A stretch of DNA of 45,827 bases from Thermoflexibacter ruber (GTDB taxonomy: Bacteria > Bacteroidota > Bacteroidia > Cytophagales > Thermoflexibacteraceae), in the NCBI RefSeq assembly GCF_900113045.1, contig NZ_FONY01000042.1, positions 1 to 45,827 on the forward strand, written 5' to 3'. The translations under genes were made by a program, and so were the position numbers. Below are positions 1 to 45,827 of this stretch, piece after piece; the first letter of the stretch is position 1; every line of letters begins with the position of its first letter. The notes beneath the pieces were generated by a model. The model made no database searches and was not told where the DNA came from. It saw only the letters and a list, made by a program, of their open reading frames with translations.

Positions 1-247
1 GTGCCACACTCAACTTGCCTGTATAACCTTGATAATTATCTTGTAAATAGGCTTCCAAACCTACTTGCTCATATCGCTGCCGATAGTTCCTCACTGTTCC
101 TTCACTGATGCCTAAACTGGCACTAATCACCTCCATACTTTGACCCAAATGAAGCATTAAAAGCACAGTTATCTTCTTGTACGCTCTGGCATAGCGTTCA
201 TTGTGTTGTAACTCCCTTAGTAAATCATAGTCTGCTTGTGATAACAT
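1..247 (-). CDS. IS630-like transposase, N-terminal part (runs off the left edge)
   Basis: Reading leftward from ATG at 247 gives about 82 residues beginning MLSQADYDLLRELQ. They include a helix-turn-helix segment (about residues 33-60, with ISASLGISEGTVRNY) and the downstream motif YLQDNYQGYTGKLS, typical of the DNA-binding region of IS630-type transposases. The catalytic DDE domain would lie outside the window. No stop codon interrupts the visible part, so this copy may be intact. The family call rests on recognising the N-terminal pattern only. Confidence 0.7.
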   Translation of the reverse strand, partial: MLSQADYDLLRELQHNERYARAYKKITVLLMLHLGQSMEVISASLGISEGTVRNYRQRYEQVGLEAYLQDNYQGYTGKLSVA

Positions 248-335
248 TTTTACTAATTTGATTACCAAATATTGTACTTTTTTCGTAATTTTCCTAATCC
301 AAATTTCAAAACCTTTTACTTTTTAGTATAATAAA
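1..335 (-). mobile_element. IS630-like insertion sequence, one end only
   Basis: The transposase start and its upstream leader lie here; the rest of the element is beyond the left edge. The inner boundary is placed near 330-335. Homology to the worn second copy at 26142-26340 stops there, and the acetolactate decarboxylase reading frame becomes recognisable just after. IS630 elements insert at TA, and the junction sequence tagtataata offers such sites. The exact terminal repeat cannot be defined from one end. Confidence 0.7.
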
Positions 336-618
336 AGGTGGACAGCACAATTTTCATTTTGAGAATATTACAGGAACATGCGTTGGATTTTATATGCCCC
401 AATACACCGCAAAAATCAACGTTCCGGGCTTTCATCTGCATTTTATCTCTGAAGATAAAACAAAAGGTGGTCATGTCCTTGATTTTGCAACTGACAACCC
501 GCTTATAGTAGAACTTGACAAAGCCTCAGGTTTAATAATAGAAGAAAACACCCACACCGATTGGCAAAATATCAACTTAAAAACTAACAGAGAAAAAGAT
601 TTAAAGCAAGTAGAGTAA
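334..618 (+). pseudogene. budA: Acetolactate decarboxylase, C-terminal fragment cut by IS630
   Basis: The frame reads FENITGTCVGFYMP, then INVPGFHLHFISEDKTKGGH, the metal-binding and active-site region of alpha-acetolactate decarboxylase (acetolactate to acetoin). It ends naturally in KDLKQVE. In this family the HLHFI histidines bind zinc. Only about the last 90 of roughly 230-260 residues are present. The frame runs back to the IS630-like border near 334 with no start of its own, so the 5' two thirds were separated by the insertion. The 5' part may survive beyond the left edge, on the other side of the element. Confidence 0.75.
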
Positions 619-620
619 AG

Positions 621-737
621 TTGCTGACCGAAAATCCAAAAGTTTTCCAACACGTGCCATTGAAATACGTTGCAACTTATCTCGGCATTACCGACACATC
701 GTTGAGCCGTCTATGTAAGGAGCTTCTGAGAAAGTAA
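621..737 (+). pseudogene. Crp/Fnr-family regulator, C-terminal HTH fragment
   Basis: A 38-codon stretch reading LLTENPKVFQHVPLKYVATY and then LGITDTSLSRLCKELLRK matches the winged-helix end of Bacteroidota Crp/Fnr regulators. These typically end with a VPLKYIASYLGIT...LSRIR pattern. The frame is joined abruptly to the end of the acetolactate decarboxylase fragment, and no cyclic-nucleotide-binding domain precedes it. It is therefore a remnant and probably not expressed as a functional regulator. Confidence 0.65.
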
Positions 738-806
738 TTTCTTGCCATTTGCTAAGTAATTTCTTGAAAAAACTATCGGACTTTGCATGAATAAAATTAC
801 AAATTT

Positions 807-1413
807 ATGCAAGCAACAATGTTACAACAAAACGACTTTGAAAAGCAAGTTACCCTCGTAGTTGTTTTTTGGGGCATTGCCAGTTTTTTTGTTAGGGTAT
901 CATGGATTTTTCAATCTTATACCACGCCCGGTCTTCAGTGCTGCCGTAGTACTTATACTGAGCAGCTTAATTCTTTATTACCAACTGAACGATAAGTTTA
1001 GGCAATTCTGCAACAACATTCCTCTGAAAGCGATTACTTTATTTCATGCTTGGCGAATTTTTGCAGGTTGGATTTTCTTGTCGTACAGCGGAGTGCTTTG
1101 AGAAACGTTCATCAATAACGCAGCGTATGGTGATATTATTTCAGGATTTTTTGATTGAGCGTGTTCGTGTTTTGGTCATTCTAAACTGAATTACTTCATC
1201 TTCAATATAGTTGGCTTACTTGACTTTATTGTAGCCGTAGGCACAGGCATCACACTAACAATTTTGGGAGATGAAGGAATGAGACCCGTTATTCATCTGC
1301 CCTTAATTATGATACCACTTTTTGGCGTTCCACTTTCAGGGTTTACGCATTTCATTTCACTAAGCCGTTTGCTAAAAATGAAAAACTACAAACTAAGCGA
1401 AATAATTGGGTAA
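807..1413 (+). pseudogene. Multi-pass membrane protein, broken by a frameshift and two TGA stops
   Basis: The start at 807 reads MQATMLQQNDFEKQVTLVVV. Near 871 the coding sense moves to the next frame (ALPVFLLGYHGFFNLIPRPV), which continues to a TAA at 1411-1413. In that frame there are TGA stops at 1099-1101 and near 1156, yet protein-like sequence resumes after each, for example SKLNYFIFNIVGLLDFIVAV. At least four hydrophobic segments are visible. I do not recognise the family. The gene ends one base before the next start, so the pair was probably an operon. One frameshift plus two stops make a functional product unlikely. Confidence 0.65.
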
Positions 1414-1414
1414 T

Positions 1415-1663
1415 ATGAGCAATGAATTTAAAAGACTTGCCCTCTTTGGCATAATTATAAGTTTACTAACCTCTACCTATGTTAGTTTTCTCGGAACAAT
1501 TTTCAAGCAAGGATTTGGCACTGAGAACCTTGTTTACAATTGGTTAAGTCTTGTGCTCAAAGCATATATTGCTGTACTACCCTTTGTACTTATAACCGGA
1601 CCATTGGTAAGACGATTGGCTGATTGGATTTTCGTAAAATTGACTTCAATCAAGAAGAAGTGA
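1415..1663 (+). CDS. Small membrane protein, DUF2798-like
   Basis: An 82-residue protein with two hydrophobic helices (about residues 8-28 and 42-62) and a C-terminal pattern PLVRRLADWIFVKL, which resembles DUF2798 proteins (two transmembrane helices, function unknown). The ATG at 1415 is preferred over an upstream TTG because it lies just behind the stop of the preceding broken gene. The frame is intact. It is probably a leftover of the same operon and may have lost its partners. The DUF2798 assignment is by pattern only. Confidence 0.6.
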   Translation: MSNEFKRLALFGIIISLLTSTYVSFLGTIFKQGFGTENLVYNWLSLVLKAYIAVLPFVLITGPLVRRLADWIFVKLTSIKKK

Positions 1664-1685
1664 GAAGAAAGGCAGGGATAGACCC

Positions 1686-1700
1686 GTTAGCGGGCATTAT
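1686..1700 (+). repeat. Core-like site GTTAGCGGGCATTAT, complementary to 4292-4306
   Basis: This 15-mer is complementary at 14 of 15 positions to ATAACGCCCGCTAAC at 4292-4306, the left edge of the hairpin after the SBBP lipoprotein. The two sites bracket the serine hydrolase/SBBP gene pair. In integron cassettes the 5' end of a cassette is complementary to the left core of its own attC, which is this arrangement. No full hairpin precedes this copy. Confidence 0.45.
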
Positions 1701-1783
1701 ATCCGAAATTATCAGCGGACTTTAAACCTTTATCTTGATGATGTGTCTAAGGTTGAAAATTGATCATATTAACCTCACTTCGT

Positions 1784-2905
1784 ATGCAAAAAATACTTTC
1801 AATTATCAAACTCTTAACTTTTTTGCTGTTTGTATCTTGCAGCAAAGAAGATACACCACAACCAACTACCCCTCCTCTCTCTGAGAAAGATTTTTCACCT
1901 CTTACAGCCATTATGCAAAGCAATTTATCGGCTTTCAATGGCAATGCAGGGCTACTTTTGATGAGCAAAGATGGAACAATATTGTACAAGCAATACTTTG
2001 GCTCGTACAACGACAATACCTACATTCCTATTGCTTCGGGGTCTAAACTGCCTTCTATGGTTACTATAATGGCATTGGTAGATAAAGGTTTGGTGAATTT
2101 AAATGACAAAGTAAGTTTATTCTATCCGGCCGAATTTGCTGCTACTGATAGAAAAGATATTACAGTAAGGCAATTAATGTCGCACACATCAGGTTTTGCA
2201 GGCGGTAGTCAATGGATTAGTACCGACCTCGTCAACCTTCAAGAGGCGGTGAAAGGAATTGGGCAAGGTGGAGTGATAGGTACAAATAATGTGCCAGCAG
2301 CCTCAATGCCTTACGCACCCAATGGGTCTAAATTTGGTTATGGTGGAGTGAGTATGCACGTAGCAGGCGGAATTGCAGAAAAAGTTACTGGAAAAACTTG
2401 GGATGTTATTTTTAAAGAACAGGTAGCAGACAAATTAGCAATGCCCAATACCAATTATGTTGCTTTGGGTAACACCACCAACTACCGTATTGCTGGTGGG
2501 GCAGGTACAAGAATGATGGAATTTGCCAATCTATTACTCATGCTCTTGAATGATGGAAAGTTTAACGGGGTACAAATACTTTCAAAAAATGCTATTGATG
2601 AAATGCTCAAAGACCAAACCAACGGAATGCCAATTGCCTTTACGCCCTATGAAGGTGACCCTTTGAGGCAAAATTTTCGGTATGGCTTGGGATGTTGGGT
2701 GGAGGAAGTAACCAACGGAGTTCCTACTGCCTTTGGCTCGCAAGGTGCGTTTGGTTTCAGCCCTTGGATTGATAAGAAAAGAAATGTCATTGGAATTCTT
2801 TTTGTGCAAAGAACACTCGGGGCGGTAAACACGCAACCTACAGCTGAAACAGCTCCTTACACGCTTATCCGAAAAAAGATTAATGAAATTATAGACGCTC
2901 CCTAA
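1784..2905 (+). CDS. Lipoprotein serine hydrolase, beta-lactamase/class C fold
   Basis: A 373-residue protein with a lipoprotein signal (LLFVSC, Cys19) followed by a Pro/Thr linker and a PF00144-type serine hydrolase domain. Visible motifs are the SxxK nucleophile motif SGSK (Ser85, Lys88), the conserved LMSHTSGF segment, and FGYGGVSMHVAGGIAEKVTG at the usual Y-x-N position, where Asn is replaced by Gly. The ATG at 1784 is chosen because it places a proper signal peptide at the N-terminus. The substrate is unknown; such proteins include peptidases, esterases and beta-lactamase relatives. It probably sits on the cell surface or in the periplasm. It is followed after 1 nt by the SBBP lipoprotein, so the two are likely co-expressed. 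Confidence 0.85.
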   Translation: MQKILSIIKLLTFLLFVSCSKEDTPQPTTPPLSEKDFSPLTAIMQSNLSAFNGNAGLLLMSKDGTILYKQYFGSYNDNTYIPIASGSKLPSMVTIMALVDKGLVNLNDKVSLFYPAEFAATDRKDITVRQLMSHTSGFAGGSQWISTDLVNLQEAVKGIGQGGVIGTNNVPAASMPYAPNGSKFGYGGVSMHVAGGIAEKVTGKTWDVIFKEQVADKLAMPNTNYVALGNTTNYRIAGGAGTRMMEFANLLLMLLNDGKFNGVQILSKNAIDEMLKDQTNGMPIAFTPYEGDPLRQNFRYGLGCWVEEVTNGVPTAFGSQGAFGFSPWIDKKRNVIGILFVQRTLGAVNTQPTAETAPYTLIRKKINEIIDAP

Positions 2906-2906
2906 C

Positions 2907-4292
2907 ATGAAAAATTTATTGATTAGCATTTTGTGGATAGTATTTTTAGCCGCCTGTCAAAAAGAAACTGAAGACCCCACTCCTGCAACACCCCCCTCTG
3001 TGGAATTTGCTTGGCTAAGGTCGGTTGGTGGTGCAAATGATGAAGTCATCAGAGGTACTTTTTTAGATGCTCAAAACAATACGCACATCGTGGGTACATT
3101 TAGGGGGACTATGAGTATTGGTGGTCAATCTTTGGCGAGTAACGGTTTGTTGGATTTGTTTATGGCAAAATTAGACCCAAACGGCAATTTTATTTGGCAA
3201 AAATCCTTTGGAAGCAGCACAGGAAGCGACCTTGCCGTAGATGTTGATGGCGATGCTATGGGCAATATGTATGTTACAGGAATGTTTAGTAAAAATATCA
3301 ACTTTGGCAACGGCATATCACTAAATGCAGGCACAAGTGATGATGATGTTTTTGTAGCAAAATTTGATGCCAATGGCACTTGCCTGTGGGCTAAGATGGG
3401 ATTAGGAGATGCCACGGATTATGGCAACGAAATCAACGTAACATCTGATAATAAAATTTTGACTATTGGTTTTGCCAATAAAGGTATAACTTTTGAAAAT
3501 ACAACGCTCAACAATTCTACTAATTACGGAATGTTTGTAAGCAAGCATAACAGTAGTGGTTTTTTAGAGTGGGCTAAACTTTTTTCTTCCACAGGTGAGG
3601 TTTTAGGCAGAGGCATCAGTTCTGATGAGAACGGAAATGCACTCATTACAGGTACATTCAAAGGAACACTTACGCTTGGCACAACTTCACTAACAGCGAC
3701 TTCGGCTAACGGAGATGTGTTTATAGCCAAACTTGATATCAATGGCAATACACTTTGGGCAAAAAGGTTTGGACAAACAGGTGAAAATTATGCAAGAGGA
3801 ATTGACAGTGATGCAGAGGGGAATATCTACGTTTCGGGTGTCTTTGATATGCAAATTTTATTCGGTTCAATTAACCTTACTAGCAACGGACAAAAAGATA
3901 TTTTCCTTACCAAGTTTGATGCTAATGGGAATGTAATCTGGTCAAAATCAATAGGAAGTACAGGCAATGAAGAAGGTTGCGAAATAGAAGTAAATACTAA
4001 CGGAAATATCTTTTTAACAGGCAGTTACACAGGCACACTTACCTTGAATAATGATAATTTTACAGCAAAAGGTTTGCGAGATGTTTTTGTGGTAAAGACA
4101 GATAAAAATGGCAAGTTCATTTGGCAAAAAACTATGGGAAGCCCGCAAGATGATGTAAATTATGCAATAGGATTAAACCGAACCAATGAGAATGCAGTTA
4201 CAGTAGGCACTTTTGCAGGTACTTTTTCGCAAGCCACTCAATCTGTTACGAGTTTGGGGAATTATGATAGTTATATTTCCCTCTTAAAATAA
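2907..4292 (+). CDS. SBBP-repeat (beta-propeller-like) lipoprotein
   Basis: A 461-residue lipoprotein (signal ending FLAAC) built of about eight repeats of 45-55 residues. Each carries a unit such as DLFMAKLDPNGNFIWQKSFG or DVFVAKFDANGTCLWAK, with a following GNMYVTGMF-type strand. This is the SBBP/beta-propeller pattern common in Bacteroidota surface proteins. The repeats are diverged at DNA level, so this is an old protein repeat and not a recent tandem duplication. The start is 1 nt after the stop of the serine hydrolase. The stop is followed after 4 nt by the attC-like hairpin. No enzymatic motif is seen; a binding or scaffold role on the cell surface is inferred. Confidence 0.85.
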   Translation: MKNLLISILWIVFLAACQKETEDPTPATPPSVEFAWLRSVGGANDEVIRGTFLDAQNNTHIVGTFRGTMSIGGQSLASNGLLDLFMAKLDPNGNFIWQKSFGSSTGSDLAVDVDGDAMGNMYVTGMFSKNINFGNGISLNAGTSDDDVFVAKFDANGTCLWAKMGLGDATDYGNEINVTSDNKILTIGFANKGITFENTTLNNSTNYGMFVSKHNSSGFLEWAKLFSSTGEVLGRGISSDENGNALITGTFKGTLTLGTTSLTATSANGDVFIAKLDINGNTLWAKRFGQTGENYARGIDSDAEGNIYVSGVFDMQILFGSINLTSNGQKDIFLTKFDANGNVIWSKSIGSTGNEEGCEIEVNTNGNIFLTGSYTGTLTLNNDNFTAKGLRDVFVVKTDKNGKFIWQKTMGSPQDDVNYAIGLNRTNENAVTVGTFAGTFSQATQSVTSLGNYDSYISLLK

Positions 4293-4296
4293 TAAC

Positions 4297-4434
4297 GCCC
4301 GCTAACACGGGTTTTGCGTCAGGCGGGGTGACCTGCAAAATTAGGGCTTTGTGCTTCCATTCAAGTTCCGTGCAGGGTTGACAGTTTTTTGCTTCGAGAC
4401 CCGCCCGAACGCAAAGCCCGAAAACGTTATCGGC
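4297..4434 (+). repeat. attC-like imperfect hairpin repeat, copy A
   Basis: The left arm (4308-4328, CGGGTTTTGCGTCAGGCGGGG) pairs with the right arm (4399-4420, ACCCGCCCGAACGCAAAGCCCG) with one bulge and few mismatches. Outside the arms lie CTAAC (4302-4306) and GTTAT (4426-4430), separated from the stem by unpaired bases on one side. An inner ACCTGCA/TGCAGGGT pairing is also possible. Copy B at 5976-6124 has the same layout and a similar central sequence (AATTAGGGCTTTGTGCTT here against AATTTAGGCTTTTGTACTT there). It starts 5 nt after a stop codon. Confidence 0.65.
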
Positions 4435-4482
4435 ATAATTTTAAAAAGCCAACGGAAAAGGCGAGAAACGAAAATTGACAGC

Positions 4483-4527
4483 CTAACTATCTTAAAATGA
4501 AAATTATGTTTCACTTTAAATAGTTAG
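4483..4527 (+). other. Inverted repeat just before a start codon
   Basis: CTAACTATCTTAAAATGAAA faces TTTCACTTTAAATAGTTAG across a 6-base loop, giving a nearly perfect 19-20 bp stem that ends 4 nt before the ATG at 4532. It could be a regulator binding site or an mRNA structure limiting translation of the small secreted protein. No long T-run follows, so it is a poor terminator. Confidence 0.5.
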
Positions 4528-4531
4528 TTTT

Positions 4532-4897
4532 ATGAAAATCAAGTTAGTTTTAATCCATTTTGTTGTTTTGACAACATTTCTGTTTCAAGTTTCTTATTCA
4601 AGTACCTATGCCCACTTATTGGACAAAAATGTGCTTGCCTTTCAAGAAGAATACAGGGTGACTGGTTAAAGGAAAACCTATAATGGTTGGGTAAAAGTGC
4701 CTTTAAAGATTAGAGTCACTCAACCAAGTTTTGGCAAGGAAAAAGTGGAAGTAATAGCTTATCACACAGGTTATGGTTGGAGTGATGTTACTTTTTGTAT
4801 TGTATCATCTGTTTCAAAATACACAGACGGAGAATATGCCGCAGCAAATTTTCAATATAAGGCATCTTGTGCAGGCACAGTTTATTTCAATTTTTAA
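4532..4897 (+). pseudogene. Small secreted protein with one in-frame stop
   Basis: The frame starts MKIKLVLIHFVVLTTFLFQV, a signal peptide, and reads 45 codons to a TAA at 4667-4669. The same frame then continues without interruption as RKTYNGWVKVPLKIRVTQPS through to FNF and a stop at 4895-4897. The mature part would be about 95 residues with alternating hydrophobic beta-type pattern and two Cys. A single nonsense change best explains this. I do not recognise the family. The downstream half has its own possible start at 4697 but would lack the signal peptide. Confidence 0.6.
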
Positions 4898-4908
4898 AAT
4901 TTGAACTT

Positions 4909-5064
4909 ATGAATGCCAAATGGGAATTTTATCAAGACCCACAAAACTTGTGGCGTTGGAGAAGAATAGCACCTAATGGGCGAATAGTAGGCTCATCTTC
5001 ACAAGGTTATGTAAACAAATCCGATTGCATTGATAATGCAAAACGAAACGGATACAAGGGTTAA
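4909..5064 (+). CDS. YegP-like DUF1508 domain protein
   Basis: A 51-residue protein reading WEFYQDPQNLWRWRRIAPNG and then GRIVGSSSQGYVNKSDCIDN. This is the single beta-beta-alpha-beta unit of DUF1508/YegP proteins, whose hallmark is F-x-Y-x-D..G.WRWR with a following G-E-G-Y-x-s-k-x-x-a. The function of the family is not established. The start at 4909 gives a complete domain; extending upstream would overlap the preceding pseudogene. It is followed by a terminator hairpin at 5072. The family usually has one or two such units, so this is a minimal single-unit form. Confidence 0.75.
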   Translation: MNAKWEFYQDPQNLWRWRRIAPNGRIVGSSSQGYVNKSDCIDNAKRNGYKG

Positions 5065-5071
5065 TTTTTTG

Positions 5072-5104
5072 AGTTAGGGCACTGAAAATGTGCCTAACTT
5101 TTTA
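5072..5104 (+). terminator. Rho-independent terminator
   Basis: AGTTAGGGCAC (5072-5082) pairs with GTGCCTAACT (5090-5099) across a 7-base loop with one bulged G, followed by TTTT. It ends transcription of the YegP-like gene. The left half GTTAGGGCAC is also nearly complementary to GTGCCTAAC at 5976-5984. Confidence 0.7.
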
Positions 5105-5112
5105 TAAATTTG
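5105..5112 (+). promoter_or_regulatory. Candidate -7 element TAAATTTG for the nuclease gene
   Basis: TAAATTTG fits the Bacteroidota TAnnTTTG consensus and lies immediately after the terminator, 12 nt before the ATG at 5125. No clear TTTG -33 element is seen at the right distance, so the call is tentative. Confidence 0.4.
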
Positions 5113-5124
5113 TAAAAAAACACT

Positions 5125-5970
5125 ATGAGTAGGAAACTAATCCGTTTTGACTGGGCAATGAAAAAATTGCTACGCCAAAAAGCTAATTTTGGCATTTTAG
5201 AAGGTTTTTTATCGGAGTTACTTCGTTTTGATGTAACGATAGAAAGCATTTTGGAAAGCGAAGCCAACAAGCAAGACGAATACGATAAATACAATCGTGT
5301 GGATATTTTGGTTAAAAGCCAAAGGAATGAATTGATGTTAGTGGAAGTCCAAAATGATTCTGAAATAGATTATTTCCAACGTATGCTCTTTGGTGTGTCC
5401 AAATTAGTAACCGAGTATATTAAAGAAGGCGAACCCTACGGAACAATTAAAAAAATTTACTCTATAAATATTGTCTATTTTGGTTTAGGGTAGGGCAAAG
5501 ATTATGTTTATGAATACAAAGGCGAATTTGTAGGCTTGCACCAAAACGATACTTTGCTACCAACAAGTTTGCAAAAGCAAGATTTCAAAGTAGAAAAGGT
5601 ATCTGATATTTTTCCGAAATACTACATTATAAAAGTAAATAACTTTAATGATGTAGCCAAAGACACCCTTGACGAGTGGGTTTATTTCCTCAAAAACAGC
5701 GAAATAAAAGACAATTTCAAGGCTAAAGGTTTAGACAAAGCCAAAGAAAAACTGCGTTACGAAAGTTTGACAGAGGAGGAAAAGAAAATGTATGACCGCT
5801 TTCAAGAAAACAGGCGTATTGAAACCAGTGTGAGTTATACAGCCAAGCAAGAAGAAAAAGTTGATATGGCTAAAAAAGCAATTAAAAAAGGCTTTGATAA
5901 CCAAATTATCGCAGATTTGACTGATTTAACCACTGAAAAAATTGAACAATTAAGAAGTGCGAAAGAGTAA
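5125..5970 (+). pseudogene. Rpn-type PD-(D/E)XK nuclease, interrupted by TAG
   Basis: The frame begins MSRKLIRFDWAMKKLLRQKA and carries the PD-(D/E)XK core as VDILVKSQRNELMLVEVQND, the signature of Rpn/PF12784-type nuclease proteins. A TAG at 5491-5493 stops it after 122 codons. The same frame continues directly (GKDYVYEYKGEFVGLHQN) to a natural end at 5970. The full product would be about 281 residues, a usual length for the family. A single CAG-to-TAG change would explain the break. The N-terminal piece keeps the catalytic core but loses the C-terminal region. The family is linked to recombination and mobile DNA. Confidence 0.75.
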
Positions 5971-5975
5971 AAACT

Positions 5976-6124
5976 GTGCCTAACATTATGTTTGCGAGGG
6001 TCGCCCCGCGAAAAGGCAGGCTGATGTACATAATTTAGGCTTTTGTACTTTCTATAAACTTTGTGTGTAGGGCAAGGAAAGTGCTATTAAAGCCCGCCCT
6101 TCGCAAACATTTTTCCGTTAATGG
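5976..6124 (+). repeat. attC-like imperfect hairpin repeat, copy B
   Basis: The left arm ATGTTTGCGAGGG (5988-6000) pairs with CCCTTCGCAAACAT (6097-6110), with one extra A bulged on the right. The outer ends are GTGCCTAAC (5976-5984) and GTTAATGG (6117-6124). The centre resembles copy A in sequence and spacing. It starts 5 nt after the nuclease stop codon and is in the same orientation as copy A. It is about 149 nt long, near the upper end for known attC sites. Confidence 0.6.
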
Positions 6125-6158
6125 TAATTTTACAACGACAAACTAAAAAGTAAAGAGT

Positions 6159-6239
6159 ATGAAAAATCTATTGTTTTTATTCCTGTTGAGTAGTAGTGTA
6201 GCATTTGTCTACTCTACCCTACTATTTTTAACTACTTGA
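6159..6239 (+). pseudogene. Signal-peptide start of a gene cut by the IS4-like element
   Basis: ATG at 6159 opens MKNLLFLFLLSSSVAFVYST, which looks like an export signal, but stops after 26 codons. The candidate left end of the IS4-like element (TGTAGCAT at 6197-6204) falls at codons 13-16. Probably only the first dozen residues are native and the body of the gene was lost or displaced. It would be the gene following hairpin copy B. Confidence 0.4.
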
Positions 6240-7427
6240 TAGCGTATATTTTAGTTTATTTTTAAAGAATTTTATTTTTTGAACTATCAAAAATCTAATC
6301 AACTTATGGGCAAAACATTCAAACTTTTTGACACTTTATTTGAGTATATCTTTAAGCCAATCAATACCTGTCCTGCAAAAACTGTATGACTTATAGCCAT
6401 GCTTTTTTTCTTTGATTTTCTCAATTTTCTTATCTACATAAACCCCTACATGCATACATACACTAAATCCTATACTGACTAAACCCACTAATTTTTTTAA
6501 CTTATCACCATGTTTAAAATGTGTATTTTCTATGTCAAAACCTCTTTTTTTGAAGGGCTGAAACATAGTTTCTACTGTCCACCGCTTGCGATAAGCTTGC
6601 CCTAAATGTTTAGGGTCAGACATGGTGCCTACCAAAAACAATAAATCCCCGCCTTCTAATTTTTTCAGATATACCTTCACCCATACCCTATCTATCAAAC
6701 AATCCTTCAAATACAAGGGCTGATGGCTTGCCAAGTCCTCTGCTGATTGGATACGCCCATCAAACCGTTCTATCAAATGATGTTTAGGCATACGAACACA
6801 AAAAGGTATCTGCTTGTTTTTCAAAAATTTAAATCAAGCATGACCCACCAATTCCCTATCTGCCACCACCAGCCCAATTCTTTCCACTCCTATTAAATTA
6901 ATCACTTTTTGTAATAAATCTATGCGATTTTGACAGGACGAATTGCCACTATGCTTATCTAAAAAAGTCTTCTAATCGGTGATGAATACTTTTAACTTTG
7001 ATGGTATCTCCTTCCTGTTTTATCCTCTCTGCAATAGCTGTTAGTTGAACTTTTAATAAATATTTAATGCTTCTTTGTCCAAATAACCACCTGCAACGCT
7101 ATTAATTGATAATCCATAAAATATGTGTTAAAAAACCTCTGCATTCTTTTTTTAACAGCCGCTGTACTTGCCTTACTATCAAATCCACTCGCTATCTTGT
7201 CGATATTTACTGTTTTTACCTTGCATAGTGCCAATACAAAGAGCGTAATAAATTTTCGCATTGATTTATGTACTTTGGGCAAGTGAGTTTGTAAATTTTC
7301 AATAATTTCTTTTCCTTTGTTTAAACTTTTAACCTGATATGTAGCCATAGCTTTTTGAGTGTTTTTATGTAATATTTTCTCAAAACTATGGTTTTTCTAT
7401 GATTTATAAAGGTTTTGTCATGCTACA
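6197..7427 (-). mobile_element. Degenerate IS4-like insertion sequence
   Basis: An element of about 1.2 kb carrying a broken transposase on the minus strand. TGTAGCAT at 6197-6204 and its inverse ATGCTACA at 7420-7427 are candidate terminal inverted repeats, with a size typical of IS4-family elements. The repeats are short and no target duplication is clear, so the ends are tentative. The transposase has a stop, a frame change and a missing segment, so the element is not autonomous. Confidence 0.55.
6336..7348 (-). pseudogene. IS4-family transposase, fragmented
   Basis: The N-terminal part (7348 to 7064) reads MATYQVKSLNKGKEIIENLQ and ends in a helical segment with KKRMQRFFNTYFMD. The C-terminal part (about 6965 to 6336) contains RIGLVVADRELVGHA, with the second catalytic Asp of the DDE set. 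It then has a TGA replacing a Trp codon, then FKFLKNKQIPFCVRM and the YRKRWTVETMF motif with the catalytic Glu. The expected first Asp region (DRTxW type) is missing. In its place is a short stretch (IKYLLKVQLTAIAERIKQEG) that looks like the N-terminal part of a different transposase, ending in a stop. This suggests a deletion or a mosaic of two elements. It is not functional. Confidence 0.75.
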
Positions 7428-7563
7428 ATAAAGTAGGCATTAGACAGGCTAATTTCTTGGAATTTTAAAACTAAAACCAATTTTTACTGAGCATAACAAA
7501 GCATCATACAATCAAAAACACTCCGTACAATCACTTATTCATGTAATCTAAAACTAAAAAACT

Positions 7564-9294
7564 ATGAAAAAAAATTTTTACCAATTCCTATTTATAAGTA
7601 GTTTTCTCCTGCTAAGTAACCTTTACTCCTATGCTCAAATCACTTTTGAGGTTACATTTCCAGAGGAAAGAAGTAAAACAGCCTTAGATGGTCGCTTGCT
7701 GCTTTTTATTGCTACGCATAACCAATCAGAACCTCGTTTTCAAGTAGTTGATGAGGTAAAAACTGCTCAAGTTTTTGGCTTAGATGTCGACGGCTGGAAA
7801 GCAAAACAAGTCATGAAAATAGACGGCAAGGCTTTTGGCTATCCTATTCGCAGTTTGGCAAACTTGCCCAAAGGAAAATACTTCGTGCAAGCACTTTTGC
7901 ATAAGTACGAAACTTTCAAACGCTCCGATGGGCATACTGTAAAGTTGCCGATGGATAGAGGCGAAGGGCAAAACTACCGCACTGCTCCGGGCAATATTTA
8001 CAGCGAAGTCATGGAAGTAGAGTTAGACCCTGCTACTGCCAAAGTAGTCAAGTTAGATTTGACCAAAGAAAACCCACCTATCGTCCCTCCCAAAGACACC
8101 AAATACATTAAGCACGTGAAAATTAGGAGTGAAAAATTATCTAAATTTTGGGGAAGGGATATGTACTTGGGTGCAAATATTCTGCTCCCTGAGGGTTTTG
8201 ATGAACACCCTGAAGCACGCTATCCGCTCATGGTCTATCACGGGCATTTTCCCTATGACTTTGGCGGATTCAGAGAAACTCCTCCAGACCCCAACCTCCC
8301 TACCACTGACTACAGTGAAAGATTTAGAATTTACGGATACAATAAAATAGTCCAAGAAGAAGCCTACAATTTCTATAAACTTTGGACGAGCAAAGATTTT
8401 CCACGCTTCTTAATCATTGAAATTCAGCACGCTAACCCTTACTATGACGACTCCTATGCGGTCAATTCTGCTAACTTAGGACCTTATGGAGATGCGATTA
8501 TGTATGAACTAATCCCGCATATAGAAAAGCAGTTTAGAGGAATCGGGCAAGGCTGGGCAAGATTCACCTATGGTGGCTCTACAGGAGGCTGGGAAGCCTT
8601 AGCTGTACAGGTTTTTTATCCTGACGAGTTTAATGGTTGCTTTGCCGCTTGCCCTGACCCCATAGATTTTAGAGCTTATACCGTAGTGGACATCTACAAA
8701 GATAAAAATGCTTATTACCAAGAGGGGGCTTTTAAGAGGGTGCCTCGTCCCGGCAAGAGAGATTATTTGGGACATGTATATTGTACGCTGGAGGATGCTA
8801 ATTTGAAGGAATTAGCATTGGGAACAAAATCTCGCTCAGGCGACCAGTGGGACATTTGGCAGGCAGTGTACTCCCCCGTAGGGGCTGACGGCTATCCTAA
8901 ACCTATTTGGGACAAACTCACAGGTGAAATAGATAGGTCAGTGGCTGAGTATTGGCGAGAAAACTACGATTTAGGTTATATCTTGAGGAGGGATTGGGAC
9001 AAAATTGGGAAAAAGTTAGAGGGAAAAATCCATATTTACTGTGGCGATATGGACAACTACTACCTCAATAATGCGGTTTATTTGGTAGAAGACTTCCTGA
9101 AAAGTACTAAAAATCCATTCTATGGTGGTGAAGTAACCTATGGCGATAGGGCGGAACATTGTTGGAATGGCGACCCCAATCTGCCAAATCACATTACTCG
9201 TTTGCGTTATAACTTCATGTATGTACCCAAAATTTTAGATAGGATTCAAAAAAGTGCCCCAGCAGGAGCAGATTTGAAAAGTTGGAGGTACTAA
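7564..9294 (+). CDS. Secreted alpha/beta-hydrolase esterase (PF00756-like)
   Basis: A 576-residue protein with a signal peptide (cleavage probably after YSYAQ, residue 25). An N-terminal domain of about 160 residues is followed by an esterase domain from about residue 180. The nucleophile elbow is YGGSTGG (Ser339 in GxSxG) and the probable catalytic His is in AEHCWNGDP near residue 535. Conserved surroundings such as YPLMVYHGHFP fit the putative-esterase family (enterochelin esterase/esterase D type). The substrate is unknown; carbohydrate esters or a siderophore are possible. It is the first of three same-strand genes with a second esterase and a TAT-exported TIM-barrel protein, though 224 nt separate it from the next. 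Confidence 0.8.
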   Translation: MKKNFYQFLFISSFLLLSNLYSYAQITFEVTFPEERSKTALDGRLLLFIATHNQSEPRFQVVDEVKTAQVFGLDVDGWKAKQVMKIDGKAFGYPIRSLANLPKGKYFVQALLHKYETFKRSDGHTVKLPMDRGEGQNYRTAPGNIYSEVMEVELDPATAKVVKLDLTKENPPIVPPKDTKYIKHVKIRSEKLSKFWGRDMYLGANILLPEGFDEHPEARYPLMVYHGHFPYDFGGFRETPPDPNLPTTDYSERFRIYGYNKIVQEEAYNFYKLWTSKDFPRFLIIEIQHANPYYDDSYAVNSANLGPYGDAIMYELIPHIEKQFRGIGQGWARFTYGGSTGGWEALAVQVFYPDEFNGCFAACPDPIDFRAYTVVDIYKDKNAYYQEGAFKRVPRPGKRDYLGHVYCTLEDANLKELALGTKSRSGDQWDIWQAVYSPVGADGYPKPIWDKLTGEIDRSVAEYWRENYDLGYILRRDWDKIGKKLEGKIHIYCGDMDNYYLNNAVYLVEDFLKSTKNPFYGGEVTYGDRAEHCWNGDPNLPNHITRLRYNFMYVPKILDRIQKSAPAGADLKSWRY

Positions 9295-9420
9295 GTGGCT
9301 TTGTAAATATAAATCGGATTGTTGATTCAGGCATGTAAGTAATTTAACAGAGTTATCAGGTTTGAGTATTTCCCAGACAAATAAGTCAGTATTTTTCAAA
9401 AAGTTTACGTAAAATTTACA

Positions 9421-9428
9421 TACTTTTG
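9421..9428 (+). promoter_or_regulatory. Candidate -7 element TACTTTTG
   Basis: TACTTTTG fits TAnnTTTG and lies about 90 nt before the second esterase start. No convincing -33 element is seen. It would let the second esterase and the TIM-barrel gene be expressed independently of the first esterase. Confidence 0.4.
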
Positions 9429-9518
9429 AATATACAACAGGTTAAAGATTTTTCAACTTGCTACATTTAGTAAGCCAACATATCAATTCATTATCAAATA
9501 TTTATCATATATACGCTT

Positions 9519-10247
9519 ATGTACGAACAGTATCACAGGTGGTATTCTCACCGCATAGGTCGCGAGTTTGAGATGCTTACCTTCGGTTATGGAGGTTTTC
9601 CTATCATCGCTTACCCTACCTCTATGGGCAAGTATTATCAAAATAAGGACTTTCATCTGATAGATTCCATCGCTTGGTTTATCAATAATGGCAAGGTCAA
9701 GGTTTATTGCCCTGATAGTATTGACAACGATAGTTTTTACAATAAGGGTATCCACCCTGCCCACAAAATTATGAATCATGTCATTTATGACGATTTGATT
9801 TTGAATGAGGTAGTCTATAGGGCAATGCACGAAACAGGTTTTGGTAAGGTCGCTATGGTAGGGTGTAGCTTTGGAGGTTATCATGCCCTTAATTTTTCTT
9901 TCAGACACCCCGATAAGGTGGCTTACATGTTTAGTCTGGGGGGAGCTTTTGACATTAGTTCCTTCATGTGGGGCTACCACGATGACAATGTGTATTTTAA
10001 CAACCCTGTAGAGTATATGCCCAATTTAGGCGAAGGGTGGTACTTGGACAATATCCGCAGAATGGGCATTATTTTAGCCACAGGCGACCAAGACATCTGC
10101 AAAGAGGACAATTACAGAATGTCGGGTATTTTGCACTCTAAAGGCATCAATCACTGGTTAGATGTGCGTTGGGGGGCGCAGGGGATTCACGACTGGCCTG
10201 CTTGGAGAGCCATGTTACCTGACTATGTGTCGCAAATTAGGTGGTAA
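9519..10247 (+). CDS. Putative esterase (alpha/beta hydrolase)
   Basis: A 242-residue cytoplasmic-looking protein without a signal peptide. The nucleophile motif is VGCSFGGYHAL (Ser117). A likely acid residue is in ILATGDQDICKEDN and the likely catalytic His is in GIHDWPAWRAMLPDY close to the C-terminus. This places it in the PF00756 esterase family, whose closest textbook relatives are S-formylglutathione hydrolase-type and enterochelin esterases. It is 15 nt upstream of the TIM-barrel gene, so the two are probably one transcript. The substrate is not evident. Confidence 0.8.
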   Translation: MYEQYHRWYSHRIGREFEMLTFGYGGFPIIAYPTSMGKYYQNKDFHLIDSIAWFINNGKVKVYCPDSIDNDSFYNKGIHPAHKIMNHVIYDDLILNEVVYRAMHETGFGKVAMVGCSFGGYHALNFSFRHPDKVAYMFSLGGAFDISSFMWGYHDDNVYFNNPVEYMPNLGEGWYLDNIRRMGIILATGDQDICKEDNYRMSGILHSKGINHWLDVRWGAQGIHDWPAWRAMLPDYVSQIRW

Positions 10248-10262
10248 AGAACTCATAAAGAT

Positions 10263-11195
10263 ATGAAAATGAAAACTTCAAGGCGAAATTTTTTGAGGGG
10301 TTTTGCCTTTGCTTCTTTGGTTACACCTTCTTTGCTCTCTGCGAAAGTAAAGGCAAAAAACCTTCCTATTTCTTGCAACACTTATAATTGGGTTACTTTC
10401 TATCGCCGCCAAGGAAAAGAATGGGGAAAGGATTGGGAGGCTTGCATCAGCGAATTTGCTCAGACAGGTATCCCTGCTATAGAGCCGAGTTTTCAAAGTG
10501 CAGAAGAAGTAAAGGTTTTAGCTCCTATCTTGAAAAAGTACAATATCCTGATGCCCTCTTTGTATGTAAATAGCTTGTTGCACAAGGCAGAGGAAGCAGA
10601 AAAATCCATTACTTCTGTGCTAAAAATAGCAGAAGAAGCCAAGCAACAGATGAATACGCAGATTTTTGTAACTAACCCAAGCCCAATCCGATGGGGCGGG
10701 AATGAGGTCAAATCTGATGCAGAGCTATTGGTGCAGTCTAAGAACGTAGAAAAATTAGGAGCAGAGTTACGAAAAAAAGGCATTATCTTAGCCTATCATA
10801 CCCACGATATGGAAATGCTGGCAGGCGCAAGAGAGTTTCACCATATCTTGCTAAATACCTCCCCTGAAAATGTAGCCTTTTGCTTTGACGTGCATTGGGT
10901 TTACAGAGGCTCACAAAACTCACAAGTAGCTGTTTTTGATGTACTTAAACTCTATGGTAAACGCATCGTAGAACTGCACATTCGGCAGTCGGTAGGGGGA
11001 ACGTGGACAGAAACTTTTGCAGGCAAGGGCGACATAGACTACTTGCGGTTTGCCAAAGAAATAGAAAAAATGAAGATACAACCACACTTGGTCATAGAAC
11101 AATGTCTGGAGGAGAAAACCAATGTTTCCCTTAGTGCAGTAGAAGCCCACCGACAAGATTTAGCGAGTATTAAGGAGGTTTTTGGGAGGAGATAA
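10263..11195 (+). CDS. TAT-exported sugar isomerase/epimerase-like TIM-barrel protein
   Basis: A 310-residue protein with a twin-arginine signal (TSRRNFLRGFAFASLV) followed by a xylose-isomerase-like TIM barrel (PF01261). Motifs where this fold usually places its metal and substrate ligands are TGIPAIEPSF, ILAYHTHDMEM, FCFDVHWVYRG and LVIEQCLEE. TAT export fits a protein that folds with its metal before secretion and is common for this family in Bacteroidota. The start at 10263 is used; a second ATG two codons later is equally possible. It is probably co-transcribed with the esterase upstream, which suggests linked action on a sugar-derived substrate. A terminator follows at 11202. Confidence 0.8.
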   Translation: MKMKTSRRNFLRGFAFASLVTPSLLSAKVKAKNLPISCNTYNWVTFYRRQGKEWGKDWEACISEFAQTGIPAIEPSFQSAEEVKVLAPILKKYNILMPSLYVNSLLHKAEEAEKSITSVLKIAEEAKQQMNTQIFVTNPSPIRWGGNEVKSDAELLVQSKNVEKLGAELRKKGIILAYHTHDMEMLAGAREFHHILLNTSPENVAFCFDVHWVYRGSQNSQVAVFDVLKLYGKRIVELHIRQSVGGTWTETFAGKGDIDYLRFAKEIEKMKIQPHLVIEQCLEEKTNVSLSAVEAHRQDLASIKEVFGRR

Positions 11196-11201
11196 AAATA
11201 A

Positions 11202-11235
11202 AAAGAGCAATCAAGGAAATTCTCGATTGCTCTTT
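11202..11235 (+). terminator. Bidirectional terminator hairpin
   Basis: AAAGAGCAATC (11202-11212) and GATTGCTCTTT (11225-11235) form a perfect 11 bp stem with a 12-base loop, flanked by A-rich sequence on the left and T on the right. It lies between the TIM-barrel gene and the end of the opposing tRNA cluster, so it can serve both. Confidence 0.75.
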
Positions 11236-11237
11236 GT

Positions 11238-11309
11238 GATTCCGCTGGGGCTCGAACCCAGGACCCCTACATTAAAAGTGTAATGCTCTACCGACTGAGC
11301 TACGGAATC
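11238..11309 (-). tRNA. tRNA-Lys (TTT)
   Basis: On the minus strand the acceptor halves GATTCCG and CGGAATC pair over 7 bp. The D-arm is AGCTCAGTCGGTAGAGC, the anticodon loop CTTTTAA gives anticodon TTT, and the T-arm contains GGGTTCGAGCCC. The length is 72 nt and the CCA is not encoded. It is identical to the copy at 11576-11647. Confidence 0.95.
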
Positions 11310-11475
11310 TGATAAACGTAAACAAAAGATTATGAATGAGTTGCAAAAATTCATTGCCCTATTCATAATTTTGGACTGCAAAGGTCGTGATTTGTTCTTT
11401 ATTAAGCAAGTAAAAAAGCATTAATTTTAAAAATTTTTACTTTTTATTCATAACCCTTTGCTAATCAGTATATAG

Positions 11476-11559
11476 TGCGCACGAGAAGATTCGAACTTCC
11501 ACAGGATTGCTCCCGCTACCACCTCAAAGTAGTGCGTCTACCAATTTCGCCACGTGCGC
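11476..11559 (-). tRNA. tRNA-Leu (GAG)
   Basis: On the minus strand the acceptor GCGCACG pairs with CGTGCGC. The anticodon stem CTACT/GGTAG encloses the loop TTGAGGT, giving anticodon GAG. A variable arm of class II length follows, then a T-arm with GTTCGAATC. The length is about 84 nt, and CCA is not encoded. Confidence 0.9.
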
Positions 11560-11575
11560 TTTAGGATAGTCAAGT

Positions 11576-11647
11576 GATTCCGCTGGGGCTCGAACCCAGG
11601 ACCCCTACATTAAAAGTGTAATGCTCTACCGACTGAGCTACGGAATC
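11576..11647 (-). tRNA. tRNA-Lys (TTT), second copy
   Basis: Identical over all 72 nt to the tRNA at 11238-11309. It is first in the transcription order Lys-Leu-Lys on the minus strand. The identity points to recent duplication or gene conversion. Confidence 0.95.
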
Positions 11648-11772
11648 AAGTCATCTACATTGATTAAGCACTAACAAAAAATCTTAGCTAAAATGTTTCA
11701 AAAAGAAAGCAATTTTAGTTAAGAAATGAAAAAAACTTGTCGTCTAACAAGCAATTACTGTAAATTGCGGTG

Positions 11773-11804
11773 CAAAATTAATAGCTAAAATTTTCAAATG
11801 CAAA
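11773..11804 (-). promoter_or_regulatory. Promoter for the tRNA cluster
   Basis: On the minus strand TTTG (11804-11801), 20 nt of spacer and TAATTTTG (11780-11773) match the Bacteroidota -33/-7 pattern. The -33 element overlaps the first codons of the divergent TPR/SH3 gene. The leader to the first tRNA would be about 120 nt. Confidence 0.55.
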
Positions 11805-12589
11805 CCTGCCGTCTATTTTTATTTGTACTATTTTTCCTTGTTGCCGCATTTCTGCCTCAAACAGGCTATACAGAAGATTATTTTACTAAACTCGACAAGG
11901 CAGATTCTTTGTTTAGGCAACGCAAATATACCGATGCGCTCAAATTATTTGAGGAGGTGCTGGACAATCAAAACAAAGATGAAAAGGACAGCAATGAAAA
12001 TAAAGAAGATGAAAAAAAGGGCTACTTTACCTATAGAATGTTGCTCCAAATGGCATATATTACAGAAGGTTTAAATGATTATGCCGCTACCATGTACTAC
12101 CTCAATCTCTATTACCTCAACAATCCTGAGCAAAAGGTTTTAAACAAAATTTCTGAACTTGCTTCTAAACACAAACTTGTCGGCTATGAGCCTAACGATG
12201 TAGAATATTTAGTAGCTATTTACAAGAAAAATCAAGTTTGGTTTCTCTCTTTCATTTTTATCCTATTTATGTCATTTTTAGGATTTTTGATATATAGACG
12301 TGCTAAAGGAAAGGAAATACTCTATCCAAGCATTGCTTTGAGTTTTGCCTTAGCGATTTTCTTTTTTATTTATAACTATTATGGGTTGGACTGGAAAAAG
12401 GGTATCATAAAAAATGAAAAAGTATTCTTGATGAATGCTCCCTCAGCAGGCGGGGACATGGTGAGTATGCTGAATAAAGGGGATTGCGTACAAATCATTG
12501 GACAAGAAGATATTTGGTACAAGGTAAGGTGGAAAGACAAGGACAATATTGCCTACTTAAGAGCAAATAACGTGTACGTTATTCAATAG
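11798..12589 (+). CDS. TPR and SH3 domain membrane protein
   Basis: A 263-residue protein with a signal peptide (about residues 1-25) and a TPR-like helical segment (about 28-130). This is interrupted by an acidic/lysine-rich insert with KDEKDSNENKEDEKK. Two transmembrane helices follow (about 148-166 and 176-195), then a C-terminal bacterial SH3 domain (about 205-263, with VFLMNAPSAGGDMVSMLNKG and WYKVRW). This layout resembles BatE-like proteins of aerotolerance operons, but no BatA-D genes are adjacent, so the name is not applied. The SH3 domain follows the second helix and would share a compartment with the TPR part. Its stop codon directly abuts the stop of the opposing DUF429 gene. Confidence 0.75.
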   Translation: MQTCRLFLFVLFFLVAAFLPQTGYTEDYFTKLDKADSLFRQRKYTDALKLFEEVLDNQNKDEKDSNENKEDEKKGYFTYRMLLQMAYITEGLNDYAATMYYLNLYYLNNPEQKVLNKISELASKHKLVGYEPNDVEYLVAIYKKNQVWFLSFIFILFMSFLGFLIYRRAKGKEILYPSIALSFALAIFFFIYNYYGLDWKKGIIKNEKVFLMNAPSAGGDMVSMLNKGDCVQIIGQEDIWYKVRWKDKDNIAYLRANNVYVIQ

Positions 12590-13321
12590 CTACTTCCTAA
12601 CCCAAATCCAGCCTTCTTTTTTAGCCATTGCGATATGCTCAGGCAGATAGACTGACCCTTCTAAGAAGTCTTTGGCGGCAAGCAAACACACTACCGCATC
12701 TAACATATCTGCTCGGCTATCAGCGTGAATTAGGCCGCTGATGTTAAGAATATGAGGCGCTAAATCTTGGATAATTTGTTTCCTTTTGGTTTTTTCCTCT
12801 GGTGAATCACCTTTATACCCACTTGATATAGTTTGGTATGCCCTTAGTGTAGCACTCGGATATACTTCTATGATGCCGTTTGCATCTTGTTTTCCTACTT
12901 CCCAGCACATTGGAAGAGAAAGTCCTTTGGCTCGTAACTCGCCAATAATTTTCAAAGCAGAGTGTGCAGTTCTGGCGATGCGGTCTGCTCCTACTTCCAA
13001 AGGTAGCTTGCCTGTTTTTTGATGCACAAAAGTATCGGTCAGCCTACGAAAAAAGCGGTCTTGTTCCTCTGCAAGAGGGTCGCCTGCTTGATGCAAAGCA
13101 AGTAAACGTCCCATAGGCTCAGACCAACCCAAAGGTGCATCAATAGCCATCAGTACCTCAGCAGGCGAAGATACGCTGGCATAGATAAGATCTGCAATAT
13201 TTTGTTTTTTATTTCCCATATAGACCTCAGATAGCCAAAGGTTTGAGTTTTGGTAAGTCCCTATGGCTACGGCTGTGTTTTCTGCTTTGGAGGCGCAGTC
13301 TATACCGATGATTTGCAGCAT
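12590..13321 (-). CDS. DUF429 protein (RNase H-like fold)
   Basis: A 243-residue protein that opens with IIGIDCASKAENTAVAIGTY, an RNase H-like first strand with an acidic residue, and has MAIDAPLGWSEP as the second acidic strand. RADMLDAVVCLLAAKDF near the C-terminus supplies further Asp residues. This is the DUF429 pattern, a family of predicted nucleases without established function. Length is normal. It ends base to base against the opposing TPR/SH3 gene, so the two transcripts must overlap or terminate inside each other. It lies 43 nt before the end of nnr on the same strand. Confidence 0.8.
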   Translation of the reverse strand: MLQIIGIDCASKAENTAVAIGTYQNSNLWLSEVYMGNKKQNIADLIYASVSSPAEVLMAIDAPLGWSEPMGRLLALHQAGDPLAEEQDRFFRRLTDTFVHQKTGKLPLEVGADRIARTAHSALKIIGELRAKGLSLPMCWEVGKQDANGIIEVYPSATLRAYQTISSGYKGDSPEEKTKRKQIIQDLAPHILNISGLIHADSRADMLDAVVCLLAAKDFLEGSVYLPEHIAMAKKEGWIWVRK

Positions 13322-13363
13322 ATTAGGTTATTTGTCAAAATAAATTGTGATGAATTTTAGCTT

Positions 13364-15001
13364 TTATCCCTCGCCATAATGCAAAGAGCGAAAAGCCTTG
13401 CTCAAATATTTAATAATATCTCCCGCTATCATCGCTTCTTGAGATAATCTCTTGGCTGCCATATTGCCAGAAGTACCATGCAAGTAAGTCCCTATGCAAC
13501 AAGCCTCTTCTGGCGTGTATCCTTGTGCTAATAAAGAGGTCAAAATACCAGTAAGTACATCTCCACTCCCTCCTGTTGCCATGCCTGCATTGCCTTGTGT
13601 GTTGAAGTAAGTCTTACCTTCTGGCGTAGTGATACAAGTAGTCGCTCCTTTCAAAATGATAAATACTTGACGCTGTATAGACATAGCTATTTGCAACTGA
13701 TGACGCAAGTAAGGATTATTGGCACGTCCAAACAATCGTTCAAACTCTTTGGGGTGCGGGGTCAAAATACTATGCTTAGGGACAAAGTCCCACCAAGACA
13801 GATTCTCTGCTAAAATGTTCAGTCCATCTGCATCGATGACCATAGGCATAGAAGTTGATTTGAGCAAGTCGTGAAAAGCCTGAACTGTTTTCTCTCCCTT
13901 ACCTAACCCACACCCAACTCCTATCGCAGTATATTTTTCTAAATCAGTAGATTCTCGGCAAATTTTAGAAATACTTTTTTTCTTTTTATCTACTACGACC
14001 ATTGCCTCAGGAATAGCCGTCTGCATGATATTGTAACCACACTTAGGGACATGTACCGTCAGTAAACCTACCCCGGTTCGCATACATGCTTTAGCTGATA
14101 AGACTGCCGCTCCCATTTTCCCCTCACTCCCAACTACCAACAAGGCATGACCAAAATTTCCTTTATGAGCCGTTTTAGGTCTGACTTTCAGTTTTTTATA
14201 AATATCTTGTTTAGTCAATAAAAATAAATCAGAGGCTTGCTGACCCATGAAGTTTTTATCTAAGCCAATGTGTACTATGTGTACTTTGCCTGTAAAAACA
14301 TAATTTTGGTCGTAAAGAAATGCTAACTTGTAGCCTTCAAAAGTAAGCGTATGATTTGCTTTAATAATAGCTCTATGCTCAATATCTTCATTGTTTTCTG
14401 CGAAAAGACCAGAGGGAATATCGATAGCGATAATTTGAGCCTTGCTATGGTTAAGGTAGGCAATGAGTTGGGCAGTAAAGTCCTTGATAGGCTTGTTAAG
14501 TCCTGAGCCAAAAATAGCATCTATGACTACATCGCTTGCTTGAATCTCTGGAAAATCAGAAACTGATTTGATGTAATGTAGGCTAAGATGTTGTTGGGTG
14601 GGGATTGGCTCACGGGTCGCAAGTGTTGCTTTTTTATTACTTTTGTTTTTTTTCTTTTCCAACTTCTGAATGACTTTTTCCAATCTTTTTATATTTTCCT
14701 CACAATCAGGGGAATACTTATCTGAGTAATTGATAATAAATACTTGGATATTACTCAAACCTTTTTCTGCCAAAAGCCTTGCTATTACTAAGCCGTCGCC
14801 CCCGTTATTGCCCATACCAGAAAATATTTTTAGTGTTTTATCAAAAGAAAAACAATATCCCAAAGGTGAATCTTCATCATAAAGTAGCCAATCTACGCAC
14901 TGCGAAGCAGCTCTCTCCATGAGGTCAATAGAGCTAATAGGTTCATTTTGAATAGTATATTGGTCGGCTTGGCGAATCTGCTCGGCAGTTAGGATTTTCA
15001 T
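13364..15001 (-). CDS. nnr: Bifunctional NAD(P)H-hydrate epimerase/dehydratase
   Basis: A 545-residue enzyme that repairs hydrated NADH and NADPH. The N-terminal YjeF_N epimerase domain (about residues 1-225) shows IFSGMGNNGGDGLVIARLLA and VVIDAIFGSGLNKPI. The C-terminal ADP-dependent dehydratase domain (about 240-540) shows AHKGNFGHALLVVGSEGKMG, MVIDADGLNIL and NTQGNAGMATGGSGDVLTGI. Both halves have their signature loops, so both activities are expected. The ATG at 15001 (MKILTAEQIRQADQYT) is the family-typical start. A TAnnTTTG element at 15060-15053 overlaps the longer alternative start at 15055 and argues against it. A 20-residue Lys-rich insert lies in the epimerase half. Confidence 0.93.
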   Translation of the reverse strand: MKILTAEQIRQADQYTIQNEPISSIDLMERAASQCVDWLLYDEDSPLGYCFSFDKTLKIFSGMGNNGGDGLVIARLLAEKGLSNIQVFIINYSDKYSPDCEENIKRLEKVIQKLEKKKNKSNKKATLATREPIPTQQHLSLHYIKSVSDFPEIQASDVVIDAIFGSGLNKPIKDFTAQLIAYLNHSKAQIIAIDIPSGLFAENNEDIEHRAIIKANHTLTFEGYKLAFLYDQNYVFTGKVHIVHIGLDKNFMGQQASDLFLLTKQDIYKKLKVRPKTAHKGNFGHALLVVGSEGKMGAAVLSAKACMRTGVGLLTVHVPKCGYNIMQTAIPEAMVVVDKKKKSISKICRESTDLEKYTAIGVGCGLGKGEKTVQAFHDLLKSTSMPMVIDADGLNILAENLSWWDFVPKHSILTPHPKEFERLFGRANNPYLRHQLQIAMSIQRQVFIILKGATTCITTPEGKTYFNTQGNAGMATGGSGDVLTGILTSLLAQGYTPEEACCIGTYLHGTSGNMAAKRLSQEAMIAGDIIKYLSKAFRSLHYGEG

Positions 15002-15052
15002 AGTAACATGTTTTATATTTACTGTTTCTTTGGCTTTTGAATTATAATTATA

Positions 15053-15072
15053 CAAAATTAAATGTAATTTTG
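15053..15072. promoter_or_regulatory. Back-to-back -7 elements for nnr and the divergent lipoprotein
   Basis: CAAAATTA at 15053-15060 reads TAATTTTG on the minus strand (towards nnr), and TAATTTTG at 15065-15072 reads on the plus strand (towards the gene at 15156). Both match TAnnTTTG and are 4 nt apart. Clear -33 elements at ideal spacing are not visible. Confidence 0.45.
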
Positions 15073-15155
15073 CTTTTGAAAGTAGGTATTACTTTTCAAT
15101 TAAATTATTTTTCAATGCCTAATAAATCATTTAAGTAACTCTATACAAAAAGACT

Positions 15156-16574
15156 ATGGACATAAGGCATTTACTTAGTAAATTTGATATAAATTGTACT
15201 AATTTCAAATGTAGGATTTTGATTTTTTTCCTAATTTCTGCTTGTAGCAGTGATTACAGCGACCCTCAACTCCTTTCTGAATTTCATACCAAATATGTTT
15301 GGAAACCCAGCCTCCAAGTCTCAATCAATGACTCTTTGGACGTTTACTTAGACTACTCCTCTGGCATGTACGAAGCTATGTATGCCTCCCTTGATTTAGC
15401 AGTTAATGAGGTGCTTACCATTGCCAAAGGAGAAAAAACCAAGTTTTATCGAGCAGGTGCTACTTCCCCTTACTTGATTGATATAGAAGCCAGCGACAAT
15501 ATCCCTACTACTACGACCAACTACAAAGAAAACCGCTCTGTTTTAGACGAGCCTATTAAGCGTATTGTCAGAGGAGGTAAACAAGGAGTTTTCATTACTG
15601 ATTTTGAGTTTGTTCCAACTGGACAAAAAATTTTTGAAGGAGCAGTGCCTGACGGGAGTCGGGTGAAAACATGGATAAACCCCGATGCTTGGGCTACTAA
15701 CCTTTTTGAAACTTGGCTCAATAAAGGCAATCAGATAGACATTTATGCTTGCAAGTTTAGGGAAAAGCAGTTTTTGTACATTTTGATTTTTACCCCACAG
15801 GGATTGATAGGAAAGGACAACGCGCTTATCTCGAGGCTAAAACAATTGGATACTAAACTTTCAGATAGGTTGTACCATTTTAGCTTTTTTAACCTAAAAA
15901 ATGCTAAGGCAGTAGCTAAAAACTATGATGCTCACTATGGAGGTTTGACAGAGCATCTTGCGGCTTTGGATTATGCGTATAAGCCTGAACGCCAATTTGA
16001 ATATTATGAAGTCCCTTTGAAAGACATAGAAAAATACATTCATCAAGAACCTTCCGTCAAAGATAAGCGAATTTTAAGAAAAGTATTTTTAGAGGGAGAT
16101 TGGCAACTATATGAAAATGTGGATATTGGGTTGAGAGCATACCGTATCTCTGAGGTATTTGGCTTGTATCAGCAAAACCAAAACCAAGCCCCTCCTGAGT
16201 ACGAAATAGACCCAGAAACTGGGGACTCTACCTTAGTTTCTGGACAGCAAATGGTTTTTAGCTATACAGAAGGAGAAGCAGTAGATAATGTTTTTGAGGT
16301 AGTATTCAATAAAGAAACCAAAGAAATAGGCATCAAAACCAAAGCTGATTTTTATGGGACAGGCAACCCAAATGAAATTTATAGAATAGATATTTTTTTA
16401 AAGAATGCCAATTTCAAAGAAAGCCCTGAGATGAGCAAAGTTTTGCAATGGCAAGATAAGCAAGGCTTTATGGTTCGCTCTCTATATGAAAGCCTCACCG
16501 AAGCCTTACGAAGGACTGAAAAAAATGCCAAGGAACAGTTCCTCTATCGCTACTATGTCAAATTGGATTTTTAA
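15156..16574 (+). CDS. Lipoprotein of unknown function
   Basis: A 472-residue protein with a rather long N-terminal region and a lipobox (FFLISAC) near residue 30. The mature protein opens with a strand-like segment DSLDVYLDYSSGMYEA, whose D-x-S-S-G is reminiscent of the metal site of von Willebrand A domains. KQGVFITDFEFV, at about residue 145, resembles a second strand of such a fold. The C-terminal half is mixed alpha/beta, with an acidic segment EYEIDPETGDSTLVSG. I do not recognise a named family; the VWA-like reading is an inference. It overlaps the end of the opposing DUF3127 gene by 4 nt. Confidence 0.6.
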   Translation: MDIRHLLSKFDINCTNFKCRILIFFLISACSSDYSDPQLLSEFHTKYVWKPSLQVSINDSLDVYLDYSSGMYEAMYASLDLAVNEVLTIAKGEKTKFYRAGATSPYLIDIEASDNIPTTTTNYKENRSVLDEPIKRIVRGGKQGVFITDFEFVPTGQKIFEGAVPDGSRVKTWINPDAWATNLFETWLNKGNQIDIYACKFREKQFLYILIFTPQGLIGKDNALISRLKQLDTKLSDRLYHFSFFNLKNAKAVAKNYDAHYGGLTEHLAALDYAYKPERQFEYYEVPLKDIEKYIHQEPSVKDKRILRKVFLEGDWQLYENVDIGLRAYRISEVFGLYQQNQNQAPPEYEIDPETGDSTLVSGQQMVFSYTEGEAVDNVFEVVFNKETKEIGIKTKADFYGTGNPNEIYRIDIFLKNANFKESPEMSKVLQWQDKQGFMVRSLYESLTEALRRTEKNAKEQFLYRYYVKLDF

Positions 16575-16945
16575 AAAGGTAAATCCTCCTCGCTTTCAGG
16601 AGCATCTCTAAAAGTAAATTCCTCTGGCAAAGGAATTTCTGAGCTGGCTGTGTCCTTATTTTCTTTGATGGCATCTATCCGCCAGACATCTAAGTTGTTA
16701 AAATAGGTAGTAACTCCGTCTTTGGTGTAGGGCTTGCCTCTCAAATTGAAAAATACATTTATCTCCTCACCTACATTGAAGCGGTCTAAAATATCGCATT
16801 TATCTTGTGTAAGTTGGAACTTGACCTGCTCGGTGTAGTTCCCACTTGGGATTTCTACTACAAACTCACGCTTTTTGAAGCGTTCTGTAAGTTGTTGGCT
16901 ATCATATTTAAGCAATAGCTTTCCTTTGACCTCAAAAGATGACAT
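16571..16945 (-). CDS. DUF3127 protein (OB-fold, Bacteroidota-specific)
   Basis: A 124-residue protein beginning MSSFEVKGKLLLKYDSQQLT, with FKKREFVVEIPSGNYTEQVK and NVFFNLRGKPYTKDGVTTYF, the conserved blocks of DUF3127. The family is predicted to be OB-fold, single-strand-binding-like, and is largely confined to Bacteroidota. The C-terminus is acidic and ends DLPF, as in SSB-type tails. The ATG at 16945 is chosen; the frame can extend three codons to a TTG. It overlaps the convergent lipoprotein gene by 4 nt. The biochemical role is not established. Confidence 0.85.
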   Translation of the reverse strand: MSSFEVKGKLLLKYDSQQLTERFKKREFVVEIPSGNYTEQVKFQLTQDKCDILDRFNVGEEINVFFNLRGKPYTKDGVTTYFNNLDVWRIDAIKENKDTASSEIPLPEEFTFRDAPESEEDLPF

Positions 16946-16963
16946 AGATGACAATATTTTTTG

Positions 16964-17122
16964 TTAGTTGTTCTTCTTTTTTTGCTGTCCCGGAGGTACT
17001 CCTCCCTTTTTCATTAATCCCGGTGGAGTATTTTTTTTCTTTGCTTGTCCGGGTGGAAGAGGCTTGCAAGCAATTGAAAAGCAGAAAGCAAACAATAAGA
17101 TAATTAAAAGTAGTTTTTTCAT
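16964..17122 (-). CDS. Tiny lipoprotein with PPGQ/K repeats
   Basis: A 52-residue ORF starting MKKLLLIILLFAFCFSIACK, a lipoprotein signal with the Cys at residue 19. The short mature tail carries three copies of a proline-glycine-lysine unit: LPPGQAKKK, TPPGLMKKG and VPPGQQKKK. Small lipoproteins with PPGQ(A/E)KK motifs recur in Bacteroidota and are sometimes mislabelled as quinol oxidase subunits; their function is not known. The repeat, the signal and the position 19 nt upstream of the DUF3127 start support a real gene. It probably shares a transcript with DUF3127. Confidence 0.7.
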   Translation of the reverse strand: MKKLLLIILLFAFCFSIACKPLPPGQAKKKNTPPGLMKKGGVPPGQQKKKNN

Positions 17123-17239
17123 GCGCTTTATCTAAAAAGTTTTATTGGCTAATTTTTTATTATTTTACTTTGTAACTTCAAAGTTATCGATTTTAAATCC
17201 ATTTCTAAAATTTATTGAAAAAAAATCGCAACATACTTC

Positions 17240-17866
17240 TTAGAAATTAATTACTTTGCTAAAGCGATTTACTATTCTACCGTCATGAGTAGAAACAAAA
17301 AGCGTAGCGTTGTGGCTTTGGGCTTGTTGAATCAACATCTCTATTACGGCTTCTGTATTTTTATCGTCCAAACTTGCAGTGGGTTCGTCTGCTAAAATAA
17401 TAGATGGTTGGTTAAGCAAAGCTCTGGCAATTACTACACGTTGTGCTTCGCCCCTGCTCAACTGCTCGGGTAGTTGTTTGGCTACATGAGCAACATTGAG
17501 TTGTTCTAAGCTATTGATACAAACCTTTTTGTTTTGGGGTTTTCCTGCCATATATTGGGCAAGAATGAGATTTTCAAGCACGTTTAAAGTTTTGATAAGA
17601 TAAGTTTGTTGGAAAATCATACCAATTTTGCTTCCGCGAAATTGGTCAAGTCTTGCACCTTGCAAAGTGCTAAGGTCAGTCCCAGCGATGCTTACCTTGC
17701 CCGCAGTGGGTTTGAGCAAGCCTGCCATGATGTGAAGCAATGTCGTTTTTCCACTTCCTGATGCCCCCCTAAGCAAAATCTGTTCGCCTTGTGAGGCTTG
17801 CATTTCTTCTATGGAAAGTACGATGCGGTTTTCGTATTGATGTTGGAGTTTTTGGAGTTGAAACAT
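17240..17866 (-). CDS. ABC transporter ATP-binding protein (LolD/MacB-like)
   Basis: A 208-residue ATPase with Walker A GASGSGKT (residues 34-41), Q-loop at MIFQQTYLIKTLNVLENLIL, signature LSRGEAQRVVIARAL, Walker B IILADEPTASLD and an H-loop His in VSTHDGR. The short length and the VLENLIL pattern after the Q-loop match the LolD/MacB/FtsE class that powers lipoprotein release or efflux. No permease gene is adjacent, so the partner must be elsewhere. It lies 11 nt behind the metallo-hydrolase gene, and the two are likely co-transcribed. Confidence 0.88.
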   Translation of the reverse strand: MFQLQKLQHQYENRIVLSIEEMQASQGEQILLRGASGSGKTTLLHIMAGLLKPTAGKVSIAGTDLSTLQGARLDQFRGSKIGMIFQQTYLIKTLNVLENLILAQYMAGKPQNKKVCINSLEQLNVAHVAKQLPEQLSRGEAQRVVIARALLNQPSIILADEPTASLDDKNTEAVIEMLIQQAQSHNATLFVSTHDGRIVNRFSKVINF

Positions 17867-17877
17867 ATTTTTTCGGT

Positions 17878-19281
17878 TTATATTCCTTCAAATAACTGAT
17901 AGCTTTCCAAGTATTGTGGAATAAAAGTATTCCACCCTAATTTTTCTTTGATAGTTTTTGCCAAAGCCTCTGCACTTTCTTTTTCACCATGCACGATAAA
18001 AGTATTCTTGGGTGCTTCTTGGAAAGAAGACAACCACTCGAATAACTCTTCAGAGTCTGCGTGGGCAGATAAACCGTCCAGTTTAGTAACTTTGCATTTC
18101 ACAGGTACAAACTCACCAAATATTCTGACTTCTGGTTCGCCGTTTAGTATGCGTCTGCCTCGCGTACCTTCGCCCTGATAGCCGACAAAAAGCAATGTAT
18201 CGTTTTCTCTGGGTAAGCGGTGGTATAAATGATGCAAAATACGCCCACCTGTTGCCATACCACTCGCCGAGATAATAATTGCATTGGATTTAATGTCGTT
18301 GATTTGCATAGAAGCCTGCTGTTCGTGGCAGTAGTAAAGATTATCAAAATCAAAAGGTTCATTATCCTCCTCGAACAAAGAGGCTTTGCACAAGTCTTTA
18401 TTTTTATTGTAAATGTCCGTAGCGTTCATAGCCATAGGACTATCTATGAAAACACGACAAGGAGAAATTTTATGTGCCTTGAATAGTTGTTTTAGGTAGT
18501 AAAGAATAGCCTGTGTTCTCCCCAATGCAAACGCTGGAATAAGTATGCAGCCGTTGTAATACAAAGTTTCATTGATGATGCTGGCTAAGTCTGCTCTTGG
18601 GTCTTGGTCTGTAAGGTTGCGATTCCCGTAAGTAGATTCTACAAACAAGAAATCTGCCTCAGCAATCTTTTTAGGGGGATACAGCACAGGGTCATTAGAC
18701 CTTCCCAAATCACCAGAAAAGACAATTTTCTTGTTCATCTGATTGCCTTTCAAGAATAGTTCTATGATGCCCGCTCCTAAAATATGCCCTGCGTATTGGT
18801 AGCGAAAAGAAACCTGCTCGTTTAAGAAAAATTCTTTTTCAAAAGGAATACCTACTAATAAAGGCAAAACCATATCCACATCTTTCAGCGTATAGAGAGG
18901 TTGTGGCTTGTCATGCTTAGAATACTGCTTGTGTTCGGCGTACTGAGCTTCTTCCTCTTGGAGTTTTGCTGCATCTTTGAGCATCATAGGAATCAAATCC
19001 AGAGAAGCATCTGTACAGTAAATCGCTCCTCTAAACCCTTGCTTGCATAGTCTTGGCAAGTAGCCGATGTGGTCTATATGCGCATGGGTAAGTAAGATAG
19101 CATCTATACTATCGGGATTGATAGGGAAGGGACTCCAATTTTTGAGGCGGTCTTCTTTTTTGCCTTGGAAAAGCCCACAATCTATCAAGAGGCGAAAACT
19201 ATCAATGTCTAACAGGTACTTAGAACCTGTAACTATCTGTGCCGCACCAAGAAATTTGACAGATACGTCCATTAGTTTCAT
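17878..19281 (-). CDS. Beta-CASP metallo-beta-lactamase-fold hydrolase (RNA-processing type)
   Basis: A 467-residue protein with the metal motif LLTHAHIDHIGYLPRL (HxHxDH), an upstream DCGLFQGKK block and YQYAGHILGAGIIEL for the next His. FSGDLGR carries the bridging Asp. The beta-CASP part shows FIDSPMAMNATDIY, IIISASGMATGGRILHHL and a C-terminal VHGEKESAEAL His. This is the YsxA/CPSF73-like group of predicted RNA nucleases, distinct from RNase J. An ATG three codons in (19272) is also possible. It is transcribed leftward from the long 19282-19584 spacer and followed by the ABC ATPase. Confidence 0.88.
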   Translation of the reverse strand: MKLMDVSVKFLGAAQIVTGSKYLLDIDSFRLLIDCGLFQGKKEDRLKNWSPFPINPDSIDAILLTHAHIDHIGYLPRLCKQGFRGAIYCTDASLDLIPMMLKDAAKLQEEEAQYAEHKQYSKHDKPQPLYTLKDVDMVLPLLVGIPFEKEFFLNEQVSFRYQYAGHILGAGIIELFLKGNQMNKKIVFSGDLGRSNDPVLYPPKKIAEADFLFVESTYGNRNLTDQDPRADLASIINETLYYNGCILIPAFALGRTQAILYYLKQLFKAHKISPCRVFIDSPMAMNATDIYNKNKDLCKASLFEEDNEPFDFDNLYYCHEQQASMQINDIKSNAIIISASGMATGGRILHHLYHRLPRENDTLLFVGYQGEGTRGRRILNGEPEVRIFGEFVPVKCKVTKLDGLSAHADSEELFEWLSSFQEAPKNTFIVHGEKESAEALAKTIKEKLGWNTFIPQYLESYQLFEGI

Positions 19282-19584
19282 GTTTATTTTTTATGACAGT
19301 ATCGTAAAAGTATAGCTAAATTTTGAAAAGAGTAAGAATTTGAGAAATAAAATTAATTCAGTGCCTTTACATAGTATTCGTATGCAATTATACTCACAGA
19401 TGACAGGTTTGGCAAACCTATTCGGTGTAAAAGATTGATAATAATATTTTTTATTTGCAAACTCATTTTGTTTAGGCATATATCTGTCATATACCCTTTT
19501 TCTCAGGATAATCTTGAATAGGATTGCAATTTTCTAATTTAAAAAAAACTCCTATTTTTTTCTAAAAAATACAATTTTTACTTG
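19282..19584. other. Spacer with a short perfect hairpin
   Basis: About 300 nt upstream of the metallo-hydrolase. The only clear structure is AGGTTT-GGC-AAACCT (19405-19419), a 6 bp stem with a 3-base loop. A 62-codon ORF on the minus strand (19479-19291) covers it, but its product has no recognisable domain and an unconvincing composition, so it is not called. No tRNA or known riboswitch is recognised. Confidence 0.35.
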
Positions 19585-19592
19585 TACTTTTG
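19585..19592 (+). promoter_or_regulatory. Candidate -7 element TACTTTTG of the arginine operon
   Basis: TACTTTTG matches TAnnTTTG and sits 20 nt before the leader ORF start at 19612, which would begin just behind the transcription start. The -33 position is only T-rich, without a clear TTTG. Confidence 0.45.
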
Positions 19593-19611
19593 TCAAGTTT
19601 TTAAAATACAG

Positions 19612-19707
19612 ATGAAGCATTTTTTAGCACATAGTTTTTCATATCCTTCTACTCCTCGCTTGCATTCAAGGCAAGTTTTACGCAGGAACTTCTATAGGCG
19701 ACCCTAA
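19612..19707 (+). CDS. Candidate arginine leader peptide
   Basis: A 31-residue ORF beginning MKHFLAHSFSYPSTPRLHSR, with six Arg residues, all in the last 16 positions (residues 16, 20, 24, 25, 29, 30), followed by Pro and TAA. It lies between a TAnnTTTG promoter element and the GNAT-argG genes of arginine synthesis, 206 nt upstream of the GNAT start. Clustering of the pathway's own product at the end of a short ORF is the hallmark of attenuation leaders such as those of his or trp operons. The Arg codons are CGC, AGG, CGC, AGG, AGG and CGA. The coding status is inferred from composition and position only. Confidence 0.5.
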   Translation: MKHFLAHSFSYPSTPRLHSRQVLRRNFYRRP

Positions 19708-19710
19708 TGT

Positions 19711-19802
19711 GGGAAGATTTTTCTTTTAAAGTTTCACGTTCCCTTTTTATCATATTTTTTTCTTCTTAAAAGCACAGCGTTTTAACGACCAATCGTTTTT
19801 TT
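19711..19802 (+). promoter_or_regulatory. Possible attenuator structures between leader ORF and GNAT gene
   Basis: GGGAA (19711-19715) can pair with TTCCC (19739-19743), which is followed by TTTTT. The same GGG can instead pair with CCC at 19702-19704 at the end of the leader ORF. AACGA-CCAA-TCGTT (19784-19797) is a second small hairpin, followed by TTTTT. Inside the leader, CTTGC (19659-19663) pairs with GCAAG (19671-19675). The stems are short (5 bp), so terminator function is uncertain. Confidence 0.35.
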
Positions 19803-19913
19803 GAAGGTTTTTATTTGTAATTTTCTTGTCTTAGTGTTTGGACTTTCATGTTTGTATTTTAAAACTTTTAAAAAATCTCGAGTAAAAATTTTCTAATTTG
19901 GTTAAAAATTAAA

Positions 19914-20714
19914 ATGGAATTTATTGTTCAGGTTGCCACAGAAAAACATTTAGAATACGCAGAAACCATTTGCAAAGAAATGGAAGAGTCAGCACGCCAA
20001 CGTGGTACAGGTATTGCAAAAAGAGACCCTGAGTATATTAGGCAAAAAATGCGTGAAGGAAAAGCTATCATCGCTTTGAGAGAAGACGGTGCATGGGCAG
20101 GTTTTTGCTACATAGAAACGTGGAGTCATGCCAAATACGTGGCAAACTCTGGTCTAATCGTCAATCCTGAATTTAGAAAGTTTGGTTTAGCTACACGTAT
20201 CAAGCAGGTAGCTTTTAACTTGTCGCGTGAGAAATATCCTGAAGCTAAGCTATTTGGCTTGACTACAAGCTCGGCTGTTATGAAAATCAACTCTGAACTT
20301 GGATATCGTCCTGTTACCCTTCCTGAACTCACTGACGATGAGCAGTTTTGGAAAGGTTGTCAGAGTTGTGTAAACTACGACATCTTGACCCGCATGAACC
20401 GCAAGCACTGCCTCTGCGTAGGCATGTTGTACGACCCTGCCGAGCATCAGAAAACACAAAATGAGCAGGTACAACTTCCTGAAAAAGAGGCAGTAAATGG
20501 GGCAGGTACTACTCAGAATGGAAAAAAGAAAAAGCGAATAGGACGGATTTTGAGCCAAGGAAGAATCAACTTTAATGAAAAAAGAAAACTTTTTGAGAGG
20601 TGGCTTAGAATCAAAGCGAATATTTTGCTTAAAAGATTCAAAAAAGAAGAAAATGGCAAAAATGGCAACGGCTCAGGCATCAAACAAAAACAAAAAGAAG
20701 TAGTGGAAGTGTAA
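19914..20714 (+). CDS. GNAT N-acetyltransferase linked to arginine synthesis
   Basis: A 266-residue protein. Residues 1-145 form a GNAT fold with the acetyl-CoA loop region NPEFRKFGLATRIKQVAF. A Cys-bearing block (GCQSCVNYD and KHCLCVGML) and a C-terminal tail of about 80 residues rich in Lys and Arg (GKKKKRIGRILSQGRI) follow. Bacteroidota commonly have such a GNAT directly before argG, where it is proposed to do the N-acetylglutamate synthase step. Here argG follows after 46 nt, which supports that role by context. The basic tail is unusual for a metabolic acyltransferase. Paired Cys (C-x2-C and C-x-C) could bind a metal. Regulation by the arginine leader upstream is inferred. Confidence 0.8.
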   Translation: MEFIVQVATEKHLEYAETICKEMEESARQRGTGIAKRDPEYIRQKMREGKAIIALREDGAWAGFCYIETWSHAKYVANSGLIVNPEFRKFGLATRIKQVAFNLSREKYPEAKLFGLTTSSAVMKINSELGYRPVTLPELTDDEQFWKGCQSCVNYDILTRMNRKHCLCVGMLYDPAEHQKTQNEQVQLPEKEAVNGAGTTQNGKKKKRIGRILSQGRINFNEKRKLFERWLRIKANILLKRFKKEENGKNGNGSGIKQKQKEVVEV

Positions 20715-20760
20715 GGCTTTAATTTCTAACTATTGAACTATCAAACAATAAAAAACTGAA

Positions 20761-21951
20761 ATGAAAGATAAAGTAGTGTTAGCATTCAGCGGAGGTTTAG
20801 ATACCTCTTACTGTGCTATTTACCTTAATAAAGAACTAAATTTAGAAGTTTATTCTGCCATAGTCAATACAGGCGGATTCAGCGAGGAGGAGCTTCAAGC
20901 TATTGAAAACAAAGCATATAGCTTAGGTGTAAGCAAGCACGTCAGTCTTGACCAGACCCAATACTACTATGATAAGTGCATTCGCTACATGATTTTTGGT
21001 AATGTACTTAGAAACAATACCTATCCGCTTTCTGTCAGTGCCGAGAGAATGTTTCAGGCACTGGCGATTGTACAGTATGCCAAGGAAGTAGGCGCCAAAT
21101 ACATAGCACATGGAAGCACAGGTGCGGGCAACGACCAAGTGCGTTTTGACTTGGTTTTCCAGATTCTTGCCCCTGAAATTCAGATTATTACCCCTATTCG
21201 TGATAAAAAGCTATCAAGAGAGGAAGAAATAGCATACCTCCAAAGCCATGGAGTTGTTGCCAACTGGGAAAAAGCCAAGTACTCTATCAATCAAGGAATT
21301 TGGGGAACAAGCGTAGGCGGAAAGGAAACTTTGACCTCTCACTTACCTTTGCCCGAAGAAGCCTACCCAAGCCAACTAAAACGCACCGATAGCCAAGAAA
21401 TAGAAATTACTTTTGAAAAGGGAGAACCTGTAGCCCTCAATGGCAAGCTATTAGGAAGCGTAGCGGTTATCCAAGAACTTGCTAAAACTGCTTCTGAGTA
21501 TGCGATTGGACGAGATATTCATATCGGCGACACAATCATTGGCATTAAGGGAAGGGTTGGCTTTGAAGCACCCGCCTCTCTCATTACTATCAAAGCACAC
21601 CACGCACTTGAAAAACATACTTTGACCAAGTGGCAGATGTATTGGAAAGAGCAGTTGGGAAATTGGTACGGAATGCTGCTCCATGAAGGGCAGTATTTGG
21701 AACCTGTGATGCGAAACGTAGAAACTTTTTTAGAAGATACGCAGAAAAATGTAAGCGGAAAAGTAAAAGTAAAACTCATGCCATACCGCTTTGAAATTCA
21801 GGGCATAGAGTCGCCACACGATTTGATGTCTGCCAAATTTGGTTCGTATGGTGAAATGAACAATGCTTGGACAGGCGAGGACGTAAAAGGCTTTACCAAG
21901 ATAATAGGCAACCAGATGAAGATTTATTATCAGGTGAATAATTCGCAATAA
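20761..21951 (+). CDS. argG: Argininosuccinate synthase
   Basis: A 396-residue enzyme joining citrulline and aspartate with ATP to make argininosuccinate. The N-terminal PP-loop is VVLAFSGGLDTSYC (residues 5-18). Further conserved blocks are YIAHGSTGAGNDQVRFDLVF and IGIKGRVGFEAPASLITIKA. Length is normal for the short form of the enzyme. It lies 46 nt after the GNAT gene and is probably in the same transcript under the arginine-rich leader. The other arg genes are not in the window; the next gene is an unrelated lipoprotein with its own promoter, so the operon seems to end here. Confidence 0.96.
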   Translation: MKDKVVLAFSGGLDTSYCAIYLNKELNLEVYSAIVNTGGFSEEELQAIENKAYSLGVSKHVSLDQTQYYYDKCIRYMIFGNVLRNNTYPLSVSAERMFQALAIVQYAKEVGAKYIAHGSTGAGNDQVRFDLVFQILAPEIQIITPIRDKKLSREEEIAYLQSHGVVANWEKAKYSINQGIWGTSVGGKETLTSHLPLPEEAYPSQLKRTDSQEIEITFEKGEPVALNGKLLGSVAVIQELAKTASEYAIGRDIHIGDTIIGIKGRVGFEAPASLITIKAHHALEKHTLTKWQMYWKEQLGNWYGMLLHEGQYLEPVMRNVETFLEDTQKNVSGKVKVKLMPYRFEIQGIESPHDLMSAKFGSYGEMNNAWTGEDVKGFTKIIGNQMKIYYQVNNSQ

Positions 21952-21965
21952 TAATCATATAAAGT

Positions 21966-21998
21966 TTTGAAAAACTTGCATTTCTTCTTATAAATTTG
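21966..21998 (+). promoter_or_regulatory. Promoter of the coiled-coil lipoprotein gene
   Basis: TTTG (21966-21969), 21 nt of spacer and TAAATTTG (21991-21998) match the Bacteroidota -33/-7 consensus. The expected start is about 70 nt upstream of the ATG at 22073. Confidence 0.6.
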
Positions 21999-22072
21999 CA
22001 AGATAGTTCATTAAAATTTCGTTTGATAGCAGTAGCCTATTAATTTTGATTCAAAATCTAAAAAACTTACGT

Positions 22073-22948
22073 ATGAAATCCTTAAAACACTTTTATACAT
22101 TCCTTGCCTTGCTTGTAGTAATCATCTTGGCAGGTTGCGGAAATAATGCAGAAACGGATAAACTTCGCTTGCAAAATGAAGAGTTGCTTGCCCAAGCGCG
22201 AAAAGATAGCTTGTATATCCAAAGTATTACCAACGAAATGAATGAGTTGTACGTAAACTTGGACTCAATGAGGGCGAGAGAGGAGCGTATTCGCCAGATG
22301 TCAGCGCGTATGCGTGCAGGCTCAGTAAGCGGTAGAGAAGGAGGGCTAAGCATAGATGAAAGTTTTGCAGAAATGGAAAAACTCAATGCAGAAAATCAAA
22401 GAAAAATAGCTTCCTTGCAAGCACAGTTGAAAAAAGCAGGCACAGAGAACGCACTTATCAAGAAAATGGTAGAGGAGTTGCAAAAAACTATTGCAGACAA
22501 AGATAAGTATATCAATGACTTGCAAATACAAATCTCTGATTTGCAACAAGAAGTAGAGGGCTGGAAATCTAAGTATGCCGCTACTGAGGTAGAAAAAACA
22601 CAAGTCAAAGAAGAACTCGTACAAACACAAGATGTGATGAATACAGTATTCTATACGATAGGAACTAAAAAAGAACTTGCTGATAGAGGAGTGATAGACA
22701 AGAGAGGTTTATTTGGCAATATCAAGGAACTTAATGAAAGTCTTGATGATGATAAGTTTACTAAGATAGATATGCGTACTGTTAGCGAAATTCCTTTAGG
22801 AAAATATAAAGTAAAACGCATAGAACTCCTCCCAGAAAGACCTGCCAATTCTTTTGTATTAGAGGAAAGTGGAGAAAATGTTACCTTGAAAATCACTAAT
22901 CCACAAGTTTTTTGGAAAAATAAGTATTTGGCGGTTGTAGTCAAGTAA
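22073..22948 (+). CDS. Coiled-coil lipoprotein of unknown function
   Basis: A 291-residue lipoprotein (signal MKSLKHFYTFLALLVVIILA followed by Gly-Cys). A long heptad-patterned coiled coil spans about residues 25-180, with blocks such as LNAENQRKIASLQAQLKKAG and DLQIQISDLQQEVEGW. A small conserved C-terminal domain follows (about 185-291), containing FYTIGTKKELADRGVI and LLPERPANSFVL. Similar lipoproteins are frequent in Cytophagales. The ATG at 22073 gives a clean signal peptide, and a promoter lies just upstream. A periplasmic spacer or scaffold role is an inference. Confidence 0.75.
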   Translation: MKSLKHFYTFLALLVVIILAGCGNNAETDKLRLQNEELLAQARKDSLYIQSITNEMNELYVNLDSMRAREERIRQMSARMRAGSVSGREGGLSIDESFAEMEKLNAENQRKIASLQAQLKKAGTENALIKKMVEELQKTIADKDKYINDLQIQISDLQQEVEGWKSKYAATEVEKTQVKEELVQTQDVMNTVFYTIGTKKELADRGVIDKRGLFGNIKELNESLDDDKFTKIDMRTVSEIPLGKYKVKRIELLPERPANSFVLEESGENVTLKITNPQVFWKNKYLAVVVK

Positions 22949-22959
22949 GAAGATTGCTC

Positions 22960-22992
22960 AACCAGATGAGGTTTGAAGCACCTCATCTGGTT
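22960..22992. terminator. Bidirectional terminator-like hairpin
   Basis: AACCAGATGAGGT (22960-22972) and ACCTCATCTGGTT (22980-22992) form a perfect 13 bp stem with a 7-base loop between two convergent genes. There is no strong T-run on either side. Confidence 0.65.
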
Positions 22993-23010
22993 GGCTATAT
23001 AAAAAGCATA

Positions 23011-23574
23011 CTAAGACAATAATAATTTGATTACCTCCTCCCAATTTCTACTTCTGAAATCTACTTTTTCCTCATCTTCTTGCAAAACAAGGCTTTCTCC
23101 AAAAAATACGGTGAGCATTCCTGCATTTTTCCCAAATTCCATGTCGGAAATACTATCCCCAATTATCAAAGACTTTTGAAAATCTACCTCAGGAAATTCT
23201 TTTTGTGCTTTCAAAGCCATACCAATGTTAGGCTTGCGACATATATCGTTGCTTGATTTCAAAGAAGGACAGTAGTAAATCTTATCAATGATAGGAAGCA
23301 AAGTAGGATTATGCTCGGCTAATTTTGCTAACATGTTTTGATGAATATTGGCTAAATCTGCTTCGCTCATCAGCCCTTTCCCTATGCCTTGCTGATTGGT
23401 AACAACAAAAATATATTTGAAAATAGTACGAAGCTGAGCTATACTCGCCTGAGCATCAGGCATAAACTCAAACTCTTCCCACGTTTTTACATAATCTTCC
23501 ACAAGGCGGACATTGATGACCCCATCACGGTCTAAAAATAAAGTCCAAGAAGGGTCTATGGATAGATTTGGCAT
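23011..23574 (-). CDS. HAD-family phosphatase (GmhB/histidinol-phosphatase type)
   Basis: A 187-residue HAD enzyme with motif I LFLDRDGVIN (Asp15, Asp17), motif II in VVTNQQGIGKG, motif III Lys in CRKPNIGMALKAQKEF and motif IV IIGDSISDMEFGKNAG. This set and length match the D,D-heptose 1,7-bisphosphate phosphatase/histidinol-phosphatase subfamily. Where those proteins usually have a four-Cys zinc loop, only two Cys (YYCPS and DIC) are visible, so zinc binding is doubtful. The substrate could be a heptose bisphosphate or another small sugar phosphate. It lies 33 nt downstream of the DUF4349 lipoprotein on the same strand. Confidence 0.8.
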   Translation of the reverse strand: MPNLSIDPSWTLFLDRDGVINVRLVEDYVKTWEEFEFMPDAQASIAQLRTIFKYIFVVTNQQGIGKGLMSEADLANIHQNMLAKLAEHNPTLLPIIDKIYYCPSLKSSNDICRKPNIGMALKAQKEFPEVDFQKSLIIGDSISDMEFGKNAGMLTVFFGESLVLQEDEEKVDFRSRNWEEVIKLLLS

Positions 23575-23607
23575 AGATAGTTTTATATAAGCAATTGAAG
23601 TAAAATG

Positions 23608-24495
23608 TTAGGTAGGTGTTTGATTTTTTTTCTTTTTCCTTCTTCTTATCCACCACCAAGCTACCCCTGCAACCGCAATAAGCAAGGGCCAAACTGATAC
23701 TAAACCTATAAGAAAACCGAGCAAACCTTCCCAGCCCTCTACAAGGCTTTCTCCAACTTTATTCAAGAAACTTGCCTTGGGAGGCTTTTGGTATTTTTCA
23801 TTGGTTTGGTAGTAGTTGAGATGAATAGTGCTAAACTGTACTTGGTTTTTGAGGTATTTTAGTCTGCCCTCTCTGGATTCTATCTCTTCCCTGATAACTC
23901 TTAGTTTCTCCTCGACTTCCAAGATTTCACTGATGGTCTTGGCGCGGCTCAGGATTTCCAAATATCGCTTTTCTACTTCTCTTTTTGTTTTGAGGCGAGT
24001 AATGACATCTACAAACTCCTCTGTAACGTCCTCTGCACTTTCATTTTTAAAATTGACGTAGATAGCAATTTCTAAGATTTCTTTGATTGCTTTATCAAAG
24101 TTTTTGCTTGGTACTCTTACTACCATTTCGCCATCCAAAGTATATCCATTATTTCGCTCATTAGCAGAGGAAATGTAGGCTTGATTGGCTTTGGCTACTT
24201 GCTGTATTTTTTCAGTAGCCTCTTTAAAATCTTGGACTTGGAAATTGAGTTGTGCTATTCTTATAATTTGCTTGCCTATTTCCACAGTATCCTTGTCAGT
24301 ATCTTGCGTTTGCTTTACCTGTTTGAAATCCTCCTCTTGTGGAGAAAGTAACTTGGTAGTAGGAATATCTTGCTCAGGAGCTTCGTTCCTCTCCAATCCT
24401 AATTCAGAATCGCCTACGCCTGCTCCTTTTTCGCTTCTGTTCCCACAACTCCACAAAAGCAATAAAGTAATAAGAATAATACAACGCATGTTCAT
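23608..24495 (-). CDS. DUF4349 lipoprotein
   Basis: A protein of about 295 residues with a lipoprotein signal (RCIILITLLLLWSC). The DUF4349 core follows, starting at IIRIAQLNFQVQDFKEATEK with AYISSANERNNGYTLDGEMV. A coiled coil comes next (about residues 165-215, SEILEVEEKLRVIREEIE). Near the C-terminus is a transmembrane helix (about 255-280) and a run of Arg/Lys. This order is standard for DUF4349 proteins, which are membrane-associated with unknown function. The start at 24495 is chosen for the signal peptide; 24489 is equally possible. Confidence 0.82.
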   Translation of the reverse strand: MNMRCIILITLLLLWSCGNRSEKGAGVGDSELGLERNEAPEQDIPTTKLLSPQEEDFKQVKQTQDTDKDTVEIGKQIIRIAQLNFQVQDFKEATEKIQQVAKANQAYISSANERNNGYTLDGEMVVRVPSKNFDKAIKEILEIAIYVNFKNESAEDVTEEFVDVITRLKTKREVEKRYLEILSRAKTISEILEVEEKLRVIREEIESREGRLKYLKNQVQFSTIHLNYYQTNEKYQKPPKASFLNKVGESLVEGWEGLLGFLIGLVSVWPLLIAVAGVAWWWIRRRKKKKNQTPT

Positions 24496-24570
24496 ACTTA
24501 TTATGCTTGTAATCAAAACTTTAACAAGGTTCTACTCCAAAGTAAAACTTTGTCAAAGATACACTAAAAA

Positions 24571-24777
24571 TTATTGCCAATCTTCCTCTTCCAGAGAAAA
24601 TATTTCTTCTACTTTTTTTTCAAATACCTTAGCAACTTTCAAGGCTAAGACCGTAGAAGGCACGTACTTGTTGCTCTCTATGGCATTGATAGTTTGGCGA
24701 GAAACCTTTACTAAGTCTGCCAGCTCTGCTTGGGTGATGTTCTTGATAGCTCTTTCTATTCTAATGGTATTTTTCAT
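24571..24777 (-). CDS. Small XRE-family HTH regulator
   Basis: A 68-residue protein starting MKNTIRIERAIKNITQAELA. It is a single helix-turn-helix domain with the recognition-helix pattern VSRQTINAIESNKYVPSTVL, then KVFEKKVEEIFSLEEED. It belongs to the YozG-like group of minimal repressors (N-I-T-Q-x-x-L-A-D..V-S-R-Q-T-I-N-x-I-E). The ATG at 24777 gives the usual family length. An inverted repeat with TGTAAA/TTTACA elements at 24907-24979 lies about 130 nt upstream and is a likely operator, suggesting autoregulation. The partner membrane gene that often accompanies these regulators is not seen. Confidence 0.88.
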   Translation of the reverse strand: MKNTIRIERAIKNITQAELADLVKVSRQTINAIESNKYVPSTVLALKVAKVFEKKVEEIFSLEEEDWQ

Positions 24778-24906
24778 TATATCAGAATTTGTACGGATTG
24801 CTTTTTCTCTCTCCAAAAGAAGCCAATTAAATCAGCAAAAACCAGCCTATTCGTTTGTAGCGATGTGGGAATGAAAGTTATGTTTCCATAATATTTACTT
24901 CATTAA

Positions 24907-24979
24907 GTTAAAATGTAAAGTTTGTTTTACAAAATAAATATTTAGTTTACAAAAAGTAAAATTTACTTTACATTTTAAC
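24907..24979. promoter_or_regulatory. Operator-like palindrome array
   Basis: GTTAAAATGTAAAGT (24907-24921) and ACTTTACATTTTAAC (24965-24979) are perfect inverse 15-mers. Within the array TGTAAA-N6-TTTACA occurs at 24914-24931, and further TTTAC and GTAAA half-sites lie between. It sits between the XRE regulator (leftward) and the 3' end of the xylanase gene, so the XRE gene is the likely target. TGTAAA/TTTACA palindromes are typical of this regulator class. Confidence 0.6.
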
Positions 24980-25012
24980 AGAATTTAATTTGGAAACGAG
25001 GTAAGCGTTTTT

Positions 25013-26092
25013 TTAAAACTTCACTACTTCCCAAAATGCTTTTTTGGGTTGATGGTTTTGGTCAAAAAGCAAGGGAAAATCTTTTCGACCGCGCACAGGA
25101 AAATTATCTAACCATGAATACCTGTCTGACAAGTTCCAAAAAGTAACGCCTGAAATCTTATCTTTGTGTTTGCGAAAAATCTCAAATAGCATTTTGTAGT
25201 GAGCCGCTTGTTTGTTATTCATTTCAGGCGTAAACTCTGCCTTGTCTGTGTCTTTGCGTTCACGACTTGTATGCTCTTTGGGGTACACAGAAACGTCTAA
25301 CTCAGTGATTTGTACTTTCAAGCCCAGACTTGCGAACTTAGTAATGGATTCTTCCAATTCTTGGGCAGTAGGCTCGTACAATGACCAATGCCCCTGCAAA
25401 CCTACCCCATGGATAGGTACTCCCTTGTCAAGTAACCCTTTCACAAGTTGGTAGATTTTCTCCCTTTTTACCTTATCTTCTGTATTATAATCATTGTAAA
25501 AAAGTTGGGCATTGGGGTCTGCTTCGTGGGCATAGCGAAAGGCAAGTTCTATGTACTCCTCACCGATGATTTCATAAAACTTAGACTTGCGATAGATTTC
25601 TGTACCGTTGCCATCAGGTACAGCCTCATTGACTACGTCCCAAGCGTAAATCGCTCCTTTATAGCGATTTACTACTTCAAAAATGTGTTTTTTCAATCTT
25701 GCCAATAGTACTTCCTTGCTTACCTGCTTACCTTCTGCATCAGTGAAAAGCCAATTAGGGGTTTGGTTGTGCCAGCAAAGCGTATGACCTCTCAATTTTA
25801 AACCATTTTTTACAGCAAACTCCGCAATTTTATCGGCAGGTTCCCAATTGTAGCGGTTCTCCTCGGGGTGTATAGGTCCCATTTTCATCGCATTTTCAGC
25901 AGTCATGCTATTGAACTGTGTCAAAATCAAATCGGCTTCTGCACCTGCATCTAACATGCGAGGGTTTACTGCTACCCCAATAGAGAAGTAATCTTTGTAG
26001 TAATCTTTCAAACCTTTAGTATCTTTGGTTTGCGAAAATGTGCCTGTAATACCGCAAATAAAGAGTACAAGAACAATTGCTAATTTTTTCAT
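25013..26092 (-). CDS. Endo-1,4-beta-xylanase, GH10
   Basis: A 359-residue secreted enzyme with a signal peptide (MKKLAIVLVLFICGITGTFS) followed by a complete GH10 barrel. The acid/base Glu is in YAWDVVNEAVPD (Glu156) and the nucleophile Glu in VQITELDVSVYP (Glu264). The substrate-binding motif LRGHTLCWHNQTPNW and the C-terminal GVTFWNLSDRYSWL are present. It cleaves internal xylan linkages. There is no carbohydrate-binding module or type IX secretion C-terminal domain, so the product is probably periplasmic or released by another route. The two esterases at 7564-10247 could be relevant to xylan esters but are 15 kb away, so a link is only suggestive. Confidence 0.95.
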   Translation of the reverse strand: MKKLAIVLVLFICGITGTFSQTKDTKGLKDYYKDYFSIGVAVNPRMLDAGAEADLILTQFNSMTAENAMKMGPIHPEENRYNWEPADKIAEFAVKNGLKLRGHTLCWHNQTPNWLFTDAEGKQVSKEVLLARLKKHIFEVVNRYKGAIYAWDVVNEAVPDGNGTEIYRKSKFYEIIGEEYIELAFRYAHEADPNAQLFYNDYNTEDKVKREKIYQLVKGLLDKGVPIHGVGLQGHWSLYEPTAQELEESITKFASLGLKVQITELDVSVYPKEHTSRERKDTDKAEFTPEMNNKQAAHYKMLFEIFRKHKDKISGVTFWNLSDRYSWLDNFPVRGRKDFPLLFDQNHQPKKAFWEVVKF

Positions 26093-26141
26093 TTTAAGAA
26101 ATTTGTTTTAGTAATTTAATAATAAACTGAAATTGAACTGG

Positions 26142-26340
26142 CGATATTTCCTCACCGCCCCTTCTGACCTTCAGACTTTGACCCACATGAAGTATTCAAA
26201 GCATAGTTATCTTGTTTTACACTATTGCATAGCCTTCACTGTGTGATAGCACCCTTAACAAATCGTATTCTGTATATATACTTTTTCTGTAATTTTTCTA
26301 ATCTAAATTCCAAAACCTTTTACTCTTTAGCATAAAATAT
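26142..26340 (-). mobile_element. Worn remnant of the IS630-like element
   Basis: This stretch aligns with 91-335 at the left edge. Shared blocks include GACTTTGACCCACATGAAGT (ACTTTGACCCAAATGAAG there), the ATAGTTATCTT region and AAATTCCAAAACCTTTTACT (AAATTTCAAAACCTTTTACT there). It carries internal deletions and many substitutions, so no transposase frame survives. It covers the transposase N-terminal region and the element end, in the same orientation. The rest of the 26093-26585 spacer (245 nt after 26340) shows no further feature. Confidence 0.7.
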
Positions 26341-26585
26341 TAGTTTGGGCAAACTCAAAAAACTATCATACATTTGAAATCAACCTCCGTTTATACGGTA
26401 GAAAAACAAAAATAATTACTTACCATCTATATTTAATTCATTTTTACAATTTTTTTTCTCATCTTTACCAACTTTACAAGGGTACTTGCTGTTTAAGTAT
26501 TGTATTTCAAACTTATTGGGAAAATGGTAATACTGCCTGCCTTTCCACAAAAAGGCATTTTTAACTTGTAATTTATTTTAATTTT

Positions 26586-27371
26586 ATGATGCAAATAACT
26601 CCTGTAGTAAGAAATCTGCTCATTATTAATTTTGGCGTATTTCTGCTTGGTATGTTTCTTAATTTAGACCTATCCCAAACCTTTGGGTTGCGTTATTTCT
26701 TTACCCCTGAGTTTGCTCCTTATCAGATTGTAACGCACCTCTTTCTGCATGGAGGGTTCAGTCATATATTTAGCAACATGTTATCCCTTTTCTTCTTCGG
26801 TCCTTTGTTAGAAGGTTATATGGGGTCTAAAAGGTTTTTGATATTTTATTTGATTTGTGGTTTCGGTGCAAGTGCCTTGTACTCAGGGATTAACTACTTT
26901 GAAATTTCTCAACTCAAAGATGCTGTAGAGATGTATTTAGCCCACCCTACTCCTACGGAGTTTACCAACTTTATGAGCAAATACGGCAGTATGTTCAAGC
27001 CTGAATATGTTTTTGAGATTACTAACAAGTTTGAGGAGTATCCTAATAGCAGTCAGCTAATTGCAGAAACCAAAGAAGTAGTTTCTTACCTCTATCAAGC
27101 CAAAAGCCAAACAGTGCTAATAGGGGCTTCAGGAGCAGTTTTTGGTATTTTAATGGCAATGGGCGTACTATTCCCTAACTTACGTTTGATGTTACTTTTT
27201 CCTCCGATTCCAATGAAAGCAAAATATTTTGTACTTTTGTATGGTGCTTACGAGGTTTATGCAGAAATTATCCAAAAAGCAGGTGATAATATTGCACATG
27301 CAGCTCACTTAGGGGGAATGTTGTTTGCTTATATTTTGATTCGCTACTGGGGGTTGAGAACAGTACACTAA
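26586..27371 (+). CDS. Rhomboid intramembrane serine protease (apparently active)
   Basis: A 261-residue multi-pass membrane protein. The catalytic Ser is in VLIGASGAVFGILMA (Ser182) and the catalytic His in HAAHLGGMLFAYI (His241). The oxyanion-side HIFSNML (His60, Asn64) is also present. A loop of about 75 residues between the third and fourth predicted helices (105-176) is longer than in typical rhomboids but common in Bacteroidota. It would cleave transmembrane substrates in the inner membrane. The start is at 26586, with a second ATG directly after it. It leads a same-strand group with the inactive rhomboid, purB and aroC. Confidence 0.92.
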   Translation: MMQITPVVRNLLIINFGVFLLGMFLNLDLSQTFGLRYFFTPEFAPYQIVTHLFLHGGFSHIFSNMLSLFFFGPLLEGYMGSKRFLIFYLICGFGASALYSGINYFEISQLKDAVEMYLAHPTPTEFTNFMSKYGSMFKPEYVFEITNKFEEYPNSSQLIAETKEVVSYLYQAKSQTVLIGASGAVFGILMAMGVLFPNLRLMLLFPPIPMKAKYFVLLYGAYEVYAEIIQKAGDNIAHAAHLGGMLFAYILIRYWGLRTVH

Positions 27372-27413
27372 GAAATAATATCGAATAATTACATATTAGT
27401 AATTACTAAAAAT

Positions 27414-28352
27414 ATGAGTGCTTTATTAGACGACTTTAAAAATGTATGGACAAAGCCCAATAATGCTTTGATGCAGATTATTGTGCTGAATATCATTGTT
27501 TTTACAGTGATAAATATTATCTATGTAATCAGTGTGATTGCAGGAGAAGACTGGCTATTTGTGCTGATTGCCAAAGGCATATTTATCCCTGCGGCAATAG
27601 GAGAGTATGTATGGCGGCCCTGGACGCTCATTACTTATTTTTTTACTCATCAAAACCCTTTGCATATCTTATTTAATATGCTGATTTTGTACTGGTTTGG
27701 TATGATTGTCAGGGACTATCTGGGCAATAGCAAGTTGATAGCTTTGTATGCTTGGGGAGGAATTGTAGGGGGAGTTTTATACCTGATTTGCTTTAATACC
27801 ATTCCTTATTTTATGAAACTTACCCCACAAATAGGCATCAAAGGAGCTGATGCGGCGGTCTATGCCATAGTGGTAGGTGCTGCTACTTATCGCCCTCACT
27901 TGCAAATACACATGCTCTTCTTCGGAGCTATCAAAATTGTTTACATTGCCGCAGTGGTAGTCATTCTATCTTTTATTGGGGTGGCTTCTTACTCCTCTGA
28001 CGCAGGCATGGCTACTAACTTAGCCGAATTAGGTGGGGCACTGCTCGGATATATTTTCGTAAGGCAATATGAAAAAGGAAGAGATTGGAGTATCCCTATT
28101 GAAAAGGTACTGAATAGCATCAGAAATATTTTTAGACCCAGCAGTAGCAACCGTAATCGTAGTAAAGCCTACTCCAAAGCCTCTACCAGCAAAGGAAGTA
28201 GTGCAAAAGCCAAAGGGGGTAGTTTTACTTCCTCGGCTACTCCTTCCCAAGACGAAATAGATATGATTTTAGATAAGATTTCTGCACATGGCTATGAGTC
28301 ATTGACCACAGAAGAAAAACAAATTTTGTTCAAAGCAAGTCAAAAAAAGTAA
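27414..28352 (+). CDS. Rhomboid-like protein lacking the catalytic dyad
   Basis: A 312-residue rhomboid-fold protein. HILFNML (His84, Asn88) is kept. At the catalytic Ser position the sequence is GIKGADAAVYAIVV, with Asp146 in place of Ser. At the catalytic His position it is TNLAELGGALLGYIF, with Glu205 in place of His. Each change needs at least two base substitutions, so sequencing error is unlikely. The C-terminal tail (about 225-312) is Ser/Lys-rich, then ends with a helical DEIDMILDKISAHGYESLTT block seen on many Bacteroidota rhomboids. It is 42 nt behind an intact rhomboid, and purB starts at its last base. A non-proteolytic partner or chaperone role is inferred. Confidence 0.88.
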   Translation: MSALLDDFKNVWTKPNNALMQIIVLNIIVFTVINIIYVISVIAGEDWLFVLIAKGIFIPAAIGEYVWRPWTLITYFFTHQNPLHILFNMLILYWFGMIVRDYLGNSKLIALYAWGGIVGGVLYLICFNTIPYFMKLTPQIGIKGADAAVYAIVVGAATYRPHLQIHMLFFGAIKIVYIAAVVVILSFIGVASYSSDAGMATNLAELGGALLGYIFVRQYEKGRDWSIPIEKVLNSIRNIFRPSSSNRNRSKAYSKASTSKGSSAKAKGGSFTSSATPSQDEIDMILDKISAHGYESLTTEEKQILFKASQKK

Positions 28353-29708
28353 ATGAATCTGAATACTTTAACTGCAATTTCCCCCATAGATGGTAGATAC
28401 AGAAGGCAAGTAAACCAACTTGCCGATTTTTTTTCAGAGTACGCACTCATCAAGTATAGGGTCAGGGTGGAAATAGAATATTTTATTGCCTTATGCGAGC
28501 TGCCCCTGCCTCATCTGGCGGATATTGACGAAGAGATATATCCTTCGTTAAGAGAAATCTATGAAAACTTTTGCCTTGAAGATGCGCAAAAAGTCAAGGA
28601 GATAGAGCTAATCACCAACCATGATGTAAAGGCAGTGGAGTATTTTATCAAAGAAAAGTTCAAAGTATTGGAGTTGGGAAAATACCAAGAGTTTGTTCAC
28701 TTTGGGCTTACCTCCCAAGACATCAATAATACAGCCATTCCTTTGCTGCTTAAAGAGGCTATTTCTGAAATTTTTAATCCCCTATTTGACCAACTCTCTG
28801 CTAAGTTAGCTTCTCTTGCTAAACTCTATGCCGATGTGCCTATGCTTGCTTTTACACATGGGCAACCTGCCTCACCCACGCGTTTAGGCAAAGAATTAGG
28901 TGTATTTGCCTATAGATTGGAGCAGCAATATCATCAACTTTTAGAAATTCCGCATAGTGCCAAATTTGGAGGCGCAACAGGCAACATGAATGCTCATGCC
29001 GTTAGCTATCCTAACATAGATTGGCTCGCTTTTGCAGATAGTTTTGTAAATGATACTTTGGAACTGCATCGTTCGCAACTAACTACTCAAATAGAAAACT
29101 ACGATAACTTTGCTGCTCTTTGCGATAATATCCGCAGAATCAATACAATACTAATAGATTTAGCAAGAGATATTTGGACTTATATTTCTATGGGCTATTT
29201 CAAACAAAAAATTAATCCCAAAGAAGTAGGCTCTTCTGCCATGCCTCACAAGGTCAATCCCATAGATTTTGAGAATGCAGAAGGAAACTTAGGCGTAGCT
29301 AATGCACTTTTTACTCATTTTTCAGAAAAACTACCAATTTCTCGCTTGCAAAGGGACTTGACCGACTCCACTGTCTTGCGAAATATTGGAGTTCCTTTCG
29401 CTCATACTATCATCGCTTTCAAGTCTTTGCTCAAAGGTCTAGATAAATTGGAAATGAACCAAGAACGCATCAGTGGGGACTTGCAAGAAAACTGGGCAGT
29501 AGTAGCTGAGGGTATCCAAAGTATCCTACGTAGAGAAGGCTATCCCCAGCCTTATGAAGCCCTTAAAGCACTTACCCGCAAGAATGAAAAAATTACGGCA
29601 GAAGTCATTAGCCATTTTGTAGATAGCCTTGACGTAAGTGAGGAAGTTAAAACAGAATTAAAGCAAATTACACCGTTTAATTATACGGGAATTAGCGTAT
29701 CTTATTGA
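28353..29708 (+). CDS. purB: Adenylosuccinate lyase
   Basis: A 451-residue enzyme of the fumarase/aspartase superfamily acting twice in purine synthesis (SAICAR to AICAR, adenylosuccinate to AMP). Conserved blocks are LTAISPIDGRY at the N-terminus, VHFGLTSQDINNTAIPLL, FTHGQPASPTRLGKEL with the general-acid His region, and the signature loop GSSAMPHKVNPIDFENAEGN. Length and C-terminus are typical of the E. coli-like long form. Its ATG immediately follows the stop of the inactive rhomboid, so translational coupling is likely. aroC follows after 16 nt. Confidence 0.96.
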   Translation: MNLNTLTAISPIDGRYRRQVNQLADFFSEYALIKYRVRVEIEYFIALCELPLPHLADIDEEIYPSLREIYENFCLEDAQKVKEIELITNHDVKAVEYFIKEKFKVLELGKYQEFVHFGLTSQDINNTAIPLLLKEAISEIFNPLFDQLSAKLASLAKLYADVPMLAFTHGQPASPTRLGKELGVFAYRLEQQYHQLLEIPHSAKFGGATGNMNAHAVSYPNIDWLAFADSFVNDTLELHRSQLTTQIENYDNFAALCDNIRRINTILIDLARDIWTYISMGYFKQKINPKEVGSSAMPHKVNPIDFENAEGNLGVANALFTHFSEKLPISRLQRDLTDSTVLRNIGVPFAHTIIAFKSLLKGLDKLEMNQERISGDLQENWAVVAEGIQSILRREGYPQPYEALKALTRKNEKITAEVISHFVDSLDVSEEVKTELKQITPFNYTGISVSY

Positions 29709-29724
29709 TAATTAGTTACTAACA

Positions 29725-30801
29725 ATGAATTCATACGGAAAGATATTTAGGATTACGACTTTTGGAGAGTCGCATGGTACGGCAGTAGGTGTTATCATAG
29801 ATGGCTGCCCCGCAGGTTTGCCCATCGACATCAATTTTATACAAGCAGAACTTGACCGCCGCCGACCGGGACAGTCCAAAATTACTACGCAAAGGCAAGA
29901 AGGAGATAAAGTAGAAGTACTTTCAGGAATTTTTGAAGGGAAGTCGCAAGGTACGCCCATCACCTTAGCCGTTTGGAACGAAGACCAAAGAAGTAAGGAC
30001 TACTCGCATATCGCAGATAAGTTCCGACCCTCTCATGCTGATTACACCTACCAAATGAAGTACGGCACGAGAGATTATAGAGGAGGAGGGCGAAGCTCAG
30101 CCAGAGAAACTCTGGCTCGTGTAGCCGCAGGGGCTGTAGCTAAGCAGTTCTTAGCTACCTTAGGGGTTAAAATTACTGCCTATGTTTCCCAAGTGGGGCA
30201 TCTACAATTAGAAAATGATTATACGAAATACAATTTTGAGGAAATAGAAAATAACATAGTTCGCTGTCCCGAGCCAAGCATGGCAGAGCAAATGATAGCC
30301 TTGATAGATGAAACAAGAAAGAGTAGAGATACTATTGGAGGAGTAGTTACGTGTGTAATTCAGGGAACGCCTGTAGGTTTGGGAGAGCCTGCTTTTGACA
30401 AGTTACATGCGGAATTAGGGAAGGCTATGCTTAGCATCAATGCGGTCAAGGGCTTTGAATACGGAAGCGGTTTTGAGGGGGTAAAAATGTACGGTTCACA
30501 GCACAACGACCTCTTTTATACTTCGGAAGATGGCAGCATAAGAACTAAAACCAACCACTCAGGAGGTATTCAAGGAGGAATTTCTAACGGTGAAGACATC
30601 TATTTTAGGGTAGCTTTCAAGCCTGTGGCTACTATCATGCAAGACCAACAAAGCGTAAATGAGGCAGGCGAAAGCGTCATCGTTTCAGGCAAGGGTAGGC
30701 ATGACCCTTGTGTAGTTCCTCGAGCCGTACCTATTGTAGAGGCAATGGCGGCATTGGTCATTGCTGATTTTTATTTGAGAAATAAAACTACTCAAAAATA
30801 A
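29725..30801 (+). CDS. aroC: Chorismate synthase
   Basis: A 358-residue enzyme that makes chorismate from EPSP with reduced FMN, the last shared step to aromatic amino acids. Signatures are [20 protein letters not shown] near the N-terminus, [40 protein letters not shown] and, near the end, [20 protein letters not shown]. These carry the conserved His and Arg residues for FMN and substrate. It is complete. It lies 16 nt behind purB and ends the same-strand run that starts with the rhomboid genes. A strong terminator follows at 30848. Confidence 0.96.
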
Positions 30802-30847
30802 TTCTTTGTTGATTTCAGCAACCTCCTATTACCTTTTAGGAAATAAA

Positions 30848-30881
30848 AAAGAGCAACAACCTTTGTAGATTGTTGCTCTTT
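30848..30881. terminator. Bidirectional terminator
   Basis: AAAGAGCAACAA (30848-30859) pairs perfectly with TTGTTGCTCTTT (30870-30881), with A-rich sequence on the left and TATATTTTT on the right. It lies between convergent aroC and the PD40-OmpA gene. Its stem shares AAAGAGCAA with the terminator at 11202. Confidence 0.85.
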
Positions 30882-30905
30882 ATATTTTTAAACGCTTAGA
30901 TTAAA

Positions 30906-32840
30906 TTATTTTTTAATCTGAGGTTTGAATTCAACACGACGGTTCAAAGCCCAGTTTGCTTGAGAATTGTTTGGTACCATTGGAGATTTCTCACCGAAGG
31001 CGCGTACTTCAATTCTGCTTTCTGGAATACCTTTTACCTTAGTTAGATAATATCTCGCCGCTGCTGCTCTGCGTTCTGACAATCCTTGGTTGTAATCATC
31101 ACTACCACGGTCGTCGGTGTGTGCCTCAATTCTGATAGAAATTCTTGGATAATCCGTCATGAATTTATGTACTTTATCAAGTTCTTGTCTTGCTTTTGGT
31201 AAAAGCGAAGCATCAAGTTCTTTCTCGTCCATAGTACGAGGTCTTGCAGTGTTAAAGTTGATATTCTGGAATACAATCTTAGATAAGTCAAACAAGTAGA
31301 TTTCTCTGTTGATAGTATCACCAGCTACTTTATTTTTCAAGTCTAAGGAGATAGAGGCAGGCTCGTATTGGTCAGCAGAACCATTGGCAGTATAAGTAGT
31401 ACCTGGGTTCAACAAAGCAAAGAACTTACCTGGACCTGTTTTCTTGAACTCAGAAACTTTGCCATTTGCATCGTCAGGCTTGATTTCAGCATTAGATTCA
31501 GCAATTACTTCGTTAGTTAAGCCGTCCAGTACAGTAATAGTAGCTTGTACGCCTTTCTTACGCATTTTAATCATGGCACTGCACTCCCACTCAGAGATGT
31601 CTTTGGTCAAATCTACTACTTTAGTTACAGGCTCATAATCATCAAGTTCGAATACGATTCTATATTTATTGCTTTCAGTCAATACAGTTTTGAACTTACC
31701 CTGTTCGGCATATTTTTCGTAGCTCAAAGGCTCGCGAGTAAGGTTAGTTACTTTCACCGTAGGCTTTAGCTTTGCCCCAGTAGCAGAATCTACCACTGTA
31801 GCATTAAACCAGCAAGTTCTCTTTGGCTTAAATCTTTCTTGTAAAGGATAAGTGAATAGTTCGTGAGAAGCACCTCTGTAAGAGCTGAAGTAAGCCAATA
31901 CGTGAGGATTATCATTAGGGGCAACAGAAACTAACATGTCAGGCTGATAAGAATACATAGTAGTTCTTACCCAAGGACTCATGTCTGTCAATACAGGTGC
32001 AGTCCAAGCCCCCCCTGGTTCCATTGCAGAGTAGTACAAATCAAAATCTTTAGAATCTTTTGGAGATAACCAAGTACGAGTAGAGGAGAAGAATAATGAT
32101 TGACCGTCAGGCATGATTCTCACGTGCTTATCACAATCGCCGGGAATTGGTGAAGGAAGTTCAGTAGGTTCTCCGAAGCTACCATCCAATTTTCTCTTAG
32201 CTACCATTAGCTTATAGCAAGAAGGATATTTAGTCTTGCTACCTCCTTTGTCAGACTCGGCACTTCCACTGTTAGAAGAAGAACCTCCATCTTTTTTTCT
32301 CATAAAGTACAGGAACATGCCATCGGGAGAAATAGAAGGGAAACCTTCGTATTCGCCTGTATTTACTGCTCCAGCTACTTTTTCAGGCTTGCTCCATTTG
32401 CCGTCTGTCCCTTTGGTAGATTGGTAAATGTCTTCTGAACCCTCACCCATTTTGGCAAAAAAGTACAAAGTTTTACCGTCATAGCTTAGGCTTGGACCTC
32501 CGTAGATGTCGCCTTGTTTAAAGTCTCCATTGATTTCGTCAATAGGAGAAGGTTTTGTCCAGAAACCAGTTACAGTATCGCGCATAGACTGCCACAATCT
32601 GTAGTATTCCCACGTTTTTCCGCCTGCATTAGACTGATAAACGAGAGTCCTTCCGTCTGGACTAATGGCTGGTGCATATTCATCATGCAATAAAGTATTG
32701 ATGATGTTAGGCATTCTTTCTACCTTAGGTTGCACGTCGCGTTTAGTAATCCTGTCAGCAATGGTTTGAGCTTGTGCGTTATAGCCCAAAATCAAAGTGA
32801 ACAGAAACATCAGACTTACATAGTTCACTCTTTTTCTCAT
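30906..32840 (-). CDS. Outer-membrane PD40 propeller/OmpA fusion protein
   Basis: A 644-residue protein with a signal peptide ending NAQAQ. WD40-like PD40 repeats (about residues 50-340) include YAPAISPDGRTLVYQSNAGG, GGPSLSYDGKTLYFFAKMGE and GFPSISPDGMFLYFM. Two small beta domains follow (about 345-520), then a C-terminal OmpA peptidoglycan-binding domain with RIEAHTDDRGSDDYNQGLSE and WALNRRVEFK. Such fusions in Bacteroidota include the type IX secretion-associated PorE type, but no other secretion genes are adjacent. It is preceded by a good promoter at 32932-32901 and terminates at 30848. Confidence 0.87.
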   Translation of the reverse strand: MRKRVNYVSLMFLFTLILGYNAQAQTIADRITKRDVQPKVERMPNIINTLLHDEYAPAISPDGRTLVYQSNAGGKTWEYYRLWQSMRDTVTGFWTKPSPIDEINGDFKQGDIYGGPSLSYDGKTLYFFAKMGEGSEDIYQSTKGTDGKWSKPEKVAGAVNTGEYEGFPSISPDGMFLYFMRKKDGGSSSNSGSAESDKGGSKTKYPSCYKLMVAKRKLDGSFGEPTELPSPIPGDCDKHVRIMPDGQSLFFSSTRTWLSPKDSKDFDLYYSAMEPGGAWTAPVLTDMSPWVRTTMYSYQPDMLVSVAPNDNPHVLAYFSSYRGASHELFTYPLQERFKPKRTCWFNATVVDSATGAKLKPTVKVTNLTREPLSYEKYAEQGKFKTVLTESNKYRIVFELDDYEPVTKVVDLTKDISEWECSAMIKMRKKGVQATITVLDGLTNEVIAESNAEIKPDDANGKVSEFKKTGPGKFFALLNPGTTYTANGSADQYEPASISLDLKNKVAGDTINREIYLFDLSKIVFQNINFNTARPRTMDEKELDASLLPKARQELDKVHKFMTDYPRISIRIEAHTDDRGSDDYNQGLSERRAAAARYYLTKVKGIPESRIEVRAFGEKSPMVPNNSQANWALNRRVEFKPQIKK

Positions 32841-32900
32841 AGGTTTAAGTATTAGATTAGGTTAATTCAAGTAAAAATTTTTTGACCATGAATTGAGTAC

Positions 32901-32932
32901 CAAAAATAGTTCTTTAAATGAAAAGACTACAA
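32901..32932 (-). promoter_or_regulatory. Promoter of the PD40-OmpA gene
   Basis: On the minus strand TTG (32932-32930), 21 nt and TATTTTTG (32908-32901) match the Bacteroidota consensus. The leader would be about 55 nt. The rest of the spacer up to 33321 is very AT-rich, and I see no gene or clear structured element in it. Confidence 0.55.
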
Positions 32933-33321
32933 TTTTATCTTGAAATTTTCAAATTTATACAAATTCATCAATATCCAAAATTCATCGGTCTTTCTTTTTC
33001 CAAAACACTATTTTTAATACGATTTTGTAAAATTTAGGTTTTAAAGAGTTAAAAATAAACTTTTATATCATTCCTGCAAATTTAGAAGATTAAATTGATA
33101 ATTCACACTATCCTATCACGATTTTTTGATTATCTTCCCAAATTTGAGTATTACTTCTGCAAATTAATACTTTACTTTAAATAATAATGCTGTATTTTTA
33201 GAAAATAATTGTTGTATTTTTTGGATTACAACGCTTTACCTATGAAATTAGTATAAATGAAAAATGATTTGCCATGCACAGGGTTTGCTTGGTTGATGAA
33301 AATATGAAAATGAGATAGACT

Positions 33322-35097
33322 ATGGAACTAAAACGAGCATTTGATTTAATTTATTATCAGGCGGAGAAGTATTCCCGACCAGATGCACTCAATAGCAAGA
33401 TAAACGGCAAATGGGTGCAATACAGTACGCAAGATGTAATAGATACAGTCAATCGCCTAAGTCTTGGTTTGCTGAAATTAGGCTTAAAAAAAGGGGATAA
33501 GGTAGCTATTGTGTCCAATGGTCGTCCAGAGTGGAATCTGATAGACTTGGCTACTCAGCAAATAGGAGTGGTCAATGTGCCTATGTATCCGACTATTTCT
33601 ATTGCAGATTACGAGTATATTTTTAATGATTCTGAAGCAAAAATAGCTTTTGTAGGTACACAAGAACTGTATGACAAAGTAAAAAAAGCCACAGAGAGTA
33701 AAAGTATTCCTATTTATACTTTTGACCTACTTCCTAACCTTGCCCATTGGTCAGAAATAGAAAACTTAGGCAAGGGCGAGGAGGTCAGCCAATTAGATGC
33801 TCACAAAGCTAATGTAGATGAAAATGACTTACTTACACTCATTTATACTTCTGGCACTACAGGCGTTCCGAAGGGAGTAATGCTTTCTCATAAGAACATT
33901 GTAAGCAATGTAATAAGTGTAAGCAAAGCCTTCATCGAGCAGAGTGATAAATTGCAACTTGGTTTAGGGAAAGCTAAATCTCTAAGTTTTCTCCCTCTTT
34001 GCCATATTTATGAACGCACAGGCTCTTTTGTATATATGTACTTGGGGATAGGTATTTATTATGTAGAGAGCATGGATACCATAGTAGCCAATATACAGGA
34101 AGTCAAACCTGATTGCTTTAATGCTGTACCACGTATTTTTGAGAAAGTTTATAATGGGATTGTCGCCAAAGGCATGGAACTGAAAGGTTTAAAAAAGAGG
34201 ATTTTCTTTTGGGCTTTAAAAATAGGAGAGCAATATGAACCTAATAAGAAATACGGTTGGTGGTACAACAAGCAACTTGAAATAGCAAATAAGTTAGTAT
34301 TTAGCAAATGGAGAGCAGCTTTGGGGGGAAATCTAAAAATGGTAAGCTCAGGCGCTGCCTCTCTCCAGCCACGCTTGGCACGTATTTTCTGGGCGGCAGG
34401 CATCAGAATTTACGAAGGCTACGGGCTAACGGAAACCTCACCTGTTATTACTTCTTCTCTTAATGATATGGAAAATGTAAGATTGGGGTGTGTGGGGACA
34501 GTAATAGACGGGGTAGAAATTAAAATCGCTGAAGATGGAGAAATTCTCTGTAAGGGTGATAATGTCATGATGGGCTATTACAAACAACCTGAACTTACTA
34601 AGCAAGTACTTAAAGACGGCTGGTTCCATACAGGTGATATAGGGGAGTTGGTAGAAGGTAAATTCCTGAAAATCACTGATAGAAAGAAAGAAATGTTTAA
34701 AACATCGGGAGGAAAGTACGTGGCTCCACAAATCTTGGAAAATAAATTCAAAGAATCTCCTTTTATAGAACAAGTGATTGTCATAGGGGAGAATAAGAAT
34801 TTTCCTGCTGCCCTCATCGTTCCTGCTTTTGACCACTTGAAAAAATGGTGCGAGCATAAGGGTATTCCTTACACTAAGCCAGAAGAAATGTTAAAACACC
34901 CTAAAGTCATAGAAAAGTTCGACGAGGAAGTAAAAAAAGTGAATGAAAATTTTGGAAATTGGGAAAAAGTAAAGAAATTTACATTACTATCAACTCCTTG
35001 GGGGATTGATAGTGGAGAACTAACCCCAACGTTAAAATTAAAACGTAAGTCGATTTATAGTAAGTATGAAAGAATGATAGATGAAATTTACTCTTAG
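33322..35097 (+). CDS. Long-chain fatty acid-CoA ligase (AMP-forming)
   Basis: A 591-residue acyl-CoA synthetase. The P-loop motif is LLTLIYTSGTTGVPKGVMLS, followed by FLPLCHIYERTGSFV, the adenylate-binding EGYGLTETSPVI, GWFHTGDIGEL with the ribose-contacting Asp, and KITDRKKEMFKTSGGKYVAP near the C-terminal hinge. The pattern matches the FadD15/long-chain branch that activates fatty acids for lipid synthesis or degradation. It is complete and not in an evident operon: the nearest upstream gene is divergent and the downstream gene convergent. A terminator follows at 35210. No clear TAnnTTTG promoter was found upstream. Confidence 0.92.
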   Translation: MELKRAFDLIYYQAEKYSRPDALNSKINGKWVQYSTQDVIDTVNRLSLGLLKLGLKKGDKVAIVSNGRPEWNLIDLATQQIGVVNVPMYPTISIADYEYIFNDSEAKIAFVGTQELYDKVKKATESKSIPIYTFDLLPNLAHWSEIENLGKGEEVSQLDAHKANVDENDLLTLIYTSGTTGVPKGVMLSHKNIVSNVISVSKAFIEQSDKLQLGLGKAKSLSFLPLCHIYERTGSFVYMYLGIGIYYVESMDTIVANIQEVKPDCFNAVPRIFEKVYNGIVAKGMELKGLKKRIFFWALKIGEQYEPNKKYGWWYNKQLEIANKLVFSKWRAALGGNLKMVSSGAASLQPRLARIFWAAGIRIYEGYGLTETSPVITSSLNDMENVRLGCVGTVIDGVEIKIAEDGEILCKGDNVMMGYYKQPELTKQVLKDGWFHTGDIGELVEGKFLKITDRKKEMFKTSGGKYVAPQILENKFKESPFIEQVIVIGENKNFPAALIVPAFDHLKKWCEHKGIPYTKPEEMLKHPKVIEKFDEEVKKVNENFGNWEKVKKFTLLSTPWGIDSGELTPTLKLKRKSIYSKYERMIDEIYS

Positions 35098-35209
35098 AGA
35101 AGGCTCAGTTATCTCAACTTTAACTTTACCACAACGCAAAACTCAACTGACCCTTGTGATAACGCTTCTCCCTTACAAAAGAAATTTTCATCTTATTGCA
35201 AGCCAAAAT

Positions 35210-35235
35210 AGACCTTTCGCAAGAGAGGTCTTTTT
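35210..35235 (+). terminator. Rho-independent terminator
   Basis: AGACCT (35210-35215) pairs with AGGTCT (35226-35231) across a 10-base loop, followed by TTTT. It lies just past the acyl-CoA ligase and 21 nt before the end of the opposing helicase gene. Confidence 0.65.
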
Positions 35236-35255
35236 GCTTTGGTTCACTAACCACC

Positions 35256-37235
35256 TTACTCACTCCACTCCCAAGCACTTTTATAAGCATGAATTGTATC
35301 TACATAATTGAGAAAATTATTGTAAAAGTCAAACTTGGCAAGAGTAGCACTGTCGCCGATGACCACTAATTTTTTCCGAGCGCGCGTCATAGCTACATTC
35401 ATACGCCTTGTATCTTTCAAAAAGCCTATTTCCCCTTCGCTATTGCTCCTCACTAAACTGATGTAAATAATATCTCGCTCTTGCCCTTGAAAGCTATCTA
35501 CTGTATTTACCTCAATATCAAGATATAACTGATTGGATACGTGATTTTTTTCTTGCTTTTCTAAGGCAAACTTTTCAGGGTATTCTTGCTTAAAATATTC
35601 CAATTCTTCTTTGAGCAAGTGCGTTTGTGCTTTATAAGGAGAAATAAGTCCAATAGAAATAATACCTTTCACGCTTTGACTATCAATTTCTTGTATCAAA
35701 ACTTTCAAATGCCTGAACAATAGCTTTGCCTCTTCGGGATTGGCTGTGCTTCCTGTTTCTGGATTGGGAGTTTCCTCGAATCCACACCCTGCGGTGTCTA
35801 TAAACTCTATAGGAGCAATATTCTCACCTAAGACCCAATGCCTTACCTTGTCGCTTGCCATGAGTTGATTTTCATAAAACTGCTCATTGGGAAACTGCAT
35901 AATCGCCTCATTCATGCGGTATTGGGTGCGAAGCATGACATCTACGGGACTATCCAACTTTTTATGCCTAAGTATGCACTTTTCAAAAAGTGTTTTGCTC
36001 AAACCTTTGCGGTCTGCCTCCATAGACTTGACCGTAGGGGGAAGTTGCCAATGGTCGCCTGCAAAAACAACTTTTTCTGCTTTTAAAATGGGTATCCAAG
36101 TGGCTGGTTCTAAGGCTTGTGCCGCCTCATCTATGAAAACAGTATCAAATCGCCTTTCGTGTAGGACTTGATTTGCCGCCCCTACCAAAGTCGCCGTAAT
36201 GACCTCTGCCTTGTCCAAAATATCCTTGCTAATGTATTTTTCCAACTCGCTTGCCTCTTTAAGTAGTTTTTTGGCTTCGGCATAAAGCAGTCTTCTTTGC
36301 TCTCTTTCGTCGGACCCAAAGTTGCGTTTGTATTTGCCTGCCATCTGCCTAAAATTCTCTGCATCTTTACGGTATTTTTTCAAATCTTTGAAAAGTGGGT
36401 GATTAGAGATTTGATTATCAAGAGTATATCGTTGTACGTCCTCATCTACTCTGGCAGGATTGCCTATGCGCAAGACCTTGATGCCTTCGCTTGCCAATTT
36501 TTCTGTGAGTAAGTCGACTGCGGTATTGCTTGGAGCAGCCACCAACAAACTCAAAGCATTTTCTTTACTTTTCAGAGCTAAGCGTATCGCTTGCACCAAA
36601 GTAGTAGTCTTGCCCGTACCAGGGGGACCGTGAATAATCGCTACTTCTTGGGCAGAAAGTACATTTCTCACCGCTTGATTCTGAGAATCATTGAGTTGGG
36701 GCAGGGAGATTTCATATTTCAAAGGTTTAAAGTTGGCTTTTTTTTCACCTAATAAAATCTCTCGCAATTGCACTATCCGCCCCTTTTCTGCCTTGATGAC
36801 CTGCTTTAAGGCATTTTCCATTTCTCTATAGCTTACATTATCAAAGAGAATATCTATGCCTAACTTCCCATCTTCCACCCAGTCAGGCAGTTCGTCTGTA
36901 TGCAGGGCTATTTTCATGGTATCTTTCCAAATCGCTGAAATTACGCCACTTACACTATTATTTTGAGTATTTTTTTCTTCTGTATTCACAAAAAACGATA
37001 CCATGCTCCCTACGGAAAAGGCATGAGGCGCACCCAAGGAAGAGGTACGCTCCACACTGATATAAACGAGCTCACCTGTCCCGATTTCCGAATAGTTTAG
37101 CTTGACAGGATACCAACAAAAACCTTGCTTTCTTCGCTCATTCAGAGGAGTTTGCAAGATGTACTGTTGGTAGTTTCTGAAATCTTCCTCTTGCTCTATT
37201 TTCAGAATGTTGAGTAGGTCTTGGAGTTCTTGCAC
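35256..37235 (-). CDS. SF1B helicase (SMUBP2/Upf1-like)
   Basis: A 659-residue helicase of the Upf1-like class. Walker A is IIHGPPGTGKTTTLVQAI, motif Ia LLVAAPSNTAVDLLTEKL, motif II FIDEAAQALEPATWIPIL, and motif III VVFAGDHWQLPPTVKS. Motifs V and VI are VNTVDSFQGQERDIIYISLV and RRMNVAMTRARKKLVVIGD. An N-terminal OB/stalk domain of about 190 residues (SVERTSSLGAPHAFSVGSMV) is typical of the bacterial SMUBP2-like group. The start codon is GTG at 37235. It would act on DNA or RNA 5' to 3'; the cellular role is not established. It is a single-gene unit with a terminator upstream at 37257. Confidence 0.9.
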   Translation of the reverse strand: MQELQDLLNILKIEQEEDFRNYQQYILQTPLNERRKQGFCWYPVKLNYSEIGTGELVYISVERTSSLGAPHAFSVGSMVSFFVNTEEKNTQNNSVSGVISAIWKDTMKIALHTDELPDWVEDGKLGIDILFDNVSYREMENALKQVIKAEKGRIVQLREILLGEKKANFKPLKYEISLPQLNDSQNQAVRNVLSAQEVAIIHGPPGTGKTTTLVQAIRLALKSKENALSLLVAAPSNTAVDLLTEKLASEGIKVLRIGNPARVDEDVQRYTLDNQISNHPLFKDLKKYRKDAENFRQMAGKYKRNFGSDEREQRRLLYAEAKKLLKEASELEKYISKDILDKAEVITATLVGAANQVLHERRFDTVFIDEAAQALEPATWIPILKAEKVVFAGDHWQLPPTVKSMEADRKGLSKTLFEKCILRHKKLDSPVDVMLRTQYRMNEAIMQFPNEQFYENQLMASDKVRHWVLGENIAPIEFIDTAGCGFEETPNPETGSTANPEEAKLLFRHLKVLIQEIDSQSVKGIISIGLISPYKAQTHLLKEELEYFKQEYPEKFALEKQEKNHVSNQLYLDIEVNTVDSFQGQERDIIYISLVRSNSEGEIGFLKDTRRMNVAMTRARKKLVVIGDSATLAKFDFYNNFLNYVDTIHAYKSAWEWSE

Positions 37236-37256
37236 AGTATTATCGCATTATTAAAA

Positions 37257-37290
37257 AGGCTGCCTAAAAGTTCTGATTTTTAGACAGCCT
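37257..37290 (-). terminator. Rho-independent terminator of the amidohydrolase gene
   Basis: On the minus strand AGGCTGTCTAAAA pairs with TTTTAGGCAGCCT across an 8-base loop with one mismatch, followed by TTTTTAA. It lies between the end of the amidohydrolase (37318) and the start of the helicase (37235). Confidence 0.85.
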
Positions 37291-37317
37291 CGCTTTATAT
37301 ATTTTGTTATGAAATCT

Positions 37318-40314
37318 CTATTCCATCACTCCGCACTTGCACTGAATCCCTAACTTTTTGCTTAGTTCTTCTATGTCCGTATAATCTCCCCTCATGTTAG
37401 GGCGTTGTGTAGGTGCGCCGCCCTTTTTTGCATTGACCATCTTCTGAATAAGACGATTACGTTCTGCATTGATTTCCTCTCTGAGTTGTTTATCTCTGTC
37501 TATGTCATAGTAAAGTACGCCATCTACAAAGGTTTTTTCTGCTTTAGCATAAATAGAAAGTGGGTTATCAGACCAAAGCACTACATCTGCATCTTTGCCT
37601 ACTTTGATGCTGCCTGTACGATTGTCCAAGTGTAACATTTTCGCAGGATTCAAAGTAACCATTTTCAAGGCATCTTCCTCTGACATTCCACCGTATTTGA
37701 CTGACTTGGCAGCTTCTTGGTTCAGGCGGCGAGCCATTTCTGCGTCATCAGAGTTGATAGCCGTAATAACGCCTGCATTGGTCAATAAAACAGGGTTGTA
37801 AGGAATGGCATCATATACTTCAAATTTGTAGCCCCACCAATCAGAGAAAGAGGAAGCCGCTACACCATGTTTTTGCATTTTGTCAGCTACCTTGTAGCCT
37901 TCTAAGATGTGAGTAAAGGTATTCACTTTGAAGCCAAACTGCTCGGCTACTTTCATTAGCATATTGATTTCTGACTGCACGTAGGAGTGGCAAGTAATAA
38001 ATCTTTTCTTGTTGAGTATTTCTGCCAAAGCCTCTAATTGCAAATCTTTTCTTGTTTGAGTAGGGTTTGCTTTCATATTTTTGTCGTATTCCCTTGCTCT
38101 GGTAAAGCCCTCGACATAAATCTGCTCTACGCCCATGCGCGTATTGGGGAAACGAGTAATGTTACCGCCAAAAGTACGTCCACGCTTTACATTTTCGCCC
38201 AAAGCAAACTTAATAAAGCCATCTGCACCCTCGATTTTCATTTTCTCAGGAGAAAGTCCCCAACGGAATTTGACGATAGCCGACTGCCCACCTACCGCAT
38301 TGGCAGAGCCATGCAACAACTGCGCCCCAATCACTCCCCCTGAAAGTTGGCGATAAATATTAATCGCCTCAGAATTAATGACATCGCCCATGCGAACCTC
38401 AGAACTAAGCGAATAAGTAAACTCATTTACTCCGTCCAAAGCGATGTGAGAGTGTTCGTCAATGATACCTGCGCTGAGGTGCTTGCCTGTACCGTCTATG
38501 ACTTTCGCTCCTGTGGCAGAGAGATTCTGACCTATTTTCTCTATTTTCCCATTATTAATCAGCACATCTGTATTTTTCAAAATGCCTTCTTTTTCATTTG
38601 TCCAAACGGTTGCATTTTTTATCAATACCATTTCTGCCTTAGGCACTTCAGGCAAGCCGTAAGCAGAAAAAGGAAAAGTAACCTTGCCTAATTCGGGAGC
38701 TTTGGTATCTTTCTTAGCTTCGTCTTTTTTGGTTTCTTCTTTGGGTTCTCCTGTTTTCTCTGCTACCCAAGCCAGCCATTTACCATTTTCATCTTGCCCT
38801 TCGCCGTACAGTTTGCCATCTATTACTCCTGTCAAACGAACCTTTTTATTGTTTCTGTCAAAAGTCAAAGTAAGCAATTTGCCGTCTATGCTTCCGCTGG
38901 TTGTGTATTTGATAGTGTCTTTATTTACCTTAAAATCAGGCTTTTCCGCTTTCCCGCTAATGCTCAAACTCAATAGCTCATTGCCAAAAGTAAGTTTGTA
39001 CCCGCCTCTGATGTCTGTAACATTCATGTCATTGATGATGTAGCGATTACCTTGTACCCAGTTTTCGTAAATGGTATTTTCCTTGTCAAAAAGTTCTTTG
39101 GAAGTAATCAAGAAGTTAGCAACCATTCCCTTTTTCAAACTACCTACAATATTTTCCGCGCCTACAAGTTTGGCAGGAGTATAAGTTACTGCTTTCAAGG
39201 CAGTTTGCTTGTCTAAGCCATATTCTATGGCTTGTTGGATATTTTTGATAAAATCGCTTTTATTTTTCAAACCATCTGCGGTAAAGGCAAACTCTATACC
39301 TGCCTTTGCCAAAACACTTGGGTTGGTAGGGGCAAGTTCCCAATGTTTCATGTTTGCCAAAGAAACCAACTTGGCATCGTAGGGGTCTTCTACATCATAA
39401 GCCTCAGGGAAATTCACAGGCAAAATAAAAGAGGCTTTGCTTGCTTTGATTTCATCAATAAGTTGGTACTCATCTCCTGAGCCTTTGATAATGAATTGCT
39501 TGCCAAACTCATCACCAATTTTGTCAGCACGAAGCGCATTGAGTTTGTTATTCACCGCAAAGATTTGAGGAAGGGCAAGGTTTTTATTGAAATAATCCAA
39601 AGAAATATTGTACTCTAAGGTATTTCCAAAGTTTTTGTACCAAATTCCATCGTAAAAAGTTTGCCTGAGCAGGGCAATGTAACCCATTTGAGAGGTTGGA
39701 TACACCTGCGTACTTGTGCCTTTGTCGAAAGAATAGTAGGCAGCAGTTTCACCCTTTAATACTGTTTTTTGCTCTTTCTCATCAGATAAACTTACCAAAA
39801 CTCCTGTTCCCCTAACTACTCCGTCCATCAAATGCGTAGAAACCGCTCCAAAGCCTATATCTCTTAAAGATTTGGCATTCGCTGAGTTAGCATTAAAAAG
39901 TTCATTGCCTTTGGTTTCAGGCTTGACCGCTTCGTTGGCGTTGAATGCTCCCTTCTTTTTAGAAAGAAACTCTCCACTTGCAAAAAAGCCTCTTGCCCCT
40001 TGGGGTTTAGGCTGCTCGATTCCGTAGTCAGAGAAAATATCGACCATAGAAGGATAGATGTATTTCCCTTTGAGGTCTATGACCATTGCACCTTGTGGTA
40101 TAGGCAAGTTCGTACCAACTGCCTCTACTTTTCCTTTGACCACCACCAATGTACTATTAACCATAGTAGTTTGATAATCCACTACCACATTGGCATTGGT
40201 AAAAACATAGATTTCTGGTCGCTTGTCCTGCGCTCCATTGACTGGGTGCGTTTCTTGGGCAGAAACGTGCAGGACTATCATTAAAAACAAGAGTGTAGAT
40301 AAAAAATGCTTCAT
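37318..40314 (-). CDS. Secreted double amidohydrolase with one degenerate half
   Basis: A protein of about 998 residues with a signal peptide (MKHFLSTLLFLMIVLHVSAQ). It consists of two amidohydrolase-like units in tandem, joined by a region with Lys/Glu-rich KEETKKDEAKKDTKAPE. The second unit has a metal-binding HxH in GIIDEHSHIALDG, a His in RFITCHSY, another in NTFTHILEGY and the Asp region AINSDDAEMARRL. The first unit has VDIFSDYGIE where HxH would be, so it probably lacks the metal centre. Its end (TYTPAKLVGAENIVGSLKKG) is still amidohydrolase-like. The ATG at 40314 is used because it starts the signal peptide. The substrate, perhaps a peptide or cyclic amide, is unknown. Confidence 0.88.
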   Translation of the reverse strand: MKHFLSTLLFLMIVLHVSAQETHPVNGAQDKRPEIYVFTNANVVVDYQTTMVNSTLVVVKGKVEAVGTNLPIPQGAMVIDLKGKYIYPSMVDIFSDYGIEQPKPQGARGFFASGEFLSKKKGAFNANEAVKPETKGNELFNANSANAKSLRDIGFGAVSTHLMDGVVRGTGVLVSLSDEKEQKTVLKGETAAYYSFDKGTSTQVYPTSQMGYIALLRQTFYDGIWYKNFGNTLEYNISLDYFNKNLALPQIFAVNNKLNALRADKIGDEFGKQFIIKGSGDEYQLIDEIKASKASFILPVNFPEAYDVEDPYDAKLVSLANMKHWELAPTNPSVLAKAGIEFAFTADGLKNKSDFIKNIQQAIEYGLDKQTALKAVTYTPAKLVGAENIVGSLKKGMVANFLITSKELFDKENTIYENWVQGNRYIINDMNVTDIRGGYKLTFGNELLSLSISGKAEKPDFKVNKDTIKYTTSGSIDGKLLTLTFDRNNKKVRLTGVIDGKLYGEGQDENGKWLAWVAEKTGEPKEETKKDEAKKDTKAPELGKVTFPFSAYGLPEVPKAEMVLIKNATVWTNEKEGILKNTDVLINNGKIEKIGQNLSATGAKVIDGTGKHLSAGIIDEHSHIALDGVNEFTYSLSSEVRMGDVINSEAINIYRQLSGGVIGAQLLHGSANAVGGQSAIVKFRWGLSPEKMKIEGADGFIKFALGENVKRGRTFGGNITRFPNTRMGVEQIYVEGFTRAREYDKNMKANPTQTRKDLQLEALAEILNKKRFITCHSYVQSEINMLMKVAEQFGFKVNTFTHILEGYKVADKMQKHGVAASSFSDWWGYKFEVYDAIPYNPVLLTNAGVITAINSDDAEMARRLNQEAAKSVKYGGMSEEDALKMVTLNPAKMLHLDNRTGSIKVGKDADVVLWSDNPLSIYAKAEKTFVDGVLYYDIDRDKQLREEINAERNRLIQKMVNAKKGGAPTQRPNMRGDYTDIEELSKKLGIQCKCGVME

Positions 40315-40458
40315 CGTAAATAAAGGATATAGTTTAGACATGAAAATTGAGTGATTGAATAGATTGATACGAAGTTGTCTGAAAGTTAGCAACTTTCAAA
40401 ATAGTTATAGCGAAATTTTTGTAGAAATATCAAAAACTAATCACTTAGAACAAAGGAT

Positions 40459-41196
40459 TTATTTTTTTTCAGATAAAATATCTCTGACAATGAACTCGAT
40501 ACGCCGGTTAAGTTGATGCTCCTCGCTGTTGCATCTTACTCCGTTAGCACAGTGATTGACTAAGCGAGTTTCTCCGTAGCCTTTGGCAGAGAGGCGATTT
40601 TTAGGAATCCCTTTTTTGATAAGGTTAAAAGCTATCTCATCTGCTCTGCCTTGCGAAAGTACTAAGTTGTACTCGTCATTCCCTCTTGAATCGGTATGCA
40701 CCCCGATTTCAAAAACCAAGTGGGGGTTCTCATCCATGAGTTTATGCAACTTTTCCAAAGTAACCTCTGATTCTTGGGTAGGAATATTGGTATTAGGGTC
40801 AAACTCAATGCCTTCTATGCGGACTCCTTTGCCTATAACTACCTCTCTTAGCTTGAAAGTGTATTGGAAAATCTTATTTCGCATGGTCGTATTGACCTCT
40901 ATACTTGCTTGGGTAAAATATTGGGGGTGGCTAATGATGGCATCATAAACTTGCTCAGCATCTAAAAGAGTATTAAAATATCCTTTGGCATCAGTGATTA
41001 CTTTAATAGTCAGGCTTTTTTGTATATTTTTAAACAGTACCGTAGCATTGGCAATAGGCTCGTTACTTTCTTCATTTAGTACCCAACCCTCTACGGAATA
41101 AAAAACAGTTCTACCATAGCTATCAGCGATTAAGACAGGATTTTTTGATATGAAAAAAATGAAAGCAATTAGGAAGAAGTGTAAATTAAAGTTCAT
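40459..41196 (-). CDS. OmpA-family protein with carboxypeptidase-regulatory-like domain
   Basis: A 245-residue protein with a signal peptide (about residues 1-25). A CarboxypepD_reg-like beta sandwich (about 32-118) shows VEGWVLNEESNEPIANATVL and ITDAKGYFNTLLDA. The OmpA peptidoglycan-binding domain (about 125-240) shows EIGVHTDSRGNDEYNLVLSQ, GRADEIAFNLIKKGIPKNRL and HQLNRRIEFIV. It would anchor the outer membrane to peptidoglycan. The start overlaps the end of the MmcQ/YjbR gene by 11 nt, so the three leftward genes from 41764 form one operon. The paired Cys in VNHCANGVRCNSEEH are common in this subtype. Confidence 0.87.
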   Translation of the reverse strand: MNFNLHFFLIAFIFFISKNPVLIADSYGRTVFYSVEGWVLNEESNEPIANATVLFKNIQKSLTIKVITDAKGYFNTLLDAEQVYDAIISHPQYFTQASIEVNTTMRNKIFQYTFKLREVVIGKGVRIEGIEFDPNTNIPTQESEVTLEKLHKLMDENPHLVFEIGVHTDSRGNDEYNLVLSQGRADEIAFNLIKKGIPKNRLSAKGYGETRLVNHCANGVRCNSEEHQLNRRIEFIVRDILSEKK

Positions 41197-41539
41197 TTAA
41201 CTCGTTTTTTTCTTTTTTAGTCAATTTGCTCACTACCAAGTCGTAGGAGTGCAAAATCCAATGCTTGATTTCCTCATCGCTCAGTTCTCCGACTATGGCT
41301 ATGGTATTCCAATGTTTTTTGTTCATGTGGTAGCCCGCTGTTACACCGCTATACCTTTCGCGAAGGTCTATGGCTGTTTCAGGCTCGCATTTGACATTGA
41401 TACTTTCAAACTTATCTATGTCTGCTATAGCAAAAACTTTACTCATTACCTTCATCACTAAGGTATTATCATCAAAGTGAGTGGATTCTGTAACTCCCTT
41501 CAAATTTAGGCAAAACTCGCGAAATTCCTCAATATTCAT
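41186..41539 (-). CDS. MmcQ/YjbR family protein
   Basis: A 117-residue protein beginning MNIEEFREFCLNLKGVTEST, with VMSKVFAIADIDKFESINVK and GYHMNKKHWNTIAI. This is the MmcQ/YjbR (DUF419) fold, a CyaY-like small DNA-binding domain by family annotation, with unclear function. The ATG at 41539 is used; one more upstream codon would be TTG. It follows the DUF6728 gene by 3 nt and overlaps the OmpA gene, so co-translation is likely. Confidence 0.88.
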   Translation of the reverse strand: MNIEEFREFCLNLKGVTESTHFDDNTLVMKVMSKVFAIADIDKFESINVKCEPETAIDLRERYSGVTAGYHMNKKHWNTIAIVGELSDEEIKHWILHSYDLVVSKLTKKEKNELNEL

Positions 41540-41542
41540 CAA

Positions 41543-41764
41543 TCAAAAAAATAGCCTTTTGGCTAACCAAACCACAAAGGCAAATAAAAACATAAGGATA
41601 GAAATACGGTTAATGCCATGCATGACTTTCAGGTTGAAATTAGGCTTGCCGTTAGCATCTTTGCGAAAAACTCTGAAAAAGTAGTGAAATACCTCATTGA
41701 CAGCAAAATACTCTCTGAGCGTATTTCTTCCTTTTTGGGCTTGTTTGTTCTCGATATTTTCCAT
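41543..41764 (-). CDS. DUF6728-like small membrane protein
   Basis: A 73-residue protein with a polar N-terminal half (YFAVNEVFHYFFRVFRKDAN) and one transmembrane helix near the C-terminus (about residues 54-70, RISILMFLFAFVVWLAKRLF). The pattern fits DUF6728, a small Bacteroidota family with no known function. It is the first gene of the three-gene leftward operon with MmcQ/YjbR and the OmpA protein. The opposite-strand promoter of purC begins about 110 nt away. Confidence 0.7.
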   Translation of the reverse strand: MENIENKQAQKGRNTLREYFAVNEVFHYFFRVFRKDANGKPNFNLKVMHGINRISILMFLFAFVVWLAKRLFF

Positions 41765-41876
41765 TGGTAAATGTTAGTCTTTAAATTGATTAATAATATG
41801 TTGCCAAGTCAAAATGACATATCAATATTAATAAAGATAGAAACATACTATTTTGTTTGCAAGTTAGGCAATTTTG

Positions 41877-41906
41877 TTTGAATTAAAAAAATTAGAACTA
41901 CCTTTG
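41877..41906 (+). promoter_or_regulatory. Promoter of purC
   Basis: TTTG (41877-41880), 18 nt and TACCTTTG (41899-41906) fit the Bacteroidota -33/-7 consensus closely. The start codon at 41952 is 45 nt downstream. No purine-responsive structure was recognised in the short leader. Confidence 0.7.
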
Positions 41907-41951
41907 CCGTGCAAGAAAACTTGCAAGTGAGTTATTTCTTTATATTCGAAG

Positions 41952-42890
41952 ATGGAGGCAATCAAAGAAACCAATTTTCATTTTCCTCAAAGCAATCAAT
42001 TTTACAAAGGCAAGGTCAGAGATGTTTATCATTTTGCAGACAAGTTAGCCGTAGTTGCTACTGACCGCATTTCTGCTTTTGATGTAGTGCTACCCAGAGC
42101 TATTCCTTACAAAGGGCAAGTTCTCAATCAGATAGCAGCACATTTTTTAAAAGCGACAGCTTCTATCGTTCCTAACTGGTTGGAAGCTATTCCTCACCCT
42201 AACGTCAGCATTGGCAAAAAATGTCAGCCTTTTGCTGTGGAAATGGTCATTCGTGGTTATCTTTCTGGACACGCATGGCGAGAGTACAAGGCAGGCAAAC
42301 GCACTCTCTGTGGGGAAACTTTGCCAGAGGGCTTAAAGGAAAATGACCAACTCCCCTATCCCATCATTACGCCTACTACCAAAGCACACGAAGGACATGA
42401 CGAGGATATTTCTGAAAGTGAAATCATTAGAAAAAAAATAGTGAGCCAAGAGGACTACGCAATCCTTAAAAAATATACTTTTGCCCTATTTGAAAAGGGT
42501 ACGGTCATGGCAAAGGAAAGAGGGCTGATATTGGTAGATACCAAGTATGAGTTTGGGAAATTGGGAGATAAAATCTACCTCATAGATGAGGTGCATACGC
42601 CTGATTCCTCCCGATACTTTTATGCGGAAGGCTATGAGGAAAGGCAGGCAAAAGGAGAAGCCCAGAAGCAACTTTCTAAAGAGTTTGTGAGAGAGTGGCT
42701 CATTGCCAATGGCTTTCAAGGCAAAGAAGGGCAGCAAGTTCCAGAAATGACAGACGAAAAAGTAGCCTCTATTACTGCTCGTTATATAGAACTTTATGAG
42801 CAGATTACAGGGAGTACTTTTCAACAAGTAAGCTATGAAAACATATTGGAACAGATAGAACAAAGTATCCGCACATCAATTTCTATATGA
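41952..42890 (+). CDS. purC: SAICAR synthetase
   Basis: A 312-residue phosphoribosylaminoimidazole-succinocarboxamide synthase that condenses CAIR with aspartate using ATP. Conserved parts are [60 protein letters not shown], and the nucleotide/metal region [20 protein letters not shown] followed by [13 protein letters not shown]. The length is that of the eukaryote-like longer form common in Bacteroidota. It has its own strong promoter and stands apart from purB, which is 12 kb upstream. Confidence 0.96.
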
Positions 42891-42979
42891 AGTTTTCTTG
42901 ACTTTTGAGAAGAAAGTTTTGTAGAAAATTGTGAATAATCAATGTAAATTTTAAAAATTATAATTATTTTATCTATCTT

Positions 42980-42987
42980 TACATTTG
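42980..42987 (+). promoter_or_regulatory. Candidate -7 element TACATTTG of the STAS gene
   Basis: TACATTTG fits TAnnTTTG about 110 nt upstream of the STAS start. Between them two direct copies of CCTTACAAGG (43000-43009 and 43019-43028), each with CCTT/AAGG symmetry, could be a binding site. No good -33 element is visible. Confidence 0.4.
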
Positions 42988-43099
42988 TAATTATTTAGAC
43001 CTTACAAGGTTTTGCACACCTTACAAGGCTACGCATAAGTTAAACAATAAACTTACGAAATTGTCAAATTTTACAAGGGTTATCTTATCAATAATCAAT

Positions 43100-43483
43100 A
43101 TGAAATATAGCATAGATAAACAGGAGAGATACAGCATTTTGGCGTTAGATGAGGAAAAGTTAGACACCTTGATTGCTCCCAAGCTAAAGTCTGAATTTGT
43201 AACCCTATTCCAATCGGGTACAACTAACTTAATTTTGGATATGAGTAAGGTGAAGTATGTGGATTCGTCAGGGTTGAGTGCTATCTTGGTAGCTAATCGC
43301 TTGGCGGGAGATGTAGATGGCTTTCTGGTATTAGCAGGCGTAACTCCTCATGTGATGAAGCTAATCACAATTTCAAAGTTAGATAATGTACTCAATTTGT
43401 TACCTACCGTTAAGGAAGCAGTAGAGGCAATACACCTTAGCGAAGTAGAAAAAGAATTAAAACAAGAAAATGGTATGGAATAA
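43100..43483 (+). CDS. STAS-domain anti-anti-sigma factor-like protein
   Basis: A 127-residue single STAS domain with the phospho-site motif YVDSSGLSAILVANRL (Ser56/Ser57) on the expected loop, preceded by TTNLILDMSKV. It matches the SpoIIAA/RsbV class, in which phosphorylation by an anti-sigma kinase switches partner binding. In Cytophagales such proteins often act without a classical sigma-B system. A short acidic tail (EVEKELKQENGME) extends past the fold. The ATG at 43100 gives the standard domain; the frame extends 13 codons further up. No kinase or phosphatase gene is adjacent. Confidence 0.88.
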   Translation: MKYSIDKQERYSILALDEEKLDTLIAPKLKSEFVTLFQSGTTNLILDMSKVKYVDSSGLSAILVANRLAGDVDGFLVLAGVTPHVMKLITISKLDNVLNLLPTVKEAVEAIHLSEVEKELKQENGME

Positions 43484-43533
43484 CTATTACGAGCAGGATT
43501 TATTTATTTCTTTGAAAATCTAAAAGTTAGTCC

Positions 43534-43551
43534 CAAAAAATTTTTTGGGTG
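43534..43551. other. 18 bp perfect palindrome
   Basis: CCCAAAAAATTTTTTGGG is perfectly self-complementary and lies 50 nt after the STAS stop. As it has no spacer it is more likely a dimeric protein site or a cruciform than an efficient hairpin. Confidence 0.5.
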
Positions 43552-43573
43552 TTAGCTAAAAATCACTTACTTT

Positions 43574-43598
43574 CCCACCGTTCTGAGCGGTGGGTTTT
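43574..43598 (+). terminator. Rho-independent terminator
   Basis: CCCACCG (43574-43580) pairs with CGGTGGG (43588-43594) across a 7-base loop, followed by TTTT. It is the likely end of the STAS transcript. Three near-identical 10-mers (CACGAATTT/CACGGATTTA/CACGAATTTA, 43608-43636) follow it, a motif often seen in Bacteroidota intergenic DNA. Confidence 0.75.
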
Positions 43599-43664
43599 CT
43601 GTATAGCCACGAATTTCACGGATTTACACGAATTTATTTTGCTTTACCTAAAATTATCTATCTT

Positions 43665-44663
43665 ATGAACAAAAGAAAAACATTTATTATCGTCTATTTA
43701 CTTTCTCTACTGCTGTTTTTCTTTCCTATTGAGGGACATAGCCAAGATGCCAACTTTACGCAGTTTTATGCCTCGCCTACTTACATGAACCCTGCTTTTG
43801 CAGGTGCTGTACCACAATACCGAGCCACTGTACAGTACAGAAACCAATATCCAAGTATCCCTAATTCCTACGAAACCAACATCTTTTCCTTTGATTATAA
43901 TTGGGACGACTATGACTCTGGTTTGGGAGCGATGATACTGCAAGACAGATTGAGTTCCTTCTCTATGACCTCTACAAGTTTGCTTTTAGCCTACTCTTAT
44001 CAAGTCAAAATTACTAAAAAATGGGTGGCTCGCTTGGGCTTGCAAGGGGCTTATACTACGCGTACCACCGATTTTTCGCGCTTAGTTTTCCAAGACCAAA
44101 TCAACACAGGCAATCCTACGAGAGAAAACTTAGTCGGAAATTTTATCCATTACCCCGATTTTTCTACAGGTTTTTTAGTCTATAATAAAACATTTTGGTT
44201 TGGAGCGGGCATACATCATTTGACTCGCCCTTTTCAGTCTATCGTCAATACCAGCGAAAGATTAGCCATGCGACAAACCGTACAAGCAGGTGCAAAGTTT
44301 TCATTTTCAAAAGATTGGGACAAAGACATTTCCCTTGCTCCTGCTATTTTGTACCAACGCCAAGCCCCTTTTGACCAGTTGGACTTAGGGGTGAACTTCT
44401 TTTACGAACCCTTGATTATCGGCTTGTGGTACAGAGGTATTCCTATCCAAAAAAATGTAGCAGGTCGCATCAACCAAGATGCGATTGCAGGATTAGCTGG
44501 TTTCCGCTATAAAAATTGGATTTTTACTTATAGCTATGATGCCACTATCTCCTCTTTGAACCGCTCTGGAGGGGCGCATGAAATCTCGCTGACCTTAGCC
44601 CCACGCTATGACAAAAGAAACAAAAGAGGAAGCAAGCATATAGATTGCCCTGTATTTTTCTGA
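43665..44663 (+). CDS. PorP/SprF-family outer-membrane protein
   Basis: A 332-residue protein with a signal peptide (MNKRKTFIIVYLLSLLLFFF, mature from about HSQDANFTQF). The PorP/SprF hallmark at its start is FTQFYASPTYMNPAFAGAVP, followed by RATVQYRNQYPSIPNSYET. Amphipathic beta strands run to a C-terminal SGGAHEISLTLAP segment typical of this family. PorP/SprF proteins work with type IX secretion and anchor secreted gliding or adhesion proteins. Usually a large secreted partner gene lies upstream; none is seen here, so this is a solitary copy. The ATG at 43665 is chosen as the start of the signal peptide; the longer frame begins inside the 10-mer repeats. Confidence 0.9.
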   Translation: MNKRKTFIIVYLLSLLLFFFPIEGHSQDANFTQFYASPTYMNPAFAGAVPQYRATVQYRNQYPSIPNSYETNIFSFDYNWDDYDSGLGAMILQDRLSSFSMTSTSLLLAYSYQVKITKKWVARLGLQGAYTTRTTDFSRLVFQDQINTGNPTRENLVGNFIHYPDFSTGFLVYNKTFWFGAGIHHLTRPFQSIVNTSERLAMRQTVQAGAKFSFSKDWDKDISLAPAILYQRQAPFDQLDLGVNFFYEPLIIGLWYRGIPIQKNVAGRINQDAIAGLAGFRYKNWIFTYSYDATISSLNRSGGAHEISLTLAPRYDKRNKRGSKHIDCPVFF

Positions 44664-44731
44664 TAAAACAATTCTTAAATTTGCTTTGCACAAACTGAAT
44701 TTTGTATCTTTAAGCAAAAAGTTATTGCTTT

Positions 44732-45517
44732 ATGCTTCATAGAATCAGATTCAAACTGCTCTTTGCCTTTTTGTTAGTAGGTATAGTCCCATTTGCATTA
44801 ACTATGTGGTGGGAATATCGCAACTCAACTACTTTACTGAAAGAGCGAACTTTTGAACAACTAAGAACAGTACGGGAAAGTAAAAAGATGGAAATAGAAA
44901 ATTACTTTACCCAAACACGCCAAGAAATTGGCTATTTCGCTCAAAATAGTTTGGTAAATAAGGCAATGAAGGATTTTAAAGAAGCATTCGAGAATATACA
45001 ACCTAAAGAATTACCTCCAGAATATCCTCAAAAGCTAAGAATGTATTATGAAAATGAGTTCATTCCTAAGCTCAGGCATCACCAAGACACTTTCACAGTA
45101 GCGCATTTTTTACCTACTAACTACAAAAGTATTTTGCTTCAAACCCAATACCTTATCAGCAATAAGACTGCTTTTAAACCTTCTTCTTACAGCTATGTGC
45201 ATGACAAATACCACAGCTCTCTTTCTACCTTCTTGAAAATAGGAGGCTATTATGATATTTTTTTGGTAGAAGACGAAACAGGCTACATTGTTTATAGTGT
45301 GAATAAGGAAGTGGACTTTGGAACAAGTTTATTATCAGGGATTTATGCCGATTCTAACTTGGGTAGGCTATACAGAAAAATCAGGCATATAGGGATAAAG
45401 TATCATACCCTACTTTGCGATTTTGAAACTTATCTTCCTTCTTATTTAGCCCCTGCCGCCTTTATAGCTGCTCCTATCTTTGACGAAGAAAAAAAGATAG
45501 GCAACCAATTGTGCTAG
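44732..45517 (+). pseudogene. Membrane sensor protein, 5' part, cut by an IS982-like element
   Basis: The ORF begins MLHRIRFKLLFAFLLVGIVP, a first transmembrane helix at about residues 8-27. An extracytoplasmic sensor domain of about 220 residues follows, with GGYYDIFLVEDETGYIVYSV and NKEVDFGTSLLSGIYADSNL. This pattern belongs to Cache-type sensors of chemoreceptors, cyclases and histidine kinases. The sequence stays family-like to FDEEKKIG (about residue 257) and then enters IS sequence and stops. The second transmembrane helix and the output domain are missing, so the type of output cannot be told. The remainder may lie beyond the element, outside the window. Confidence 0.75.
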
Positions 45518-45827
45518 TTAAAATATAAAGTTTTTTATATCTAAGATAGGTTGTTGAGTTATAAAGTTTAAATAAATAGCAAAAGTTAGGGATGTTATTT
45601 TTGCGATAATTCTATTTGTTAGTCCCCAAGCACTCTTTGCACGTGTATATTGTATGTTAAACTGCTCTGTCAGTATTGAGTTTACTGTTTCAATGGTTTT
45701 ACGAAAAATACCAAGAAATGCTTTTTCAGTAGCAGTATTAGCTACTTGGTTTGCTCTATTTTGTATAATTAGCTCATAATCAAGTGTATTCTCAAGCCTT
45801 TTTCCCAACCCTACATACCCTTTATCG
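45503..45827 (-). mobile_element. IS982-like insertion sequence, one end only
   Basis: The C-terminal part of a transposase gene lies against the broken sensor gene, with only about 10-15 nt between its stop codon (45518) and the point where sensor sequence ends. The element end is placed near 45503-45510, at ACCAATTGTGC. The other end is beyond the right edge, so the terminal repeat and target duplication cannot be checked. Confidence 0.65.
45518..45827 (-). CDS. IS982-family transposase, C-terminal part (runs off the right edge)
   Basis: About 103 residues are visible, beginning with DKGYVGLGKRLENTLDYELI at the window edge. The DKGY motif is the second catalytic Asp region. The block around the catalytic Glu follows as FLGIFRKTIETVNSILTEQF, then NIQYTRAKSAWGLTNRIIAK, and the protein ends LDIKNFIF. 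This order matches IS982 transposases (DKGY, then R-K-x-x-E-T-V-x-S, then G-L-x-x-R-I-x-x-K). The frame is open with no defects, so the element may be intact. Confidence 0.78.
   Translation of the reverse strand, partial: DKGYVGLGKRLENTLDYELIIQNRANQVANTATEKAFLGIFRKTIETVNSILTEQFNIQYTRAKSAWGLTNRIIAKITSLTFAIYLNFITQQPILDIKNFIF

Follow-up and report, generated by a model that had tools for sequence, protein, structure and literature searches.

A putative arginine-specific leader-peptide attenuator upstream of the GNAT-argG unit of Thermoflexibacter ruber

Described leader peptides and the locus of Thermoflexibacter ruber

In the ribosome-mediated attenuation of the enterobacterial his and trp operons, a promoter is followed by a short open reading frame (ORF) that contains codons for the regulated amino acid, and hairpins are located after this ORF. 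Arginine operons are textbook targets of ArgR.

Leaders with Arg codons have been described on other genes. In the Salmonella orf34-speF system, ribosomes are reported to slow down at the Arg codons of a short ORF when arginine is low, with an involvement of Rho (PMC6386406). Likewise, the rbfL leader of Staphylococcus aureus, which has a rare Arg codon, is described in the corresponding passages as a sensor of arginine restriction (PMC13009471). Both differ from the leader presented in this study: the speF system controls ornithine decarboxylase, encodes a conserved DUF2618 peptide, and transmits the effect of arginine via RNase G and mRNA structure (PMC6386406), whereas rbfL has two Arg codons and represses a biofilm regulator by covering the ribosome-binding site, so that low arginine lowers expression (PMC13009471). 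Both systems show that leaders with Arg codons are able to sense arginine, although for different genes and along different routes. For Flavobacterium psychrophilum, a transcriptome study reports strong indications that amino-acid operons are preceded by leader-peptide attenuators; these 5' regions share the phylum and the proposed type of mechanism with the present leader, but the passages on them do not name arginine (PMC9723704). In the titles and abstract openings of the open-licence PMC literature, no arginine leader of an arginine-synthesis operon is described in Bacteroidota, and by this literature we judge the leader to be a new arginine-specific case of ribosome-mediated attenuation.

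The window, i.e., the whole stretch of 45,827 nucleotides of T. ruber DNA that was analysed, contains the following features around the leader:

19585..19592, + strand: TACTTTTG, candidate -7 promoter box (TAnnTTTG), the single strict match on the + strand within 18094-21344
19612..19707, + strand: leader ORF of 31 amino acids, six Arg codons among the last 16, stop codon TAA
19657..19701, + strand: stretch of Arg control codons (CGC, AGG, CGC, AGG, AGG, CGA), read directly
19914..20714, + strand: GNAT-family acetyltransferase (PF00583), the first gene of the unit
20761..21951, + strand: argG, argininosuccinate synthase (PF00764 and PF20979; TIGR00032 above the cut-off)

As read directly from the sequence, the leader ORF begins with ATG and its 31 codons translate to MKHFLAHSFSYPSTPRLHSRQVLRRNFYRRP*, in which the Arg codons listed above are, in order, codons 16, 20, 24, 25, 29, and 30, and the C-terminus is Arg-Arg-Pro-stop. 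The original prediction of a 31-codon ORF with six Arg codons in its last 16 positions upstream of GNAT-argG is borne out by this reading of 19612-19707, and its placement of the ORF close behind a TAnnTTTG element is also correct, with a gap of 19 nt between the box and the ATG. The leader stop codon and the GNAT start codon are 206 nt apart. A short ORF with codons for the regulated amino acid before the genes for its biosynthesis is one of the marks by which attenuation is recognized, and as judged from the sequence the window carries this mark; coding selection is seen in the relatives only. Among 20,000 dinucleotide shuffles of 19282-19913, none had an ATG ORF of 12-60 amino acids with at least six Arg in the last 16 codons, while 7 reached five and 116 reached four. 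The two strands of the window hold 422 ORFs of 12-60 amino acids, and besides the leader only one has at least six Arg; it is on the minus strand (38714-38779, seven Arg), inside a 1024-amino-acid ORF that is read from this strand in a different frame.

In the genome of the window, argC is on a different contig from GNAT-argG, and no ORF with at least four Arg was found within 500 nt upstream of argC, where a 14-amino-acid ORF with three Arg ends 308 nt away. The Arg leader appears to stand at the head of a short unit of GNAT and argG. This genome has no ArgR (PF01316), with control genomes positive, and an ArgR-controlled arginine operon was therefore rejected as a description of the locus. 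At the gathering cut-off of Rfam 15 the window gave three tRNAs only and no match to a leader family, and a search of ten loci at E up to 1 gave a single chance-level match distant from the leader; because no covariance model matches the leader, its assignment to a known Rfam family was rejected.

Arg leaders and ArgR in related genomes

The upstream regions of GNAT were scored in two unselected sets. The first comprises 80 named loci and the family of the window, gathered by the GNAT protein, which gave 91 loci after the removal of duplicates and one presumed repeat. Each amino acid was scored by its top count in the last 16 codons of any ATG ORF of 12-60 amino acids within 500 nt upstream. 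For Arg, the mean score of 3.04 exceeded both the shuffle mean of 1.42 (z = 16.4) and the reverse-strand mean of 1.56. A count of four or more Arg was reached at 41 of the 91 loci (reverse strand, 5 of 91; expected in shuffles, 2.7), and at least three at 66 (reverse strand, 18; shuffles, 12.3). Pro ranked second (z = 8.3), and every other amino acid had a z of at most 4. The second set was taken from a phylum sample of 296 Bacteroidota genomes with a completeness of at least 90%, in 124 of which the GNAT profile matched with an E of 1e-40 or less; 100 of the 124 upstream regions were scored. Here, at least four Arg were found at 49 loci against 6.1 expected and at least three at 68 against 18.6 expected, and 51 loci remained below four.

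Counts of at least four Arg are frequent in f24, which belongs to another class (21/21), f8 (10/18), f2 (5/7), and f5 (4/7), whereas f7 (0/4), f12 (0/2), f25 (2/8, 1.5 expected), and f38 (0/3) have little or no Arg excess. No leader was seen upstream of GNAT at five named loci (L036, L045, and the three Flavobacterium loci L046, L089, and L092). A lack of conservation in relatives, which the original prediction named as one outcome that would speak against it, did not occur, as 41/91 and 49/100 loci carry an Arg-codon ORF; on these sequence comparisons the arginine-leader reading is strongly supported.

Of the 13 genomes searched in the family of the window, 12 carry the GNAT. The leaders end in RRP (G006, G007, and G009), PRP (G008 and G012), ARKP, PVRV, PMRA, or PSRV; that of G008 has two Arg only, and in G003 the leader stops 380 nt short of GNAT. 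The congener G011 has a 15-amino-acid leader with two Arg. In the congener G010 (62% complete), no leader was found before GNAT: a TATTTTTG box approximately 45 nt before the gene leaves no room behind it, and GTG-start ORFs with four Arg are located farther upstream. The 100 nt before GNAT in this genome (L003) look like a leader loss within the same genus, and the two congeners together suggest a rapid change of the leader element.

Several relatives show variants of this region. At six loci of f8 (L161, L165, L169, L171, L175, and L182), an Arg-rich short ORF, mostly ending in RRR, lies approximately 220-280 nt before GNAT, and closer to GNAT most of these loci have another CGC-CC stretch, accompanied by a GCCC-GTAA-GGG-like hairpin, so that the elements may be in tandem. 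In G083, G228, and G264 (f23), the GNAT domain is within an open frame of approximately 590-630 amino acids, a possible fusion. L030, on a contig labelled Beijerinckiaceae, is probably misbinned, as its GNAT is Bacteroidota-like and its Arg leader (RRPRI) resembles those of Chitinophaga.

Selection, codon usage, the promoter box, and RNA structure were analysed at loci picked for carrying an Arg-rich ORF, many of them from close relatives, so that these counts describe chosen leaders. In eight partly overlapping sets of relatives' leaders, pN/pS was 0.41-0.77 in the leader frame, the lowest of the three frames in every set. The 267 Arg codons of the chosen leaders include 83 CGA (21.1 expected) and 93 AGG (39.2 expected) but only 33 CGT and CGC (121.1 expected), where the expectation is derived from ATG ORFs of at least 200 amino acids at the same loci. 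Rare Arg codons would raise the sensitivity of the sensor.

At 19 of 91 chosen loci (21%), the 60 nt in front of the leader ATG contain a strict TAnnTTTG box, compared with 1.4% of 348 control windows taken downstream of the leader, and the looser nAnnTTTG occurs there at 50 of the 91 compared with 6.3%. Directly before the GNAT ATG, the strict and looser forms were present at 1/91 and 6/91 chosen loci, respectively. In the window, the + strand has no strict box between the leader and GNAT, and the expected place of the -33 element, 14-30 nt ahead of the box, has no TTG. This placement of the box agrees with a transcript that starts upstream of the leader.

The his pathway served as a matched control. 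HisG was searched in 30 genomes, most of which are behind the arg loci used; 29 have HisG, and 25 have a readable upstream region. At least four His in the last 20 codons of an ORF were found in 16 of the 25 regions and at least four Arg in none. Since hisG regions have His leaders and lack Arg leaders, the codon bias tracks the pathway, as attenuation predicts. Similar to the Arg leaders, these His leaders have a C-terminal run of control codons, and several have a stop-codon hairpin of the CCTCCTAAGGAGG type. At nine loci (L197, L199, L200, L203, L206, L209, L212, L213, and L225), a His leader precedes hisG, and most of these leaders end in HHFHHSS or HHIHHSS with a clear stop-codon hairpin. 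Upstream of hisG in the genome of the window, no His leader was found within 400 nt.

ArgR was found in none of the 48 searchable genomes of related loci and in 110 of the 296 genomes of the phylum sample. Four of the 124 GNAT carriers have an ArgR match, weak in G113 and G090 and strong in G290 and G298 (f12), and in the latter two, at which no Arg leader is visible, ArgR lies just before GNAT. The five matches of G090 to PF01316 are weak and identical in score, and perhaps come from a repeated mobile element rather than from ArgR. Because the five named loci with no visible leader also have no ArgR, the replacement of ArgR by the leader is a tendency and not a rule.

RNA structure behind the leader

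Three sites that could form hairpins are located between the leader and GNAT in the window:

19702..19713, + strand: candidate hairpin H1 that spans the stop codon, CCC-TAATGT-GGG, 3 bp, non-significant alone, with a T-rich run behind it (19718-19727)
19738..19748, + strand: GTTCCC and T5, which might pair alternatively with 19711-19715 or with GGAAC in the leader; letters present, fold no better than shuffles
19784..19802, + strand: AACGA-CCAA-TCGTT hairpin leading into a T-run, a weak terminator-like site; z of -1.29 for the surrounding 51 nt

The original prediction of alternative hairpins holds for the letters, i.e., CCC/GGG over the stop codon, GGGAA/TTCCC before T5, and AACGA/TCGTT before the T-run, but not for the folding, which is no better than that of shuffles. 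The z values are -0.11 for 19594-19913, -0.26 for 19685-19760, and -0.34 for 19698-19735; even 19765-19815, which encloses the third site, was equalled by 23 of 200 shuffles. With the fold of the region at shuffle level, working alternative hairpins are not supported in the window.

Structure is more evident in the relatives. Over 106 chosen loci, folding becomes stronger 10-30 nt past the stop codon (mean z of -0.8 to -1.2) and is lost at 50-60 nt; at 80-90 nt, a distance covered by 73-88 of the loci, it increases once more. A hairpin approximately 10-25 nt after the stop codon (H2) has a variable stem with compensatory changes and a loop near UNYGY in 27 chosen sequences, mostly from Cytophagales. 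It has 45 cells with both sides changed, compared with 14 in shuffles, and a covariation score of 0.632, which falls to 0.150 or less when the stem is slid, in an alignment in which some sequences were selected because H2 was visible; two further measures, the number of double-change pairs and the number of pair types, are not above the shuffles (177 and 61 of 500). In 16 of the 21 loci of f24, a long-range helix joins leader codons 8-10 with the stretch before GNAT (score 0.276, compared with 0.150 in shuffles), and it still scores 0.187 when slid by -1, which makes it the weaker evidence. The covariation of H2 and of the f24 helix does not demonstrate mutual exclusivity. The H2 loop CTACGTG resembles the anticodon loop of tRNA-Arg(ACG); anticodon mimicry was dropped as an interpretation, because the variants CTATGTG and TCCGT are found at the same place.

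A hairpin straddling the stop codon is present at 42% of the 106 loci; the share is 25-30% for positions 24-60 nt upstream of it, and 48-53% for those 12-24 nt downstream. A universal stop-codon hairpin is not claimed, as it is clear by eye in several groups but only mildly enriched over the 106 loci. The clearest H1 in the family of the window is that of L006, with seven T behind it and a z of -3.4 for the region.

In a simple scan, a hairpin followed by a T-run was found at 29 of 113 arg leaders, compared with a mean of 10 in mononucleotide shuffles; among the 25 his upstream regions, 12 had one, compared with 2.9. The his and arg leaders differ in this respect: strong terminator-like hairpins are present in four his regions (L202, L210, L214, and L218), of which L202, L210, and L214 have a His leader, whereas the arg leaders of three of these genomes (L044, L070, and L153) have no such hairpin and that of the fourth (L072) has a weak one. 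In the hisG region L202, the leader CGGTAGG looks able to pair with CTTACCG of the terminator, a classic antiterminator layout. Intrinsic termination is thus plausible for some arg leaders and not visible from the sequence in most, and the caution in the original prediction about Rho or translational control was justified.

Proposed mechanism and alternative explanations

From the sequence comparisons, we consider it quite likely that this region controls the GNAT-argG unit as a leader-peptide attenuator specific for arginine. As in the his and trp attenuators, an ORF with control codons precedes biosynthesis genes, with a candidate promoter box upstream and candidate hairpins behind. The differences are that this leader would sense arginine, that most loci have no clear U-tract terminator, and that the candidate antiterminator pairing in the window is weak and non-significant.

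We infer for T. ruber a translated leader on which stalling turns the genes on. Transcription would start just upstream of the leader ORF, and the leader would be translated by ribosomes behind the advancing RNA polymerase. With charged arginine tRNA in short supply, the ribosome would stall at the terminal Arg codons and cover the start of the stop-spanning hairpin, the downstream RNA would fold or be protected, and transcription would reach GNAT-argG. When arginine is plentiful, the ribosome would finish and leave, the stop-codon hairpin and its neighbours would form, and transcription would stop prematurely, through either a weak intrinsic terminator or Rho. The stopping step is left between these two, since hairpins with T-runs occur at a minority of loci, the rho gene is present in the genome of the window, and C exceeds G behind the leader at most loci, though not in the window.

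The version with Rho, a sub-case of the attenuator, is a real possibility, although we would place it somewhat short of even. It holds that there is no intrinsic terminator and that Rho loads on the untranslated, G-poor stretch between the leader and GNAT, from which it would be kept by the stalled ribosome or by an RNA structure that stalling favours. The 84 of 113 loci without a hairpin and T-run, the nearly unfolded RNA 50-60 nt after the stop codon, and the rho gene are in line with this version, and the passages on orf34-speF offer a precedent that combines Arg codons with Rho (PMC6386406). In the stretch in question, C exceeds G at 83 of 93 distinct loci, but in the window C (0.117) is below G (0.131), and C also exceeds G in the leader ORFs (76 of 94 rows) and in the 120 nt upstream (61 of 94 rows, L023 being counted twice among the rows). 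Rho loading as deduced from composition was therefore rejected, the signal being non-specific and absent in the window. The T-runs behind H1 in some relatives also argue against this version.

It is unlikely that the leader ribosome acts instead on translation or mRNA stability, by altering a fold that affects the translation or decay of GNAT rather than termination. Such routes are described in the passages on S. aureus rbfL, which acts on translation via pausing at Arg codons (PMC13009471), and on speF, where mRNA decay depends on such pausing (PMC6386406), and the scarcity of hairpins with T-runs would suit them. On the other hand, the leader stop codon is mostly 80-250 nt from the GNAT start, too far for cover by a ribosome, and there is little structure 50-60 nt after the stop codon; the renewed folding at 80-90 nt may have a role near the start site.

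A similarly low probability is given to a decayed remnant, in which the attenuator would work in relatives while the ORF of the window is non-functional in its genus. The insignificant hairpins of the window point in this direction, as do the congeners, one with no leader and the other with two Arg only, and the sole H2-like match of the window, which is AT-rich and lies 103 nt after the stop codon. However, the window has kept six Arg codons, a number reached in none of the 20,000 shuffles, together with an intact frame and the promoter box, and its CCC/GGG pair has a counterpart, ACC/GGT, in L017 (taken as the genome of G011).

A chance ORF in AT-rich intergenic DNA is very improbable, since short ORFs are indeed common in the window but neither the shuffles, nor the recurrence at the same gene, nor the frame-specific selection in relatives fits with chance.

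More tentatively still than the version with Rho, we propose that an old arginine attenuator is common to at least two classes of Bacteroidota, where it would do the job of ArgR in the absence of a canonical terminator. Stalling at rare codons near the leader end, the stop-codon hairpin, and the second hairpin (loop near UNYGY, in Cytophagales) might together decide between read-through and a Rho-type or protein-assisted termination.

The arginine leader recurs in many relatives, and through it the ribosome probably senses a shortage of arginine and turns the genes on. If this is true, a widespread arginine leader in genomes with no ArgR would mean that a large bacterial group controls its arginine pathway by translation instead. 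The leaders would also provide a natural set of sensors for how attenuation ends transcription where hairpins have no U-tracts, and they give a concrete prediction for culturable relatives, e.g., Mucilaginibacter or Chitinophaga.
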